Shown: one piece after another, positions 1-64,000 of the stretch
How the letters are laid out: each line of letters starts with the position of its first letter
How positions within the stretch are numbered: the stretch's first letter is position 1
Assembly (NCBI RefSeq): GCF_003367315.1
Contig: NZ_CP031415.1
Coordinates: 2,912,001-2,976,000 of the forward strand
Length of the DNA: 64,000 nt
Source of the DNA: Saccharospirillum mangrovi
Lineage (GTDB): Bacteria; Pseudomonadota; Gammaproteobacteria; Pseudomonadales; Natronospirillaceae
Direction of reading: 5' to 3'
The notes under the pieces: generated by a model
Database searches by the model: none
The model's input: only the letters and a program-made list of their open reading frames with translations
Told to the model about the DNA's origin: nothing
Program-made: the position numbers and the translations under genes

Positions 1-1
1 G

Positions 2-619
2 CTGAGCACGCTCTTTGCGCTGCAAGAAAGCCAGGGCATTGCCGGTGGCGCGCTGCCCCGGTTCGATTCAGACCGTATGGTCGGGCTGTTCGTGTGCACC
101 ATGGCGCTGTTACTGCTGCCCAAACTGTTGGGTCTGCTGGGTGGTCTACTGAGCAAAGCGCGGCGCGGCGGGATTGGTCGACTGAGGTTTTTCGTCAGCG
201 CTCTGCTGGAACTGCTGTTCTCGGTACTGCACGCCCCCATTTTCATGCTGGTGCACAGCCGCCACCTCTGGGAAATCGCCCGCGGGCAAGACTCAGGCTG
301 GTCCGCCCAACGGCGGCAGGGGCGTGGGGTGATCTGGCGGCCATTAATTGCCAGGCATGGCGTGCAGACCATTCTCGGCATGCTGGTGCTCGGACTGCTG
401 CTGTGGCAATCGTCTTCACTGTTGTATTGGATGCTGCCCACTGTCATCGGGCTGATATTGGCCGTACCGCTTTGCGCCCTGACGGGCAGCAAAACAGCCG
501 GCCAATGGCTGGCAAAGTGGGGCTTGCTGGGTATCCCCGAAGAGGCAGCCCCACCTGAGATCATGCAACGCCGACAGGCGTTTCTAGACACTTATTCGGT
601 GACTATCAATTCTCGATAA
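2..619 (+). CDS. opgH: Glucan biosynthesis glucosyltransferase H, C-terminal part
   Basis: Partial gene: the frame is open from base 2 and the start lies outside the window. The visible ~205 residues match the C-terminal membrane part of the inner-membrane glucosyltransferase OpgH/MdoH, which polymerises UDP-glucose into osmoregulated periplasmic glucans. At least four hydrophobic segments can be seen: one just after the first internal Met (TMALLLLPKLLGLL), one around FFVSALLELLFSVLHAP, and two near the end (TILGMLVLGLLLW and LLYWMLPTVIGLILAVP). The family-typical MLVHS segment follows the second. The catalytic GT2 domain is not in the window, so the call rests only on the C-terminal signature. 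It converges on the cytochrome b561 gene with a 44-bp gap that shows no clear terminator. Confidence 0.85.
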   Translation: MSTLFALQESQGIAGGALPRFDSDRMVGLFVCTMALLLLPKLLGLLGGLLSKARRGGIGRLRFFVSALLELLFSVLHAPIFMLVHSRHLWEIARGQDSGWSAQRRQGRGVIWRPLIARHGVQTILGMLVLGLLLWQSSSLLYWMLPTVIGLILAVPLCALTGSKTAGQWLAKWGLLGIPEEAAPPEIMQRRQAFLDTYSVTINSR

Positions 620-663
620 AGCAACGCTCGAGAAGTAATGCCCGATAAAGAACCAGACGGCTG

Positions 664-1203
664 TTACAGCATCCGCCGGAACAAGCCGTCTTTATCGATC
701 AGGTGTTTCAACGCCGCCCCAATATGGCCGACGATCAACACACCCAAGGTAATTGCAAAGGCACCGTGAATCGCAAACAAACGATTCGCCAAAGCTTCGT
801 CCACAGGCACAAACGGCATGGCCGGCAGGTAATAACCCGCCACAGTAACCAGTGCCGGATACGCCGTAACACCCGCCCAGCCAAGCAAGGGCGTCAACAC
901 CAGCATGACATAGAGCAAGTGATGCAAACTGTGAGCGGCCAATTGCAGGTGACGCGGCAACGTATCCGGATACGCCGGCCCCTTCAGCCAAACCTTCATC
1001 ACCACCCGCACAACCATCAGCAACAGAACCGTAAAGCCGATCAACTTGTGCCAGTTGTACAAGGTGTTAGTCAGCGCCCCCCAAATTCCATGCTCGGCAC
1101 GTTCGGCCATCGTTATGCCAATGGGTATTAATGCGAAAATCATCAGCGCCATAAGCCAGTGCAACAATCGCCAGGCAAGCGGGTATTTTTGAATTTGGGT
1201 CAT
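664..1203 (-). CDS. Cytochrome b561 family protein
   Basis: A 179-residue integral membrane protein of the bacterial CybB/cytochrome b561 type, which carries two b-type haems and passes electrons between quinol and acceptors in the cytoplasmic membrane. Four transmembrane segments are visible (around LLHWLMALMIFALIPIG, LIGFTVLLLMVVRVVM, LLYVMLVLTPLLGW and FAITLGVLIVGHIGAAL). Candidate haem-ligand His residues lie in LLHW near the N-terminus, NWHKL, HSLHH and the final GHIGA helix. Length is normal for the family. The ATG at 1203 faces the A+T-rich island, so this gene and the RT block are transcribed divergently. The exact physiological partner cannot be told from sequence. Confidence 0.85.
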   Translation of the reverse strand: MTQIQKYPLAWRLLHWLMALMIFALIPIGITMAERAEHGIWGALTNTLYNWHKLIGFTVLLLMVVRVVMKVWLKGPAYPDTLPRHLQLAAHSLHHLLYVMLVLTPLLGWAGVTAYPALVTVAGYYLPAMPFVPVDEALANRLFAIHGAFAITLGVLIVGHIGAALKHLIDKDGLFRRML

Positions 1204-1420
1204 TGGTTCTTTTCCTTAGCACGGTTTTAAAAGAGGGGATTCCCTACCTGGAGCGCATCATAGAGATTATTTTTGTGGGGGGCTATCTTAAGGGGTTAGG
1301 GGTATTAGTTATGGGTTGGTCTATACCGAATTACTCACAACCACTTGTTGCGAGTTTATTAATAATAAAAAAGGCACCACAGTACTAGCGAAGAAGGCAA
1401 TAGGTGGATTATTCATTCGC
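1204..1420. other. A+T-rich spacer, left edge of the RT island
   Basis: No gene is supported here. Base composition falls sharply from the GC-rich flank to runs such as a TTATTAATAATAAAA-like stretch near 1356-1372, which could supply a promoter for the downstream RNA/RT unit (inference). I looked for a copy of the tRNA-Ile2 3' end that would mark the other side of an integrated element and did not find one. Confidence 0.5.
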
Positions 1421-1612
1421 AGAGAAAGCCTAGCTTTTCGGGCTTTTCATATCGTGAAAGACAAGCTGTCTTCGTTTGGTGAGGAAATGAAACGATTGCT
1501 GGGCATACTGTCTGTTGAACATACGGCGGTCATACAGACGCGGTTTCAAGAGTGGTCGCTTTCGCCAGCGGGAGGAGTGCCTCGGAGTACTGGCAATAAC
1601 TGTACGGCGACC
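1421..1612 (+). ncRNA. Candidate structured RNA upstream of drt3a
   Basis: About 190 bases directly in front of the first RT gene can fold into consecutive hairpins: AAAGCC/GGCTTT (1425-1430 with 1441-1446); AAGACA/TGTCTT (1458-1463 with 1467-1472, 3-base loop); CGTTT/AAACG (1473-1477 with 1490-1494); GTCTGT/ACAGAC (1510-1515 with 1534-1539). A nested domain follows: GGTCGC/GCGACC (1554-1559 with 1607-1612) encloses GCCAG/CTGGC (1564-1568 with 1590-1594), which encloses GAGG/CCTC (1572-1575 with 1580-1583). It is more GC-rich than the RT genes and no protein is supported across it. Several DRT types carry a structured RNA next to the RT gene (family knowledge). It could instead be a long structured 5' leader. 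The pairings were found by eye, without an energy calculation. Confidence 0.45.
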
Positions 1613-1664
1613 TAGTATAAGAGCTACACTAAAATCACATTTCATAAAGAAATGGGTAAACCTG

Positions 1665-2864
1665 ATGTTAGATCAAACCATTTCAAAGAGCTCTCTACGT
1701 AGCCACTGTTCTGCTGCGGACATATATAATTTCAAATTAGGGTGGAGCCTAGATGAACAGCTAGATTCATTAGAAGGCATCGCAAACAATATCAATAGCA
1801 ACGAATTCAAGTTTTCAAATTTCAAGTCGTTCTCAAGAAACGGCAAGGTAGTTTATAAGCCAGTAAAAGCTGAAGATTACTTTGCAGTAAAAATTGCAAA
1901 TCACCACTTAAAAAAAATATTTTCAGTAAAGCAAAGCGACCGACAAACACTCGTTAAACAACTAAAAATCCTTCTCCAGGAAAACACCCCTTTTAAACTG
2001 ATAAAAATAGACATTAAATCATTCTATGAAACCATTCCGGTAGAGAAATTACTTAAAGCGTGCTGGGACGACCCAATTTTATCTTATAAAACAAAAGAAA
2101 TTATCGAACTTCTTTTCAATACCGAACAATTCAAAAAAGCAAACGGACTTCCAAGAGGACTTTCGATCAGTTCAACATTATCAGAATACTACCTAAAAGA
2201 TCTAGACAAGTTTATCAGAGAGCTCAGCGGAGTGTATTACTCGGCCAGGTATGTTGATGATATAATAGTACTCTGCACTCCATCTGAGATGGATCACAAG
2301 GAAAAAATAATTGAGTTCATAAAAGGTATTGAACTAAAAATAAACGAGTTCAAAACAAAACAGCTGAATAACAAAGTCGGCATTGAACCTTTTATAGTGG
2401 AGTTCTTAGGGTATCAATTCAAGAATGAAGGGCGAAATGTAAATGTAACTATCGCAGAAAAAAAGATCAAAAAAATAAAAACACGAATCACGCTGGCATT
2501 TATTTCATTCACCAAATCAAAAAACTATAATCTATTAGAGAAAAGGATTAAATTTCTCACCGGGAACTTCAAATTAGATAGCAGATCAAAAGTAAGCGGG
2601 GATTCACTAAAAGGCGGCATCTTCTATAATTTTTCAGAAATCCCAGAAAACTGCGAATCCCTAATTGAACTTGATGACTACCTTAAGCGTATCACTCTCT
2701 CAAAAAAAGGCGCATTGGGGGAGAAAATAAACTCGTTATTAAATAATCCCATTCGAAGAAAATTGTTAAGACACTCTTTTCAGAAGGGCTTTAAAAACAG
2801 AGTCTGTCACAATTTCAACTATAAAGAAGTCGCAGAAATAAAGGCGTGCTGGATAAATGAGTAA
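1665..2864 (+). CDS. drt3a: Defence reverse transcriptase, Drt3a-like (UG3 type)
   Basis: A 399-residue reverse transcriptase. Motif A is KIDIKSFYETI (catalytic Asp about residue 116), motif B is GLPRGLSISSTLSE (161-174), motif C is YVDD (196-199) and a motif E-like FLGYQF lies at 247-252, so the polymerase core looks intact. About 145 residues follow with no recognised domain. Known family: anti-phage DRT type 3 systems consist of two different RTs in one operon (unknown groups UG3 and UG8) plus a non-coding RNA, which is the arrangement seen here. The ATG at 1665 is preferred to the ATG at 1515: the longer start would put 50 basic residues over the structured upstream region. Its 3' end overlaps drt3b by 8 bases, so translation is probably coupled. 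Very A+T-rich codon use, unlike the flanks, suggests horizontal transfer. The two-RT layout and motifs support the DRT3 call; no database comparison was possible. Confidence 0.72.
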   Translation: MLDQTISKSSLRSHCSAADIYNFKLGWSLDEQLDSLEGIANNINSNEFKFSNFKSFSRNGKVVYKPVKAEDYFAVKIANHHLKKIFSVKQSDRQTLVKQLKILLQENTPFKLIKIDIKSFYETIPVEKLLKACWDDPILSYKTKEIIELLFNTEQFKKANGLPRGLSISSTLSEYYLKDLDKFIRELSGVYYSARYVDDIIVLCTPSEMDHKEKIIEFIKGIELKINEFKTKQLNNKVGIEPFIVEFLGYQFKNEGRNVNVTIAEKKIKKIKTRITLAFISFTKSKNYNLLEKRIKFLTGNFKLDSRSKVSGDSLKGGIFYNFSEIPENCESLIELDDYLKRITLSKKGALGEKINSLLNNPIRRKLLRHSFQKGFKNRVCHNFNYKEVAEIKACWINE

Positions 2865-4845
2865 AATAAAAAAAGTAAGGCGCAGCGATACAAATAGGAT
2901 TCTTTTAACGGAAACGCTCCCCTACGAAGTTCCAATATTATTTTCAAATGATAATTTTTATTTATTAGTAAAAAATGGAAAATTGAACAAGCAACATAGC
3001 TGCTTTAGCTCCATTGTAAAATCCAAACATGAAACTCAACCATATAATTATAAAATCAAAAAAAACATAGACTCTAGCAGGACGATCAGTATTCCTCACC
3101 CTTCAATTCAATACCAATTTATTGATTTTTATGAGTCCTATGATTCTATAATCACCTCACTATGCAGCAGAAGTGCTGCATCACTAAGAGCGCCGACAAA
3201 AGTAGCATCCCATTTTTCCGAAAAAAACTCGACACTTAAGTACAAAAAAATCCTAAGAGATGACCTTGTAGAAACTAAAGAACACGCACAAAGCAAAGAA
3301 AGCCAACACGCTTCTTCGTATTTCCAGTACAGCGACTTTCCATTACTGTACATGTTTTATGAGTCATATCAGTTTCAACGCCTGGAACGACAATACCCAT
3401 ACTTTTTAAAATTCGATATTTTTAAATGCTTCCAAAGCATCTACACACACTCATTAACATGGGCAGTTAAAGAAAAAAAATTCGCCAAAGCTCATCGCTC
3501 TGCAATAACAAGCACTTCATTCGAGGGTAAGTTTGATCGCCTCATGCAAATGGGTAATCACGGTGAAACAAATGGGATTATTGTAGGGCCAGAGTTTTCT
3601 AGAATATTTTCTGAAATCATACTCCAAAGAGTGGATGAAAACGGGAAAAAGCAATTAAAAAAATCGGGCATTAAAAGCTTTAAAATTCGGCGGTATGTTG
3701 ACGATTATTTTGTTTTCTGTCACTCAGAGACCGATGCTTACAAAATTATGGAGGCCTATCGAGAAGAATTAGAGAAATTCAACCTACATATAAATGAAGC
3801 AAAGATTGACCTGATAAAGAGGCCATTTATAACGAACGAATCAATAGCAAAGCTGGAAGCAAAGCTACTTGCGATAGAGCTATTTGAAAACTACATAATT
3901 TCACCGTCAAAAAGCGACGAATTAAATGCAATCGATAGTTTAGTCAAAGAAAACAAAAAACTTATCAAACTTGATCTCAGCTATATATCAAAGTACAAAG
4001 CAATCGCCAAATCTAACAGCGTCACCTATGAATCTATTACGAATATATTTTTGTCTGTCCTTAGAAACAACCTTGTAGATTTAAACGAGAAATTAGCAAG
4101 TGACAAAGCGAACGCTGATGACAAAAAAATCTTCACATACATAAAATCATTAGTGACAATAGCATTCTATTGCTTTTCGATGGACATGAGATATCGACCA
4201 AGTTATCTAGTTTGCCAAATATCAATCGTCATTATGTCTATAGCAGAAAAAATGCCAGAAAATTTTAATGAAGGAATAAAGAAGACATTATCCGATGAAA
4301 TTTTGCTATCACTAAGAAATTCTCAGTTCAATAACAAAACAATTCCGCAAGAGTTGTTGAACTTATTAATTCTTCATAAAGAACTTGGCAGAAAATACAA
4401 ATTCAAAGATGAGGTTTTGTACACTCTGATCCCTAGCCTAGTTGAAGGTAGCCCTGGCGACATAGACTACTTCACTGCTTTTACGACGATACACTACATT
4501 GAGGAAGACAAATCGACGATAAAAAGCACAATCGAATCAAAAATAATAGATAGGTTTAATAAAGAAACAAAACCTCTAGACAATACAGAGCTGTTTTTGT
4601 TTTTCGTAGATAGCTTTTCATGCCCATACTTATCAGGGTCGATGAAATCTACTCTAATGGATCAAATGAAAATAAAGCACATGTCACGTGACATAACTTC
4701 CGAGGAAAAACCAATCATTGCGGCTCAAATCAGACGTTTCTTAGAAAAGAAGCATTGGTTCTTTAGCTGGAATAATGAAAAACAAGTGTTCTTCAATCTT
4801 ACAAAGAAGGAAATGCGAGCACCTGCGTTGATCAAAAGCTACTAA
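2857..4845 (+). CDS. drt3b: Defence reverse transcriptase, Drt3b-like (UG8 type)
   Basis: A 662-residue second reverse transcriptase, overlapping drt3a by 8 bases. Motif A is FDIFKCFQSIYTHSL (Asp at 187). Motif B is a divergent NGIIVGPEFSRIFSEI (239-254), without the PQG-like core of retroviral or retron RTs. Motif C is YVDD (280-283), followed by a motif D-like HINEAK at 311-316. The ~330 residues after the core are mostly predicted helix with no recognised domain, as in Abi-type RTs. In DRT3 the larger partner is the UG8 enzyme; recent work, as I recall it, reports that Drt3a copies an ACACAC element of the RNA while Drt3b makes the complementary strand without a nucleic-acid template. I could not identify the residues responsible for that in this protein. 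A+T-rich codon use matches drt3a. Confidence 0.7.
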   Translation: MSKIKKVRRSDTNRILLTETLPYEVPILFSNDNFYLLVKNGKLNKQHSCFSSIVKSKHETQPYNYKIKKNIDSSRTISIPHPSIQYQFIDFYESYDSIITSLCSRSAASLRAPTKVASHFSEKNSTLKYKKILRDDLVETKEHAQSKESQHASSYFQYSDFPLLYMFYESYQFQRLERQYPYFLKFDIFKCFQSIYTHSLTWAVKEKKFAKAHRSAITSTSFEGKFDRLMQMGNHGETNGIIVGPEFSRIFSEIILQRVDENGKKQLKKSGIKSFKIRRYVDDYFVFCHSETDAYKIMEAYREELEKFNLHINEAKIDLIKRPFITNESIAKLEAKLLAIELFENYIISPSKSDELNAIDSLVKENKKLIKLDLSYISKYKAIAKSNSVTYESITNIFLSVLRNNLVDLNEKLASDKANADDKKIFTYIKSLVTIAFYCFSMDMRYRPSYLVCQISIVIMSIAEKMPENFNEGIKKTLSDEILLSLRNSQFNNKTIPQELLNLLILHKELGRKYKFKDEVLYTLIPSLVEGSPGDIDYFTAFTTIHYIEEDKSTIKSTIESKIIDRFNKETKPLDNTELFLFFVDSFSCPYLSGSMKSTLMDQMKIKHMSRDITSEEKPIIAAQIRRFLEKKHWFFSWNNEKQVFFNLTKKEMRAPALIKSY

Positions 4846-4850
4846 TAAAC

Positions 4851-5100
4851 TACTGTGCATATGCTGTGCTGCGTCTGCCAGCATCTCATGGCTGAACTAG
4901 CGCCTTGTGATGCACTGAAACACTAACCTAGATAATAGGTAAGAATCCCTTTGAGTTCTTTAGTAATTAGACTAGCCCACCGGGTTACTCTGATTCCTGC
5001 AGGTACCTTTAGAACGACAAGGTTACACACGAAGCAGCACAGCACTAATACTCATAATTGGCAATGCAAAGACAGCATTTCCAGCTCAACCGAGCTCATC
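4851..5100 (+). ncRNA. Candidate DRT3 RNA with ACACAC element
   Basis: The 355 bases between drt3b and the tRNA hold no supported protein. A long-range helix of 11 contiguous pairs joins 4862-4872 to 5034-5044, extended by 4874-4875 with 5031-5032 after one mismatch. Just inside its 3' strand lies ACACAC (5025-5030), and just before that a hairpin ACCTT/AAGGT (5005-5009 with 5019-5023), so the ACACAC would be a short single-stranded stretch between two helices. Further hairpins inside the domain: ACCTA/TAGGT (4926-4930 with 4936-4940) and AGCCC/GGGTT (4974-4978 with 4982-4986). Beyond it: AATGC/GCATT (5063-5067 with 5075-5079) and AGCTC/GAGCT (5083-5087 with 5092-5096). This is what a template region in an RT-bound RNA would look like. 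Ends are guesses and transcription is unproven. A competing local stem 4861-4866/4879-4884 exists. Confidence 0.5.
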
Positions 5101-5200
5101 AAGCTTGTAAACATTCCAATCCTTCAGTAGCACATTGGTAGCACAGTACACTTAGAGAATCTCAGCCAAAATTTAAGACCTCTCTAGAATGGGCCTTTCA

Positions 5201-5277
5201 TGGTGGGCCCAGCTGGACTTGAACCAGCGACCAATCGATTATGAGTCGACTGCTCTAACCAACTGAGCTATGGGCCC
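5201..5277 (-). tRNA. ileX: tRNA-Ile2 (CAU anticodon)
   Basis: The minus strand folds into a full cloverleaf with CCA encoded (5201-5203). The acceptor stem is GGGCCCA with TGGGCCC. The anticodon arm GTCGA-CTCATAA-TCGAT exposes CAT. The T arm GCTGG-TTCAAGT-CCAGC is followed by a discriminator A. The CAT anticodon fits initiator Met, elongator Met or Ile2. The GACTCATAATCG anticodon region followed by TTGGTCGCTGG and TTCAAGTCC closely resembles E. coli tRNA-Ile2, whose C34 is changed to lysidine by TilS to read AUA; it differs from elongator tRNA-Met. The 3' end abuts the A+T-rich RT island, the usual side for tRNA-targeted integration. Confidence 0.93.
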
Positions 5278-5376
5278 TTTGAGGTCAGCCAGCGAACGCT
5301 GGTCTGAATTTGAAGGGCGGCATTATAACGTGGCGGGTTGGTAAGTCTAGGTTTGGGGATGGCGGTTTGGGGAGTT

Positions 5377-5404
5377 CCCGGCTCCGCGCTTTGCGCGGGC
5401 CGGG
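5377..5404. repeat. Extragenic palindrome (REP-like hairpin)
   Basis: CCCGGC (5377-5382) pairs with GCCGGG (5399-5404), and the stem continues with CC/GG and GCGC/GCGC around a TTT loop, broken only by one bulged T. It ends in GGGATGAC, a common ending of proteobacterial extragenic palindromes. It sits in the short gap between the tRNA and the osmC gene. There is no T-run, so it is not a standard terminator for either neighbour. Confidence 0.45.
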
Positions 5405-5452
5405 ATGACGGCGACCCTTGTGGGGCTAGGCCCTGCTTCTTGGGCCCTGCAC

Positions 5453-5854
5453 TCAACGCGTGTGAGTGGTCACTCGCACGTTCAAACCCTGTTTTAACGT
5501 ATTCGAGGCGATGCAGCCGCGTTCGGCGATGGTGACCAGCTTTTCCAGGTCGTCGATACCGGCGGGGCCGGTGACAGCCATGTCGATGGTGTTGAATACC
5601 GGCGGGGTGCCGTCCAGGTGACCGGTGATGGCGACGTCGATGTCACCCAGGTCGATGTCGCGCGCGGCTGCGGCGGCTACGAGGTTCGACATAAAGCAGC
5701 CACCCAGTGCGGCCAGCAGGGTTTCGCCACCCATAGGGCCTTGGTCTTCGCCGCCTTTTTCGGCCGGGCGGTCCATCACTACGGTGTGGTTGCGGATGTG
5801 AGCTTCGCTGGCGGTGTTGCCTTTGCGGTTCAGGCTGATCTGAATTTCGGCCAT
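5453..5854 (-). CDS. OsmC family peroxiredoxin-like protein
   Basis: A 133-residue OsmC/Ohr-fold protein. The two conserved Cys of the family are present: one in LGGCFMSNLV on the central helix and one in ERGCIASNTLKQG. In OsmC/Ohr proteins these form the thiol-dependent active site that reduces organic hydroperoxides. The N-terminal strand pattern (MAEIQISLNRKGN) and length are normal for the short OsmC branch, which differs from OsmC proper and Ohr. The ATG at 5854 is well placed. The next gene upstream on the same strand carries an OsmC domain too, so two OsmC modules sit side by side. The real substrate is unknown. Confidence 0.88.
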   Translation of the reverse strand: MAEIQISLNRKGNTASEAHIRNHTVVMDRPAEKGGEDQGPMGGETLLAALGGCFMSNLVAAAAARDIDLGDIDVAITGHLDGTPPVFNTIDMAVTGPAGIDDLEKLVTIAERGCIASNTLKQGLNVRVTTHTR

Positions 5855-6029
5855 GGTGTGTCTCCGTTTGTTGTCATTGAGTTTTCGGCTGACGTCTGAC
5901 TGAAACGACCGATAAAAGTTCCAACGTTCAGATATTCCAAGCCGATCTTTCTGGATGCACTTCGGTCGTTAGGCATGGCGTCAGCATACCCCAGCCAGCC
6001 AACTGGCGTCCGCCCGATTTTGCCGGTCT

Positions 6030-8213
6030 TCAGAGGCCGGCTTGGGCTGCCCGCGCTGCGTGCAGTTTCTGGTAACTCTCGATCAGACGCAGGTGTTTTT
6101 CGAGGCCTTCCAACTGCATATTGGTGGGCGTCAGGCCGTGGAAGCGCACACTGCCATTTACTGAGCCGATGACGGCATCCATGGTCGGTTCGCCAAACAT
6201 TCGGCGCAGGTTGGGTTCGAAGTCGCCAAATTCGAGTTCGTCGTCGAGGGCAATTTCCAGCACGGCATTGATGGCCCGATAAAACAGCCCGCGTTCGACG
6301 GTGTTGTCGTTGAATTGCAGGAAGGCTTCAACCCGCTCGAGCGCTTCTTCGTGCCATTGCAGCGCCAGACAAATCAGCAGTTTGAGTTCCAGAATCGTCA
6401 GTTGGCCCCAGGCGGTGTTTTCGTCGAATTCGATACCGATCAGCGTGATGATTGTCATGTAGTCATCAAGCTGACTGGCTTCCAGACGCTCGAATAAATT
6501 TTCCAGTTCTTTGTCGCTGAGGCGATGCAGGTTAAGGATGTCGGCGCGGTAATCCAGCGCAACGTTGGTGTTGTCTTCAATCAGATCTTCAACCGGGTAC
6601 ACCTCGGAATAACCCGGTACCAGAATGCGGCAGGCCGGCGCGCCCAGGGCATCGTAACTGGCGACATAGGCTTCCAGGCCCAGCTCTTCGAGAATGCCAA
6701 ACAGGGCGTCAGCTTCTTCTGAGTTACTACCCGAAAAATCCCACTCGCTGAATTCGTAATCGGCTTTATCGCTGAAAAAGCGCCAGGAAATGACGCCAGT
6801 CGAGTCGATAAAATGCTCAACAAAGTTGTTGGGTTCTTGCACCGCCAGGCTGTTGAACGTCGGCGGCGGTACGTCGTTCAGTCCTTCGAAACTGCGGCCT
6901 TGCAACAACTCGGTCAGGCTGCGTTCGAGCGCGACTTCAAAGCTCGGATGCGCGCCAAACGAGGCAAACACACCGCCGGTGCGCGGGTTCATTAAGGTGA
7001 CGCACATCACCGGGAACTGGCCGCCGAGTGAGGCGTCTTTGACCAGGACCGGAAAGCCTTGCTCCTCCAAGCCTTCGATGCCAGCGACAATGTGCGGGTA
7101 TTTTGCCAACACGGCTTTGGGCACGTCCGGCAGTACAATTTCCTGTTCGATGATGTCGCGTTTTACTGCGCGTTCGAAAATTTCCGACAGGCATTGAACC
7201 TGCGCTTCTTTAAGCGTATTGCCTGCGCTCATGCCGTTACTGAGGAAGAGGTTTTCGATCAGGTTCGACGGAAAATACACCACTTCGCTATCGGACTGGC
7301 GCACGAACGGCAGTGAACAAATACCGCGATCGGTGCGGCCGGAATTGGTGTCGAATAAATTCGAGCCGCGCAGTTCGCCGTCCGGGTCGTAAATCGACAA
7401 ACAATGGTCGTCGAGAATGCCGTCGGGCAATGCATCGTTTGGCCCTGGCTGGAACCAGCGCTCGTTCGGGTAATGCACGAATTCGCTGTTGGCAATTTGT
7501 TCGCCGAAAAACTGATCGTTATAAAAGAAGTTGCAGTTCAGCCGTTCGATGAATTCACCCAGCGCCGAACACAATGCGGCTTCTTTGGTGGCGCCTTTGC
7601 CGTTGGTGAAACAGGCCGGCGAAGCGGCGTCGCGGATGTGCAGCGACCAGACGTTGGGCACGATGTTGCGCCAGGAAGACACTTCGATCTTCATGCCCAG
7701 GTTCGCCAAAATGTCGGTCATGTTGGCAATGGTCTGCTCCAGCGGCAGGTCTTTGCCTTCGATAAAGGTTTGGGTGCCTTCGGGCAAACTCATTAACAGG
7801 GCGTTGGCGTCTTCGGCTAAATGCTCGACGGTTTCGATCTCAAAACTCGGCCCGGTTTGCACCACTTTTTTTACGGTGCAGCGATCAATCGCCCGCAAAA
7901 TGCCTTGGCGATCTTTGTCGGAAATCTCTTCGGGTAGCTCGACCTGAATTTTGAAGATCTGGTTGTAGCGGTTTTCTGGATCGACAATGTTGTTCTGCGA
8001 TAAGCGAATGTTGTCGGTCGGTATGTCGCGCGCGAGGCAATAGACGCGCACAAAATAGGCGGCACACAGAGCCGAAGACGCCAGGAAATAGTCGAACGGG
8101 CTGGGCGCGGAGCCGTCGCCTTTGTAGCGGATCGGCTGGTCGGTGATGACGCTGAAGTCATCAAACTTGGCTTCCAGGCGAAGGTTGTCGAGAAAACGAA
8201 CGTTGATTTCCAT
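6030..8213 (-). CDS. ycaO: OsmC-YcaO fusion protein
   Basis: A 727-residue protein joining an N-terminal OsmC-like domain (about 1-145; Cys in SSALCAAYF and in RAIDRCTV) to a YcaO domain (about 190-560) and a helical C-terminal segment (about 590-727). YcaO domains bind ATP and activate backbone amides. E. coli YcaO is linked genetically to RimO-dependent beta-methylthiolation of ribosomal protein S12. YcaO signatures visible include GEFIERLNCNFF, EAQVQCLSEIFERAVK and SFEVALERSLTELLQGR. The fusion is a recognised architecture in gammaproteobacteria, about 140 residues longer than E. coli YcaO. No azoline or thiopeptide precursor gene is next to it, so a natural-product role is not suggested. 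ptsP starts 235 bp away on the other strand. Confidence 0.9.
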   Translation of the reverse strand: MEINVRFLDNLRLEAKFDDFSVITDQPIRYKGDGSAPSPFDYFLASSALCAAYFVRVYCLARDIPTDNIRLSQNNIVDPENRYNQIFKIQVELPEEISDKDRQGILRAIDRCTVKKVVQTGPSFEIETVEHLAEDANALLMSLPEGTQTFIEGKDLPLEQTIANMTDILANLGMKIEVSSWRNIVPNVWSLHIRDAASPACFTNGKGATKEAALCSALGEFIERLNCNFFYNDQFFGEQIANSEFVHYPNERWFQPGPNDALPDGILDDHCLSIYDPDGELRGSNLFDTNSGRTDRGICSLPFVRQSDSEVVYFPSNLIENLFLSNGMSAGNTLKEAQVQCLSEIFERAVKRDIIEQEIVLPDVPKAVLAKYPHIVAGIEGLEEQGFPVLVKDASLGGQFPVMCVTLMNPRTGGVFASFGAHPSFEVALERSLTELLQGRSFEGLNDVPPPTFNSLAVQEPNNFVEHFIDSTGVISWRFFSDKADYEFSEWDFSGSNSEEADALFGILEELGLEAYVASYDALGAPACRILVPGYSEVYPVEDLIEDNTNVALDYRADILNLHRLSDKELENLFERLEASQLDDYMTIITLIGIEFDENTAWGQLTILELKLLICLALQWHEEALERVEAFLQFNDNTVERGLFYRAINAVLEIALDDELEFGDFEPNLRRMFGEPTMDAVIGSVNGSVRFHGLTPTNMQLEGLEKHLRLIESYQKLHAARAAQAGL

Positions 8214-8448
8214 GACGAGAATACCGGGGTAATGGGGTTGAGCGGCCCTGGGGCTTGAACAGCGCCATTGTCCAGATTTTCAGCCCACCGTCTTCCCTCA
8301 TTTTCCAGATAGCGGCCAAGCTTCTGCCGACCGCTGTACCAATCGCTCATTTTTGCCCCCATATAGCGGCAGGAACCCGACCATTGGCAGTGGTGCAAGC
8401 CCATCAAAGCATGGACAATGAAACGACGATGACCGGACGGAAAACCCC

Positions 8449-10713
8449 ATGCTCAACCCTTTGATCACGGCCAAGCGGATCTTGCAGGCGGCGGCCCAGG
8501 CGACCGACAGCGGCGCTTTGGTGCGGCTGATCGTGGAGCGCATCCGCACCACTTTGGATGTTGATGTGTGCAGCCTTTACGTGATGAACGAAGAAGGCGA
8601 ACTGGTATTAACCGCCACGCTCGGCTTGGCGCAGGAAGCCATAGGGCAGATTCGCATGACGCCCGGCCAGGGCCTGGTCGGCACCATCGCCAAACGCCAG
8701 CATCCGCTGAATTTGGACCACGCTGACAAACACCCGGCCTTCCGTTATTTCAAAGAAACCGGCGAAGAGCATTACCAGGGTTTTCTCGGCGTACCGATGA
8801 TTCACCTCGGCCAGACGCTCGGCGTACTGGTGGTGCAGGTGCGCGAAACGCGGCGCTTCACCGAGGAAGAAGAAGCCTTTTTGATCACCATGGCGGCGCA
8901 TCTGGCTGGCAGCCTGGGTGGCAACATTAAGAAATCGGCCCGGCCGGTTGATCCGAACCAGGCACAGACGCAACCGGTGGCGCGCTTTCAGGGCATCAAG
9001 GGCGCACCGGGCATTGAAATCGCCCCGGCCTGGGTGGTGAAAGACGACATCCGTCTGGACGACATCGCCGAGCGCGACGGCAGCGGCGAAGCCATCGAAC
9101 GTCGCCGCATTCACGACGCCATTAATGAAACGCGCGAAGAACTCGACACGGGCCTCGACCAACTCGGCAACACCGGCGAAGACACCCTGAATTCGTTGCT
9201 CGACGTTTATAAATTATTGCTCGACAGCCCCGAGCTGAGCACCGCCATCGAAACGGAAATTCTCACCGGCGTCAGCGCCAGCACGGCGTTGAAGCGAGCG
9301 ATCTTGCAGCAGATTTCCGTCTTCGAAGCCATGGACGACCCCTACTTAAAAGCCCGGGCGGAAGATTTGCGCGTGCTGGCGGTGCGTATTTATCGCCGCC
9401 TGCAAGACGTACACAGCGAACGCATAGACCCGGCGCAGCCGGTGATTCTGGTTGGCCGCGAGATCAACATTTCGCACTTCACCCGCATCGACCGCAGCTT
9501 GCTGGCTGGCATCGTCAGCCTGGAAGGTTCGGCCTTGTCGCACACCGCGGTGTTGGCGAACGCCTTGGGTATTCCGGCGGTGGTCGGCATCGGCGATGAA
9601 GATTTAAGCGGCCTGCACGGCGCAGAAATTATTCTGGATGGCTATCGCGGCCAGATCGTCGCCAACGCACCGGCCAGTTTGCGCGCCGAATTCGAACGCA
9701 TGAAGCGCCAGCAAAAAGCCTTGCAGGCGGATTTGTCGCACCTGAAAAAACTGCCTGCCGAAAGCAAAGACGGCACCACCGTCCGGCTTTATACCAACAC
9801 CGGTTTGTTGGCCGACATCACGCCCGGTCTGGAACGCGGCGCCGAGGGCATTGGTTTGTACCGCTCGGAAATTCCGTTCATGGTGCACAACAATTTCCCG
9901 ACCGAAGAAGAACAGACGCGCATTTACCAAGGCGTGCTCGACGCCTACGCGCCCATGCCGGTGACGATGCGCACGCTCGACATCGGCGGCGACAAAGCCC
10001 TGCCCTATTTCCCGATTCAGGAACAAAACCCCTTCCTCGGCTGGCGCGGCATTCGTTTCACGCTCGATTACCGCAACATTCTGCTCGACCAGATTCGCGC
10101 CATGCTGCTAGCGAATAAATCGAGCCAGAACCTGCAATTGATGATTCCGATGCTCAGTCGTGAAGATGAATTGCAGCGCTTCCACGCTCTGGTTGATGAA
10201 GCCGTGGCGCAATTAAATGAAGAAGGCCACACGGTGACAAAACCGCCGATTGGCATCATGGTGGAAGTGCCGGCCGTGTTGTGGCTGTTGCCCCGGCTGC
10301 GCGACAGCATCGACTTTGTGTCCATCGGCTCCAATGATTTGACGCAATATCTGTTGGCGGTTGATCGCAACAACCCGCGTGTCGCGTCGCTGTACAGCCA
10401 TTTGCACCCGGCGGTGCTGGATGCGTTGCAGGGTTTGGTGCGCGAATGTCGGCGACTGAATTTGCCGGTCAGTATTTGCGGTGAAATGGCGTCCGATCCG
10501 GCAGCGGTGATTTTGCTGCTCGGTATGGGCATGCGCACCTTGAGTCTGTCGGCTTTCCATTTACCGCGCATTAAATGGCTGATTCGCCATCTGCACCTGG
10601 AAGATTGCATCGCCCTCCTCGATAAATCGCGCGATTGCGCCACCGAAGCCGAACGCCGCGAAATGCTTAATGCGCACATTCGCGGTTTGGGCCTGGGGGC
10701 TTTGGTTCAGTAA
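8449..10713 (+). CDS. ptsP: PEP-protein phosphotransferase, nitrogen PTS enzyme I
   Basis: A 754-residue enzyme I-Ntr. It has an N-terminal GAF domain (about 18-160, with LDVDVCSLYV and GLVGTIAKRQHPL), followed by the enzyme I modules: HPr-binding helices, the phospho-His domain (GSALSHTAVLANALGIP, catalytic His 365) and the PEP-binding barrel (GLYRSEIPFM, RTLDIGGDKALPYFP, ISICGEMASDP-type ending). It takes phosphate from PEP and passes it to NPr and then PtsN, a regulatory cascade tied to nitrogen and carbon balance; the GAF domain binds glutamine or 2-oxoglutarate in studied homologues. Length matches E. coli PtsP. In many relatives rppH lies just upstream; here the upstream neighbour is the divergent ycaO. 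Confidence 0.95.
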   Translation: MLNPLITAKRILQAAAQATDSGALVRLIVERIRTTLDVDVCSLYVMNEEGELVLTATLGLAQEAIGQIRMTPGQGLVGTIAKRQHPLNLDHADKHPAFRYFKETGEEHYQGFLGVPMIHLGQTLGVLVVQVRETRRFTEEEEAFLITMAAHLAGSLGGNIKKSARPVDPNQAQTQPVARFQGIKGAPGIEIAPAWVVKDDIRLDDIAERDGSGEAIERRRIHDAINETREELDTGLDQLGNTGEDTLNSLLDVYKLLLDSPELSTAIETEILTGVSASTALKRAILQQISVFEAMDDPYLKARAEDLRVLAVRIYRRLQDVHSERIDPAQPVILVGREINISHFTRIDRSLLAGIVSLEGSALSHTAVLANALGIPAVVGIGDEDLSGLHGAEIILDGYRGQIVANAPASLRAEFERMKRQQKALQADLSHLKKLPAESKDGTTVRLYTNTGLLADITPGLERGAEGIGLYRSEIPFMVHNNFPTEEEQTRIYQGVLDAYAPMPVTMRTLDIGGDKALPYFPIQEQNPFLGWRGIRFTLDYRNILLDQIRAMLLANKSSQNLQLMIPMLSREDELQRFHALVDEAVAQLNEEGHTVTKPPIGIMVEVPAVLWLLPRLRDSIDFVSIGSNDLTQYLLAVDRNNPRVASLYSHLHPAVLDALQGLVRECRRLNLPVSICGEMASDPAAVILLLGMGMRTLSLSAFHLPRIKWLIRHLHLEDCIALLDKSRDCATEAERREMLNAHIRGLGLGALVQ

Positions 10714-10737
10714 GAAAGCCGTGCGAGGAAACGTTGG

Positions 10738-11496
10738 TCAGTAAGAGCGGGTGTAGCGTTCGATCAGCGCGTCCATGGGCGCGCGGCCTTGGGCATCCGG
10801 TTCAGTCAGCTGATTCAGGTTGTTGCGGAATTGCTCGACCAGCATCGGGTCGACATCCGGATGAAAGCCGAAATACGCCTGGGTCGACGACAACACCTCC
10901 AGCACCTGCCAATCTTCCTGCCCCGGCAGCGCATCGAGCCGTTGCTGCGCCGGCAATTCGCCATACGCCCAAACGTCCACCCGGCCTGCCAATAACATGC
11001 GCGCTACCGATGCCGGATAGGCGCTGTACACCAATTGCTCGGGCTGATACCCGGCGGCGGTGACCAGACGCACGGCCACGTCGTCGCGCACCACGCCAAT
11101 GCGCCAGCTTTCCGGTGGACGTTGCTGGGCCTCGGGCAAACCCATCATGACAATGCGGATCGGCACCACCGGCCCGGCCCATTGATACTGGGCTTCGCGA
11201 TCATCGGTGCGCGCCAGGCTGAACAGTACGGAATGGCCGTCGTTTTGCGCGGTGTGAACAGCGCGCGTCCAGGGCAGTACCTGAATGTCGGCCGGGTTGA
11301 CGGGTTGCTGCATCGACTCGCTGATGGTCTGCAACACGTCCACCATCAAGCCGTCGGCACCGGCCTCGGTGGCGTAGTTATAGGGCGGGAAATCTTCGGT
11401 CAGCCAACGCAGTTCGGTCAGCGTTTGCGCCTGGGCCGTCAGCGCACAAAGCACACTCAGCAACGTGCTCAAAAACGTCAGTGTTCCTGCTTTCAT
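10738..11496 (-). CDS. Periplasmic solute-binding protein, family 3
   Basis: 252 residues with a clear signal peptide (TFLSTLLSVLCALTAQA, cleavage near residue 23) and a family 3 solute-binding fold: LTEDFPPYNY near the mature N-terminus, then GLMVDVLQTISESM and LPWTRAVHTAQN. Such proteins usually bind amino acids for an ABC importer. No permease or ATPase gene is adjacent, so it may be an orphan binding protein, as is common for this short 'transporter substrate-binding' branch. It converges with ptsP (24-bp gap) and is upstream-adjacent to pgpA on the same strand. Ligand unknown. Confidence 0.8.
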   Translation of the reverse strand: MKAGTLTFLSTLLSVLCALTAQAQTLTELRWLTEDFPPYNYATEAGADGLMVDVLQTISESMQQPVNPADIQVLPWTRAVHTAQNDGHSVLFSLARTDDREAQYQWAGPVVPIRIVMMGLPEAQQRPPESWRIGVVRDDVAVRLVTAAGYQPEQLVYSAYPASVARMLLAGRVDVWAYGELPAQQRLDALPGQEDWQVLEVLSSTQAYFGFHPDVDPMLVEQFRNNLNQLTEPDAQGRAPMDALIERYTRSY

Positions 11497-11538
11497 CTCT
11501 TCGCCACTCCCCTCTGGCGATTCGACTGAGCGACATCG

Positions 11539-12027
11539 CTACAGCAGCCAGAGCACCGCTTGCAACACCAGCCAGGCGAAAACGCCGGCGATAACATCGT
11601 CAATCATGATGCCAACACCACCGGCAACGCGTTTATCTACCCAGCCAATCGGCCAGGGTTTAATAACGTCGAAAAAACGAAACAGAATAAAACCACCGAT
11701 CAGCGTCCAGGCATTCAACGGCACGGCGATAAAAGTGATCCAAATGCCGACGAATTCATCCCAGACAATACCGCCGTGGTCGTGCACGCCCATGTCGCGC
11801 GATACCCGGTCGCACAGGTAACAGCCGAACACGAACGCCACCACCAACACCAGCGCATAAGCCCAAAGCGGCAGCCACATCAGCAACGCCAGAAACGGCA
11901 TGGCGGCAACCGAACCGAAAGTACCGGGTGCTTTGGGTGCGGCACCGCTGCCCAGGCCGAAAGCGAGAAAATGCGTCCAGTGGTTGTTCCAGCGACGCTG
12001 GCCGGGTTCGATCATGCAGTGCCTCAA
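11539..12027 (-). CDS. pgpA: Phosphatidylglycerophosphatase A
   Basis: A 162-residue inner-membrane phosphatase that removes phosphate from phosphatidylglycerophosphate to make phosphatidylglycerol. The signature GSGAAPKAPGTFGSVAA lies at about residues 26-42, followed by hydrophobic segments (LLMWLPLWAYALVLVVAFVF) and the acidic DHGGIVWDEFVGIW motif around 82-95. Length is typical. thiL ends 20 bp upstream on the same strand; the thiL-pgpA pair is a conserved arrangement in gammaproteobacteria, normally behind nusB, which is not adjacent here. Confidence 0.93.
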   Translation of the reverse strand: MRHCMIEPGQRRWNNHWTHFLAFGLGSGAAPKAPGTFGSVAAMPFLALLMWLPLWAYALVLVVAFVFGCYLCDRVSRDMGVHDHGGIVWDEFVGIWITFIAVPLNAWTLIGGFILFRFFDVIKPWPIGWVDKRVAGGVGIMIDDVIAGVFAWLVLQAVLWLL

Positions 12028-12047
12028 TTCTCAAACAAAACAGTGAA

Positions 12048-12995
12048 TCAAAAATGCGAAAAGCCCGGCCAGGACGACCGATAGTGTTCGCCATTATGCC
12101 GAATCGACACCGTGGCGTCGCCTGCCTGTGCGCGGCCGATGCAGGTTAATGGCAGACCGAGTTCTGCACTCAATTCAAGCAAAGCCGCGTGACGGTTTGG
12201 CGGCGCGCTGAACGCCAATTCGTAATCGTCACCGCCAGCCAGCACACAACCGACGGCGGCGTCGAAACCCAGTTGCTCAACCAGGTCCGTTGGCAGCGGC
12301 AGGCGTTCCAAATCCAGCTCGATCTGCACTTGGCTGGCTTGTGCCAGATGCGTCAGGTCGGCGACCAAGCCGTCGGATACATCAATGGCCGCACTCGCCA
12401 AACCGACCAACTTTCGGCCCAATTCGATACGCGGTTGCGGTTGCCAGTAGGCGTCGAGCCAGGTGGTTGATAACTCGTTTTCGCGGTCGGCCAGAATGAG
12501 TGGCAAAGCCGCGGCCGCTAAACCCGGCTGGCCGGACACCCAAACCTCGTCGCCCACTTGCACACCATTGCGCCGCAACGGCTGCGTTACCCGACCGTGC
12601 ATCTGCACGCTGATCACCCGCGCCGGACCAGCCGTGGTATCGCCACCGGCCAACACCAAACCGTAGTGATCGGCCAGTTGCAGCAAACGTTTGGCGAAGC
12701 GCTGCGTCCAATCGATATCGAGCGGTGTCGGCAGCGTCAGCGCCAAGGTGAAAAACGCGGGTTCAGCGCCCATGGCTGCCAGGTCGCTGAGCGCCGGCAA
12801 AAAGGCGCGTTGGGCAACACGTTCAGGACTGGCGTGTTCGGGGAAGTGGCGACCGGCCACGGCGGTATCGATGGACATGGCTAACGGCGACGCATCCTGC
12901 CACACCAGGCAGTCGTCGCCATTGCCAATCAGCAAGCCTGAATCGCGCGCGGAACCGGCGCGAAAACAGGCGTCTATCAGTTCAAATTCGGTCAT
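12048..12995 (-). CDS. thiL: Thiamine-monophosphate kinase
   Basis: 315 residues, normal for ThiL, the PurM-fold kinase that converts thiamine phosphate to thiamine pyrophosphate. Seen in sequence: N-terminal FELIDACF, the Mg/ATP-binding GNGDDCLVW motif (residues 24-32), MSIDTAVAGRHFP, LSDLAAMGAEPAFF, VLAGGDTTAGP, DVSDGLVADLTHLA and the late GGDDYELAFSAP. The first gene of a thiL-pgpA unit. pckA ends 74 bp upstream on the same strand; there is no obvious terminator in the gap. Confidence 0.95.
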   Translation of the reverse strand: MTEFELIDACFRAGSARDSGLLIGNGDDCLVWQDASPLAMSIDTAVAGRHFPEHASPERVAQRAFLPALSDLAAMGAEPAFFTLALTLPTPLDIDWTQRFAKRLLQLADHYGLVLAGGDTTAGPARVISVQMHGRVTQPLRRNGVQVGDEVWVSGQPGLAAAALPLILADRENELSTTWLDAYWQPQPRIELGRKLVGLASAAIDVSDGLVADLTHLAQASQVQIELDLERLPLPTDLVEQLGFDAAVGCVLAGGDDYELAFSAPPNRHAALLELSAELGLPLTCIGRAQAGDATVSIRHNGEHYRSSWPGFSHF

Positions 12996-13069
12996 GGCCG
13001 AAGTGTGGCGAGGCGCCTGTTTTTAAGCAAGGTGTTAAGCAAGCCTCACCGCTTCGGCCCCGTCCGACA

Positions 13070-14611
13070 TCAGCCTTGCGGACCGGCGGCAACAATGGCC
13101 GCATCGACGTCGTACTTAGCGAAGTTCTGTTGGAACTCCCCGACCAAAGCTTGAGCGCGGGCGTCGTAAGCCGCGCCGTCAGCCCAGGTGCTGCGCGGGT
13201 CGAGCAAGGCGCTGTCGACACCCGGCACCGCTACCGGCACATCCAGGTTCAGACCGTCGAGGTGGCGCGTCTGCACATCGGTCAGCGCGCCGTTGGTGAT
13301 GGCGCTAATCACCGCGCGCGTTACCGGAATGCTGAAGCGTTTGCCATCGCCGTAGGCGCCGCCAGTCCAGCCGGTGTTGACCAGATAGACTTCGGTGCCG
13401 GCCGCCTCGATGCGCTTCATCAACAGGTCGGCGTACACACCGGCCGGACGCGGGAAAAACGGCGCGCCGAAACAGGTCGAGAATGTCGTCTTAATGCCGG
13501 AACCGGCGCCCATTTCAGTCGAGCCGACCAGAGCGGTGTAGCCACTGAGGAAGTGGTAAGCCGCCGCTTCTTTGGTCAGCTTCGACACCGGCGGCAACAC
13601 GCCGTTCAGATCGCAGGTCAAAAACACCACGGCGCTGGGTTCTTCACCCTGGTTCGACGGCTGGCGTTTGTCGATGTGTTCCAGCGGGTAAGCGGCGCGG
13701 GAATTTTGCGTCAGGCTGTCGTCGCGGTAATCCGGCTGGCGGTCTTCGTCGAGCACGACGTTTTCCAAAATGGTGCCGAAGCGGATGGCGTTCCAGATAA
13801 CCGGCTCGTTCTCGGCCGACAAATCGATGCACTTGGCGTAGCAACCGCCTTCGATGTTAAACACCACGCCCGGGCCCCAACCGTGTTCGTCGTCGCCGAT
13901 CAAAAAGCGATCCGGGTCGGCGCTGAGCGTGGTTTTGCCAGTGCCGGACAGACCAAAAAACAAAGTCGTTTTGCCATCGTCGCCAACGTTGGCCGAGCAG
14001 TGCATCGGCAACACTTCGCTCGCCGGCAGCAGGAAATTCTGCACCGAGAACATCGCCTTTTTCATTTCACCGGCGTAGTACAAGCCGGCGATCAACACCT
14101 TGCGTTCTTCGAAATTCAGGATGACCACGCCGTCGCTGTTGGTGCCGTCGCGCTGCGGATCGCAAACAAAAGACGGTACGTTCAACACCTGCCAAACGTC
14201 TTTGCCACCGCTGTTCCAATGCTCCGGCACGATGAACAGATTGCGGGCGAACACCTGATGCCAGGCGAGTTCAGTGGTCACCGTCATCGGCAGTGAATGC
14301 GCTGCGGCCGAACCGACTTCCAGATGGCTGACAAAATGTTCGCGGTTGTGCAGATGATCGCTGACGCGCTGCCACAGCGCATCGAAGCGCTCCAGCGGGA
14401 ACGGCCGGTTGACCGCACCCCAGTCGATCTGGTCGCGACTGCCGTCTGCTTCGACGATGAATCGATCTTTGGGCGAGCGTCCGGTGCGCACACCGGTGCG
14501 GGCAACGAAAGCGCCGTTATGGGCGAATTCGCCTTCTTCTCGGCGAACAGCGAATTCGAGCAATAAGGGCGTGCTCAGATCGACGTGAGCATTGGGGGAA
14601 AAAACGGCCAT
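13070..14611 (-). CDS. pckA: Phosphoenolpyruvate carboxykinase (ATP)
   Basis: 513 residues, the usual size for the ATP-dependent enzyme that turns oxaloacetate into PEP in gluconeogenesis. Visible: [10 protein letters not shown] (substrate loop), the P-loop [11 protein letters not shown], the metal site [19 protein letters not shown] and [12 protein letters not shown]. The ATG at 14611 gives the standard N-terminus. In a cell living on betaine, serine and pyruvate, this enzyme would supply sugars (inference). Upstream lies a 321-bp gap that ends in the terminator of the SutA-like gene. Confidence 0.96.
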
Positions 14612-14764
14612 GACGGTTTCGACTCCAGCGGTTGGTCCAGCGTGATAGGCCGATGCAGTCTAAGCCGAGCATGGGCCGGCCTTGAACCGTCGAAACGTCA
14701 ATATATTTCTGACAAAACTAAAAACCAAAAACACGCCTGAAAGAAAACCACAGGCAACGGCTAC

Positions 14765-14797
14765 CAAAAAACAAAAACGGCCTCAAGACAGAGGCCG
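14765..14797 (-). terminator. Intrinsic terminator of the SutA-like gene
   Basis: CGGCCTC (14778-14784) and GAGGCCG (14791-14797) form a 7-bp perfect stem with a 6-base loop. Read on the minus strand it is followed by a T-rich run (from A-rich 14765-14777). It lies 136 bases beyond the stop of the gene at 14933. The rest of the 14612-14932 gap shows nothing else I can support apart from room for the pckA promoter. Confidence 0.75.
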
Positions 14798-14932
14798 AAT
14801 TGTCAATGAAGGCTGACCATTTGTTGTTATGTTACAAGATTAGCGCGCTGGAACGGCAATTTTGGTAAGGGAATTTCAATGGTGCGAATTTTGAAACACT
14901 GCTTTCAAATCCGCGACGACCGCTCCAAACGC

Positions 14933-15136
14933 TCAGATGGGCCGACTGCCGTATTGATTCGATGGCGCCTTCGGTGGGTCGGCGCGCTTGCCGCGTTCGA
15001 CTTCCTGTACTTCGCCGCCGGCGGCCAAAAAGGCTTCGACATCGTTAGCCACTTGCGCCCGCAATTCATCGCGGCTGTGTTGTTTCTGCCCGTTGTCCTT
15101 AGCGGCTGCCATGGTCGGGGTGGATTCGGTGCTCAT
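14933..15136 (-). CDS. Short SutA-like RNA polymerase-binding protein
   Basis: 67 residues. The C-terminal half, VEAFLAAGGEVQEVERG then DPPKAPSNQYGSRPI, follows the pattern of the end of Pseudomonas SutA (FL-x-x-GG-x-VQE, DPP-x-x-P, YGSRPI as I recall it). SutA binds RNA polymerase and shifts transcription during slow growth. P. aeruginosa SutA is about 105 residues with a long acidic N-terminal tail. Here the N-terminal part is short and mixed in charge (TMAAAKDNGQKQHSRDELRA), so the acidic tail is essentially missing. The gene stands alone, divergent from argH, with its own terminator downstream. Family membership is by recall of the motif; function is inferred. Confidence 0.65.
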   Translation of the reverse strand: MSTESTPTMAAAKDNGQKQHSRDELRAQVANDVEAFLAAGGEVQEVERGKRADPPKAPSNQYGSRPI

Positions 15137-15311
15137 CCTCAGCTCTCCTGATCACACCAATGGAACACAGACTCTTTATAGACCAGCGTTTCAATTTCGC
15201 CATAAAAACACGACAAAAAATTACTCATTGTCACAGCAAATCCAACTAATCTTGCTAGCGCCAAGTAGCAGTTTTTGCCGTTGGTACCATAGCCAACGCT
15301 TGTTACCGTTT

Positions 15312-15317
15312 TATAAT
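15312..15317 (+). promoter_or_regulatory. -10 element for argH
   Basis: A consensus TATAAT lies 36 bases before the argH ATG. No good -35 hexamer is seen at the right distance, so the full promoter is uncertain. Confidence 0.5.
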
Positions 15318-15352
15318 GCCGGCTGATCCTCAGTTGCCGGAATGCCTGCGTT

Positions 15353-16753
15353 ATGTCTGATCGCCAAACCACCGATACCAATGCCGCCTGGGGCGGACGC
15401 TTCAGCGAAGCGACCGATGCCTTTGTGGCCGAATTCACCGCCTCGATTGGTTTCGACCAGCGTCTGTACCGACACGACATCGCCGGCTCCATCGCCCACG
15501 CCACCATGCTCACCGAAGTCGGCGTGCTCAGCGCCGACGAAGGCCGCGCCATTGTTGATGGACTTAAAGCAGTGCAGGCCGACATCGAAGCCGGCCAGTT
15601 GCAATGGTCGGTCGCGCTGGAAGACGTGCACATGAACGTCGAAGCGGCGCTGACCGCCAAGATCGGCGCCGTCGGTAAAAAGCTGCACACCGGCCGGTCG
15701 CGCAACGATCAGATTGCCACCGACATCCGGCTGTATTTGCGCGAGGCCATCGATGGTCTGGGCGGCGAACTGAAACGCCTGCAACGCGGACTGATTGAAC
15801 TGGCGGCGCAACAGGCCGACACCATCATGCCCGGTTTCACCCATTTGCAGACGGCGCAGCCGGTTACCTTCGGTCATCATCTGCTGGCCTGGAACGAAAT
15901 GCTGCAACGCGACGCTGAACGCCTGCTTGACTGCCGCAAACGGGTCAACATTCTGCCGCTCGGCGCCGCCGCGTTAGCCGGCACGACCTACCCGATCAAC
16001 CGCGCCCGCACCGCCGAATTACTCGGTTTCGACCGGCCGACGGAAAACTCGCTCGACTCGGTATCCGATCGCGATTTCGCCATCGAATTCACCCACGTTG
16101 GCGCGTTGCTGATGATGCACCTGTCGCGCATGTCGGAAGAGTTGGTGTTGTGGACCTCGGCGCAATTCGACTTCATCAATCTGCCGGACCGTTTCTGCAC
16201 CGGCTCGTCGATCATGCCGCAGAAGAAAAACCCGGACGTACCCGAACTGGTGCGCGGTAAAACCGGCCGCGTTTATGGTCACTTGATGGGCTTGCTGACG
16301 TTAATGAAAAGCCAACCGTTGGCCTACAACAAAGACAACCAGGAAGACAAAGAACCACTGTTCGACACCGTCGATACACTGGCTGGCAGCCTGCGCGCTT
16401 TTGCCGACATGGTGCCGCACCTCGAGCCGAAAAAAGATCAGATGCGCGCGGCGGCGCTGCGCGGTTACAGCACCGCCACCGACCTCGCCGACTATCTGGT
16501 GAAAAAAGGCATGGCGTTTCGCGACGCGCACGAAGTGGTCGGCAAGAGCGTGGCCTATGGCCTGCAAACGAAAAAAGACTTGAGCGAAATGTCGTTGGAC
16601 GAACTGAAAACCTTCAGCGACACCATCGGCGAGGATGTGTTTGACGTGCTGACGCTGGAAGGCTCGGTTGCCGCACGCGATCACATTGGCGGCACGGCGC
16701 CGCATCAGGTACGCGAAGCGGCGCAGCGTGCCTTGGTAAGGCTAAACGCTTAA
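15353..16753 (+). CDS. argH: Argininosuccinate lyase
   Basis: 466 residues. Catalyses the last step of arginine synthesis, argininosuccinate to arginine plus fumarate. Recognisable: the N-terminal [40 protein letters not shown] and the fumarase/aspartase-superfamily signature [12 protein letters not shown] at about residues 283-294. The catalytic His of [15 protein letters not shown] is present. Length is normal. The ATG at 15353 follows GGAA at a reasonable distance. The gene is a single unit; an inverted-repeat element follows directly after its stop. Confidence 0.97.
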
Positions 16754-16813
16754 CGGGAGACGGGAGACGCTGCTGGCATCATGCGTCTCCCGTTCAGCGT
16801 CTCCCGTCTCCCG
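16754..16813. repeat. Dispersed inverted repeat, copy 1
   Basis: Two exact 19-base inverted arms (16754-16772 and 16795-16813), built of repeated GGGAGACG / CGTCTCCC units, flank a 22-base spacer that contains a further partial arm. The 24-base block at 16783-16806 recurs with three mismatches at 46538-46561, so this is a family rather than a simple terminator. It fills the gap between argH and the convergent GGDEF/EAL gene. It could stop transcription from both sides, though no T-run follows the stem. Confidence 0.75.
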
Positions 16814-16822
16814 CCGCAGGCC

Positions 16823-19800
16823 TCACAAATTCCGCTGTAGCCAGACGTCCAATTCTTTCGCCGCCAGGGGTTTGGAAAAATAAAATCCCTGAATGGCATC
16901 GCACTCCATTTTCACCAACTCGATCAGCGTCGCTTCGTCTTCAACGCCTTCGGCGATGATTTCCAGGCCCAGGTTGTGCGCCATCTTGATGGTCGATTCG
17001 ACGATGATGCGGTCCTGCGGGTCATCCAATAAATCGGCGATAAAACTCTTGTCGATTTTCAGCGCCTGAATCGGCAACGACTTCAAATAGGCCAGCGACG
17101 AATAGCCGGTGCCGAAGTCGTCCACTTCCAATTGCACGCCGAGTTCGGCCAGTTGCTCGATGATGTCGACGGCGCGCAATGGATCCGATAACAACGTGCT
17201 TTCGGTCAGTTCCAACACCAGCGCCGAGCCGGGTAAATTAAATTCTTTCAGCAAACGCGACACCTGTTGCGGCAAGGCGTGATCGAGTAATACGCGCGAC
17301 GACAAATTCACCGCCATGTACAAATCGTCTTTAACGGTTTCGCGCCAGTGCGCCACGGCCGCCAGACTGGTGCGCAACACAAAATCGGTGATCTGACGAA
17401 TGCCCTGCCCCATTTCCGCCAACGGAATAAAATCGGTCGGCGACAAATCGCCCAGCTCCGGATGGCGCCAACGCACCAGCGCTTCCAGCCCGCCAATGCG
17501 GCCGTCGGCAGCGAAAATTACCGGCTGATAGGCCACCCATAAATGGCCCGCCTGCAAGCCCTGATCAAGTTCCGACAGCACAGCAATGCGCTGCGGCGTG
17601 CTGGCGTCCAAATCAGAATTGAACACCACCACCGTCTGGCCTTTGCTCTTGGCGGCGTACATCGCTACGTCGGCGCAGCGCAGTAATTCGTGACCATCGC
17701 GCCCCTGTGTCGGGTAGTGCGAAACGCCAATGCTGGCCTCCACTTGCAGTTTCATGCTGTCGATCAAATACGGCTGGCGCAGCGCTTCGCCAATCAATTC
17801 CGCCAAGGCCAAGGCCTGGCTCTGGCTTTGTTGCGGTAGGAAGACGGCAAATTCATCGCCACCCAGCCGGGCGATGCCCCAGGAATTGTCGCGCGCCAAA
17901 ATGTCCACAATGCGTGGCCCGATTTCGCACAGCAGCCGGTCGCCAAAATGGTGGCCGAGGGTGTCGTTAATTTCCTTGAATCGGTTGAGGTCGAACAACA
18001 ATAACGAGGCGGATTGGTCGGGTTGTTCTTCCAGCGTATCGCGCACCCAGGCGTGCAATTGGGCGCGGTTGCCCAGGTCGGTCAGGCTGTCGCGCATCGC
18101 TTGCTGGTGCAGCGTTAAGCGCTGCATCAAATTGTCGAACGCCAGTGCAATGGTCTGGTGCAACAGGTCGATGAATTCGCGGTCGCGAAAGCCCGCTTCA
18201 CGACTGCCCACCACCAGCACAGCAACCGGCGTACCGCTGTCGAACAACGGCATGTACACCCAGGGTTCGTCGTCTTCGCGCAGCAAAACGCTGCCACTGA
18301 TCATCACCTGATCAATGCTCAAGGCGTGGTATTCGTAACCATGACGGTCTTGATTGTCGTCGTCTTTATTGTCGTCGCCCACGCTGTGCCGCCAGCGCTG
18401 CGATGCCCATTGAAAATACGCAACTTCGCGGCAGCCCTCCTGGTGCAGTAATTCCAACAAGCAGGCTTCAAGAAAATCGTGCAGTTCACCCTGGCGTTCC
18501 AGTTCAGTCGCCAAACGCACCAGACCACGCAGGCGGCTTTGGCGCTCACGCATCAAGCGGTTTTGTTCTGCCAGTACCGCTTCAGACTTAAGCCGGTCGG
18601 TGATGTCTTCAATGGTCAGCAGCGCCCGCTCGGTCTGGTTCATCATGGTTGGCGAGATATAGACGATGACGGTCAGCTCGCGGCCGCTGAGGGTGTGCAT
18701 TTGCCACTGACTGGGAGAGACGCCGCTGTGGTGCGTTTCTTTAACCAGGCGCAACAAGCTGTAGAGCGAGCTGCGACCATCGGCCTGGTGACGCGGCAAC
18801 AGGTCGATCAACTGCAGGTCGTCGCTGTCGCCGACCTCGAATAAACGCCGCGCGGCCTGATTGAAATTGGTCACCCGACCCTTGGGATTAATCACCAAGG
18901 CCGGCTGTACGGCGGTGTCGAAAAAGGCGCGATAACGGGCGTCACTTTCCTGCAGCTGTCGCTCCAAACCCAGGCGTTCAATTTCGGTTACGGCGCGGTC
19001 GGTATAGAGCTCCAGCGCCCGGTCCAGCGTCTGGCTGGTGCTGAACGTCTTGTCGTGACACAGCACCAGAACGCCCAGCCATTCGCCCTGATGGTTGTCG
19101 AGACGGATGGCGATGACGTGGCGGATTTCGTCCAGGTTGGTCAGGCCATGACCAATGGCTTTGTCGTAGATGAGTTCTGCGCGCGCCTGATAACGCAACA
19201 CGCTGAGTTCGGTGTTGTCGGTCAGCACGGTGTAGGGCGCAATCAACAAGCCATCGTGAACCCGCGCCAGCGATTCGAGGTTCTGCCCCTCAACCACCCG
19301 CATGATGGCGACTTGACGAATGTCCAGCAGGTACGCCAGACGACGGCACAGACTTTCCAGAAACGCCTGACCGGTGGCAACGGCGACATCGGCATTCAGA
19401 CTTTCCAGCGCCGCATCGAGGCGGGAATGGCGGCGCGATTCGCGTTGCAACTGGTTGCTGTCGAGTAAGGCGCCGTAGGAATGCAACAGGCCATTGGCAT
19501 CGCGCTTGAACGACGAGCGCTCTTCCACCACCCGATAGCCCTGCTGCCGGTGGCGAATGCGATAGCGCAAACTCATCGGGCTTTCGGTGATGCGGCAACG
19601 GTCGTATTCCGAACCGATGCGCACCCGGTCGTCCGGATGAATCATTTCGTAGAGGTAACAACGCGGTTCATCGCCGAGAAAATCGGCGGCGGGAAATCCG
19701 GTCAGATCTTCGATGGTGTCGCTGACGTTGAGCAACCGCCACAGATCCGGATTTTCTTGAGACGGCACCGCTTCATACAGCACCAAAGGCAACTGTGTTA

Positions 19801-19891
19801 GCCAAGCCGTCATTTCCGTCTGCTCGTCGTCCTTTGTTGCTTGCCCTGACTGCTCCGTCATGCCGATCCGTACTGTTTGATGACTGCCCAA
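16823..19891 (-). CDS. PAS/GAF-GGDEF-EAL cyclic-di-GMP protein
   Basis: 1022 residues. Domain order by eye: PAS (about 30-150), GAF (160-305), PAS (315-435), a second GAF-like region (455-585), GGDEF (595-760) and EAL (770-1020). The GGDEF motif is intact (LGGDEF, 677-681), preceded by a good DLNRFKEIND-TLGHH substrate region. The EAL motif is intact (GLEALVRW, 803-805) with ELTESTLL and DDFGTGYSSL downstream. Both c-di-GMP synthesis and breakdown are therefore possible. No membrane segment is seen, so it is probably cytosolic. The start could be Met 11 (19861) rather than 19891. It stands alone between argH and the glucose transporter. The signal it senses is unknown. Confidence 0.92.
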   Translation of the reverse strand: MGSHQTVRIGMTEQSGQATKDDEQTEMTAWLTQLPLVLYEAVPSQENPDLWRLLNVSDTIEDLTGFPAADFLGDEPRCYLYEMIHPDDRVRIGSEYDRCRITESPMSLRYRIRHRQQGYRVVEERSSFKRDANGLLHSYGALLDSNQLQRESRRHSRLDAALESLNADVAVATGQAFLESLCRRLAYLLDIRQVAIMRVVEGQNLESLARVHDGLLIAPYTVLTDNTELSVLRYQARAELIYDKAIGHGLTNLDEIRHVIAIRLDNHQGEWLGVLVLCHDKTFSTSQTLDRALELYTDRAVTEIERLGLERQLQESDARYRAFFDTAVQPALVINPKGRVTNFNQAARRLFEVGDSDDLQLIDLLPRHQADGRSSLYSLLRLVKETHHSGVSPSQWQMHTLSGRELTVIVYISPTMMNQTERALLTIEDITDRLKSEAVLAEQNRLMRERQSRLRGLVRLATELERQGELHDFLEACLLELLHQEGCREVAYFQWASQRWRHSVGDDNKDDDNQDRHGYEYHALSIDQVMISGSVLLREDDEPWVYMPLFDSGTPVAVLVVGSREAGFRDREFIDLLHQTIALAFDNLMQRLTLHQQAMRDSLTDLGNRAQLHAWVRDTLEEQPDQSASLLLFDLNRFKEINDTLGHHFGDRLLCEIGPRIVDILARDNSWGIARLGGDEFAVFLPQQSQSQALALAELIGEALRQPYLIDSMKLQVEASIGVSHYPTQGRDGHELLRCADVAMYAAKSKGQTVVVFNSDLDASTPQRIAVLSELDQGLQAGHLWVAYQPVIFAADGRIGGLEALVRWRHPELGDLSPTDFIPLAEMGQGIRQITDFVLRTSLAAVAHWRETVKDDLYMAVNLSSRVLLDHALPQQVSRLLKEFNLPGSALVLELTESTLLSDPLRAVDIIEQLAELGVQLEVDDFGTGYSSLAYLKSLPIQALKIDKSFIADLLDDPQDRIIVESTIKMAHNLGLEIIAEGVEDEATLIELVKMECDAIQGFYFSKPLAAKELDVWLQRNL

Positions 19892-19951
19892 TAGAGACGA
19901 AAGTCTAGCGAGTCAGGACGGTTTTGCCGACTTTTTGCGGTTCAACAGGCA

Positions 19952-19979
19952 CAAAAAAGGCGTGGCCGGAAGCCACGCC
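19952..19979 (-). terminator. Terminator of the glucose transporter operon
   Basis: GGCGTGGC (19959-19966) and GCCACGCC (19972-19979) make an 8-bp perfect stem with a 5-base loop, followed on the minus strand by a run of six T. It lies 51 bases after the ATPase gene stop. Confidence 0.85.
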
Positions 19980-20029
19980 AAAGGTTTGCCTATCATTCGG
20001 CTTGAACGCCTTGCAGCGTTCGTTGGAAA

Positions 20030-21139
20030 TCAGATGCGGTTTTCAGTGGTGCCGTCGAAGAACACCGCCTTGCTCATGTTGAACAACAGGTCCATCAGTT
20101 CGCCCGGTTTGCCGGCTTCGGTCGGGTGCACACGGCATTCGCATTCCTGGCCGTTGATGTGCGTCAGCACCAGGGTGTCGGCACCGGTCGGCTCGGTCAC
20201 TTCGATCTTCACCGGCACGCGGGTAACGAACGGTTGTGCTTCAACATGCGGCATGACGTGGGTGATCTGTTCCGGACGAATGCCCAGCACGACAGTTTTG
20301 CCTTCGTGCGCTGACAAGTCGGCCTGCGACGGATCGACCGGCAATTCGAAAGTTTTGCCCTGCGATTCAATTTTCACCGCAAAACCGTTGCCGCTTTTGA
20401 TCACTTCGCAGTCGAGGAAGTTCATCGACGGCGAGCCCATAAAGCCGGCGACGAAGATGTTGGCCGGGTCGTCATACACCTGTTGCGGTGTACCGAACTG
20501 CTGGACGATGCCGTCTTTCATCACCGCGATGCGATCGGCCAGGGTCATGGCTTCAATCTGGTCGTGCGTCACGTAGACGATGGTGGTGCCCAGACGCTGG
20601 TGCAGTTTTTTCATTTCGGTGCGCATTTCGACGCGCAGTTTGGCGTCGAGGTTCGACAGCGGTTCGTCGAACAGATAGGTCTTCGGACGACGCGCCAAAG
20701 CACGACCCATCGCCACACGCTGACGCTGGCCGCCGGAGAGTTGCGACGGTTTGCGATCGAGCAGGTTTTCGATCTGCAACAATTTGGCAACACGCTGCAC
20801 TTCGGTTTCGATCTCGGCTTTGGGCATCTTGCGGATTTCCAGACCGAAGGCGATGTTTTTGCGCACGTTCATGTTCGGGTAGAGCGCGTAGCTCTGGAAC
20901 ACCATGGCGATGTCGCGGTCTTTCGGCGCAGCGTAGGTGACGTTGTCGTCGCCCAGCATGATGTCGCCCGAGGTGACGTCTTCCAGACCGGCGATGCAGT
21001 TCAGCAGCGTCGATTTACCGCAACCGGACGGGCCGACCAGGATGATGAATTCACCGTCCTGGATGTCCAGGTTGATGCCCTTGAGCACGTCGGTGCTGCC
21101 AAAACTCTTGTTGACGTTCTTGATGTTCAGTTCAGCCAT
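20030..21139 (-). CDS. gtsD: Sugar ABC transporter ATPase (MalK/UgpC type)
   Basis: 369 residues. The ATP-binding cassette has Walker A GPSGCGKSTLLN (38-49), Q-loop FQSYALYPNMNV, signature LSGGQRQRVAMGRAL, Walker B TYLFDEPLSNLDA and the H-loop VYVTHDQIEAM. The C-terminal OB-fold/TOBE half (about 240-369, with VLGIRPEQI) is of the MalK/UgpC type that can serve several sugar permeases. Last gene of a four-gene unit (binding protein, two permeases, ATPase), 12 bp after the second permease, with a strong terminator behind. It powers import of glucose or a related sugar; the gts name rests on resemblance of the binding protein to Pseudomonas GtsA. Confidence 0.9.
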   Translation of the reverse strand: MAELNIKNVNKSFGSTDVLKGINLDIQDGEFIILVGPSGCGKSTLLNCIAGLEDVTSGDIMLGDDNVTYAAPKDRDIAMVFQSYALYPNMNVRKNIAFGLEIRKMPKAEIETEVQRVAKLLQIENLLDRKPSQLSGGQRQRVAMGRALARRPKTYLFDEPLSNLDAKLRVEMRTEMKKLHQRLGTTIVYVTHDQIEAMTLADRIAVMKDGIVQQFGTPQQVYDDPANIFVAGFMGSPSMNFLDCEVIKSGNGFAVKIESQGKTFELPVDPSQADLSAHEGKTVVLGIRPEQITHVMPHVEAQPFVTRVPVKIEVTEPTGADTLVLTHINGQECECRVHPTEAGKPGELMDLLFNMSKAVFFDGTTENRI

Positions 21140-21151
21140 GAGAGAACTCCA

Positions 21152-22027
21152 TTAACCTTTTACAGACCCGGCCGTCAGGCCGCGTACGAAATACTTGCCA
21201 GCTACGACATAGACGATGATGGTCGGCAGCGCGGCGATGATGGCGCCGGCCATGTCGACGTTGTATCGCGTCTCACCTGTGGTGCTGTTCACCATGTTGT
21301 TCAGACCCACGGTCACCGGCTGCGATGACGGGTCGGAGAACACCACCCCGAACAGGAAGTCGTTCCAGATTTGGGTAAATTGCCAGATCACCGTGACCAC
21401 CAGAATCGGCGTGGAAATCGGCAGGATGATGCGGAAGAAAATGATCCAGAATCCGGCGCCGTCGAGCTTGGCGGCTTTCACCAGTTCGTGCGGCAAGTTG
21501 ATGTAATAGTTGCGGAAGAACAGGGTGGTGAAACTCACCCCGTACGCCACGTGCGTCAACACCAGACCGGTGATGGTACCGCCCAGGTTCAACCAGCCCA
21601 GCAATTGGGATTGCGGCAGCAAAATCGCCTGGAACGGGATGAAGCAGCCCAGCAACAAGGCACCGAAGAAGAATTCGCTGCCACGGAACTTGAAGAAGCT
21701 CAGCACGTAACCGTTCAACGCACCCAGGATGGTGGAAATGGCCACCGCCGGAATGACGATCTTGATGGAGTTGATGAAGTACGGCTTCAAACCGGTTTCG
21801 CTGCGCGCACCGATCTGCACTTCACTCCAGGCCTGACGCCAGGCGTCGAGGCTGAACGAATTCGGCCACTCGATCAATTGCCCCATGCGGATGTCGTCCA
21901 TCGAACGCACCGAGGTCAGCAACATGACCATCAACGGCAGCAGGTAATACAGTGCAACGATCACCAAAACGGCGTACAGGATGGCGCGCCCGGTGACGGG
22001 TTGATAGCGCTTGCTCGAATCACGCAT
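21152..22027 (-). CDS. gtsC: Sugar ABC transporter permease (MalG type)
   Basis: 291 residues with about six membrane segments (e.g. ILYAVLVIVALYYLLPLMVM near the N-terminus and AALPTIIVYVVAGKYFVRG near the end). The EAA loop that docks the ATPase is seen as ELVKAAKLDGAGFWIIFFRI. A normal CUT1-family inner-membrane subunit. The start overlaps the end of the first permease by 8 bases, so they are probably translated together. Confidence 0.9.
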   Translation of the reverse strand: MRDSSKRYQPVTGRAILYAVLVIVALYYLLPLMVMLLTSVRSMDDIRMGQLIEWPNSFSLDAWRQAWSEVQIGARSETGLKPYFINSIKIVIPAVAISTILGALNGYVLSFFKFRGSEFFFGALLLGCFIPFQAILLPQSQLLGWLNLGGTITGLVLTHVAYGVSFTTLFFRNYYINLPHELVKAAKLDGAGFWIIFFRIILPISTPILVVTVIWQFTQIWNDFLFGVVFSDPSSQPVTVGLNNMVNSTTGETRYNVDMAGAIIAALPTIIVYVVAGKYFVRGLTAGSVKG

Positions 22028-22907
22028 CTTTCGGCTTCCTCAATTCGGAGTACAGATAAGGCACCAGGATGGCCAACACCGTCATCAGCATGATGACCGC
22101 AGAGGCCGCGCCGATACCCAGGCGTCCGCGCTGGAAGGAGAACTGGTACATGAAGATGGCCGGCACGTCGGTGGCGTTACCCGGGCCACCGCCGGTGAGG
22201 GCAACAATCAAGTCGAAGCTCTTGATCGCCAAATGCGCCAGCATGATGAAAGCGGAGAAAAACACCGGACGCATGGACGGAATGATGATGCGCGTGTACA
22301 CCGAAAACAGGCTGGCGCCATCGAGTTGGGCCGCCTTGATGATGGAGGTATCGATGCCGCGCAGACCGGCCAGGAAGATCGCCATCACGAAGCCGCTCGA
22401 CTGCCAGACGCCGGCGATGACCACGGTGTAGATCGCCATGTCCGGGTTCACAATCCAGTCGAACTGGAAACTCTCCCAACCCAGATTGTGCACAAAGCGC
22501 TCAATGCCCACCGTCGGGTTCAGCAACCATTTCCAGACGGTGCCGGTCACGATGAACGACAGCGCCATCGGGTAGAGGTAGATGGTGCGCAAGGCGCCTT
22601 CGGCACGAATCTGTTGATCGAGCAACACCGCCAGAATAAGCCCCACCACCATACAGACACCGATGAACAGCACGCCGAACACCAGCAAATTCCACAGCGA
22701 TGACAGCCAGCGCGGGTTCTGAAACAGCTTGACGTACTGTTCGAATCCAACGAAGTCATAGCGCGGCAGAATGGTGGATCCGGTCAGTGAAATCACACTG
22801 GTCCAGATAATGAAGCCGTAAATAAAAACGATGGCGATGGCCACCGTGGGAGACACCACCAGCTTGGGCAGCCAGTAATCCAACCCCTTTTTGCTTGTTA
22901 CCGACAT
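22020..22907 (-). CDS. gtsB: Sugar ABC transporter permease (MalF type)
   Basis: 295 residues, about six membrane segments (VSPTVAIAIVFIYGFIIW first, MLMTVLAILVPYLYSELR last). The ATPase-docking EAA loop reads IDTSIIKAAQLDGASLFSVY. This is the short MalF-like branch, without the large periplasmic domain of enteric MalF. Its start is 181 bp downstream of the binding-protein gene stop, with a strong hairpin in between that should make expression lower than that of the binding protein. Confidence 0.9.
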   Translation of the reverse strand: MSVTSKKGLDYWLPKLVVSPTVAIAIVFIYGFIIWTSVISLTGSTILPRYDFVGFEQYVKLFQNPRWLSSLWNLLVFGVLFIGVCMVVGLILAVLLDQQIRAEGALRTIYLYPMALSFIVTGTVWKWLLNPTVGIERFVHNLGWESFQFDWIVNPDMAIYTVVIAGVWQSSGFVMAIFLAGLRGIDTSIIKAAQLDGASLFSVYTRIIIPSMRPVFFSAFIMLAHLAIKSFDLIVALTGGGPGNATDVPAIFMYQFSFQRGRLGIGAASAVIMLMTVLAILVPYLYSELRKPKDA

Positions 22908-23030
22908 AAGTCTTCCGTCCGTTCACACAAAGCAGGTTCAAAAACAAAGCAGGTTCAAAAAGTAGTTCAAAGACACAGCACCGGTCCGATTGGCGGTCAT
23001 ACTGAGCCCTTTTTGAAACGGCCTGGGTAT

Positions 23031-23055
23031 AAAAAGGCGGCGCGGATGCGCCGCC
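23031..23055 (-). terminator. Hairpin between binding protein and permeases
   Basis: GGCGGCGC (23036-23043) and GCGCCGCC (23048-23055) form a very stable 8-bp stem with a 4-base loop, followed on the minus strand by five T. It begins 33 bases after the gtsA stop. It looks like a partial terminator or an mRNA-stabilising hairpin that gives high binding protein and lower permease levels, as in malE-malF. Confidence 0.8.
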
Positions 23056-23088
23056 TGTTACAACTCTATAAACCGAGTCTACTTCAAA

Positions 23089-24336
23089 TTACTGAGCAGC
23101 GCGGACGGCACGAGCCATCTGAGTGGCCGCTTGTTCAGCGGTCATGCTGCGCGAGTTGAAGAACTCAGTCACGGTGTCGAAGATCGCACCTTGGATGCTG
23201 GAGGTAGTGGACATGCCGTGGGCCATGGAAGGCACCAGACCACCTTCTACAGCGGTACGCTTGAAGGTATCCATGGCTTCAACCGCGCAGCTGTCGAAAG
23301 CGCTCATATCCATGTCGGTACGAACCGGGATAGAGCCTTTGTTCAGGTTGAAGGTCTGTTGGAATTCATCCGACAGAACCAGTGCGGCCATCGCCATCTG
23401 AGCTTCGGTGTTGGCAGGGTTCGGCTGTTTGAACATCGCCAGAGAGTCGATGTTGAAGGTGAAGGCATCTTCAGTACCCGGGAACGGTGCACAGACGTAG
23501 TCTGAACCCGGCTCCAGGCCAGCAGCGGTGAATTCACCCTTCGCCCAGTCACCCATGAACTGCATCGCAGCTTCGCCACGGATAACCATGCCAGTGGCTA
23601 CGTTCCAGTCACGGCCCGGTGCACCCTGGTCGATGTAGTTGCTGACGCGTTTGAACTGACGCAGCGCTTCGATCATGGTCGCACTTTGCAGAGCGGTCTG
23701 ATCCATATCGACGAAAACGTCTTCGAAGAAGTCAGCACCGCCAACGGCCAGAACCATGCTTTCGAAAGTGGTGGCGTCTTGCCAAGCTTGACCACCGTGG
23801 GCGATCGGAGTCACACCAGCGGCTTTCAGCTTGTCGGCAGCAGCCCACAGCTCAGGCAGAGTGGTCGGGATTTCAACACCAGCGCGTTCGAACACAGCCG
23901 GGTTAGCCCACATCCAGTTAACACGGTGAACGTTGACCGGAGTGGCCACGTATTCGCCGTCGTGCTTCATGTAGTCAGCGACGATGGTCGGCAGTTTGCC
24001 GTCCCAGTCGTTGGCTTCTGCAACCGGATCCAGGTCAGCCAGGAAGCCGAGATCGCCCCACTCCTGAATTTCCAGACCTTTGATCTGAGCAGCGGCCGGC
24101 GGGTTGCCAGACACAGCGCGTGAACGCAGTACGGTGTAAGCGTTTTCGCCACCACCGCCGGCGACCGCGAAGTCGATCCAGGTGTGGCCTTCGTCTTCCA
24201 CCATCTCTTTCAGTACGGAAATAGCGCGAGCTTCACCACCGGAAGTCCACCAGTGCAGTACTTCGACTTCACCGGCTTGAACGCCAGCGGCCAGGGTGCC
24301 ACCCAGAGCCATCGCCATCAGAGTTTTCTTAAACAT
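23089..24336 (-). CDS. gtsA: Sugar ABC transporter binding protein (glucose type)
   Basis: 415 residues starting at the ATG at 24336, which gives a proper signal peptide (MFKKTLMAMALGGTLAAG, cleaved after VQA near residue 21). A longer frame reaches 24441 but would bury the signal peptide. The mature protein begins GEVEVLHWWTSGGEARAI and continues with FAVAGGGGENAYTVL and RAVSGNPPAAAQIKG, which closely resembles Pseudomonas glucose-binding GtsA. It captures sugar in the periplasm for GtsBCD. Codon use looks optimised and the gene is followed by a strong hairpin, both fitting high expression. The precise sugar is inferred from resemblance only. Confidence 0.9.
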   Translation of the reverse strand: MFKKTLMAMALGGTLAAGVQAGEVEVLHWWTSGGEARAISVLKEMVEDEGHTWIDFAVAGGGGENAYTVLRSRAVSGNPPAAAQIKGLEIQEWGDLGFLADLDPVAEANDWDGKLPTIVADYMKHDGEYVATPVNVHRVNWMWANPAVFERAGVEIPTTLPELWAAADKLKAAGVTPIAHGGQAWQDATTFESMVLAVGGADFFEDVFVDMDQTALQSATMIEALRQFKRVSNYIDQGAPGRDWNVATGMVIRGEAAMQFMGDWAKGEFTAAGLEPGSDYVCAPFPGTEDAFTFNIDSLAMFKQPNPANTEAQMAMAALVLSDEFQQTFNLNKGSIPVRTDMDMSAFDSCAVEAMDTFKRTAVEGGLVPSMAHGMSTTSSIQGAIFDTVTEFFNSRSMTAEQAATQMARAVRAAQ

Positions 24337-24561
24337 ATCGCTCAGTCCTTCTGTTGTTGTTGTGACTGTACTTACGTATTTCGACTTGAGTCGTTGAGGC
24401 AAACCGGACCGTTTCGCCGGCCCACCACGTGGAACGGACATTGATCAGACTCAGACAAACGCCTTCCAACGCTGGGACTCTAGTGCCAGCTTTGGTCAAT
24501 GACACGTCTAAAAAGGCAACCGAGCGTAACAAAGGCTAACCGCAACAGGCGGCTAAATTGT

Positions 24562-24668
24562 GTTACCGGCGTTACCGTGGGTGACATTTGTGTGAAGCCA
24601 AATGGCTCGGCCCAGTCTCAAGCGTTCGATGATGGGGGAAATGACGGTGGGAAGTAACAGCCGGTAAC
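24562..24668. promoter_or_regulatory. Paired GTTACCGGC elements upstream of gtsA
   Basis: The gap 24337-24704 has no gene. It contains GTTACCGGCGTTACC (24562-24576) and, 92 bases on in the opposite orientation, GTAACAGCCGGTAAC (24654-24668), whose complement reads GTTACCGGCTGTTAC. These near-identical 15-mers could be operators for a regulator of the transporter (inference). The second also pairs with 24694-24702 as a 9-bp stem (GTAACAGCC/GGCTGTTAC) just past the msrC stop, so it may instead belong to a transcription-end hairpin without a T-run. Confidence 0.35.
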
Positions 24669-24704
24669 GCTTGGCACCGGCCGTTTGTATCAAGGCTGTT
24701 ACAT

Positions 24705-25205
24705 TTAGCCGTTGGCGGTGGCGCTAAACAGCTCAGAACAGAGGCTGGCGATGGCTTGCAGGCCTTCTACATCGGCTTCGGTGAAGTCGTCGAGGCGGTC
24801 GCTGTCGACGTCCAGCACAGCAACGACCTCGTCTTCTACCAATACCGGCACCACCACTTCGGAGCGCGACTGACTGCTGCAAGCGATGTGGCCGGGAAAG
24901 GCATCGACATCCGGTACCCACTGGGTAGTGGCTTCTTGCCAGGCGGCGCCACAGACACCCTGACCAAAACCGATGCGGGTGCAGGCGATGTCGCCCTGGA
25001 ACGGACCCAGCACCAGTTCATCGCCATCAACCAGATAAAACCCGACCCAGAAAAACCCCAGCGCCTGGCGCAGTGCAGCCGCCAGGTTCGCCAGATTGGC
25101 GGTCAAGTTCGGCTCGCCGCTGATCAGGCCGCGCAGTTGCGGTAACAGTTCGGCGTATTGTTGCGGCCGATCGACGGCGCGGTTGATGTCCAGATGTTCA
25201 GCCAA
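24705..25205 (-). CDS. msrC: Free methionine-R-sulfoxide reductase
   Basis: A 167-residue GAF-domain enzyme that reduces free methionine-(R)-sulfoxide. The three active-site Cys of the family are present: GDIACTRIGFGQGVCG (two) and GHIACSSQSRSE (one). I choose the TTG at 25205: it follows GGGAG at good spacing, gives a length like E. coli YebR (~165) and leaves only a 5-base gap from the hemY stop's start. The frame is open upstream to an ATG at 25277, but that would add 24 unrelated residues encoded inside hemY. Last gene of the hemC-D-X-Y-msrC run. Confidence 0.85.
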   Translation of the reverse strand: MAEHLDINRAVDRPQQYAELLPQLRGLISGEPNLTANLANLAAALRQALGFFWVGFYLVDGDELVLGPFQGDIACTRIGFGQGVCGAAWQEATTQWVPDVDAFPGHIACSSQSRSEVVVPVLVEDEVVAVLDVDSDRLDDFTEADVEGLQAIASLCSELFSATANG

Positions 25206-26382
25206 CGGAGGTGTCTCCCGATGCGGCGACCGTAGCCGCCAATTGTTTGTAGAGTGCCAACGCCCGGTCTTTGTCACCGCGACGCTCGTACAGTGCCGCC
25301 AGCGCCTGACCGCTTTGCACCGACGGTGCTTGTTCCCAGGCCGCTTGCAGATAATTTTCCGCCTGCCCCCAAAGCGCTTCGCGTTCGCTCAGCAAACCCA
25401 GCACCGTTTGCGCTGTGGCCGATGGCTGACGCGATTTCACCAAAATGGCTTCGCCCAGTTGCAAGGCATCGCTGGCGTTGAACGGCAGCTCCGTCAACAA
25501 CGCCCAGAGTTCATCGGCCGGGGCGCGTTCGAGCGCTTTTTTCAGCCGGTCGAAGGCGTCGGTCAGGCGGTTGTGACGCGCCAGGCAACGCACTTCGGTG
25601 GCGACCAGAGCCGGTTTTTGGCGCAGGTTGCGCGGAATCAGTTTCAGTGTTGCCGGGCTCGCCGAACCGTCGGCGTAGGCCTGTTCGACCAACGCACGGC
25701 CGGCCAGTCTCTGCCAGCGCTCGCGGTCGTCCGGGTGCAAACCGGGCGCCGCTTCGATGCGCCGCAAGGCTTTGTCAGCCTGGCCTTCGTCAATCAGCGC
25801 ACGCCAATACGGCGGTTGAATAAAACGCACCGACGCCAACTCCGGTTGGCGCTCAACCAAATCGACCAGCGCCTGAGTGTTGCCGTGTTGAATCAATTGG
25901 TTGGCTTGCAGCGCCCAGGCCGCAAGACTCAAACCCGGATCGGCTTCAATAAAATCCGCCAGCCGTTCCGACCAGTTCGGGTGAGTGCGCTCGGGAATCA
26001 ACGTCATCAAACGCGGCAGCCGTTCGGAACCGCCGGCTTTGACGACCTTGTTCAGCGCGCTCAAGGCGGTTGCTTCATCGCCGGTCAGCCAGGCGCCGAT
26101 GGCGCGTTCGGTTTCCACCCGGGCGGCGCGGCGGTCGCGATGATCGCGATAACGGCGCGCCCAGTGAATCGGGTTAACCCCACGCCACAGCCGCACCACC
26201 AACCACAACACCAGCAAGCCAACGACCAACAAACCGACCGCAGCCCACAGCGTGATTTCCACCATCCACTGGCCCCAGGCCAGCATCACGTAGCCAGGAT
26301 GCCGAACCATAAAATGCGCCAGCACGCCGGCGGCGAGCAGCAAGACAAACCACAGGATGACGCGAACGATCATGCGGCTCAT
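25198..26382 (-). CDS. hemY: HemY protein
   Basis: 394 residues of the gammaproteobacterial HemY family: two N-terminal membrane helices (VILWFVLLLAAGVLAHFM and TLWAAVGLLVVGLLVLWLVV), then a large TPR-like helical region (about 90-390) on the far side. This is not the protoporphyrinogen oxidase also called HemY in Gram-positives. It is always next to hemX in haem synthesis operons and is thought to help organise late haem synthesis; no enzyme activity is proven. Its start overlaps the hemX stop by 4 bases (ATGA type). Confidence 0.88.
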   Translation of the reverse strand: MSRMIVRVILWFVLLLAAGVLAHFMVRHPGYVMLAWGQWMVEITLWAAVGLLVVGLLVLWLVVRLWRGVNPIHWARRYRDHRDRRAARVETERAIGAWLTGDEATALSALNKVVKAGGSERLPRLMTLIPERTHPNWSERLADFIEADPGLSLAAWALQANQLIQHGNTQALVDLVERQPELASVRFIQPPYWRALIDEGQADKALRRIEAAPGLHPDDRERWQRLAGRALVEQAYADGSASPATLKLIPRNLRQKPALVATEVRCLARHNRLTDAFDRLKKALERAPADELWALLTELPFNASDALQLGEAILVKSRQPSATAQTVLGLLSEREALWGQAENYLQAAWEQAPSVQSGQALAALYERRGDKDRALALYKQLAATVAASGDTSVG

Positions 26383-27500
26383 GAGTCGCCCTCCGCATCA
26401 CCGGAGCGGCTCAGATAGGTTTCCAGGGCGCGCACACTGGCGCTGATGTCCGGCAGCGTCGGGTTCAGTTGCGTGCCGGCCAATTCGGTGAGCTGAGCGA
26501 TCAACGGTTCGACGTCCAATTCCTGGCGCATCGGCGTCAGTTGCTCGGTCAGTTGCGCCAGAGCGGCATCGAACAACGCCTGTTCGCGCGAGAGCAACGC
26601 CAGTTGCACTTCTTCCAGCAACAACCGGCTGTGCTGACGCCAGCGTTCAAAATCGTCCAGCAACGGCGATGCCTGATGCGGCGCATCCAGACGAGTCACC
26701 GTCACCAGACTGCCCAGGCTGTTGCGGAATGCCGCCCAGGGTGACAGCGGTTCGTCTGCCGACGACGCTTGAGTCTGATCCTGCGGCGCTAACCGCTCGG
26801 CCGGCGTCCATTGGAAGTTAGCGATGCGGTCGTCGATGGCGTCGAGACGGAAATACAGGCCGTTGATGTCGGGTGCATCAATCGACTGCAACGCCAGGCG
26901 GTCTTGCGCAATCTGGCGACGCACCGGCAGCACGGCGGCGGCGGTCATATTCGCCAACACCTGATCGGCCGCATCGAGCAGATTCAGCGCAACCTGAGCG
27001 TTGCCATCCAATTGCAACCGGCGTTCCGACAGACGCAACAGCGCCAGCGCTTCTTCGAGCGGCCATTGATTGGTATCGAGGTCATCGCGCCGGGACAGCC
27101 GTTGAGCGGTATCGACGATCATCTGTTCCAGTTCGCTGCGGGTATTTTGCAACGCACTGGCGAATGACGAACGCGCCTGACGCTCGGCGTTTAACTCGTT
27201 ATTCAAACGCTCGATTTCCGCCGCCAACGCGGCCTGTTGCTGCGGCAAGGCGCGCCACTGCGACCATTGCGCCAGCAGCGACTGATAATACGGCTGGCCC
27301 CAGTAATAGCCGGCGCCGGCCAACAGGCCGAGCACAATCAACAGCACCAAAAAAACGCGCCAACCCCGACCGCTGCCTTTCTTTTTAGCGGTTTTGACGG
27401 GCTTGGATTTGGCTTTGGGTGGGGTCTGGGCGGTGTTTTTTTCCGCAGGCTGAGACGACACCGATTCGGTGGACGGCGTCTGCTTGTCGTGTTCAGTCAT
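26379..27500 (-). CDS. hemX: HemX membrane protein
   Basis: 373 residues: a cytosolic N-terminus rich in Lys, Pro and Thr (1-48), one membrane helix (VFLVLLIVLGLLAGAGYYW, about 50-68), then a long coiled-coil/helical periplasmic part (QQQAALAAEIERLNNELNAE and onward). The family is often mislabelled uroporphyrinogen-III methyltransferase, but none of the SAM-binding motifs of that enzyme is present. It lies between hemD and hemY as in other gammaproteobacteria and probably acts as a scaffold. Confidence 0.88.
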   Translation of the reverse strand: MTEHDKQTPSTESVSSQPAEKNTAQTPPKAKSKPVKTAKKKGSGRGWRVFLVLLIVLGLLAGAGYYWGQPYYQSLLAQWSQWRALPQQQAALAAEIERLNNELNAERQARSSFASALQNTRSELEQMIVDTAQRLSRRDDLDTNQWPLEEALALLRLSERRLQLDGNAQVALNLLDAADQVLANMTAAAVLPVRRQIAQDRLALQSIDAPDINGLYFRLDAIDDRIANFQWTPAERLAPQDQTQASSADEPLSPWAAFRNSLGSLVTVTRLDAPHQASPLLDDFERWRQHSRLLLEEVQLALLSREQALFDAALAQLTEQLTPMRQELDVEPLIAQLTELAGTQLNPTLPDISASVRALETYLSRSGDAEGDS

Positions 27501-27564
27501 GGGCTCGCTTCTATCTCTGCTGGGCCGGGCTCGGGCACAGTGTACGGGGTTCGACGACGGCTCG

Positions 27565-28281
27565 TCACCTTAGATGATGAGTGACCGCATTGAGCGCTGC
27601 ACCGCCGGTATTTTCACCCTCAATACCGACGTCGCGCGCCCAGTCGAGCAGGCGCGGCGAACTGAACAGCCAGCGGCCGGGCCAGTCTTGCCAACCCGCA
27701 TCCTGCTGCACCAGGCCCTGCGCCAAAGTCAGCGACGACACCAGAATGGCGTCCGCCTGATCGCGTTGCCGACTCAAATCCGCCAGCGCCTCAGCACGCA
27801 ACGCACGTCGGTAGACTGCCGTTTCGGTCACCTCAGCGCTGCGTTGTTGCAGCGTCTGGGCAAACACCGAACGGCCGCCTTCGCCTTTAACGATCAGCCA
27901 CTTTTGCAACGCGACATCGCGGGTTTGCGGCAAGGCCAGAACCGCCTCGGCGGTGTTGTCGGATTCGGGAAACTGCACCGGCAAATCGGCAGCGGCCAAC
28001 ACCGACGCCGTCGCTGGCCCGTTGCACAACCAGTGCAGGCGCGCCGGCGGCATCGGCCAGTAACGATCCAACGCCGACACCAAGGCCTCGGCGGCCCGAC
28101 GGCTGACGCAAATGACGCCGCTGAATTGATCCAATTCCAGCCACAGGCTGCGTTGCGCCGGGGTTTCGTCGAGCCATTCCAACTGCCAGGGGTCGATTAA
28201 GATCGGTTCGACGCCAACGCCAGCCAGACCGTCGCGCCAGCGCGCCCAGTCCGGTTCGGGCTTGGGCAGCAGCAGCCGCAT
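27565..28281 (-). CDS. hemD: Uroporphyrinogen-III synthase
   Basis: 238 residues starting at the ATG at 28281, which shares one base with the hemC stop (TGATG). A longer frame runs back into hemC but is only its shadow. The enzyme cyclises hydroxymethylbilane with inversion of ring D. As usual for HemD the sequence is poorly conserved; the pattern SGVICVSRRAAEALV, NGPATASVL and LIVKGEGGRSVFAQTL, in two alternating alpha/beta lobes, plus the position between hemC and hemX, make the call. Confidence 0.9.
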   Translation of the reverse strand: MRLLLPKPEPDWARWRDGLAGVGVEPILIDPWQLEWLDETPAQRSLWLELDQFSGVICVSRRAAEALVSALDRYWPMPPARLHWLCNGPATASVLAAADLPVQFPESDNTAEAVLALPQTRDVALQKWLIVKGEGGRSVFAQTLQQRSAEVTETAVYRRALRAEALADLSRQRDQADAILVSSLTLAQGLVQQDAGWQDWPGRWLFSSPRLLDWARDVGIEGENTGGAALNAVTHHLR

Positions 28282-29228
28282 CAATCGGCCAGTTCCGCCA
28301 GAATGGCGTCGGCACCTTGCTGCAATAAATCCGCCGCCAGACTGAGACCCAGATCGTGCGCCTGTTGCAATCGCTCGGCTTCGGTTTCCGCCAACGCCAC
28401 CGCACCGCGCGCCTTCAACAAGGTTTGACCATCGGCCCGACCAACCCGGCCTTCCATCGACAACTGACCATCGGCGAGTGTCGCGAAACCGGCAATCGGC
28501 ACCGAACAACTGCCCTCAAGCGTGCGGTTCATGGCGCGCTCAGCGGTGACTCTTAAGCGCGTTTCGGCGTGCATCAATGGCAACAGACGCGCACGAACGG
28601 CGTCGTCACCCGCACGAATCTCAATACCAACCGCGCCCTGGCCGACCGCCGGCAAACTCAGATCGGTATCGATGGTATGACGAATGCGATCTTGCAATTC
28701 CAGACGACGCAAGCCGGCCGAAGCCAGCACAATGGCGTCGTACTCACCGGCGTCGAGTTTGCTCAAGCGCGTGCCGACGTTGCCGCGCAAAAAGCGAATC
28801 TGTAAATCGGGCCGGGCCGCCAGCAATTGCGACTGGCGCCGCAGCGATGAAGTGCCGACCACCGCGCCGTGCGGTAAATCGTTCAGGTGAGCATATTGGT
28901 TGGAGACAAACGCATCGGTCGGGTCTTCGCGCTCGCAGATGACCGCCAGCTCGAAACCCTCCGGCATCACCATCGGCACGTCTTTCATCGAATGCACGGC
29001 GATGTCGGCCTCGCCGTTTTCGATGGCGCGTTCCAACTCTTTAATGAACAAGCCTTTGCCGCCAACCTTCGCCAACGGCTGATCGAGAATCTGGTCGCCG
29101 CGCGTGGTCAGCTTAACCAACTCAATGCGCAGATCGCTGTGCAGCCGCTCCAACGTCTGTTTCACATACTCCGCCTGCCACAAGGCGAGCGGACTTTGAC
29201 GGGTGGCGATGCGCAAGATCTCAGACAT
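28281..29228 (-). CDS. hemC: Hydroxymethylbilane synthase
   Basis: 315 residues. Joins four porphobilinogens into hydroxymethylbilane on a dipyrromethane cofactor. Seen: the N-terminal [80 protein letters not shown] and the cofactor-carrying Cys in [13 protein letters not shown]. First gene of the hem unit. The ATG at 29228 has about 100 bp of upstream space before the terminator of the next gene. Confidence 0.96.
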
Positions 29229-29294
29229 AAAACGGCTCCATTCAACAAGGCGCGCAGTGTATCAAATTCACTCCGGCGGGGGCTTACGCAGACA

Positions 29295-29320
29295 CAAAAA
29301 AGCCGGCACAAGGCCGGCTT
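29295..29320 (-). terminator. Terminator of the FMN reductase gene
   Basis: AAGCCGGC (29300-29307) and GCCGGCTT (29313-29320) form an 8-bp stem with a 5-base loop; a run of T follows on the minus strand. It lies 20 bases past the stop of the reductase gene. Confidence 0.85.
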
Positions 29321-29339
29321 GTTTTAGCGCCTGATCGAA

Positions 29340-29897
29340 TCAGTCGCGCAAAGTCTTCATCGCACCAGTCCAGGCAACCAGTTCGTTGAGCATGGCGGTC
29401 AGCGTATCCAGGTGGTACGCGGCCGGTTTGAACACGCTGTAGTTTTCGAAGTCGGTCAACAGGCTCAGTTGCACCTGATCACGCACGTGCGCCATACGCA
29501 GTTCAGAGGCAATTTGACGCAGATGCTCAACCGCACGCACGCCACCCGCACTGCCGAAACCAACAAAACCGGCGGCCTTGTTGTTCCATTCACGGTTCAG
29601 ATAATCGAGTGCGTTTTTCAACGCGCCCGGCACGGTGTGGTTGTATTCCGGGGTGACGAAGATGTAGCCGTCGTATTTGGCAATTTCAGCCGACCAGGCT
29701 TGGGTATGCGGCTGGGTGTATTGCTGCATCATGGCCGGTGCCGGTTCGTCCAGCAGTGGCAGTTTGAAATCAGCGATGTCGACCAGAGTGAATTCGGCAT
29801 CGGTGCGCTTTTTCGCTTCGGCCAGTACCCAGTTGGCAACGGCTTCGGCATTACGACCTGGGCGGGTACTGCCCAGAATAACGGCGATCTTCAACAT
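29340..29897 (-). CDS. NADPH-dependent FMN reductase family protein
   Basis: 185 residues with the flavodoxin-like fold of NADPH:FMN (chromate/quinone) reductases. The FMN phosphate loop is GSTRPGRNAEAVA (about 9-21), and VTPEYNHTVPGALKNALDYL contains the family signature PEYN. Members reduce FMN, quinones or azo dyes with NAD(P)H; the substrate here is unknown. A LysR regulator is divergently transcribed 123 bp away, the classic arrangement for a regulator and its target. Confidence 0.88.
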   Translation of the reverse strand: MLKIAVILGSTRPGRNAEAVANWVLAEAKKRTDAEFTLVDIADFKLPLLDEPAPAMMQQYTQPHTQAWSAEIAKYDGYIFVTPEYNHTVPGALKNALDYLNREWNNKAAGFVGFGSAGGVRAVEHLRQIASELRMAHVRDQVQLSLLTDFENYSVFKPAAYHLDTLTAMLNELVAWTGAMKTLRD

Positions 29898-30020
29898 CTC
29901 GATTCTCCTGTGCGGCCCGACGGGGCCAGCCTGAACGATGGTTGCCGCACACTATGATGGCTACCGCCAGGCAATCAATGCCATTAAAATGCACGCATCA
30001 TTTCCCAACAGGAAACCAAG

Positions 30021-30935
30021 ATGGACACCCTGACCAGCATGAAAGTGTTCGCCACCGTGGTCGACACCGGCACCTTTGCAGCAGCGGCCAAACTGATGGG
30101 GTTGTCGAAGGCGATGGCGAGCAAACACGTCATGCATCTGGAACAACGCCTGAACGCCCGTCTGCTGAACCGCAACAGCCGCCACCTCAGCCTGACCGAA
30201 TCGGGCCGGCTGTACTACGAACGCTGCCAAACCCTGCTCGAAGACATGGAAGAAATGGACGCCATCGTCAGCCGTTCGGCGGTCACACCCAGCGGCACCA
30301 TTCGGCTGACCGCGCCCATCTGGCTCGCCAACACTCGGTTCGCCAGTCTGTTGGCAACGTACCGACGGCAATACCCGGACGTCACTTTTGATCTGGACAT
30401 CAGCGGTCGCTTTACCGACATCGTTGAAGAAGGCTTCGATCTGGCGTTGCGCGCCAGCAACGCCCTCAGCCCGAACCTGATTGCCCGGCCGCTGACACAA
30501 CTGACGTTTTCACTCGTCGCCGCCCCGGCCTACCTTGGCCGCCACGGGCGACCGGAAACACCGGCCGATTTGAGCCAGCACGACGCCCTCACTTATTCAC
30601 TGGCGAAGCAAAGCGATGTGTTGACGTTGGAAGGCCCGGACGGCCGCCAGCCGGTCAGCGTCAAACCGGTGCTGACCAGCAACAATGAAAACCTGCTGCT
30701 GGCGGCGGCTCAGGCGGGAATGGGATTGGCGGTGTTGCCCAGAGAAATGGCGCGCCGTGACCTGGAAAGCGGCCGGCTGGAAACGGTGCTGCCGGACTGG
30801 TCACCCGCAACAGGACAGCTCTACGCCGTTTATACCAGCCGGCGTTTGCTGTCGTCGAAAGTGCGCACCTTCATCGATTTTCTGGCCGAACACATGCCAG
30901 CTCAATGCGATGAGGTGTTACTGCAGGAAGGCTGA
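30021..30935 (+). CDS. LysR-family transcriptional regulator
   Basis: 304 residues. N-terminal winged helix-turn-helix (MKVFATVVDTGTFAAAAKLM then KAMASKHVMHLEQRL, about 7-65), followed by a LysR effector-binding domain (about 90-295). It is of the CrgA/'DTLTSMKVF' subgroup that lies next to quinone or flavin reductases. Divergent from the FMN reductase gene, so it probably controls that gene. It ends 7 bp before the convergent ComFB-like gene; a 7-bp hairpin (30935-30955) spans the junction. Confidence 0.9.
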   Translation: MDTLTSMKVFATVVDTGTFAAAAKLMGLSKAMASKHVMHLEQRLNARLLNRNSRHLSLTESGRLYYERCQTLLEDMEEMDAIVSRSAVTPSGTIRLTAPIWLANTRFASLLATYRRQYPDVTFDLDISGRFTDIVEEGFDLALRASNALSPNLIARPLTQLTFSLVAAPAYLGRHGRPETPADLSQHDALTYSLAKQSDVLTLEGPDGRQPVSVKPVLTSNNENLLLAAAQAGMGLAVLPREMARRDLESGRLETVLPDWSPATGQLYAVYTSRRLLSSKVRTFIDFLAEHMPAQCDEVLLQEG

Positions 30936-30941
30936 CGCGGA

Positions 30942-31217
30942 TCAATCGTCCGCGTCGCGACCGCCGGAGGTGACACGACGCACCGCTTCGCCGACCGCTG
31001 CGCGGGTTTCGTCTTCCATCTTGGCAAGAGCGCTGACGGTCAGGAAGAACGCCATGTCGACCGAATGGCGGTAGTAACGCGCCGGCAGGTTGCTCAGCGC
31101 CAGGCAGGCAATGTCGGCCAGAGTATCTTCATCCAGATTGCGCGCTTCCGGGCGCTTGTACAGGTCTTCCAACACCAGTTTTTCGTAATAATTGGCGATC
31201 TGACTATCCAGGCTCAT
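30942..31217 (-). CDS. ComFB-like protein
   Basis: 91 residues matching the late competence development protein ComFB family: N-terminal IANYYEKLVLEDLY, then DEDTLADIACLALSNLPARYYRHSVDMAFF. The family pattern of an N-terminal YE-x-LV and an LP-x-RY-x-x-H motif is complete. Some ComFB-domain proteins bind cyclic-di-GMP (published for cyanobacteria); whether this one does is unknown. Monocistronic by layout: convergent with the LysR gene and 62 bp downstream of parC on the same strand. Confidence 0.8.
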   Translation of the reverse strand: MSLDSQIANYYEKLVLEDLYKRPEARNLDEDTLADIACLALSNLPARYYRHSVDMAFFLTVSALAKMEDETRAAVGEAVRRVTSGGRDADD

Positions 31218-31279
31218 TCTGCCTCTCCATTAAACCTTTCATTCGACCCAAGTCGCCGCCACGGCGGCACCTGCTCAGC

Positions 31280-33523
31280 TTAGCGTTCGACATCCATACT
31301 CGCCACGCTTTGGAAACCGCGCGGCAGCTTGTTGCCGCGACGACCGCGCTCACCCAGATAATGCTCCAGATCCGCGCCTTTCAATTTCAGTTTGCGCTTA
31401 CCGGAATGGATGACCAGCGTATCGTCGGCACCGAGCACCACCACCGCGACCATAAACTCTTCGTGATCGGCGGCGCGAGTGGCCGGCACGTTGATGATCT
31501 TGTTGCCTTTACCTTTGGCGAGTTCCGGCAAGTCGCGCACCGGGAACACCAGCAAGCGGCCTTCGTTGGTCACCGCTGCGAGGTAATCGGTCGCCAGTTG
31601 AGTGATCGGCGCCGGCGGCAGAACTTGAGCGTTGGTTGGCAGGCTCAGAATCGCCTTACCGGCTTTTTTGTTACCAGCCAAATCGCTCAGTTTGCCGACA
31701 AAACCGTAACCGGCGTCCGACGCCAACAGATATTGCGTGTCAGGCTCGCCGATCAACAAGCCTTTCATTTCCGCACCCGGCGGCGGATTCACCGTCTTGG
31801 AAATCGGCTCGCCCTGGCCGCGCGCCGACGGCAACGAATGCGTCGGCAGGGTGTAGGTGCGTCCAGTCGAATCGAGCAGCACCGTCGGTTGGTTGCTCTT
31901 ACCGGGCGCTGCAAAGGCGAAGCTGTCACCGGCTTTGTAGCTGAGGCCGTAAGGGTCGATGTCGTGGCCTTTGGCAGCACGAATCCAACCTTTTTGCGAC
32001 AGCACAACGGTGACCGTTTCAGACGGCAGAATCTGCGTTTCGTTGAACGCCTGCGCTTCTTCACGCACCACCAGACGAGTGCGGCGGTCGTCGCCATACT
32101 GGTCGGCGTCGGCGAGAATTTCTTTCTTGATCAGGGTGCGCAGGCGCGCTTTGGAACCGAGGGTTTTCTCAATGCGTTCGCGTTCAGCCGACAGCTCGTC
32201 CTGCTCGCCGCGAATCTTGATCTCTTCCAGCTTCGCCAACTGACGCAAGCGGATTTCCAGAATGGCTTCGGCCTGAATATCGCTCAGCCCGAAGCGGTTG
32301 ATCATTTCCTGCTTCGGGTCGTCTTCGGTGCGGATGATGTGAATGACTTCATCGATGTTCAGGTAAGCAATCAGCAAACCGTCGAGAATGTGCAACCGCG
32401 CGATGACTTTATCCAAACGGTGTTGCAGACGACGCGTCACCGTGGTGGTACGGAATTCCAGCCACTCGCTGAGAATGTGGTTCAGCGGTTTCACCTGCGG
32501 CCGACCGTCGATGCCGATCATGTTCAGGTTGATGCGAATGGTTTTTTCCAGATCGGTGGTGGCGAACAGATGGTTCATCAGGCCATCGACATCAATGCGG
32601 TTAGAACGTGGCTCGATCACCAGACGGGTCGGATTTTCGTGGTCCGACTCGTCGCGCAGGTCGGTCACCATCGGCAGTTTTTTCGCCTGCATCTGCTGGG
32701 CGATTTGCTCCAGCACTTTCGAACCGGACACCTGATACGGCAGTTCGTGGATCACGATATCGCCGTTTTCGACCACATAACGGGCGCGCATTTTTACCGT
32801 GCCACGGCCGCTTTCATAGATACGGCGCAGGTCTTCGCGCGGCGTGATCAGCTCACCGCCGGTCGGGAAATCCGGGCCTTTAATGTGCAGCATCAAATCC
32901 TGCACCGAAGCTTCCGGCGCATCGAGCAGGTGCACACAGGCCGAAGCGACTTCTTTAATGTTGTGCGGCGGAATGTCGGTCGCCATACCGACGGCAATGC
33001 CGGTGGTACCGTTCAACAGAATGTGCGGCAAACGCGCCGGCAGCACCGCCGGTTCGTCCATGGTGCCGTCGAAGTTCGGCACCCAATCGACCGTGCCCTG
33101 GCCCAGCTCTTCGAGCAGCAGCGCGGCGTTGGCGTGCAGGCGCGATTCGGTGTAACGCATGGCCGCGAACGACTTGGGATCGTCCGGCGAGCCCCAGTTA
33201 CCCTGACCATCGACCAACGGATAACGATAGGAAAACGGCTGCGCCATCAGCACCATGGCTTCGTAACAGGCGCTGTCGCCGTGCGGGTGGTACTTACCGA
33301 GCACATCACCGACCGTCCGCGCCGACTTCTTGTACTTGGCCGAGGCGCGCAGCCCCAACTCGCTCATCGCATAGACAATGCGCCGCTGCACCGGCTTCAG
33401 GCCGTCGCCGATGTTTGGCAGAGCCCGGTCCAGAATGACGTACATGGAATAATCCAGATACGCCTTCTCGGTGAACTGGCTTAACGAGAGGGTTTCAGTG
33501 TATTCGCTGCTTTGATCGGTCAT
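31280..33523 (-). CDS. parC: DNA topoisomerase IV subunit A
   Basis: 747 residues, normal for ParC, the decatenating type II topoisomerase subunit that carries the active-site Tyr (Y124 in [10 protein letters not shown]). The quinolone-resistance region reads [10 protein letters not shown], with Ser 84 and Glu 88 in the positions that are Ser 80 and Glu 84 in E. coli, i.e. the wild-type susceptible pattern. The C-terminal part (about 500-747) has the repeated strands of the DNA-wrapping pinwheel domain. parE is not in the window. Confidence 0.96.
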
Positions 33524-33686
33524 GCCCGCGCCTCGGAAGAAAGGAGCCCGGACGACGCAGAACGGCCGCCCCGGTAATTCAGGCGGAAGTGTCGCAATTT
33601 CAGGGGGTTATGACAATCGGGGGTATTGAAATGACCTGGGCAGTCAGTGGCTGAAAGCACTGATTGCCCGGGGATACTTCAGCGCC

Positions 33687-34235
33687 TTATTCAGAGATCA
33701 ATCTAATATACTCCTGAATATCTGCGTCGAATCTTTGAATACACTCATCAACCGGCCCTGGATCTGTATATATTTCATAAAGCCTAAAAGCCAAGCCCTC
33801 CGAAAAATAGCCATCCGAATGGTTCACAAGACCTTCAACTACACTGCAAGCATTTGAATTGCCGTTGAACGCCATTTCAAAAACACGGTCAATCATCTTA
33901 TATGTTAACTCCCTAGCACCTTCGATTTCCCCAAATACTGGTGCCATTGGACCGAAACTAATATTGAGTTCAACCTTCCAAAAGTTCCTATACTCATCTT
34001 GCTCATCGGCTTGGAGTAAAAATGAAACAAACTCGGCATCATTCAAATAACGATAAGCACAGACATACGAAGCTGTATCATAAAGGTCCAACCTCGACTT
34101 ACATTGCTGTGCGAGTTGTTCGTTTGAATTCTGAGTTTGGTTAAGATCAATAAGCCTTGAAAAAAGCTCGTCATCGTCTGAATTAGCCTGAACACTTCCC
34201 AGTGTTAGCGAAACCACAAATAGTAATTTTTTCAT
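33687..34235 (-). CDS. Hypothetical secreted protein
   Basis: 182 residues, not recognised. A signal peptide is clear (MKKLLFVVSLTLGSVQA, cleavage about residue 17). The mature part is acidic and mostly helical, with four Cys (in QQCKSRL, YVCAYRY, NACSVVE and DECIQRF) that could form two disulfides in the periplasm. Base composition is more A+T-rich than its neighbours parC and mobA, which hints at later acquisition. It stands alone, divergent from mobA. A GGTGAAAGG-like ribosome-binding stretch lies just before the ATG. Confidence 0.7.
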   Translation of the reverse strand: MKKLLFVVSLTLGSVQANSDDDELFSRLIDLNQTQNSNEQLAQQCKSRLDLYDTASYVCAYRYLNDAEFVSFLLQADEQDEYRNFWKVELNISFGPMAPVFGEIEGARELTYKMIDRVFEMAFNGNSNACSVVEGLVNHSDGYFSEGLAFRLYEIYTDPGPVDECIQRFDADIQEYIRLISE

Positions 34236-34317
34236 CCTTTCACCTTTAATCCTTTAAAGTTGATTTGCGGAATAGCAAATAAACTATAACTCTCACCTAA
34301 TTTGAGATTCAACATAC

Positions 34318-34878
34318 ATGTTTATAAACGGAGCCATCTTAATTCTCGCCGGCGGGCAAAGCCGTCGCATGGGCTTCGACAAAGCACAACTGCCAATCGC
34401 CAGTACAACCTTGCTGGATTGGCAGCGCGACCGTTTGGCTGCGCTGGGCTTGCCGATTTGGCACAGCGGACCGGATGGCATTGAAGATGAATGGCCGGAT
34501 TTTCGCGGACCGTTGGCGGGTATTTACAGTGCGGTGCAACAACAGCCAGGCGTAGCATTCTGGGTGCTGGTGCCGGTGGATATGCCAGCGTTGCCGCTGT
34601 CAGCTTTGCGGCCGTTGATAGAATCTGTGCAGCAAACATTCCGGCCAGTGGCTTATCAGGACACGCCCTTTCCGCTGGCAGTGCCCAACACCGAAGCAGT
34701 TGTTAGCGCGCTGGACCTTTGCCTGAATCGGCCAGGCGGGCGCAAATCCATTCGAGCTTTTATGACGTTGTCTGAGGGAAATTGGCTGCCATCACCACTG
34801 ACCGACGACGACACTTTGAACATCAATACGCCGGATGACTGGGCTGAGTTTTTGCGCACATTGGGCGGGTCACAATAA
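34318..34878 (+). CDS. mobA: Molybdenum cofactor guanylyltransferase
   Basis: 186 residues. Transfers GMP from GTP to molybdopterin to make the guanine dinucleotide cofactor. The nucleotide-binding LILAGGQSRRMGFDKA motif (8-23) is intact, followed by GPLAGIYSAVQQ and VPVDMPALP (metal-binding Asp). Its location next to a bis-MGD formate dehydrogenase operon fits: the enzyme supplies the cofactor for FdsA. The last 9 bases overlap the end of the convergent fdsD. Confidence 0.93.
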   Translation: MFINGAILILAGGQSRRMGFDKAQLPIASTTLLDWQRDRLAALGLPIWHSGPDGIEDEWPDFRGPLAGIYSAVQQQPGVAFWVLVPVDMPALPLSALRPLIESVQQTFRPVAYQDTPFPLAVPNTEAVVSALDLCLNRPGGRKSIRAFMTLSEGNWLPSPLTDDDTLNINTPDDWAEFLRTLGGSQ

Positions 34879-35082
34879 CTGCACCGCTCGTTTTGCCCGT
34901 GCAGTCAACTCGGCACCGCCGGTTTCCAGATATTTTCTGATGTCGTCCTTCATCGGTTTCGCCCAGAATTTTCTGACATGAGTTGCGATGATTTCGGCGG
35001 CTTTGTCCTCATCCAAAGTGGCCGATATGTTGTCGGCAATTTGGTTAATCATCTTGATCAGTTTTTGGGTTTGCTGACTCAT
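34870..35082 (-). CDS. fdsD: Formate dehydrogenase delta subunit
   Basis: 70 residues of the FdsD family: KLIKMINQIADNISATLDED, then EIIATHVRKFWAKPMKDDIR and a short Ala-rich end. FdsD is a small accessory subunit of NAD-dependent molybdenum formate dehydrogenases and is needed for stable assembly in studied species. Last gene of fdsG-B-A-C-D; the gap to the fdhD stop is 21 bp. Confidence 0.9.
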   Translation of the reverse strand: MSQQTQKLIKMINQIADNISATLDEDKAAEIIATHVRKFWAKPMKDDIRKYLETGGAELTARAKRAVQLL

Positions 35083-35103
35083 TAAATTCTCGCTTGCCTT
35101 AGC

Positions 35104-35925
35104 TCAGCCATACACCAAATGACGGCCATCGCGCGCAAAACCGACCAGTCGAATGCCAGACTGCTTCGCTTGCTGAACCGCCAGGCTCGACGCACCACTT
35201 ACCGTCACCAACGCACCCAAATTACATTGCGCTGCCTTGGCGACCAGTTCAAAACTGGCGCGGCTCGACAGCAACACAAACCCCGACTCGGTGTCGATGC
35301 ATTCGCGCTGCAAGGCGCCGATCAATTTATCCAGCGCATTGTGCCGGCCCACGTCTTCACGCACGCACTGAATTCGGCCGGCAGCGTCGCACCAGGCGGC
35401 GGCGTGAATAGCGCCAGTCAGTTGCTGCAAGGGTTGGTAATTTTGCAATTGATTCAGCGCGGTTTGGATGGCAACGGCATTGGGAATTGGGCGTGGGGTA
35501 GCGGTGGGTAGTGCGCGATTTACTTGGTCGAGCGAGTCTTTGCCGCACAGTCCACAACCACTCGGGCCGGCCAGGGTGCGCCGTTGTTGTTTCAGCGCAT
35601 CCAAACGCGCGCCGTGAATGTGCAGATTGAGTTCAATGCCGCGCGCGCCATGATCGATCACGCTCAAGTCATACAGCTCTTTTGCGTTTTCAATAATGCC
35701 TTCGCTCAGACTGAAACCCAGCGCAAAGTCTTCCAAATCGGTCGGTGTCGCCATCATCACCGCTTGCGTCTGGCCGTTGTAACTGAAAGCAATCGGGCAC
35801 TCTTCGGCGAGGCTGTCGTCTTGCTGGCTTTCCTGCCACGACGTTGACTCACGACGGCGGCGCACCGTTACCGATGCAACGCGAAAACCGCTGCGGCCGA
35901 TGTTGTCCAAGACTTTAATCGCCAT
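35104..35925 (-). CDS. fdhD: Formate dehydrogenase accessory sulfurtransferase FdhD (FdsC)
   Basis: 273 residues from the ATG at 35925 (the frame is open further, into fdsA, but those codons are shadow). FdhD/FdsC binds bis-MGD and passes sulfur to the molybdenum centre, a step required for activity. Seen: EECPIAFSYNGQTQAVMMATP, DLEDFALGFSLSEGII, the Cys loop GLCGKDSLD (sulfur-relay Cys) and VREDVGRHNALDKLIGAL. It starts 3 bp before the fdsA stop region ends, i.e. tightly coupled. Confidence 0.93.
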   Translation of the reverse strand: MAIKVLDNIGRSGFRVASVTVRRRRESTSWQESQQDDSLAEECPIAFSYNGQTQAVMMATPTDLEDFALGFSLSEGIIENAKELYDLSVIDHGARGIELNLHIHGARLDALKQQRRTLAGPSGCGLCGKDSLDQVNRALPTATPRPIPNAVAIQTALNQLQNYQPLQQLTGAIHAAAWCDAAGRIQCVREDVGRHNALDKLIGALQRECIDTESGFVLLSSRASFELVAKAAQCNLGALVTVSGASSLAVQQAKQSGIRLVGFARDGRHLVYG

Positions 35926-35927
35926 CG

Positions 35928-38810
35928 TTATTTCACCACCGTCGATTCGGTTTCCACGCCCGCCCTCAGAAAACCCCACTGCTTTTTATCCTGCGCGCGA
36001 TGGCGTTGTTGCCAGGCGCTGGGGTTGGCAACTTTTTCACATTGCACTGCGGTAACTTTGTATTCCGGGCAATTAGTGGCCCAGTCGGAGTTGTCAGTGG
36101 TGATCACATTGGCGCCGCTGACCGGATGGTGAAACGTGGTGTACACCACGCCCGGCTGCATACGCTCGCTCACTTTGGCTTGCAATACCGTATCGCCACT
36201 GCGGCTGGTAATGCCCACCCAATCGCCATCGTTAATGCCGCGTTCGCTGGCATCGTGCGGATGAATTTCGAACCAGTCCTGTTCGTGCCAGTTCTGGTTT
36301 TCGGTGCGTCGGGTTTGGGCACCGACGTTGTACTGGCTGAGAATGCGGCCTGTAGTCAGCAACAGTGGGAAACGACGGTTGCTGCGTTCGGTGGTCGGCA
36401 CGTAATCGGTGACAACAAAGCGGCCTTTGCCAATCGGAAAATCCTGTTCGTGCATGATCGGCGTGCCGTTCGGATGTTCGTCGTTGCATGGCCATTGCAG
36501 ACTGCCGAGTTCGTCCAGTTTTTGGTAAGTGACGTTTTTGAACGTCGGCGTCAGACTGGCAATTTCCGCCATGATTTCTTCAGGGTGACCGTAGTCCATT
36601 TTGTAACCAAGTGCGTTCGCCAAATCCTGAGTGATTTCCCAGTCGGCTTTGCCCGCCAGGGGCGGCATCACTTTGCGCACACGATTGATGCGCCGTTCGG
36701 CATTCGTGAAGGTGCCGTCTTTTTCCAGGAACGACGAACCGGGTAACAGCACGTGCGCGTACTTAGCCGTTTCGTTTAAAAAGATGTCCTGCACGATCAA
36801 ACATTCCAGCGAACTCAACGCCTGTTCAACGTGCTGGGTGTTGGGGTCCGATTGCGCAATGTCTTCGCCCTGTACATACAAACCTTTGAAACTGCCATCA
36901 ATCGCAGCGTCGAACATATTGGGAATGCGCAAGCCCGGTTCATGGTCGATGTTCACGCCCCAGGCCACTTCGAAACGTTGACGCGAATCGTCTTGCGCCA
37001 CGTGCTGATAACCCGGCAATTCGTGCGGGAAACTGCCCATGTCGCAACTGCCCTGAACGTTGTTCTGACCGCGTAGCGGATTCACGCCGACGCCTTCGCG
37101 ACCAATGTTGCCCGTCGCCAGCGCCAGGTTGGCGATGCCCATCACCATGGTTGAACCCTGGCTATGCTCGGTCACACCCAGACCGTAATAAATGGCACCG
37201 TTGTCGGCGTTCGCATACAGCCGCGCCGCTTCACGCACGCGGTCGGCCGGTACACCGGTGATGCTTTCGGTCGCTTCCGGCGACAAACGTTCGTCGCGAA
37301 TAAAGGCGTTCCAGGCGGCGTATTCGCTGGCATCGCAACGCTCGGCAATAAAGGCGCGATCTTCCAACTCTTCGGTGACGATAACATGCGTCAGCGCATT
37401 CACCAGCGCGACATTGGTGCCTGGCCGCAACGGTAAATGAATGCCTTCACCGCCGTGCGGGGTGGTTAATAAATCGATGGCACGCGGATCGGCCACAATC
37501 AGTTTTGCGCCCTGGCGTAAGCGACGCCGCAGTTGCGAACCGAACACCGGGTGAGCGTCGGTCGGGTTGGCGCCGATGACCAAAATGCAATCGGCCTGCA
37601 TCACCGAATCGAAAGTTTGGGTACCGGCACTTTCGCCCAGCGTCTGCTTCAATCCATAGCCGGTCGGTGAATGGCAGACGCGCGCGCAGGTATCAGTGTT
37701 GTTGTTGCCAAAGGCGGTGCGCACCAGTTTTTGCACCAAGTAGGCTTCTTCGTTAGTGCAACGCGAGCTGGTAATACCACCGACGCTGTTACGGCCGTAT
37801 TTGGCTTGAATGGCTTTGATGCGATCGGCCGCAAATTGCAGTGCAGTGTCCCAACTGACCGGCCGCCACGGTTCATCAATATGGTCGCGAATCATCGGTG
37901 TAGTGAGGCGATCCGGATGCGTCGCGTAACCGAACGCAAACCGGCCTTTCACGCACGAGTGGCCGTGATTCGCCTGACCATTTTTGTACGGCACCATGCG
38001 CACCACGGTGTTGCCTTTCAGCTCGGCTTTGAACGAACAACCGACGCCGCAATAAGCGCAAGTCGTGACCACCGAACGCTCGGGTTGACCGAGTTCGATA
38101 ACCGAATTTTCCATCAAAGTTGCGGTCGGGCAGGCCTGCACACAGGCACCGCAGGAGACGCATTCGGAATCCATAAAGGCATCGTTTTGACTGGCGGCGA
38201 CGTGCGAATCGAAACCGCGACCATCGATGGTCAGCGCGAAAGTACCCTGCACTTCTTCGCAGGCGCGTACGCAACGCGAGCAGACAATGCACTTGCTGGC
38301 GTCGAAGGTGAAATAGGGGTTGCTGGTGTCTTTGTCGGCGTCTAAATGGTGTTTGCCATCGTAACCGTAACGCACTTCGCGCAGGCCAACCTGACCGGCC
38401 ATATCCTGCAATTCGCAATCGCCGTTGGCGGAACAAGTCAGGCAATCGAGCGGGTGATCGGAGATGTACAGCTCCATCACATTGCGACGCAATTTGGCGA
38501 GGCGTGCGTTCTGGGTGGTGACGTTCATGCCTGCGGCGACCGGCGTGGTACAGGATGCCGGCAAGCCGCGCCGGCCTTCAATTTCGACCGCGCACAATCG
38601 GCACGAACCAAAGGCTTCCAGGTTATCGGTGGCGCACAGTTTGGGGATTTGAATACCGGCAATAGCAGCGGCGCGCAACACCGAGGTTCCTTCTGGAACG
38701 GAGATGTCCAACCCATCAATGGTCAGAGCAACACGACGACCCGATTCAATGGCCGGCGGTGTACCGAGGTCGCGGTCTGAACGGTTGTTGGGATCGAAAA
38801 CGTGCAGCAT
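35928..38810 (-). CDS. fdsA: NAD-dependent formate dehydrogenase alpha subunit
   Basis: 960 residues from the ATG at 38810. Catalytic subunit that oxidises formate to CO2. N-terminal [2Fe-2S] domain (Cys 59, 70, 73, 87), a NuoG-like His/Cys cluster region (DCLTCSANGDCELQ), two [4Fe-4S] ferredoxin-type motifs (CIVCSRCVRACEE and CVSCGACVQACP), a further [4Fe-4S] motif CAYCGVGC at the start of the molybdopterin domain, then the bis-MGD domain. The molybdenum ligand is Cys, in NTDTCARVCHSP (about Cys 375), so it is a Mo-Cys rather than selenocysteine enzyme. Electrons go through FdsB/FdsG to NAD+. A long 5' extension of the frame to 38957 overlaps fdsB and is rejected. Confidence 0.95.
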   Translation of the reverse strand: MLHVFDPNNRSDRDLGTPPAIESGRRVALTIDGLDISVPEGTSVLRAAAIAGIQIPKLCATDNLEAFGSCRLCAVEIEGRRGLPASCTTPVAAGMNVTTQNARLAKLRRNVMELYISDHPLDCLTCSANGDCELQDMAGQVGLREVRYGYDGKHHLDADKDTSNPYFTFDASKCIVCSRCVRACEEVQGTFALTIDGRGFDSHVAASQNDAFMDSECVSCGACVQACPTATLMENSVIELGQPERSVVTTCAYCGVGCSFKAELKGNTVVRMVPYKNGQANHGHSCVKGRFAFGYATHPDRLTTPMIRDHIDEPWRPVSWDTALQFAADRIKAIQAKYGRNSVGGITSSRCTNEEAYLVQKLVRTAFGNNNTDTCARVCHSPTGYGLKQTLGESAGTQTFDSVMQADCILVIGANPTDAHPVFGSQLRRRLRQGAKLIVADPRAIDLLTTPHGGEGIHLPLRPGTNVALVNALTHVIVTEELEDRAFIAERCDASEYAAWNAFIRDERLSPEATESITGVPADRVREAARLYANADNGAIYYGLGVTEHSQGSTMVMGIANLALATGNIGREGVGVNPLRGQNNVQGSCDMGSFPHELPGYQHVAQDDSRQRFEVAWGVNIDHEPGLRIPNMFDAAIDGSFKGLYVQGEDIAQSDPNTQHVEQALSSLECLIVQDIFLNETAKYAHVLLPGSSFLEKDGTFTNAERRINRVRKVMPPLAGKADWEITQDLANALGYKMDYGHPEEIMAEIASLTPTFKNVTYQKLDELGSLQWPCNDEHPNGTPIMHEQDFPIGKGRFVVTDYVPTTERSNRRFPLLLTTGRILSQYNVGAQTRRTENQNWHEQDWFEIHPHDASERGINDGDWVGITSRSGDTVLQAKVSERMQPGVVYTTFHHPVSGANVITTDNSDWATNCPEYKVTAVQCEKVANPSAWQQRHRAQDKKQWGFLRAGVETESTVVK

Positions 38811-38812
38811 GG

Positions 38813-40399
38813 TCAGGCCTCCTGCGACACGCGCGCGGCGTCTCGGTGATCGTCGTCTGGATGAAAATCGTCCGGGAAATGGTTCAACGCGCTGCGCACC
38901 GGGTTCGGCGTCATGCCGCCCATGGCACAGAGCGAACCGTCTTCCATGGTGTCGCATAAATCGCGCAGCAAAATCAGATTGTTATCGCGTGCTTCATTGG
39001 CGCGAATGCGATCAATCACTTCCACGCCCCGCGTCGAACCGATGCGACACGGCGTGCATTTACCGCACGATTCCACCGCGCAAAATTCCATCGCAAACCG
39101 CGCTTGTTCGAGCATGTCGACGCTGTCGTCAAACACCACAATACCGCCGTGACCGACCACCGCCCCGACCTCGGCAAAGGCTTCGTAATCGAGCGGTGTG
39201 TCCCACAAATGTTCCGGTAAATAAGCGCCCAGCGGACCACCAACTTGCACCGCCCGCATCGGCCGGCCCGTCGCGGTACCGCCGCCAAAATCGTTCAGCA
39301 ATTCGCGCAAGGTCACACCAAACGCCAACTCGACCAAACCGCCGCGCTCAATATTTCCGGCCAACTGAAACGGCAAAGTGCCGCGTGAACGGCCCAGGCC
39401 AACATCGGCATAGGCCTGGCCGCCCTGCGCCAAAATAAAAGGCACTGCCGCCAGCGTGAGTACATTGTTCACCACCGTTGGTTGACCAAACGCACCTTTC
39501 AACGCAGGCAATGGCGGTTTGACACGCACCTGGCCGCGCTTGCCTTCCAGACTGTCCAACAGCGACGTTTCCTCGCCACAAATATAGGCACCCGCACCGA
39601 GTCGAACTTCCAGATGAAAGGCGCGGCCGGAATTCAAAACGTTGTCGCCGAGGTAACCTGCGGCCTCGGCGATGGCAATGGCCTCGTTCAAAACTTGATG
39701 GGCGATCGGATATTCCGAACGCAAATAAATAAAGCCGGTATCGGCACCGACGGCGAGGCCGGCGATGGTCATGCCCTCGATCAACATAAAGGGATCGGCT
39801 TCCATCACCAGTCGATCGGCAAAGGTGCCGGAATCGCCTTCGTCGGCGTTGCAGACAACAAACTTGCGACCGGAAAAACGACTGTGGCCGTTGCTGGCAT
39901 CGGCGTCCAACACCGTCTGCCATTTAATCGCGGCCGGGAAAGCCGCGCCGCCGCGACCGCGCAAACCCGAGGTTTTTATCTCATCAACAATTTCCTGCGA
40001 CGTTTTACTCAGCGCCTGCCGCAAACCGACATAGCCGCCGTGGTGAAGGTAATCGTCCAGCGACAACGGATCGGTGATGCCCGCACGGGCAAAAGTGAAT
40101 CGCTGCTGTTTTTTCAAATAGGGAATATTTTCAGTGAGGCCGAGGTACAACGCATGGCCGGGTTGACCATCAAGCAGACCGCTTTCGAGCAAGGCCGTTA
40201 CGTCTTCCGGCGCAACCGGACCATAAGCGACACGGCCCTGGTCGGTTTCCACTTCCACCAGCGGCTCCAACCAGAACAAACCGCGTGAGCCGTTGCGCAC
40301 CAGCTCGATGTCGGGCCTCGCCTGCAACAGCGCGGAGGCCACCTCGTCAGCACCGAGCGACAGCGCCGTGGTATCGCGCGGAACGTAAACCCGAGTCAT
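38813..40399 (-). CDS. fdsB: NAD-dependent formate dehydrogenase beta subunit
   Basis: 528 residues from the ATG at 40399. NuoF-like subunit with an N-terminal thioredoxin-like ferredoxin segment (about 1-100), an NAD/FMN domain (GLRGRGGAAFPAAIKW, CNADEGDSGTFADR, GAGAYICGEETSLLDSLEG) and a C-terminal [4Fe-4S] site ESCGKCTPCRIGSTRG. It takes electrons from FdsA and reduces NAD+. The start overlaps the fdsG stop by 4 bases; fdsA follows 2 bp after its stop. Confidence 0.95.
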   Translation of the reverse strand: MTRVYVPRDTTALSLGADEVASALLQARPDIELVRNGSRGLFWLEPLVEVETDQGRVAYGPVAPEDVTALLESGLLDGQPGHALYLGLTENIPYLKKQQRFTFARAGITDPLSLDDYLHHGGYVGLRQALSKTSQEIVDEIKTSGLRGRGGAAFPAAIKWQTVLDADASNGHSRFSGRKFVVCNADEGDSGTFADRLVMEADPFMLIEGMTIAGLAVGADTGFIYLRSEYPIAHQVLNEAIAIAEAAGYLGDNVLNSGRAFHLEVRLGAGAYICGEETSLLDSLEGKRGQVRVKPPLPALKGAFGQPTVVNNVLTLAAVPFILAQGGQAYADVGLGRSRGTLPFQLAGNIERGGLVELAFGVTLRELLNDFGGGTATGRPMRAVQVGGPLGAYLPEHLWDTPLDYEAFAEVGAVVGHGGIVVFDDSVDMLEQARFAMEFCAVESCGKCTPCRIGSTRGVEVIDRIRANEARDNNLILLRDLCDTMEDGSLCAMGGMTPNPVRSALNHFPDDFHPDDDHRDAARVSQEA

Positions 40400-40932
40400 G
40401 CGTCCGGCTCCTGTTGCAAAGGCTGAATCGTCAGCGGCTGCGTTAACGCCTGGTCCAGCAACGCATCCAACCGTTGATTCGTCACCCGGCCATACACCGC
40501 ATCGTTCAACCGCACCGCTGGCCCAGTAGCGCAATTACCCAAGCAATAAACCGGCTCTAAAGTGACTTCGCCATCGGCCGTGGTCTGATGAAAACGGATG
40601 CCAAGTCGCTGTTGAACGTAGGCTTCCAAAGCCCGGCCACCACGCGCCTGACAGGCTTCGGCCCGGCAAACTTGCAACCGGTTACGGCCGGTCGGTTCGG
40701 TATTGAAATCGTGATAAAAACTGATCACGCCCTGCACTTCGGCGCGACTGATTTGCAAACCCTGTGCAAGCATCGGCACCGCGTCGCTGGGAATAAAACC
40801 CAGGCGATCACGAATGCGATGCAACAGTGGCAACAGCGGACCTGGCTTGGTTTTGGCCGCCTCGATCTCAGCGGGCAGCCACGCCAATGAAGTATCCGTC
40901 TGAGCGGACGAAGATTGCGGTGATGTCGGCAT
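40396..40932 (-). CDS. fdsG: NAD-dependent formate dehydrogenase gamma subunit
   Basis: 178 residues from the ATG at 40932. NuoE-like protein with one [2Fe-2S] cluster held by Cys in LQVCRAEACQARGG and VYCLGNCATGPAV. The family helix ISRAEVQGVISFYHDF is clear. First gene of the fdsGBACD operon, which oxidises formate in the cytoplasm and yields NADH; here it lies beside a demethylation pathway that produces C1 units. The promoter must lie in 40933-41186, where I see no clear hexamers. Confidence 0.93.
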   Translation of the reverse strand: MPTSPQSSSAQTDTSLAWLPAEIEAAKTKPGPLLPLLHRIRDRLGFIPSDAVPMLAQGLQISRAEVQGVISFYHDFNTEPTGRNRLQVCRAEACQARGGRALEAYVQQRLGIRFHQTTADGEVTLEPVYCLGNCATGPAVRLNDAVYGRVTNQRLDALLDQALTQPLTIQPLQQEPDA

Positions 40933-41240
40933 GGTTATTCTTATTCGGCACGGTCGTTGTGATTCAGTGAGCCGATCCGCCTTCCGATTCACCAACCAGC
41001 GTTCAGCGAAACCGACTCCATTTCAACTTCGCATACTAGCCCTTTATCCAGCAAGGACGATTCTGCAAACGACATTTGGGCGAGGTTTTATGGCTGTTAA
41101 CGTCATGAGCAACAGGCTTTAAAGCCAACACAAACTCACCCTAAGCGATTGAATCACTTTTATTTTCAGCCGAAATAGGACTGAGAGTGACCTATCACAT
41201 CACTAACCTCAGCGATCCATTTCCTCCAGGATCCAACGGT

Positions 41241-42176
41241 ATGAACAACCCAAGCGACTTCCCCAAAGCCACTCTGGTTTCCGTCAACAACATCACGCTC
41301 GAAGTCTTTGAAGCAGGCAAAGAAAACGCCGGCAACCTGGTCGTGCTGTGCCACGGCTGGCCGGAACTGGCCTACACCTGGAAAGAACAAATCCCTGCCT
41401 TGGTCGCCGCCGGCTACCACGTCATCGCCCCCAACCAACGCGGCTTTGGCAACTCCTCCTGCCCGAGCGAAGTGACCGCTTACGATTTGGAACATTTAAC
41501 CGGCGACCTGGCCGCCCTGCTTGATCATTACGGTTACAACGAAGCGGTTTTTATTGGTCACGATTGGGGCGCTATGGTGGTCTGGGGATTGGCGCTATTA
41601 CACCCGACCCGCGTCAGCAAGATCGTCAACCTGAGCGTACCGTACATGGACCGTGGCGACATGCCCTGGATCGACATGCTCGAAACCATTCTCGGCCCCG
41701 ACTACTACATGGTCGACTTCAATCGAAAACCTGGAGTCGCCGATGCCGTTCTCGAAGCCAATACCGAAAACTTTTTACGCAATCTCTATCGCAAAAACGA
41801 ACCCATGGCCGCACCAGCGCCAGGCAACATGATGGTGAATTTGGCCGAAGCCGACAGTGCCGCCGGCGAATCCTTGTTGAATGACGAAGACCTGACCGTC
41901 TTTGTAGAAGCCTTCAAAAAATCCGGATTCACCAGCAACATCAACTGGTACCGAAACCTGGATCGAAACTGGCATTTACTGGCCAACGTCGACCCTATTA
42001 TTCAAAAACCAGCGCTGATGATTTACGGCTCACGCGACATGATTCAGCCGTCACCGACGCTGGCAAATTCGGTTCCCAAAGTTGAGGTCGTAACCTTGGA
42101 CTGCGGCCACTGGATCAGCCAGGAAAAACCGGAAGAGACTAATCAGGTTATCGTTAGTTGGTTGGAGAAAAACTAA
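41241..42176 (+). CDS. Alpha/beta hydrolase (epoxide hydrolase-like)
   Basis: 311 residues from ATG 41241; a GTG at 41187 would add 18 residues, and both have an AGGA upstream, so the start is open. Alpha/beta hydrolase of the epoxide hydrolase/haloalkane dehalogenase branch: oxyanion-hole CHGWPELAYTW, FGNSSCPSEVTAYD, nucleophile elbow IGHDWGAMVVWGLAL (nucleophile Asp, not Ser), late SRDMIQPSPT (acid) and DCGHWISQEKPEE (catalytic His). The Asp nucleophile plus the Trp next to it is the epoxide hydrolase/dehalogenase signature. No signal peptide. Substrate unknown and no obvious link with the betaine genes. Confidence 0.85.
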   Translation: MNNPSDFPKATLVSVNNITLEVFEAGKENAGNLVVLCHGWPELAYTWKEQIPALVAAGYHVIAPNQRGFGNSSCPSEVTAYDLEHLTGDLAALLDHYGYNEAVFIGHDWGAMVVWGLALLHPTRVSKIVNLSVPYMDRGDMPWIDMLETILGPDYYMVDFNRKPGVADAVLEANTENFLRNLYRKNEPMAAPAPGNMMVNLAEADSAAGESLLNDEDLTVFVEAFKKSGFTSNINWYRNLDRNWHLLANVDPIIQKPALMIYGSRDMIQPSPTLANSVPKVEVVTLDCGHWISQEKPEETNQVIVSWLEKN

Positions 42177-42290
42177 CCATCCCACTGTAATAAACCTTAC
42201 GGAAGAGCGTGGTTCTCAAGCACACACATAGAGCCACACCCTTTCTATTTCTTTGCTGTAATTAAGAACGGCTTGATAGCGACCGCACAG

Positions 42291-42519
42291 TCAGCAAGGA
42301 AAAATAAAAACCTCTCTCAGTACATTCAATAAGTCTTCAGATTTTAGAGTAATATCCGCGCTATTGAGCACACTAACGCCAGTGGTCATTTCTTTGTAGT
42401 GGCCGAGGTATTCGGTACGGCATTAGATTACTGATCTGTTCCAGGGCAGATGCACTACCATTGGTAGTAGCTTTAAATTCCCAGTGAATTGATGCGTCCA
42501 GTTTCTGATATAGCCTCAG
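42291..42519 (-). pseudogene. Possible decayed gene fragment
   Basis: The 370-bp gap between the hydrolase and etfB is A+T-richer than its flanks. On the minus strand a stretch reading QKLDASIHWEFKATTNG followed, after one frame change near 42420, by YLGHYKEMTTGVSVLNSAD and ending at TGA 42291 looks like coding sequence broken by a frameshift and lacking a start. I do not recognise the protein. It could also be chance open frame; nothing else is visible in the gap. Confidence 0.3.
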
Positions 42520-42546
42520 TCAGATAGTGGGCTAATTACTCGGTTC

Positions 42547-43350
42547 TTACCGATTTGTGGCCAATTCTTCAGACTTTAATAATTCCAAAATAATTTCAGC
42601 TTTTTCACGATCAGTTCCATCCTTAATTACCTGACCACCCTGCCCAGCAGGCTTAGCGGTGGCCGCTTTAAAGCGATCAGCCGCGTTTTTTGCTTTAACA
42701 ACGTTTAGGCGTTTCGGTTTGGCTTTGGCGGGAGTTTGCTGCCAATCCTGGCGGGTTTCATCGATTGGGGCTGTGATGGCCTGTTCATCAATGGTGGCGC
42801 GGCGGGCGGCGCCGAAGGCGGATTGGCGGGGGGCGGGGGCAGCCATGTCGACAGTGGCGACGAATGGCAATGTCACCCGAATTAAACGGCGTTGGCCGCG
42901 TGGTAAGGCTTGTAATATTTCGGCCTTGCCGTTGGTAATGGATTGCACATCGGCAATGCGATCGACCAGTGGCCAGCCCAGTTTTTCGGCTAATTGATAT
43001 GGCAAAAGGCCAGACGCTTCTCCGGTTTCAGATCGAATGCCAGTTAATAGAATATCGCTTGGATGCTGAGATAAATAATCCGCCAGAATCGTCGTCACAT
43101 CGCTCTCTGGGTTTGCTTTTAACTGCGTCAGTTGCGGCAATCCCATACCCAGATATTGCTTTAAGGCCGGCTCGCCGGATGGACCTACATGCAGAACCTG
43201 AACGTCGGTGCCGGCTAATTTCAAACCCATTTCCAGCGCACGAGCGTCTTGTGCGGCACGTTGTTCGCGGCCGGACTTTTCGTGCTGGCCGATGGAAACC
43301 AGAGTTGTAATTCGCAGGTTTTGATCAGGCGACATGGCGAGAGGCCTCAT
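42547..43350 (-). CDS. etfB: Electron transfer flavoprotein beta subunit, dgc-linked
   Basis: 267 residues (ATG 43350; an internal ATG at 43335 gives a start closer to Pseudomonas relatives). ETF beta fold: LVSIGQHEKSGREQRAAQDARALEMGL near the N-terminus, in pieces, then GMGLPQLTQL, LLTGIRSETGEASGLLPYQL and ALPRGQRRLIRVTLPFVATVD. It forms a heterodimer with EtfA that carries electrons from dimethylglycine demethylase DgcAB, a separate pair from the housekeeping fatty-acid ETF. The C-terminal ~80 residues are Lys/Ala-rich and unusual. Overlaps etfA by 26 bases. Confidence 0.88.
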   Translation of the reverse strand: MRPLAMSPDQNLRITTLVSIGQHEKSGREQRAAQDARALEMGLKLAGTDVQVLHVGPSGEPALKQYLGMGLPQLTQLKANPESDVTTILADYLSQHPSDILLTGIRSETGEASGLLPYQLAEKLGWPLVDRIADVQSITNGKAEILQALPRGQRRLIRVTLPFVATVDMAAPAPRQSAFGAARRATIDEQAITAPIDETRQDWQQTPAKAKPKRLNVVKAKNAADRFKAATAKPAGQGGQVIKDGTDREKAEIILELLKSEELATNR

Positions 43351-44575
43351 CCGTTTCCAGGGGTATTTCCGACTGGCCGCTGACCAAGGCTAACAGCTCC
43401 GCCAGGATGGCCTGGCTGTCGCCGATCACAGCAAGATCGGCGCGTTTTACCATGTCGCAGCCTGGGTCCATGTTGATGGCAATCACTTTGTCGCACTGGC
43501 CGATGCCTTGCAGATGCTGGATCGCACCGGAAATACCAACGGCAATATAAACGCGTGCCGTCACCCAGGTTCCGGTGGCACCGACCTGGCGGAAGCGCGG
43601 CATGTGGCCGTCGTCAACGGCGACTCGGCTGGCGCCTTCGGTGGCGCCAAGAGCCGCCGCTACCTGGTGGAATTGGTCCCAGTCACGCACGCCGTTTCCG
43701 CCCGATAAAATAAATTCCGCCTCACTCAACGCAATCTGACTCGGGTCGACGTTCACCGCGCCCAAATCTTCAATACGTGTATCCACCTTGGTAACAACAG
43801 GCACATCAATAGGCGTGGCTTCGTGTCGGGTTTCACTGACAGGCATAGCGCATTCTTCGGCGAGCAATAGAACGCGCGGCGTGGGACGTTGCCAATCGGT
43901 TTTATCGAGACCACCTCGGCAAACCGTTTGTTGTGCTGATACCTGCCAGGCGTGAGTGGCGGCTCGAATATTGAGGCGGACGGCAAGCCGACGACCGAAA
44001 TCGGCCCCACCCTGAACCGAATCCGGGAACAGCCAGAAGCGCGGTGTGTATTGCGCTTCCAATGCTGTTAACACAGCGAGTTTTTGCTCGGGACAATAGC
44101 CTTGGTAATCCGGCAAATGCAGCAACCGGTCGGCGCCGGCCGAGCCGAAATCAACGTCACGCGCTGGACCAAAAGCCACCGCCAACACGGCACCTTGGCC
44201 GCCAAGCTCAGCAACTAACTGATGCGCCTGACCGAGCACGTCTTTATCGTGACCGCTTAAACGGCCAGCGGCTAAATCGACCACAACGGCAATAAAATAG
44301 TCCGGCGTTTTAACTTGATGCAGTGGCAATTCAACCGTCGCTGTCGCGGTTTTCTGAGCCGTGCGACGCAGCAAAGAGTTTGATCCAGACTTGGCCGAAC
44401 GATCAATTCGCTTGATGCCATTCGGGCCGATAAACCCAACCGCGTGTGGATTTTTACGCAGCAAACCGGTGGGGCCACGCACTTCGGCACCGGTGTTTAA
44501 TTCGGCGTGTTGCGGATGCAGGCGATTGCGCGCAATGCGCTCCAGCCTTGGGTTGCGACGGATGACATTCGACAT
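43325..44575 (-). CDS. etfA: Electron transfer flavoprotein alpha subunit, dgc-linked
   Basis: 416 residues starting at ATG 44575, which shares one base with the dgcB stop (TGATG). The N-terminal ~100 residues (MSNVIRRNPRLERIARNRLH, GPTGLLRKNPHAVGFIGPNG) are a basic extension typical of the betaine-cluster type and absent from ordinary EtfA. The rest is the ETF alpha fold, ending in the FAD-binding domain: GNGVRDWDQFHQVAAALG, GATGTWVTARVYIAVGISG and AINMDPGCDMVKRADLAVIGD. Partner of EtfB. Confidence 0.9.
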   Translation of the reverse strand: MSNVIRRNPRLERIARNRLHPQHAELNTGAEVRGPTGLLRKNPHAVGFIGPNGIKRIDRSAKSGSNSLLRRTAQKTATATVELPLHQVKTPDYFIAVVVDLAAGRLSGHDKDVLGQAHQLVAELGGQGAVLAVAFGPARDVDFGSAGADRLLHLPDYQGYCPEQKLAVLTALEAQYTPRFWLFPDSVQGGADFGRRLAVRLNIRAATHAWQVSAQQTVCRGGLDKTDWQRPTPRVLLLAEECAMPVSETRHEATPIDVPVVTKVDTRIEDLGAVNVDPSQIALSEAEFILSGGNGVRDWDQFHQVAAALGATEGASRVAVDDGHMPRFRQVGATGTWVTARVYIAVGISGAIQHLQGIGQCDKVIAINMDPGCDMVKRADLAVIGDSQAILAELLALVSGQSEIPLETDEASRHVA

Positions 44576-46464
44576 CAATGCACCTCCGCTAATTGCTCGG
44601 CAACCAGTTCTGCCAAATCGCGAATTTGCGGCCGCGGTTCGACTACACCTTCGAGCATGGCGGTGCATTGTTGGCAGGCCACGGCGATGGTATCGGCTTG
44701 AACGGCACGGGCGTCTTCGATGCGCATGTCGGCAATACGGCGTTCACCCGGCACATCGGTAATGGGCGCGCCACCGCCACCGCCGCAACAACGCGACCGA
44801 AAACCTGAGCGCTGCATTTCGCTGACTTCAATTCCCAGTGCGGCCAGCACAGAACGCGGCGATTCATATTCGCCGTTGTAGCGGCCCAGATAACAAGGGT
44901 CGTGATAGGTCACTGTGCCGGTTGATGTGGAATTCACTCGCAGTTGATGTTGCTCCAGCAAATCATTGATGAACATGCTGTGATGCATCACGTCGTAGTG
45001 CCCACCGAGTTCACCGTATTCATTGCGCAACACGTGGAAAGCATGCGGGTCGGTGGTAACGATGCGGTTGAATTGATATTGACTAAGCGTCGCAATATTT
45101 TGCCGCGCCAGTTGCTGAAAGGTGGCGTCATCACCAAGACGACGAGCCACATCGCCGCTGTCTTTTTCTTCATCGCCGAGGATCGCGAAATCGACGTTGG
45201 CAGCGCGCAAAATTTTTACGAAGGCGCGCAAAATACGCTGACTGCGCATATCAAAAGCACCGTCGCTGACCCAGAACAAAACATCGGCTTTTTGCTTGTC
45301 TTTTATCAGTGGTAATTCGAGGTCGGCCGCCCAATGCACACGGCTGGCCGGGTCGAAACCGTTGGGGTTATCGGTGGCGATTAAGTTGTCGATCACTTCC
45401 GCGCCTTTGTGCGGTGTCTCGCCGCGTTCGAGTGTCAAATAGCGGCGCATATCGACGATGGCATCAACGTGTTCAATCATCATCGGGCACTCTTCAACGC
45501 AAGCGCGGCAGGTGGTGCACGACCACAAGGTGTCGGCACTCACCAGGCCATCGACAATCACCTGCCCCGGTCCGCCTTTGGCGTCGCCGATGGGCTTACC
45601 CGGATAGGCACTGCCGGTGTAGTTGGCATCGGTACCGCCGGCCAAACCGACCACCATGTCCTGAATCAGTTTTTTCGGGTTCAGCGGTTGGCCGGCGGCG
45701 AAGGCTGGGCACACGGCTTGGCAACGGCCGCATTGTACGCAGGCGTCGAAACCGAGCAGTTGATTCCATTTGAAATCTTTCGGTTCGGCGACGCCCAAAG
45801 CGCCATCGAGATCGACCGCTTTCAAACCGGTCGAACGGCCACCGCCAAAGCGTTCGGGGCGACGATGAAACGCCAGATGCAAGGCACCGGCAAAGGCGTG
45901 CTTCATCGGCCCGCCCCAGCCCATGCCGAAGAGTAATTCTGATAAACCCAGTGCAATACCGATCAATAAAATCGCGCTGAATAACCAGCCGCCAAATTGA
46001 TCCGGCAACAAGCCACTGGCGATGAGCGTCAGCACAAAAAACGACGCCGAAAAACTCAACAGACTTTTCGGCAAGCGCATCCATGGGCCTTTGGATAACC
46101 GTTCTGGCGGATGAATTCTTCGACGGGTAACAAACACAGCGCCGACGAACATCAAGGCCGTGGCAAACAACAAAGGCCACAGTAAAAACGGACTGCGCAG
46201 ATTGAACAGATAGACCGGCAGGATCAGCAGCATCGCCAGCACAAACCCACCAGCGGTTGCGACGTGGGTGCGCGACATGGCTTTGTCGCGGTCCACCACA
46301 TGGTGCAAATCGACCAGATAACGACGCGGCATCGCCAATAAACCGGCCGCTAAATCAACCGCTTCGGGTTGGCCGGCGCGCCACAATAAAATTCGTCGCA
46401 CTGCGCCAATCACCAGCAGCAGCAACGCAGCCAATAGTAAGGCGGGTAATATACGATCAAGCAT
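44575..46464 (-). CDS. dgcB: Dimethylglycine demethylation protein DgcB
   Basis: 629 residues. Membrane-anchored iron-sulfur protein related to heterodisulfide reductase D: about six hydrophobic segments in the first 200 residues (ILPALLLAALLLLVIGAV onward), two [4Fe-4S] ferredoxin motifs (CVQCGRCQAVCPAF and CTTCRACVEECPM) and two CCG-type Cys domains in the C-terminal half (CYLGRYNGEY, SRCCGGGGGAP, CQQCTAML). Works with DgcA to demethylate dimethylglycine to sarcosine and pass electrons onward. Overlaps etfA by one base. Between it and dgcA lies an inverted-repeat element. Confidence 0.93.
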   Translation of the reverse strand: MLDRILPALLLAALLLLVIGAVRRILLWRAGQPEAVDLAAGLLAMPRRYLVDLHHVVDRDKAMSRTHVATAGGFVLAMLLILPVYLFNLRSPFLLWPLLFATALMFVGAVFVTRRRIHPPERLSKGPWMRLPKSLLSFSASFFVLTLIASGLLPDQFGGWLFSAILLIGIALGLSELLFGMGWGGPMKHAFAGALHLAFHRRPERFGGGRSTGLKAVDLDGALGVAEPKDFKWNQLLGFDACVQCGRCQAVCPAFAAGQPLNPKKLIQDMVVGLAGGTDANYTGSAYPGKPIGDAKGGPGQVIVDGLVSADTLWSCTTCRACVEECPMMIEHVDAIVDMRRYLTLERGETPHKGAEVIDNLIATDNPNGFDPASRVHWAADLELPLIKDKQKADVLFWVSDGAFDMRSQRILRAFVKILRAANVDFAILGDEEKDSGDVARRLGDDATFQQLARQNIATLSQYQFNRIVTTDPHAFHVLRNEYGELGGHYDVMHHSMFINDLLEQHQLRVNSTSTGTVTYHDPCYLGRYNGEYESPRSVLAALGIEVSEMQRSGFRSRCCGGGGGAPITDVPGERRIADMRIEDARAVQADTIAVACQQCTAMLEGVVEPRPQIRDLAELVAEQLAEVH

Positions 46465-46479
46465 TGTCTCGCTCCGCTC

Positions 46480-46565
46480 GAAACGGGAGACGTTGAACGG
46501 AAGACGCGAAACGCTGGGTTTGACTAACTGGCGTCAGGCGTCTTCCGTTCAGCGTCTTTCGTTCA
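46480..46565. repeat. Dispersed inverted repeat, copy 2
   Basis: Exact 13-base inverted arms GAACGGAAGACGC (46495-46507) and its complement (46538-46550) lie within a longer imperfect palindrome, about 27 bases per arm (46480-46507 against 46538-46564). The block 46538-46561 matches 16783-16806 of copy 1 with three mismatches. It fills the dgcA-dgcB gap, so it is transcribed as an mRNA hairpin between two genes of one operon. Confidence 0.75.
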
Positions 46566-46566
46566 C

Positions 46567-48630
46567 TCACAAATCCTTGCACAGCCGCAGCGCATCGTAG
46601 ATGGCCGCATGGGTGTTTCGCTGCGACACACAGTCGCCCAGGCGCCACAGAATCATGCCGCTGTCGCTGTTTTCCAGAACTGGCTGCGCCACGCAATCGA
46701 ACAACGCCTGCACGTCAATCTGGCCTTGGTTGATCGACTCGGCTTTCAAGTCGTAATACAGCGCTTCGTTTGGTCGCGTGCCATTTTCGACAACGATTTG
46801 ATCGACCACCCGCTCTTCTTTCTGGCCGGTGTATTCGTTTTCCAATACAGCGACTTTTTTGTCGCCTTCGGCGTAGACTTTTTCCAACATCATGTCAGAC
46901 GTCATGATGACTTCGCGCTCGTACAAGCTGCGATAATACGTTGGGAAAGTCGTGCCGCCGATGCCAACACCGGGCTTGATATCGTCGGTTACCAATTCCA
47001 CCAGGCTGCCTTTGCTGGCCAGATAATCGGCCGCCGACATGCCGGAAAATTCGCAGATGGTGTCGTACACCAGAACGTTCTCGCCGGGTTCGACTGCGCC
47101 GCTGAGAATGTCCCAGGTAGAGACCACCAACCCTTCGTCAAAACCCCAGTCCGGGTTCTGTTGCAGGAAAGGCGTGCCGCCGGTGGCGAGGATGCAGACG
47201 TCCGGATTCAGATCGCGAATCAAGGACGCATCGGCAGCGGTGTCGAAACGTAACTCAACATTCAGCCGCGCCAATTCCAGTGCATACCAGCGAGTGATAC
47301 CGGCAATCTGATCGCGCTGTGGTGCTTTGGCGGCCAGTGTGATTTGACCGCCGAGCTCACTGCCTTTTTCGATCAAGGTGACGTTGTGCCCGCGTTCGGC
47401 GGCCACACGCGCCGCTTCCATTCCGCCCGGTCCACCGCCGACAACCACGACGTTGCGCACCGGGCCGCTGGTTTTTTCGATGAGGTGCGGCAGGCCCATG
47501 TACTCGCGGGAAGTCGCAGCATTTTGAATGCACAGCACATCCAAACCCTGGTACTGACGGTCGATGCAGTAGTTGGCGCCGACGCACTGCCGAATCTGAT
47601 CGACCTGATCCATTTTGATCTTGGCGATAAAATGCGGGTCGGCAATGTGCGCGCGCGTCATACCGACAAAATCGACATAGCCAGCTTCCAGAATGCGTTC
47701 GGCCTGGTTCGGGTCTTTGATGTTTTGCGCGTGAATCACCGGCACGCTGACCACTTCTTTAATGCCCGCGGCCAAATGCAAAAATGGCTCCGGCGGGTAC
47801 GACATATTCGGGATCACGTTTGCCAACGTATTGTGGGTATCGCAACCGGAACCGACGACGCCGAAGAAATCGACTTCGCCGGTATCGTTGTAGTATTTGG
47901 CGATCTGTTTCATGTCGTCATGAGTCAGACCGTCGGGGTGAAATTCATCGCCGCAGATGCGCATGCCGACCACGAAATCCCGACCGACTTCGGCGCGTAC
48001 CGCCTTCAACACTTCCATGCCAAAACGCATGCGGTTTTCAAAACTGCCGCCCCATTCGTCGGTGCGTTTGTTGACGCGCGGTGACCAGAACTGGTCGATC
48101 ATGTGCTGGTGTACGGCCGACAATTCGACACCATCCAGACCGCCTTCTTTGGCGCGCCGCGCGGCCTGAGCGAAGTCGCCAATGACGCGCCAGATTTCTT
48201 CTTCTTCGATGGTTTTGCAGGTGGCGCGATGCACCGGTTCGCGAATGCCCGACGGCGACATCAGGTTCGGCCAGTTCTCGCCATCCCAACGCGAACGCCG
48301 GCCCATGTGGGTAATCTGGATCATGATTTTGCCGCCGTGTTTATGCACGGCGTCGGCCAGATTCTGAAAGTGCGGGATGATGCGATCGGTCGACAAATTA
48401 ACCGAACTCCACCAGCTTTGCGGGCTGTCAATCGACACCACACTGGAGCCACCGCAGATGCACAAACCGCAACCACCTTTGGCTTTTTCTTCGTAGTATT
48501 TGATGTAGCGTTCGGTGGTCATGCCGCCGTCGGTGGCGTACACCTCGGCGTGCGCGGTACTGACCACGCGGTTACGAATGGTGAGCTGATTGATTTTCAG
48601 CGGCGTGAACAGTTTTTCAAACTGGGACAT
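46567..48630 (-). CDS. dgcA: Dimethylglycine demethylase subunit DgcA
   Basis: 687 residues of the trimethylamine-dehydrogenase type: an FMN-binding old-yellow-enzyme barrel (1-340; HMGRRSRWDGENWP, GVELSAVHQHMIDQFWSP), an iron-sulfur segment (349-367) and an FAD/NAD domain (VVVVGGGPGGMEAARVAAER onward). It oxidatively demethylates dimethylglycine to sarcosine. In the iron-sulfur segment the expected C-x2-C-x2-C reads CVGANYC, so Cys 349, 355 and 367 are present but position 352 is Ala. Second gene of DUF5943-dgcA-dgcB-etfA-etfB; 70 bp separates it from the first. Confidence 0.93.
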   Translation of the reverse strand: MSQFEKLFTPLKINQLTIRNRVVSTAHAEVYATDGGMTTERYIKYYEEKAKGGCGLCICGGSSVVSIDSPQSWWSSVNLSTDRIIPHFQNLADAVHKHGGKIMIQITHMGRRSRWDGENWPNLMSPSGIREPVHRATCKTIEEEEIWRVIGDFAQAARRAKEGGLDGVELSAVHQHMIDQFWSPRVNKRTDEWGGSFENRMRFGMEVLKAVRAEVGRDFVVGMRICGDEFHPDGLTHDDMKQIAKYYNDTGEVDFFGVVGSGCDTHNTLANVIPNMSYPPEPFLHLAAGIKEVVSVPVIHAQNIKDPNQAERILEAGYVDFVGMTRAHIADPHFIAKIKMDQVDQIRQCVGANYCIDRQYQGLDVLCIQNAATSREYMGLPHLIEKTSGPVRNVVVVGGGPGGMEAARVAAERGHNVTLIEKGSELGGQITLAAKAPQRDQIAGITRWYALELARLNVELRFDTAADASLIRDLNPDVCILATGGTPFLQQNPDWGFDEGLVVSTWDILSGAVEPGENVLVYDTICEFSGMSAADYLASKGSLVELVTDDIKPGVGIGGTTFPTYYRSLYEREVIMTSDMMLEKVYAEGDKKVAVLENEYTGQKEERVVDQIVVENGTRPNEALYYDLKAESINQGQIDVQALFDCVAQPVLENSDSGMILWRLGDCVSQRNTHAAIYDALRLCKDL

Positions 48631-48700
48631 AAAGCGGCTCCCGGTTGAGCCCGAACGGGAACGGCCGTCCGGGTCTCACTGAATGTTGAAGGTCGGCGAA

Positions 48701-49231
48701 CTAGAGTGGTGTAACGTCGAACAAACCGAAATCGACGCCCTCTTGTGCTGCACTCTGTGTTTGTACCGCTCGGGTTTTTATTGCCAATCCTTGAGCCTCG
48801 GCAATTTGATCCAGCGCGCCGGCGAACCAACCGGTGAACATGTAATCCACCTTGCGATTGACCTTGCCGTAGAAATACACGAACGCGGAATGGTCGAGGC
48901 GAACTCGTGCAGTTCCCGCTGCAATGTCCAGCTGTTCGATGCTGAATAAACCCCAGCCACGTTGCGATAGTCGACGCATGTAATGCTCGAATACGGCTGC
49001 GCCGTTCAAGCCATGTAATTGCGCTTCTTTTTCACACCAGTGCCAGGCGGATTTGTAACCGGCTTTGTAGAGAATTTCGGCGTAACGTTCGGCACCAATT
49101 TCGTCTTCAATAGCCTGATGGTTGTTGATGAAAAAGTGCCGGGGCACGTACAGCATGGGCAGCGCATCGGTGGTCCAGACGCCGGTGTCGTCGTCAACTT
49201 CGATGGGCATTTCCGGGGCGTGATAAGACAT
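48701..49231 (-). CDS. DUF5943 protein of the betaine cluster
   Basis: 176 residues, corresponding by position and appearance to the uncharacterised gene before dgcA in Pseudomonas (between the dipeptidase and dgcA). It has a V4R-like small-ligand domain appearance: GAERYAEILYKAGYKSAWHW, RLSQRGWGLFSIEQLD and DHSAFVYFYGKVNRKVDYMF followed by GWFAGALDQIAEA. It probably binds a ligand or helps DgcA maturation (inference). First gene of the dgc operon; the proposed GbdR operator and -10 lie just upstream. Confidence 0.8.
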   Translation of the reverse strand: MSYHAPEMPIEVDDDTGVWTTDALPMLYVPRHFFINNHQAIEDEIGAERYAEILYKAGYKSAWHWCEKEAQLHGLNGAAVFEHYMRRLSQRGWGLFSIEQLDIAAGTARVRLDHSAFVYFYGKVNRKVDYMFTGWFAGALDQIAEAQGLAIKTRAVQTQSAAQEGVDFGLFDVTPL

Positions 49232-49261
49232 GGGAAAGACTCGGGTTCAACGATGCAACCC

Positions 49262-49325
49262 AGTCTACGGATGGGGGTTCAGCGGGCCTGAACTGGAAAC
49301 GACATTGGCTAAACCAAAAGCGCAA
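49262..49325 (-). promoter_or_regulatory. Proposed GbdR operator-promoter, dgc operon
   Basis: Minus strand: half-site TTGCG (49325-49321), second half-site TGTCG (49304-49300), starts 21 bp apart, then TAGACT (49267-49262), a -10-like hexamer starting 37 bp after the second half-site start. The same layout precedes five other units of this locus. The first half-site is the weakest of the set. Confidence 0.6.
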
Positions 49326-49330
49326 CCGCC

Positions 49331-50212
49331 TCAATTTGCTGTTTCAAGCGCCTGCGCCAGATAGTCGTACACCAGGCGCACGCGCCGGCTGGTGCGCAGT
49401 TCGCGGTGGGCCACCAGCCAGATGTCGGTGCTTGGCAAGGTCAGTTCCGGAAACACACGGCGGATACCGGGTTCGGCATCGCCGATTTCGGTCAGCATAA
49501 CGCCAACGCCAGCGCCGCTTTTGACCATCGACCAGTTGGCGATGTTGTGATTCACCGTGGTGGTGAACTGCGCCAGCGTCACCTCCGGTGCAAACGCCTG
49601 GATCAGCGTCAGTAACTGGTCCGCCTGATCGAAGCCGACAAACTCCATTTTCTCCAGCGCGTAGTGATCCAGCGAATCCAGGTAGTCGGCCGAGGCATAA
49701 AGGCCGTAAAGCGTTTGCCGGACTTTGCGGGCAATCAGTTCCGGCTCGGTTGGCCGGTAGGCGCGGATGGCGATGTCGGCCTCGCGGCGCATCAGGTCGC
49801 TGCTGGAGTTGGTGGCGATCAGTTGCAGGTGCAAACCCGGATGCTGTTGTTTCAGCCGGGTCAGAATGGGCGGCAGCAAATGCACCGCCATCAGTTCGGT
49901 CGCGCTCAGCGTCACCGGGCCGCTGAGCGATTGCGAATGGCCAGACGCCGATAACGAAAACTCGTTCGCCGCCTGCGCCATTCGGCGGACAAAGTGCGCC
50001 ATTTCCACGCCCTGGGGTGTCAACTCGACGGCATTAGCGTGGCGTTCGAACAACACCACGCCCAGTTCCTGCTCCAGCGCGGCCACTTGTCGTCCCAAGG
50101 TCGGTTGCGCCACGCCCAATGCCTGGGCGGCCGCTGAAAACGACCCTTCTTCCGCCGTCACCAAGAAGGCGCGGGCCCGGTTCCAATCGAAATTTACCGA
50201 TCGCCAATCCAT
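49331..50212 (-). CDS. LysR-family transcriptional regulator
   Basis: 293 residues. HTH region NRARAFLVTAEEGSFSAAAQ then VAQPTLGRQVAALEQELG (about 10-66), followed by a LysR co-inducer domain. LysR genes with this start (DWNRARAFLVTAEEGS) are common orphans in Pseudomonadales. It is divergent from the small lipoprotein operon (107-bp gap) and lies upstream of the dgc operon on the same strand. Target unknown; either neighbour could be controlled. Confidence 0.88.
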   Translation of the reverse strand: MDWRSVNFDWNRARAFLVTAEEGSFSAAAQALGVAQPTLGRQVAALEQELGVVLFERHANAVELTPQGVEMAHFVRRMAQAANEFSLSASGHSQSLSGPVTLSATELMAVHLLPPILTRLKQQHPGLHLQLIATNSSSDLMRREADIAIRAYRPTEPELIARKVRQTLYGLYASADYLDSLDHYALEKMEFVGFDQADQLLTLIQAFAPEVTLAQFTTTVNHNIANWSMVKSGAGVGVMLTEIGDAEPGIRRVFPELTLPSTDIWLVAHRELRTSRRVRLVYDYLAQALETAN

Positions 50213-50318
50213 CGCACACCCTGCACTAATGCATGCTCAGCTTGCCATTTTGCGTAAATACTAATCGTAATTGCATGCTTAACCTAGAAGCGTCTTTCAC
50301 CAACGCTCGGGGAATCCC

Positions 50319-50627
50319 ATGCCACTTCGTCTTTACTTGCTGATCAGCATTACCCTGATCACCGCCTGCTCGACCGTCACTCTGGCCCCGACGGCCGGGG
50401 TTGAGGGCGAGCCCAGCGTTCGCGAACACCGGCCCTTCTATCTTTTCGGCTGGATGGGCGACAACCAGGTATCCATCGACCACGCCTGTCCCGCCGAAGA
50501 CGTACAGCAAATTCAGGCCTATCGCTCTTTCAGCGATGGCGCCTTAACACTGCTGTCGCTGGGCCTCTACGCACCTTTGACTCTGGATACCTGGTGCGCC
50601 CATTCAACTGCGGAGATACAGCCATGA
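50319..50627 (+). CDS. Bor family lipoprotein
   Basis: 102 residues. Lipoprotein signal peptide with lipobox ITACS (Cys about 17). The mature part follows the pattern of the lambda Bor/Iss family: PFYLFGWMGDNQVSIDHAC, then a middle segment and LTLLSLGLYAPLTLDTWC, with two conserved Cys. Bor in lambda lysogens is an outer-membrane lipoprotein linked to serum resistance; chromosomal members have no known role. First of three overlapping genes; the next begins 4 bases before its stop. Confidence 0.8.
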   Translation: MPLRLYLLISITLITACSTVTLAPTAGVEGEPSVREHRPFYLFGWMGDNQVSIDHACPAEDVQQIQAYRSFSDGALTLLSLGLYAPLTLDTWCAHSTAEIQP

Positions 50628-50971
50628 AGCGTTTTTCCCCGGTTTTGCTGCTGGTTGCGGCCAGCCTCAATGGCTGCACCTATCTGACCTTTCACAACAC
50701 GCCAGCCGAGGACGACACGGCTACCTATCGCAGCGGCCAATGGCATCACGCCACGCTGTACGGCAGCCTGGAACTGAGCCGGCCAGTCGATACAAACCAA
50801 CTGTGTCAGGGTGGCGACTGGCAGACCATTCGCACCGAACACAGCGCCCTGGCGGTGCCGGCCTCGGCCGCTATGTGGCCGTTTTTCGGACCGTCGGTAT
50901 TGAGCATGGGCGCCTGGACGCCAAGCCGGATCGTTGTCGAATGCCGGGGTCACGCCGGTAGCAAGCAATGA
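50624..50971 (+). CDS. Small lipoprotein, Bor-like
   Basis: 115 residues from ATG 50624 (overlaps the previous stop as ATGA; the frame opens earlier at 50594, without support). Lipobox LNGCT puts the lipidated Cys near residue 18. The rest (HHATLYGSLELSRPVDTNQLC ... SMGAWTPSRIVVEC) has the same order of strands, hydrophobic stretch and final Cys as the Bor-like protein before it, suggesting an old tandem duplication. Function unknown. Confidence 0.72.
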   Translation: MKRFSPVLLLVAASLNGCTYLTFHNTPAEDDTATYRSGQWHHATLYGSLELSRPVDTNQLCQGGDWQTIRTEHSALAVPASAAMWPFFGPSVLSMGAWTPSRIVVECRGHAGSKQ

Positions 50972-51624
50972 AACGCGCCTGGTGTTGGATCGCCGCCGCC
51001 TGGTTGCTGGCGCTGGTGCCCAGCCTGGCCGGTGCCGTTCGCTTGTTGCAGTGGTCCGCCATCGTGCCGCAGCCGTTGCCGGTAGCGGCCGGCTCGCCAC
51101 TGGCTGTGGCACTGGTGCTGCACGTTACCGCCGTGATCTGTTTTGGCTGGCTGGCACCGTTGCAACTGTCACCATTAAGCCGCGCGCACCAGGCTCGCTG
51201 GCACTGGCGACTGGGTATGAGCGTCTGGTTCAGCGGCGTCGTTGCCGCCTTCTCCGGCCTGATGTTGAGCCAGTTCTATCCGCACGGACCATACGATGGC
51301 GCGGCGCTGCTGATGCTGCGTTGGCTGGCTGGAAGCTGGATGTTGTGGTCGCTGATGTTGGGGCTGACCAGAATTCGGCAGCGCCGGTTTTCCCAACACA
51401 GTGCCTGGATGATTCGCGCTTATGCGGTGGGGATGGGCGCCGGCACGCAAGTGCTGACGCATCTGCCGTTGTTGATTTGGCCTGAACTGGCCGGTGAACT
51501 TGCCCGCACCCTGTGCATGGGCGCGGGCTGGTTAATCAATGTTGTAATCGCTGAAGCGGTTATTGGTGGCTGGGTTCGTCGCCCCAGACTTCACCCAATA
51601 TCCGCATCCAGTTTTCGCCCATGA
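50968..51624 (+). CDS. DUF2306-type membrane protein
   Basis: 218 residues with about seven membrane segments (AAWLLALVPSLAGAVRLL, LAVALVLHVTAVICFGWLAP, FSGVVAAFSGLMLSQF and more). The LHVTAVICFGW, RWHWRLGM and HSAWMIRAYA patterns fit DUF2306/predicted membrane proteins with His residues that may bind haem or metal. Its last 65 bases overlap the convergent dipeptidase gene. Third gene of a coupled trio with two lipoproteins; role unknown. Confidence 0.7.
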   Translation: MKRAWCWIAAAWLLALVPSLAGAVRLLQWSAIVPQPLPVAAGSPLAVALVLHVTAVICFGWLAPLQLSPLSRAHQARWHWRLGMSVWFSGVVAAFSGLMLSQFYPHGPYDGAALLMLRWLAGSWMLWSLMLGLTRIRQRRFSQHSAWMIRAYAVGMGAGTQVLTHLPLLIWPELAGELARTLCMGAGWLINVVIAEAVIGGWVRRPRLHPISASSFRP

Positions 51625-52552
51625 TTTTCTGCGTCAGGCGTTCGGAGAAACCGTTGCGCAACAGCGCTTCGGTCAGGTTGGGAAATTCACCGACGGTGCG
51701 AATGCCTTCGGGGTTGACGATTTTTCCGAACTGGGTGAGTTCGCGGGCGTAGCCTTTGTCGTGCACCAGATAATCGAAGAAGGCTTTGTCCTGGCCTTGG
51801 GTGAAATCGGTGCCGATACCGATCTGGTCTTCGCCAACGATGTCGAGAATGTAGGCGATGGCTTCGACGTAATCGTCGATGGTCGCATCCGGCCCCTTCG
51901 CCAAAAACGGCGTGAACATGGTAACGCCAACAAAGCCGCCGTGGTCGGCAATAAACTTCAATTCTTCGTCGGATTTATTACGCGGATGTTCTTTCAAACC
52001 GGACGGCAAACAGTGCGAATAACAGACCGGTTTTTTCGACGCCAAGATCACTTCTTCGGAGGTTTTGCTGCCGACGTGTGACAGGTCACACATGATGCCG
52101 ACGCGGTTCATTTCGGCGACCACTTCGTGACCAAAACCAGACAGCCCGCCATCGCGTTCGTAACAACCAGTGCCGATCAGGTTCTGGGTGTTGTAGCACA
52201 TCTGCACCACGCCAACGCCGAGGTCTTTGAAGATCTGCACATAACCGAGTTGGTCTTCAAAAGCGTGAGCGTTTTGGAAGCCGAAGATGATGCCGGTTTT
52301 GCCCAGTTCTTTGGCTTTCAAAATATCGGCCGTGGTTTCAACCTTCATCACCAAGTCGCTGTTGGCTTCGATCAGGCGGTTCACCTGGACGATGTTATCG
52401 ACCGTATCCTGAAAATCTTCCCAGACTGAGACCGTGCAATTGGCCGCAGTGAGTTGGCCTTTGCGCATGTCTTCAAACAGCTCACGGCCCCATTTGGCGA
52501 TGATCAGACCATCGATGATGATGGAATCCTGGTGCAGGTTGGCGGCGGTCAT
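51560..52552 (-). CDS. Membrane dipeptidase family (M19) protein of the betaine cluster
   Basis: 330 residues. Peptidase M19 (renal dipeptidase) TIM barrel: N-terminal DSIIIDGLIIAKWG, NAHAFEDQLGYVQIFKDLG, VGVVQMCYNTQN, IMCDLSHVGSKTSEEV, PVCYSHCLPSGLKEHPRNKS and IGTDFTQGQ. The usual first metal motif His-x-Asp of M19 enzymes reads DGLI here, so metal binding may be altered. The same gene lies in the Pseudomonas dgc locus. No signal peptide, so cytosolic. Preceded by a proposed GbdR operator. Substrate unknown. Confidence 0.88.
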   Translation of the reverse strand: MTAANLHQDSIIIDGLIIAKWGRELFEDMRKGQLTAANCTVSVWEDFQDTVDNIVQVNRLIEANSDLVMKVETTADILKAKELGKTGIIFGFQNAHAFEDQLGYVQIFKDLGVGVVQMCYNTQNLIGTGCYERDGGLSGFGHEVVAEMNRVGIMCDLSHVGSKTSEEVILASKKPVCYSHCLPSGLKEHPRNKSDEELKFIADHGGFVGVTMFTPFLAKGPDATIDDYVEAIAYILDIVGEDQIGIGTDFTQGQDKAFFDYLVHDKGYARELTQFGKIVNPEGIRTVGEFPNLTEALLRNGFSERLTQKIMGENWMRILGEVWGDEPSHQ

Positions 52553-52591
52553 GGCAAAGCCTCGGCGAATAAAAAAGGGATGGATGCTGGC

Positions 52592-52655
52592 AGTGTATCC
52601 AGCGCTCTATGCGCCCAATTCACTGGACGCGACAACGGCAAACCCAAAATCGACA
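52592..52655 (-). promoter_or_regulatory. Proposed GbdR operator-promoter, dipeptidase
   Basis: Minus strand: two exact TGTCG half-sites (52655-52651 and 52634-52630) whose starts are 21 bp apart, then TACACT (52597-52592) starting 37 bp after the second. The -10 is 40 bases before the ATG. Confidence 0.68.
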
Positions 52656-52681
52656 TGCTGCACTGCGGCCCTATGCCGCAT

Positions 52682-52704
52682 AAAAAAGCTCGCCAATAGC
52701 GAGC
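52682..52704 (-). terminator. Terminator of gbdR
   Basis: GCTCGC (52688-52693) and GCGAGC (52699-52704) form a 6-bp stem with a 5-base loop, followed on the minus strand by six T. It separates gbdR from the dipeptidase promoter. Confidence 0.75.
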
Positions 52705-52744
52705 CTTTAAACGCAATGCACACCTAAACGCAATGCACGTCGTT

Positions 52745-53896
52745 TCAGCCAGAAACAGCCAATGCGGGTGCCGGTGTTTTTAACGGGCTGGCCACAAAGT
52801 TAACCGCGCCGTATGTTGGCTCGGCTTGCGCCAGCCGCAGTGCACTGACCGAGGCGCTGGGCAGTTCAGCCAAGGCGCCTTCAGCCGACACCGAGTCCAA
52901 AGGACCAATGGCCCAGATCGCCAAGCGTTCTTCTTTCGGCGAAATACCGATGTATTTGCGATAGCAACGGCTGAAATGCGGCGCGGATACGAAGCCGCAC
53001 ATGGCAGCCACTTCGATGATTGAGCAACTGGTTTGCTTGAGCAGTTGACGCGCCCGATCCAGACGCAGCTTCAGGTAATAACGCGACGGCGTGCAGTTCA
53101 GGTGTTTCAGGAACAACCGCTCCAACTGCCGGCGGGAAATGCCGACGTAGCTGGCGAGTTCTTCCAGCTCAATCGGTTCTTCGATGTTCGATTCCATCAA
53201 CTCGGTCACTTCTGCCAGCTTGGGTTGGGCGCTGGTCAGCAGACGACGCAGTGGCGCGCGTTGCTGTTCGTTGTCCGAGCGTACCCGGTCGCACAGGAAC
53301 ATGTCGCAGATGGCAGAGGTCAACGCCTTGCCATGCTGGCGGGTGATCATCGACAGCATCATGTCCATCGGTACGCCACCGCCGGTGCAGGTCATGCGGT
53401 TGCGATCGAGCGTATAAAGGTGGTTGGTGCAGTTCACGCGCGGGAAGCGTTCCTGCAACGCGGCCAGGCATTCCCAGTGAGCGCTGCAGTTGTAGCCATC
53501 GAGCAGACCGGCGGCGGCCAGTACATAGGCGCCGGTGCAGACCGCACCCATCAGCACTTTTTTGTTGGCCTGGGATTGCAGCCAACTGATTTGCGCCGGG
53601 GTGTAGGAACGGGTGATGTCGACACCGCCGACGACAATAACAATGTCGAACACATCCCGATCGGCGATGGAGCCATCCGGTGCGATGGCGATGCCGTCAC
53701 TGGCTTTGACGATGGCGCCGTCCGCCGACATCAACCGCCAGGTGTAAAGTTCGCGGCCGGTCAATTGGTTGGCCATGCGCAATGGATCGATGGCCGATGC
53801 CAACGCCACCATGGTGAAGTTATCGAGCAGCAAAAAGCCGACGCGATAAGGAGCGGCATTGATGACATCACTGGGAAACGCAGCGTTTGCACTCAC
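52745..53896 (-). CDS. gbdR: AraC-family activator of betaine catabolism GbdR
   Basis: 383 residues. N-terminal glutamine-amidotransferase-like (DJ-1/PfpI) sensor domain (about 18-190: RVGFLLLDNFTMVALASAID, VVGGVDITRSYTPAQ, GAVCTGAYVLAAAGLLDGY) and a C-terminal AraC DNA-binding domain (about 225-330: LEELASYVGISRRQLERLF, then EVAAMCGFVSAPHFSRCYRK). In Pseudomonas GbdR senses glycine betaine and dimethylglycine and activates gbc, dgc, sox and choline genes. Here it sits among just those genes. The last ~50 residues are an extra tail. Confidence 0.92.
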   Translation of the reverse strand: MSANAAFPSDVINAAPYRVGFLLLDNFTMVALASAIDPLRMANQLTGRELYTWRLMSADGAIVKASDGIAIAPDGSIADRDVFDIVIVVGGVDITRSYTPAQISWLQSQANKKVLMGAVCTGAYVLAAAGLLDGYNCSAHWECLAALQERFPRVNCTNHLYTLDRNRMTCTGGGVPMDMMLSMITRQHGKALTSAICDMFLCDRVRSDNEQQRAPLRRLLTSAQPKLAEVTELMESNIEEPIELEELASYVGISRRQLERLFLKHLNCTPSRYYLKLRLDRARQLLKQTSCSIIEVAAMCGFVSAPHFSRCYRKYIGISPKEERLAIWAIGPLDSVSAEGALAELPSASVSALRLAQAEPTYGAVNFVASPLKTPAPALAVSG

Positions 53897-54042
53897 GGAC
53901 TGACCCTCTGTCTTCTTACTTAAGCATTTTCCAACTTAAGCGCGTTGCCAATTGCAGCGACGCCTGGCCATTGGACCTGGGGTGTCCGGGTTAAATCCCG
54001 GATCGGAACCCCTGAACACGGGTAATGTATCGACGGTAGAAG

Positions 54043-54285
54043 AGACATTAGGAAGCGACAAAAAGCGACATCTGAGTCGGCCATCCACCGTCCAACGATT
54101 TAGCAATTCCCGGGCCATTTTTATTGTTTGCATTGCCCGCAAACCCGCATGCTAGACGGCCGGCACGCCATCAGCCTCGGCCCACTGAAGCCGCTGCGAT
54201 TCGGCCAATGGTATGCCGCCGGATGGCGAAGAAGTTGTCTATAAACGACACACTGAGCCGGGTTGTTCGTCCAAAAACGACACAC
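54043..54285 (-). promoter_or_regulatory. Repeats in the gbdR upstream region
   Basis: The 492-bp gap 53897-54388 has no supported gene. It contains several TGTCG pentamers in the gbdR direction: 54070-54066 and 54060-54056 (10 bp apart, within tandem TGTCGCTT units) and two exact copies of an 11-mer, AAACGACACAC on the plus strand (54243-54253 and 54275-54285), 32 bp (about three helix turns) apart. The pentamer is that of the proposed GbdR site, but the spacing differs from the 21-bp rule, so autoregulation is only possible. Confidence 0.35.
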
Positions 54286-54388
54286 CCCGGCCGTGGAAGT
54301 GGAACTAAGAAACAGTGATAGGCAATAGAGCTTTGAAAGAGAACGAGGCCGGAAACCGACCTGCCCCAAAGCATCGTTTCAGCGCACG

Positions 54389-55519
54389 CTAGTATTCGAT
54401 GACGACATCCGACAAGGGCGTACTGCAACACGACAGGATATAACCCTCGGCCAGGTCGTCGTCGGTGATGCCGCCGTTGTGTTGAATGGCGACTTCGCCG
54501 GACTTCTTCATCACCTTGCAGGTACCGCAGATGCCGACGCCGCAGCCCTTGGGAATGTTAATGCCCAGCCGGCTGGCGGCCACATGCACCATCTCGCCCG
54601 GCGGCACCTGAACGCTCATGCCAGACTCGGTGAACTCGACGGTGAACATATCGCCGTCTTTGATTTCTTCGGCTTCCTTGCTGGCAATTTCGGCCTGTTC
54701 GAGCGCTTCCTCGGTTACCGCTTCCGGCGTGGCGCCGAACGATTCCTGGTGGTAACGCTCCATATCGAAGCCGTTTTCTTCCAGAAGCGCTTTTATGGTG
54801 CGCATGTAAGGCGTCGGGCCACAGCAAAAAATGCGACGGTTCATAAAATCCGGCGCAATCATTTGCAGCTTGGCGAGATCCAAATAGCCGCGGTAACCGT
54901 TCCAGGCCTGGCCGATTTCCGTGCGCTCACAGATCACCGACAACTCGAAACTTTTAACGCGGGAACACATGTGTTCGAGTTCGCGCTGGAAGATGACATC
55001 GGCCGGCGTGCGGGCGCTGTGCACAAAGGCCATATCGACATCGGCGTTGGTGTCGAAGTACCAGCGCGCCATCGACATCAGCGGTGTGATGCCAACACCG
55101 CCCGACAACAACAGCACTTTTTCGGCCGGGTTATCGATGCAGTTGAAGTTGCCGACCGGACCGTGCACCGCCAGTTCGTCCTGCTCTTTCAGATTGTCGT
55201 GCAACCAGTTCGAGACCCGGCCGCCCGGCACCCGTTTAACGGTGATGGAAAAGCTGTACGGCACCGAGGGCGAGCTGGAAATGGTGTAAGACCGCATCAC
55301 CTGTTCGCCGTCGATCTCCAGCTCCAGCGTGACAAACTGGCCGGGCTTGAAGAAGAACATCACCGGCTGTTCGGCATTGAAACAGAAGGTTTTCACATCG
55401 CGGGTTTCGCTGATCACCCGCACACAGCGCACCTGATGGCGGCCATTGGCCCACACCCGGGTATTGAGCGGGTTGAACGGCGCCAACGCCGATTCGGTGC
55501 TTTCGGTAATACTGGTCAT
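54389..55519 (-). CDS. gbcB: Glycine betaine demethylase reductase subunit GbcB
   Basis: 376 residues from ATG 55519, which has GGAG upstream; a GTG at 55558 would add 13 residues. Flavin reductase module (about 40-270: MRSYTISSSPSVPYSFSITV, GPVGNFNCI, LLLSGGVGITPLMSMARW, CCGPTPYMRTIKALL) with a C-terminal plant-type [2Fe-2S] ferredoxin (CGVGICGTCKVMKKSG and a late Cys in ILSCCSTP). It passes electrons from NAD(P)H to the Rieske oxygenase GbcA. Divergent from gbcA across an operator region. Confidence 0.93.
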   Translation of the reverse strand: MTSITESTESALAPFNPLNTRVWANGRHQVRCVRVISETRDVKTFCFNAEQPVMFFFKPGQFVTLELEIDGEQVMRSYTISSSPSVPYSFSITVKRVPGGRVSNWLHDNLKEQDELAVHGPVGNFNCIDNPAEKVLLLSGGVGITPLMSMARWYFDTNADVDMAFVHSARTPADVIFQRELEHMCSRVKSFELSVICERTEIGQAWNGYRGYLDLAKLQMIAPDFMNRRIFCCGPTPYMRTIKALLEENGFDMERYHQESFGATPEAVTEEALEQAEIASKEAEEIKDGDMFTVEFTESGMSVQVPPGEMVHVAASRLGINIPKGCGVGICGTCKVMKKSGEVAIQHNGGITDDDLAEGYILSCCSTPLSDVVIEY

Positions 55520-55613
55520 CTGTTTTCGGTCTCCACCGGAGCAAGGGCCGTCGGTCACGGTCAGTCATCGCATTCTCGGCAAAACCGAAAACGACCAGTT
55601 AACCATTTGCGAC

Positions 55614-55678
55614 ATTCTATTGATCAGGTAAGCCTCCCAGCGGTTCTGTACGCGACATGGGTCACGCCCGCGTCGAAA
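55614..55678 (-). promoter_or_regulatory. Proposed GbdR operator-promoter, gbcB
   Basis: Minus strand: TTTCG (55678-55674) and TGTCG (55657-55653), 21 bp apart, then TAGAAT (55619-55614), a 5-of-6 match to the -10 consensus, starting 38 bp after the second half-site start. It interlocks with the gbcA site: the two share 55671-55678. Confidence 0.62.
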
Positions 55679-55734
55679 AGCAAACGGCGAATGTCGTGAT
55701 TGGATAATTGCCGTCTGAAAACCTTAAACAAAAT
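55671..55734 (+). promoter_or_regulatory. Proposed GbdR operator-promoter, gbcA
   Basis: Plus strand: CGTCG (55671-55675) and TGTCG (55692-55696), 21 bp apart, then CAAAAT (55729-55734), a weak -10-like hexamer 37 bp after the second half-site start. The -10 is 94 bases before the gbcA ATG, longer than at the other sites, so a better start nearer the gene cannot be ruled out. Confidence 0.5.
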
Positions 55735-55827
55735 GCGGTTACTAACGGTGGCCGAGCGCACAGGCGACGACCATCCCGGGTTCTTTTTGTGTGTACAGAA
55801 ATCTTGTCGCTTACAGGAATCGCTGCG

Positions 55828-57099
55828 ATGACCGAAACCGATTTACTCAATCTGACCTACTCAAACATCACCGACGCCCGCCAGGATATGAGTCGGTTGT
55901 TGCAGGAGCGTTCACGCCATCTGTCGTTGCCGCGGTCGTTGTACAACGACCCGCTGCTGTTCCGCGTCGACATGGAAGAAGTCTTTATGAAGGAATGGCT
56001 GTTCGTCGGCATGACCTGCGAAGTGCCGGCGGCGGGCAATTACATAACGGTCGATATCGGTCAGAACCCGGTGTTGATTGTGCGCGACCGCGACGGCGAA
56101 GTACGCGCCTTCCACAACGTCTGCCGCCACCGCGGTTCACGCGTCTGCACTGGCGCCAAAGGCAAGGTCGCCAATATCACCTGCCCGTACCACCAATGGA
56201 CCTACGACCTAAAAGGCAACCTGATTTTTGCCGGCTCCGACATGGGCGACGATTTCGACAAGAGCCAGTTCAGCCTGAAACCGGCGCACTGCAAAACCGC
56301 CGGCGGCTTTATTTATGTCAGTCTGGCCGAAGGCGAACCGCCAGCGATTGACGATTACCTGGCAACGCTGGCGACCTACATGGAGCCGTACGACATGGAA
56401 AACGCCAAGGTCGCTGCGGAAGTCACCTTGGAAGAAAACGCCAACTGGAAACTGGTGATCGAAAACAACCGCGAGTGCTACCACTGCTCCGGTTCACACC
56501 CGGAATTGCTGCGCACTTTGCTGGAGTGGGACGACACCAACGACCCGCGCGCCACCCCGGAATTTCTGGCGCTGTGCGAAAGCCAGTCGGCCAAATGGGA
56601 CGCCGAAGGCATTCCGCACAAGCACGCCGAATTCGGTTTGCGCAATCGTCTGGTACGCATGCCATTAAAAGAAGGCACCGCAGTAATGACGATGGACGGC
56701 AAACCGGCCTGCAAACTGAACATGGGCCGCATCCAGAATCAGGAACTCGGCTCGCTGCGCATTTTGCATTTGCCCAATTCCTGGAACCACATGCAGAGCG
56801 ACCACGCCATCGTCTTTCAGGTGATTCCGGTATCGGCGCAGAAAACGTTGGTCACCACCAAATGGCTGGTGCACAAAGACGCCGTTGAAGGCCAGGATTA
56901 CGATGTGGAAAAACTGCGCTACGTTTGGGACCAGACCAACAAGCAGGACCGCACCCTGGCCGAACAAAACCAGCGCGGCATTAATTCGCTGGCGTATCAG
57001 CCGGGTCCGTATTCGAAAACCTACGAATTCGGCGTCATTAATTTTCTCGACTGGTACAGCGATGCCGTGCTGAAAAATTTGCCGGGCACCGCGCAATAA
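55828..57099 (+). CDS. gbcA: Glycine betaine demethylase oxygenase subunit GbcA
   Basis: 423 residues from ATG 55828, preceded by AGGAA; the frame opens 120 bases earlier without support. Rieske non-haem iron oxygenase. The Rieske [2Fe-2S] ligands are Cys 99, His 101, Cys 119 and His 122 (CRH ... CPYH). The mononuclear iron region NNRECYHCSGSH supplies His 219 and His 224. With GbcB it hydroxylates a methyl group of glycine betaine, releasing formaldehyde and dimethylglycine. It is the first step of the pathway encoded here. Confidence 0.95.
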   Translation: MTETDLLNLTYSNITDARQDMSRLLQERSRHLSLPRSLYNDPLLFRVDMEEVFMKEWLFVGMTCEVPAAGNYITVDIGQNPVLIVRDRDGEVRAFHNVCRHRGSRVCTGAKGKVANITCPYHQWTYDLKGNLIFAGSDMGDDFDKSQFSLKPAHCKTAGGFIYVSLAEGEPPAIDDYLATLATYMEPYDMENAKVAAEVTLEENANWKLVIENNRECYHCSGSHPELLRTLLEWDDTNDPRATPEFLALCESQSAKWDAEGIPHKHAEFGLRNRLVRMPLKEGTAVMTMDGKPACKLNMGRIQNQELGSLRILHLPNSWNHMQSDHAIVFQVIPVSAQKTLVTTKWLVHKDAVEGQDYDVEKLRYVWDQTNKQDRTLAEQNQRGINSLAYQPGPYSKTYEFGVINFLDWYSDAVLKNLPGTAQ

Positions 57100-57115
57100 A
57101 CAACGCTGGCGCGAC

Positions 57116-57179
57116 TGTCGTAAATCAACATCCGATTGTCGTGCCAGAGCAGTTTCCCCAACCCATCCAGACCTAAGAT
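57116..57179 (+). promoter_or_regulatory. Proposed GbdR operator-promoter, glyA
   Basis: Two exact TGTCG half-sites (57116-57120, 57137-57141) 21 bp apart, then TAAGAT (57174-57179) 37 bp after the second half-site start and 34 bases before the glyA ATG. The -35 position is poor, as expected for an activated promoter. The flanks are also alike between this and the sox site (TGTCG-Y-AAATCA in both). Confidence 0.7.
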
Positions 57180-57212
57180 GAGCGGCAACTTGCCAATTAC
57201 AGGACGCCGCTC

Positions 57213-58475
57213 ATGTTCAGCCGCACTCGCACCCTCGCCGATTTCGACGCCGCTTTGTGGCACGCCATTGAAGCTGAAACCCAACGTCAGGAAGACCATC
57301 TGGAACTGATCGCCTCGGAAAACTACACCAGCCCGCTGGTGATGGAGGCCCAAGGCACGGCGTTGACCAACAAGTACGCCGAAGGCTATCCCGGCAAGCG
57401 TTATTACGGCGGCTGCGAACACGTCGATGTGGTGGAAGAACTCGCTATCGAACGCGCCAAAGCCCTGTTCGATGCCGACTACGCCAACGTCCAACCGCAC
57501 TCCGGTTCGCAAGCCAACGCCGCTGTGTATATGGCACTGTGCGAACCCGGTGCCACGGTGCTCGGCATGAGCCTGGCGCACGGCGGCCATTTAACCCACG
57601 GTGCCCACGTCAGCTTTTCCGGCAAGCTGTACAACGCCATCCAATATGGCTTGGACGAATCGACCGGCGAGATTGATTACGACGCCGTTCAGGCGCTGGC
57701 AAACGAACACAAACCAGCGATGATCGTCGCCGGTTTTTCCGCCTATTCACGCATCGTAGACTGGGCCCGTTTTCGGCAAATTGCCGATTCGGTTGGCGCT
57801 TATTTGATGGTCGATATGGCGCACGTCGCCGGTCTGGTTGCGGCCGGCGCCTACCCCAACCCGATCCCGCACGCGCACGTGGTAACCACCACAACGCACA
57901 AAACACTGCGCGGTCCACGCGGTGGTTTGATCCTCACCAAAGGCCAGCCGGAACTGGAGAAAAAACTGAACTCCGCTGTTTTCCCCGCCGGCCAGGGCGG
58001 CCCCTTGATGCACGTTATCGCCGCCAAAGCCGTAGCCTTTAAAGAAGCCGCCGAAGCCGACTTCCGCGATTACCAACATCAGGTGGTGCGCAACGCCCAG
58101 GCCATGGCCGAGGTGTTTATCGAGCGCGGCTACGATGTGGTGTCCGGCGGCACCGACAACCATCTGTTTCTGCTCAGTCTGGTCAAACAGGGTTTAACCG
58201 GCAAAGACGCCGACGCCGCTCTGGGCGAAGCGCACATCACGGTGAACAAAAACGCCGTGCCGAACGATCCGCAATCGCCGTTTGTGACGTCCGGTTTGCG
58301 CATCGGTTCGCCGGTCATCACCACGCGCGGTTTGCAGCAGGCCGAAGCCAAACAGGTCGCCAGCTGGATTGCCGATATTCTGGACGCGTTGCAAGCGGGC
58401 GATGCCACAGCGGCCATCGCTGAGGTACGCACAAAAGTCAGCCAGCTGTGTCGCGACTTCCCGGCATACGGCTGA
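57213..58475 (+). CDS. glyA: Serine hydroxymethyltransferase
   Basis: 420 residues. PLP enzyme that interconverts glycine plus methylene-H4folate with serine plus H4folate. Seen: [71 protein letters not shown] and the PLP-lysine loop [15 protein letters not shown]. This copy lies in the betaine cluster, as glyA1 does in Pseudomonas, and probably turns the glycine and C1 units from sarcosine oxidase into serine. A housekeeping glyA may exist elsewhere. Confidence 0.96.
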
Positions 58476-58496
58476 GTCACCACTTTCTCCGAGCGA

Positions 58497-58609
58497 GCGC
58501 TGGCTGCTCGCTCTGCGGCTGGGCGGATGTCCGCAGCATGGATGCTGCGGCCAAGGCCCCAAGGACGGGTTCACGCCGACCGCCAAACCGCAGAGCGAGC
58601 AGCCAGCGC
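58497..58609. repeat. Nested inverted repeat between glyA and sdaA
   Basis: Exact 22-base inverted arms (58497-58518 and 58588-58609) enclose a second perfect palindrome, CCGCAGCAT-GG-ATGCTGCGG (58531-58550). The whole 113-bp unit would form a long hairpin or cruciform. The inner CATGGATG plus the following CCAAGGACGGGTTCACG block resembles dispersed extragenic repeats of gammaproteobacteria (recall, not checked). An open frame passes through it, but the sdaA start at 58660 is well supported, so it is untranslated. Confidence 0.75.
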
Positions 58610-58659
58610 GGATTCCAATCTGCCAAACCAACAACATCAAATCCGGAGAATTAACCGCC

Positions 58660-60042
58660 ATGGCGATCAGCCTGTTCGACATGTTGAAAATCGGCATCGG
58701 CCCGTCCAGCTCTCACACCGTTGGACCGATGGCGGCGGCCTATCGTTTTGTGCAAGGGTTAATCGCCGATGCGCAACTGACCGCCGTGCAGCGCATCGAC
58801 ATTCAGCTCTACGGGTCACTCGGCGCCACCGGCAAAGGCCACGGCACCGGACCGGCAGTATTGATGGGATTGGAAGGCCATCAGCCGGACCAGATTGACC
58901 CGGCCATTGTGTTGCCACGCACCGACGCCATTCGCGAACAAGGCCAGTTGCTACTGAACGGCGAGCACAGCATTGCCTTCAACGAACGCGCCGACCTGAC
59001 CTATCACAAAAAAGAATCGCTGCCGTTTCACCCCAACGGCATGACGTTTTTTGCCTTCGATGCCAACGGCGGCATCGTGCGAGAACGCACCTATTATTCC
59101 GTTGGCGGCGGCTTTGTAGTCGATGAATCGGCCGCCGGTGCCGACCGCATTGTCGAAGACAAAACGCCACTGCCCTACCCGTTCAAAACCGGTGACGATT
59201 TGCTCAAACAATGCCAGGCCAACCAACTCAGCATCGCCGAACTCATGCTCGCCAACGAACAGGCCTGGCGCAGCGAAACCGACGTGCGCGACGGCATTCT
59301 GCACATCTGGCAGGTGATGCAGGAATGTGTGCAAAACGGCATTCACAACGAGGGCGTTCTGCCCGGCGGATTGAAAGTAAAACGTCGTGCGGCGGCCTTA
59401 TATGCTTCGCTTACCGCGCACGACCGGCTCGATCTGATTTCGCCGTCATTAAGCGCGCTCGACTGGGTAAACCTGTACGCGCTGGCGGTGAACGAAGAAA
59501 ACGCCGCCGGCGGTCGCATGGTCACCGCGCCCACCAACGGCGCGGCGGGCATCATTCCAGCGGTGCTGCATTATTACTGGCACTGGTGCCCGAACGCCGA
59601 CGAAGACGGCGTGATTCGCTTTCTGCTCACCGCCGCCGCCATTGGCATTCTGTTTAAAGAAAACGCCTCGATTTCCGGCGCCGAAGTCGGTTGCCAGGGC
59701 GAAGTCGGTTCCGCCTGTGCGATGGCGGCGGCCGGTTTGGCAGCCGCGACCGGCGCGACGCCAGAGCAAGTCGAAAACGCCGCCGAGATCGGCATGGAAC
59801 ATCACCTGGGTCTGACCTGCGATCCGATCGGCGGCTTGGTGCAAGTGCCCTGCATCGAACGCAACGCCATCGGCGCGGTGAAAGCGATTAACGCGGCGGT
59901 AATGGCGATGCGCGGCAACGGCGAGCATTTCGTCTCGCTCGACAAAGTGATCCGCACCATGCGCGACACCGGCCGCGACATGCTCGACAAATACAAGGAA
60001 ACCTCGCGCGGTGGCCTGGCGGTAAACGTCATCGAATGTTGA
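58660..60042 (+). CDS. sdaA: L-serine ammonia-lyase
   Basis: 460 residues from ATG 58660, with GGAGA upstream. Iron-sulfur L-serine dehydratase: N-terminal [19 protein letters not shown] of the beta domain (residues 5-23), then an alpha domain with the cluster-associated Cys in [16 protein letters not shown] and [14 protein letters not shown]. Converts L-serine to pyruvate and ammonia, finishing the route betaine-sarcosine-glycine-serine-pyruvate. Probably co-transcribed with glyA across the inverted repeat. sdaA and sdaB cannot be told apart here. Confidence 0.93.
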
Positions 60043-60066
60043 GCCGGTCCGTTTCCGACCAGCGCT

Positions 60067-60130
60067 TGTCGCAAATCATCACCGCTGTGTCGTCGCCAAG
60101 CAGACCACACCAGCGGTGCCCGCCTACCAT
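60067..60130 (+). promoter_or_regulatory. Proposed GbdR operator-promoter, sox operon
   Basis: Two exact TGTCG half-sites (60067-60071, 60088-60092) 21 bp apart, then TACCAT (60125-60130) 37 bp after the second half-site start. The -10 is 83 bases before the soxB ATG. Spacing is identical to the glyA and dipeptidase sites. Confidence 0.68.
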
Positions 60131-60212
60131 CGCTTCATCCTGCGCCCGACTTTGTGCGGCTGGCTAAAAGCCGCTAGGGTCGGTCAGCGTCCATTGCAGA
60201 GGACCCGACACC

Positions 60213-61466
60213 ATGCAGAAGTATTCCGGCTTCGGATTGCTCAAACACGCGCTCAGCCACCACGAAAACTGGCAGCGGGTGTGGCGTAATCCTGAACCGA
60301 AAAAACATTACGACGTCATCATCGTTGGTGGCGGCGGCCACGGTTTGGCGACCGCTTATTACCTGGCGAAAGTGCACAACATCACCAACGTCGCCGTGAT
60401 CGAAAAAGGCTACCTCGGCGGCGGCAACACAGCGCGCAACACCACCATCGTGCGCTCGAATTATTTATGGGACGAAGCCGCCTGGCTGTACGAACACGCG
60501 ATGAAACTCTGGGAAGGTCTGGCGCAGGATCTGAACTACAACCTGATGTTTTCGCAGCGTGGCGTATTGAATTTAGGCCACACCCTGCAAGACATGCGCG
60601 ACATCGAACGGCGCGTCAACGCCAACCGTCTGAACGGCATCGACGGCGTGGTGCTCGACACCGCTGGCGTACAAAAACTCGTGCCGATGATGAATTGCTC
60701 CAGCCATACCCGCTATCCGATTCTCGGCGCTTCCTGGCAACCGCGCGGTGGCGTAGCGCGTCACGATGCCGTGGCCTGGGGCTTTGCCCGCGCCGCCGAT
60801 GCGCTGGGTGTCGATCTGATTCAGCAATGCGAAGTCGATGGCATCGTGCAGCAAAACGGCAACGCCGTGGGCGTGCACACCAAACAATACGGTGAGATTC
60901 GCGCCGACCGCATCGGTTGTGTGGTCGCCGGGAATTCCGGCGTGGTCGCCAAGATGGCTGGCTTCAATTTGCCGGTGGAATCGCATCCGTTGCAGGCACT
61001 GGTGTCCGAACCGATCCGACCGATTCTCGACACCGTGGTGATGTCGAATCAGGTGCACGGCTATATCTCACAATCGGACAAGGGCGATCTGGTGATCGGC
61101 GCTGGCATCGACGGTTACAACGGCTACGGCCAACGCGGTTCCTACCCGACCATCGAACACACGCTGCAAGCCATCGTCGAACTGTTCCCCATGTTCAGCC
61201 GGGTGCGCATGAACCGTCAGTGGGGCGGCATTGTCGACACCACGCCCGACGCCTGCCCGATCATTTCCGACACGCCGGTGGGCAATCTGTTTTTCAACTG
61301 CGGTTGGGGCACTGGCGGTTTCAAAGCCACGCCCGGTTCCGGCCATGTGTTCGCTGAAACTCTGGCCCAAGGCGAAGCCAGCAAACTGGCGAAACCCTTT
61401 TCCATGTTCCGCTTTCACAGCGGCGCGCTGGTCGACGAACACGGCGCCGCTGGCGTTGCCCACTGA
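60213..61466 (+). CDS. soxB: Sarcosine oxidase beta subunit
   Basis: 417 residues, usual for heterotetrameric sarcosine oxidase SoxB. Dinucleotide-binding loop VIIVGGGGHGLATAYYLAK (about 34-52), GYLGGGNTARNTTIVRSNYL, the QPRGGVARHDAVAWG region whose His carries the covalent FMN in studied enzymes, and a C-terminal LFFNCGWGTGGFKATPG. Oxidises sarcosine to glycine and formaldehyde (or methylene-H4folate). First gene of soxBDA(G). Confidence 0.95.
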   Translation: MQKYSGFGLLKHALSHHENWQRVWRNPEPKKHYDVIIVGGGGHGLATAYYLAKVHNITNVAVIEKGYLGGGNTARNTTIVRSNYLWDEAAWLYEHAMKLWEGLAQDLNYNLMFSQRGVLNLGHTLQDMRDIERRVNANRLNGIDGVVLDTAGVQKLVPMMNCSSHTRYPILGASWQPRGGVARHDAVAWGFARAADALGVDLIQQCEVDGIVQQNGNAVGVHTKQYGEIRADRIGCVVAGNSGVVAKMAGFNLPVESHPLQALVSEPIRPILDTVVMSNQVHGYISQSDKGDLVIGAGIDGYNGYGQRGSYPTIEHTLQAIVELFPMFSRVRMNRQWGGIVDTTPDACPIISDTPVGNLFFNCGWGTGGFKATPGSGHVFAETLAQGEASKLAKPFSMFRFHSGALVDEHGAAGVAH

Positions 61467-61481
61467 TTCAGGAGCGCACCG

Positions 61482-61769
61482 ATGTTTTATATCCACTGCC
61501 CTTACTGCGACGAGCATCGCGAAGAGGAAGAATTTCACGCCAAAGGTCAGGCGCACATTGCCCGGCCGCTGGACCCGGACAATTGCAGTGACGAAGAATG
61601 GGGCAATTTCATGTATTTCCGCGACAACCCGCGCGGCCTTCATCACGAACTCTGGGTGCACGCCGCCGGTTGCCGGAAATTTTTCAACGTCACCCGCGAT
61701 ACCCAAAGCTACGTCATCCTCGAAACCTATCGCCTGGGTGAACAACCCAGCGTGACAGCCCAGCCGTGA
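61482..61769 (+). CDS. soxD: Sarcosine oxidase delta subunit
   Basis: 95 residues. Small zinc-binding subunit: N-terminal FYIHCPYCDEHREEEEF with the Cys pair and His, then GQAHIARPLDPDNCSDEEWG and HAAGCRKFFNVTRDT (further Cys and His). Length and order (15 bp after soxB, 10 bp before soxA) are standard. Confidence 0.95.
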   Translation: MFYIHCPYCDEHREEEEFHAKGQAHIARPLDPDNCSDEEWGNFMYFRDNPRGLHHELWVHAAGCRKFFNVTRDTQSYVILETYRLGEQPSVTAQP

Positions 61770-61779
61770 GCGACGCCTT

Positions 61780-64000
61780 ATGACTCAACCCAATCGTCTT
61801 GCCCAGGGCGGTCGCATCGAGCGCGATCAGCCGCTGACTTTTCAGTTCAATGGTCAAACCTATAACGGCTTTAAAGGCGACACCCTGGCCTCGGCGCTGC
61901 TCGCCAATGGCGTCAATCTGGTCGGCCGCAGTTTCAAATACGGTCGGCGGCGCGGCATTGTCGCCGCTGGTGCCGAAGAGCCCAATGCCATTTTGCAACT
62001 CGGCGCAACCGAAGCCACCCAAGTGCCCAACGTGCGCGCTACACAACAGGAATTGTTCAATGGTCTGGTGGCGCAACCGACGTCTGGTTGGCCGTCATTG
62101 AACAGCGACGCACTCGGTTTTGTCGGCAAAACTTTCGGCGCGTTATTGCCGCCCGGCTTCTATTACAAGACGTTTATGTTTCCGCGTTTTGGCTGGAAGC
62201 TGTACGAAAAATACATTCGCAAAGCCGCCGGTTTTGGCCGCTCGCCGCGTGAAAACGACGTCGATACTTATGACCATTTAAACCAACATGCCGATGTCTT
62301 AATCGTCGGTGCCGGCCCGGCCGGTTTGGCCGCCGCGCTGTCGGCCGCGCGTTCCGGCGCGCGCGTTATTCTGGCCGACGAACAGGCGGAAATGGGCGGC
62401 GAACTGCTGCACAGCCGCGACCTTTTAGACGGCAAACCGGCCGCCGACTGGGTTGCGCAAACGCTCACTGAACTGCGCACATACGACAACGTTCTGCTGT
62501 TACCACGCGCCACCGTGAACGGCTATCACGACCATAATTTCCTCACCATTCACGAACGCCGCACCGACCATTTAGCCGATCACGCACCGGAAAAAATGAG
62601 CCGTCAGCGTCTGCATCGGGTACGGGCGCGTCAGGTGATTTTGGCAACCGGCGCACACGAACGCCCGTTGGTGTTTGGCAACAACGACTTACCCGGCTGC
62701 ATGTTGGCGTCGGCGGTCTCGACTTACGTCAATCGTTACGCCGTAGCGCCCGGTAACAAGCTGGTGCTGATGACCTCGAACGACTACGCCTATCGCACCG
62801 CCTTCGACTGGCAAGACGCCGGCCGCGAAGTGGTCGCCATAGTCGACAGCCGCATCGGCGTGAACGGTCGCTATCAAAACGAAGCCGAGCGCCGTGGCAT
62901 TGCGTTATTGCTCGGCCAAGGCGTGATTGAAGCACGTGGCAGCAAACACGTAACCGGCGCCGTCGTCGCACCGCTGAACGCCGATGGCTCCGCCGTCACC
63001 GGCGCCAGTAACACACTCAGCTGTGACTTGATTGCCTCGTCCGGCGGTTGGAGCCCGGTGGTGCATTTATCGGCACATACTGGAGCGCGCCCGGTTTGGA
63101 ACGACGACATCCTCGGTTTCGTGCCCGGCCAGACCGTGCAACAGATGAAAACCGCCGGCGCCGTTCAAGGCCATTTCAATCTCGATGCCTGTCTGCGCGA
63201 TGGTTCCGAACAAGGCGCCGAAGCCGCCAAACTGGCCGGCTTTGACACCCAACCAGCCACCACACCCAAGACCGATGTCTGGCCCGAACTCAACGCCATG
63301 GCGCTGTACTGCATTCCACACCAGCAACCAAACAGCCGCGCACCGAAACAATTTGTCGATTTGCAAAACGACGTCACCGCCGCCGCCATCGAACTGGCGA
63401 CGCGTGAAGGTTTTGAATCCATCGAACACGTGAAGCGTTATACCGCCATGGGTTTTGGCACCGACCAGGGCAAACTCGGCAACATCAACGGCATGGCGAT
63501 TGCTGCCAAAGCGCTCGGTCAAAGCATTCCCGACACCGGCACGACGATCTTCCGACCCAACTACACGCCGGTCACTTTTGGTGCCGTAGTCGGTCGTCAT
63601 TGCGGCGATCTGTTCGAGCCGGAGCGTTACACCGCCATGCACGATTGGCACGTACAAAACGGCGCAAAATTCGAAAACGTCGGTCAATGGAAACGCCCCT
63701 GGTATTACCCCAAAACCGGCGAAACCATGCAGCAGGCGCTCGACCGCGAATGCATCGCCACGCGTGAAAGCGTCGGCATTCTCGATGCGTCCACGCTCGG
63801 CAAAATCGACATTCAGGGCAAAGACGCACGCGAATTTCTCGGCCGTATTTATACCAACGCCTGGGCCAAACTCGGCGTCGGCAAATGCCGTTACGGTTTG
63901 ATGTGCCACGAAGACGGCATGGTATTCGACGACGGTGTGACCTCCTGCCTCGGCGAAAATCACTTCCTGATGACCACCACCACCGGCGGTGCCGCCGGCG
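61780..64000 (+). CDS. soxA: Sarcosine oxidase alpha subunit, N-terminal part
   Basis: Partial: 740 residues are visible and the frame runs off the window; the full protein is usually about 1000. N-terminal ferredoxin-like segment (TFQFNGQTYNGFKGDTLASA, GRSFKYGRRRGIVAAG), FAD/NAD domain with VLIVGAGPAGLAAALSAAR and a second binding region ATGAHERPLVFGNNDLPG, then the start of the folate-binding GcvT-like domain (about 580 onward; RRESVG-type IATRESVGILDASTLGKIDI, GRIYTNAWAKLGVGKCRYG). The C-terminal domain accepts the methyl carbon onto H4folate. soxG should follow. Confidence 0.94.
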   Translation, partial: MTQPNRLAQGGRIERDQPLTFQFNGQTYNGFKGDTLASALLANGVNLVGRSFKYGRRRGIVAAGAEEPNAILQLGATEATQVPNVRATQQELFNGLVAQPTSGWPSLNSDALGFVGKTFGALLPPGFYYKTFMFPRFGWKLYEKYIRKAAGFGRSPRENDVDTYDHLNQHADVLIVGAGPAGLAAALSAARSGARVILADEQAEMGGELLHSRDLLDGKPAADWVAQTLTELRTYDNVLLLPRATVNGYHDHNFLTIHERRTDHLADHAPEKMSRQRLHRVRARQVILATGAHERPLVFGNNDLPGCMLASAVSTYVNRYAVAPGNKLVLMTSNDYAYRTAFDWQDAGREVVAIVDSRIGVNGRYQNEAERRGIALLLGQGVIEARGSKHVTGAVVAPLNADGSAVTGASNTLSCDLIASSGGWSPVVHLSAHTGARPVWNDDILGFVPGQTVQQMKTAGAVQGHFNLDACLRDGSEQGAEAAKLAGFDTQPATTPKTDVWPELNAMALYCIPHQQPNSRAPKQFVDLQNDVTAAAIELATREGFESIEHVKRYTAMGFGTDQGKLGNINGMAIAAKALGQSIPDTGTTIFRPNYTPVTFGAVVGRHCGDLFEPERYTAMHDWHVQNGAKFENVGQWKRPWYYPKTGETMQQALDRECIATRESVGILDASTLGKIDIQGKDAREFLGRIYTNAWAKLGVGKCRYGLMCHEDGMVFDDGVTSCLGENHFLMTTTTGGAAG

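Follow-up and report, generated by a model that had tools for sequence, protein, structure and literature searches.

Two adjoining reverse transcriptase (RT) genes near the start of the window, the whole stretch of 64,000 nucleotides from Saccharospirillum mangrovi analysed here, are, as judged by sequence, part of a divergent member of DRT3, an already known kind of system. The locus, read in the same way, extends past position 4845 into an RNA element that ends at about 5050 and that the original prediction had overlooked. By analogy with the systems of Escherichia coli, it is very probably a DRT3 (UG3 + UG8) anti-phage system acting by the published mechanism. That mechanism has been known for the class since 2026, according to the passages drawn on from its report (PMC13174585) and from a review (PMC13314766); what this copy adds is the ncRNA, its conservation across loci and a longer primer tail. 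The two genes are as follows:

1665..2864, plus strand: drt3a, UG3 reverse transcriptase of 399 aa, the RNA-templated partner by homology (matches to NF041747, PDLC02174 and PDB 9z6y)
2857..4845, plus strand: drt3b, UG8 reverse transcriptase of 662 aa, the protein-templated partner by homology (matches to NF041748, PDLC02176 and PDB 26cz/9z6y)

Both open reading frames are intact along their full length and overlap by 8 bases (2857-2864), in agreement with the expectation of two different RT genes of about 400 and 660 residues, and an overlap of the same size is present in the annotated genes of four other loci (L006, L008, L010 and L026). The 399 aa of Drt3a are counted from the ATG matching HMM position 1, while a TTG upstream, at 1515, would give 449 aa. 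The A+T-rich character of the block, said to be unlike the chromosome, is evident from the GC content, being 34.7% (0.347) in each gene against 57.7% (0.577) for 5278-64000. Regarding sigma-70-like promoters, no excess was found in 1200-5300, with 8 sites against a shuffle mean of 11.5.

The assignment to the DRT3 pair (UG3 + UG8), as originally proposed, is supported by profile searches, since both proteins exceed the equivalog cut-offs of NCBIfam, the first RT reaching 370.1 bits with Drt3a (NF041747, cut-off 200) and the second 585.7 bits with Drt3b (NF041748, cut-off 350). The top PADLOC matches are likewise Drt3a for the first protein (PDLC02174, 449 bits, E 4.5e-135), the best other family being RT_UG17 with 125.7 bits among the best 25 of 40 families, and Drt3b for the second (PDLC02176, 671.6 bits, E 3.3e-202), followed by Drt6 with 167.6 bits among the best 25 of 32. 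The RT groups that would have spoken against this assignment score far lower: the group II intron maturase model (cut-off 300) gives 72.5 bits with Drt3a and 49.0 bits with Drt3b, and the retron and CRISPR RT profiles reach at most 61 bits among the PADLOC matches listed. In the PDB, the best sequence matches are proteins of solved DRT3 structures, Drt3b matching 26cz (E 2.7e-117) and 9z6y (E 1.9e-78) and Drt3a matching the Drt3a of 9z6y (E 4.1e-37); as its residue numbers agree with those of EcoDRT3, 26cz is assumed to be the Drt3b of that system. About 97% of UG3 RTs adjoin a UG8 RT, as stated in the part of the 2021 classification drawn on here (PMC8934634), and this adjacency, together with the NCBIfam, PADLOC and PDB matches, upholds the DRT3 interpretation.

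The divergence of the window copy is seen in its Drt3b, whose identity to the relatives found does not exceed 39%, the closest being L024 with 38.7% over 617 positions. Its placement in the Drt3b tree, built without L024, L063, L064, L071, L074, L077, L078 and L079, is not settled, L025 being nearest by path. Near relatives of EcoDRT3, the system of Wang et al. 2026 (passages of PMC13174585), are represented in the locus set by L025 and L058. The residues compared below are encoded at these positions:

2250..2261, plus strand: YVDD catalytic motif of Drt3a (sequence; alignment of 31 rows)
3694..3705, plus strand: YVDD catalytic motif of Drt3b (alignment of 31 rows)
2926..2928, plus strand: codon of Drt3b E24, equivalent to E22 of EcoDRT3b (column with 25 E and 6 D in 31 rows)
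3601..3603, plus strand: codon of Drt3b R249, equivalent to R241 of EcoDRT3b (Arg in 31/31 rows)
4840..4842, plus strand: codon of Drt3b Y662, the last residue and presumed priming tyrosine (tail comparison; role taken from Y666 of EcoDRT3b)

The catalytic residues can be read directly in both proteins, each with an intact YVDD and a motif A aspartate as foreseen, D116 in Drt3a and D187 in Drt3b, both invariant in the 31-row alignments. In Drt3a, R195, D198 and D199 are invariant and V197 nearly so, and in Drt3b, Y280, D282 and D283 are found in 31/31 rows and V281 in 30/31. The divergent motif B ascribed to the second RT was recognised by eye as NGIIVGPEFSRIF, and its long helical C-terminal region agrees with the AlphaFold2 model of Drt3b (pLDDT 80.9, pTM 0.84, 18 rows), which shows helices in the C-terminal half. 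As described in passages on EcoDRT3b, E22 is the dATP gate and R241 the dCTP switch, and the residues matching window E24, R75 and R249 form the 'protein template' of the enzyme (PMC13174585). All three are kept in the window Drt3b according to its alignment, where R75 corresponds to R71 of EcoDRT3b in a column of 30 R and 1 N (31 rows). In the numbering of EcoDRT3b (L025), D182 and F187 become D187 and F192 of the window.

Passages on the published DRT3 place an ncRNA downstream of drt3b, in which a 5'-ACACAC-3' loop templates poly(dTdG), and report that the system needs this RNA and that mutating the loop abolishes EcoDRT3 defence (PMC13174585). A corresponding element with its template is read as sequence directly behind drt3b in the window:

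4855..5050, plus strand: probable DRT3 ncRNA, ends approximate (predicted fold; place and ACACAC common to 50 other loci)
4862..4872, plus strand: 5' arm of the closing stem of the ncRNA (11 perfect pairs with 5034-5044)
5025..5030, plus strand: template ACACAC in the ncRNA, from which poly-GT would be made by analogy (sequence; EcoDRT3)
5034..5044, plus strand: 3' arm of the closing stem, separated by 3 nt from the preceding template (pairs with 4862-4872)

The predicted fold of 4846-5060 has an energy of -64.4 kcal/mol (z -3.60), a value as low being reached by 0/200 shuffles, and the duplex of the closing stem is equalled by 3/300. Dinucleotide shuffling of the 240 nt from the window yields an ACACAC by chance in 13% of cases, and Rfam gave no family match to the element at the gathering threshold. 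A possible hairpin immediately 5' of the template looks convincing by eye in several loci, yet shuffles are equally good, with at most 15/300 as good in only 4/51 loci and 59/300 in the window, and it is therefore not claimed.

The template recurs across the set: ACACAC occurs within 450 nt behind drt3b in 31/31 loci, window counted, and in 20/20 further viral-contig loci with an intact drt3b 3' end, i.e., in 51/51 loci counted. In 49/51 it lies at most 240 nt from the stop, where no other of the 4096 hexamers is as common, the commonest outside CA runs being found in 18/51 loci. As controls, the 240 nt upstream of drt3a hold the hexamer in 0/17 loci (out of 23, those whose sequence extends far enough), and the 160 nt at 290-450 behind drt3b in 3/50. 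Of the 30 comparison loci, 7 are from plasmids, 4 from E. coli chromosomes, 1 from a named genome and 18 from other genomes; among the records with a match, 8 of 170 were sampled for plasmids and 4 of 22 for E. coli. The viral contigs add 23, obtained by a scan with an alignment, a scan of these contigs with a single sequence having given no match. Left out of the 31-locus count are L009, whose Drt3b is split into two annotated hypothetical proteins, and the window copies L002, L003 and L013, and out of all ACACAC counts L071, L074 and L077, which have an early Drt3b end and lack ACACAC beyond the premature stop; L024, with a frameshifted Drt3b end, was retained. Because there are many near-copies (L061/L063/L064, L062/L078, L057/L079, L051/L052, L026/L027 and L025/L058), the 51 loci represent fewer independent cases.

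The duplex between the sequence before the template and the 30 nt after it, corresponding to the closing stem, is matched by at most 15/300 shuffles in 15/31 loci, including the window, with arm sequences that are unrelated among the 15; in the other 16/31 the test is not significant, L025 among them (239/300 shuffles as good). Counted from the first base of the drt3b stop codon, the template lies at 27-264 nt, and the length of the RNA varies greatly. A short layout (27-70 nt) is found in one Drt3b clade of 15 rows on one starred tree branch (L011, L012, L020-L023, L026, L027, L048-L050, L066, L070, L073 and L075), and a long one (94-264 nt) in the other 36 loci, the window standing at 182, with L017, L018 and L053 as exceptions (66-76). 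EcoDRT3 and close relatives formed the basis of the published covariance model of the ncRNA, according to the passages concerned (PMC13174585). The 31 loci retain RNA template and protein gates jointly, with ACACAC in 31/31, E/D in 31/31, R241 in 31/31 and R71 in 30/31, in line with the idea of a need for the two strands to be complementary.

Regarding its surroundings, the block lies beside a tRNA gene:

5201..5277, minus strand: tRNA-Met (CAT) beside the inserted block (sister-genome homology limit at 5200)

Relative to the nearest sister genome, homology breaks off at window positions 1369 and 5200. Within the genus, 2/5 other genomes (G017, G018) have the tRNA-Met near cytochrome b561 on one contig, with differing cargo between them, the junction being not readable in the stretches examined of the other 3/5. 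Between these two genes, L041 has some 12 kb of sequence, encoding an OmpA-type protein and a repeat protein of 1705 aa, and L042 has a YdjM-type gene. Different cargo in sister genomes and the two ends of homology thus mark the site of the block, at a tRNA gene's 3' end, as variable; no integrase-like ORF was seen in the block by eye, and no repeat of the tRNA end (attachment site) of at least 9 bases in 1150-1700. The five flanking proteins are assigned by NCBIfam/Pfam to MdoH, cytochrome b561, OsmC-like, OsmC/YcaO and PEP-phosphotransferase, the MdoH (cut by the window edge) and OsmC-like matches being below cut-off. None of the five matches a PADLOC defence model, as expected from the statement that no defence gene adjoins the pair. 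The system had been called self-contained on that ground, a description to be amended, since published DRT3 relies on a downstream ncRNA, which was overlooked and is present here. The occurrence of the family is patchy: a Drt3b match was found in 1/22 genomes of the host family, the window's own alone, in 9/390 of the order and, in drawn samples, in 2/369 of the class and 2/398 of the phylum, own genome counted.

The most distinctive feature of the window copy is the C-terminal tail of Drt3b. EcoDRT3b begins DNA on Y666, and a longer-tail variant was not found in the passages of that report on Y666 and the C-terminal tail (PMC13174585). In the window, the Y666 column holds Ala657, and the chain continues to the terminal Y662, 5 residues further out. 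The conserved Trp and the Tyr are spaced by 24, while the other 49 intact tails all have a spacing of 18-20; of these, 45 were found by pattern (45/53 others) and 4 by eye, as the pattern had taken the wrong Trp in L021, L054 and L076 (19, 18 and 18 by eye) and missed L059 (18); L024, L071, L074 and L077, without a normal Drt3b end, are outside this count. The AlphaFold2 model gives no placement for residues 657-662 (pLDDT <50). Taken together, the spacing and the unplaced end may indicate a primer held on a longer tether, or impaired priming. A tentative and rather doubtful extension of the former is that Drt3b primes from Y662 through a flexible tether and not by a fixed geometry, in which case, taken with the constant ACACAC template and the E/D and R gates, the product sequence of DRT3 would be locked by evolution while its initiation is free to vary.

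If the locus acts as the E. coli systems do, Drt3a with the downstream ncRNA would make poly(dT-dG) by repeated copying of the ACACAC template, while Drt3b would act as a protein-primed polymerase, starting on the C-terminal tyrosine and adding dC and dA alternately. The choice of nucleotide would be set by E24, R75 and R249, without a nucleic-acid template, giving poly(AC), and the two strands would anneal into a repetitive duplex DNA that is normally degraded by RecBCD. When a phage blocks RecBCD or triggers the system otherwise, the product would build up and the infected cell would stop growing (abortive infection). All these enzymatic and defence steps, as well as the transcription of the RNA, are carried over from the E. 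coli systems, where loss of RecBCD makes DRT3 toxic according to passages of the same report (PMC13174585). The genome of the window itself encodes RecC, a component of this complex (820.7 bits, cut-off 582.9).

The altered tail also allows a different reading, in which the locus is a degraded or weakened DRT3 whose Drt3b can no longer prime properly on protein, so that poly(CA) is not made and defence is lost. The window is alone among 50 intact tails in its spacing of 24 and has Ala in the Y666 column, and decay does occur in the family, as seen by the frameshifted Drt3b end of L024 and the early stops of L071, L074 and L077. However, both reading frames are open throughout, the remaining catalytic and gate residues that were checked are intact, the final residue of Drt3b is still a tyrosine and the ACACAC template is preserved, so we regard such a loss as unlikely.

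Two further readings appear highly improbable. The RNA element could be something other than the DRT3 ncRNA, the ACACAC of the window having arisen by coincidence and the true RNA being located elsewhere or missing, to which the 13% of shuffles with the hexamer and the lack of an Rfam family match lend some weight; the presence of the hexamer behind drt3b in 51/51 loci argues against this, as do the fold (z -3.60) and the perfect closing stem of 11 pairs 3 nt behind the template. To a similarly slight degree of probability, the two RTs could have been recruited for a task other than defence, such as regulatory or repair DNA synthesis, the defence role of this locus being a predicted one. However, both proteins match two proven defence proteins at equivalog level, the block occupies a site that has other genes in sister genomes, and its occurrence is patchy, with 1/22 genomes of the family and 9/390 of the order. 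The reading as a DRT3 defence system is preferred.

Compared with EcoDRT3, the window has the same order drt3a-drt3b-ncRNA, the ACACAC template and the E22/R71/R241 gates, as far as the relevant passages describe them (PMC13174585), in addition to YVDD in both RTs, a helical Drt3b C-terminal half and a C-terminal tyrosine. Besides these similarities, there are differences: the window Drt3b is 36% identical to that of L025 (EcoDRT3 type), its genes overlap by 8 bases whereas those of L025 are 3 bases apart, and its tail extends 5 residues beyond that of EcoDRT3b. L025 is accompanied by a tyrosine integrase and satellite-type genes (annotated as ogr/Delta-like and polarity suppression), which are presumably P4-type, while no integrase was seen beside the pair described here.

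As to more distant systems, the class 1 UG RTs DRT4/UG15, DRT6, AbiK and Abi-P2, which are one-RT systems, share the fold of the window Drt3b (Foldseek ranks 1-16) and are the second-best profile matches, with scores about four times lower or less; this Foldseek search of the PDB to April 2026 with Drt3b gave no DRT3 entry among the 50 matches listed. DRT10 consists of a single RT. Both DRT10 and telomerase resemble DRT3 in copying a short RNA template in repeats, as noted in passages of the E. coli study (PMC13174585); unlike them, DRT3 uses a second RT for the complementary strand. With DNA made on a protein template, DRT3 is among the strangest polymerase systems known, and a divergent copy that comes from a different bacterial group and keeps the RTs, template and gates but has an altered primer tail offers a natural test of what is essential to the mechanism. 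The PDB entries 9z6y/9z6z (depositor names Drt3a and Drt3b), which we take to be the DRT3 structure of Deng et al. 2026, share with the window the two RTs and a Drt3b alignment of near full length, although they are distant from it in sequence. By the displayed part of its tail, the Drt3b of 9z6y/9z6z resembles that of L061/L063/L064.

In one clade of DRT3 loci (L011, L012, L020-L023, L026, L027, L048-L050, L066, L070, L073 and L075), the distance from the stop codon of drt3b to the start of the ACACAC template is just 27-70 nt, which, judging from sequence, is the mark of a predicted second ncRNA layout. Several of these loci carry a GGCTG-NNNN-CAGCC hairpin immediately before ACACAC, but at the cut-off applied (15 of 300 shuffles or fewer) this hairpin did not stand out from shuffled sequence.

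Regarding the second RT, its loss seems to be recurrent, because three loci on viral contigs (L071, L074 and L077) have a Drt3b ORF with a premature stop, and an E. coli plasmid (L009) carries a split one. An allele with a different C-terminal sequence was also found in E. coli:

L024 3460-5499, Drt3b with an altered C-terminus, E. coli CFSAN064035

As the usual KKELRTAYE end sits in another frame, this allele lacks the priming tyrosine; 11 further E. coli records among the matches listed (H42-H52) have the same match position and identity as L024.

The tRNA-Met/cytochrome b561 junction, where the DRT3 block of the window is located, varies within the genus, as seen by comparing sister genomes:

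L041 1026-13279, repeat-protein and OmpA-type genes at the junction, one sister genome
L042 4395-5829, YdjM-type gene at the junction, another sister genome

Besides DRT3, the window's own genome possesses a second RT system, a retron of type III-A, as assigned by PADLOC:

L001 138-2418 (within C1:636264-639896), retron type III-A, RT and partner

The RT matched RT_III-A (E 2.2e-169), and the phosphoribosyltransferase-like partner directly upstream of it matched PRTase_III-A (E 2.9e-96).
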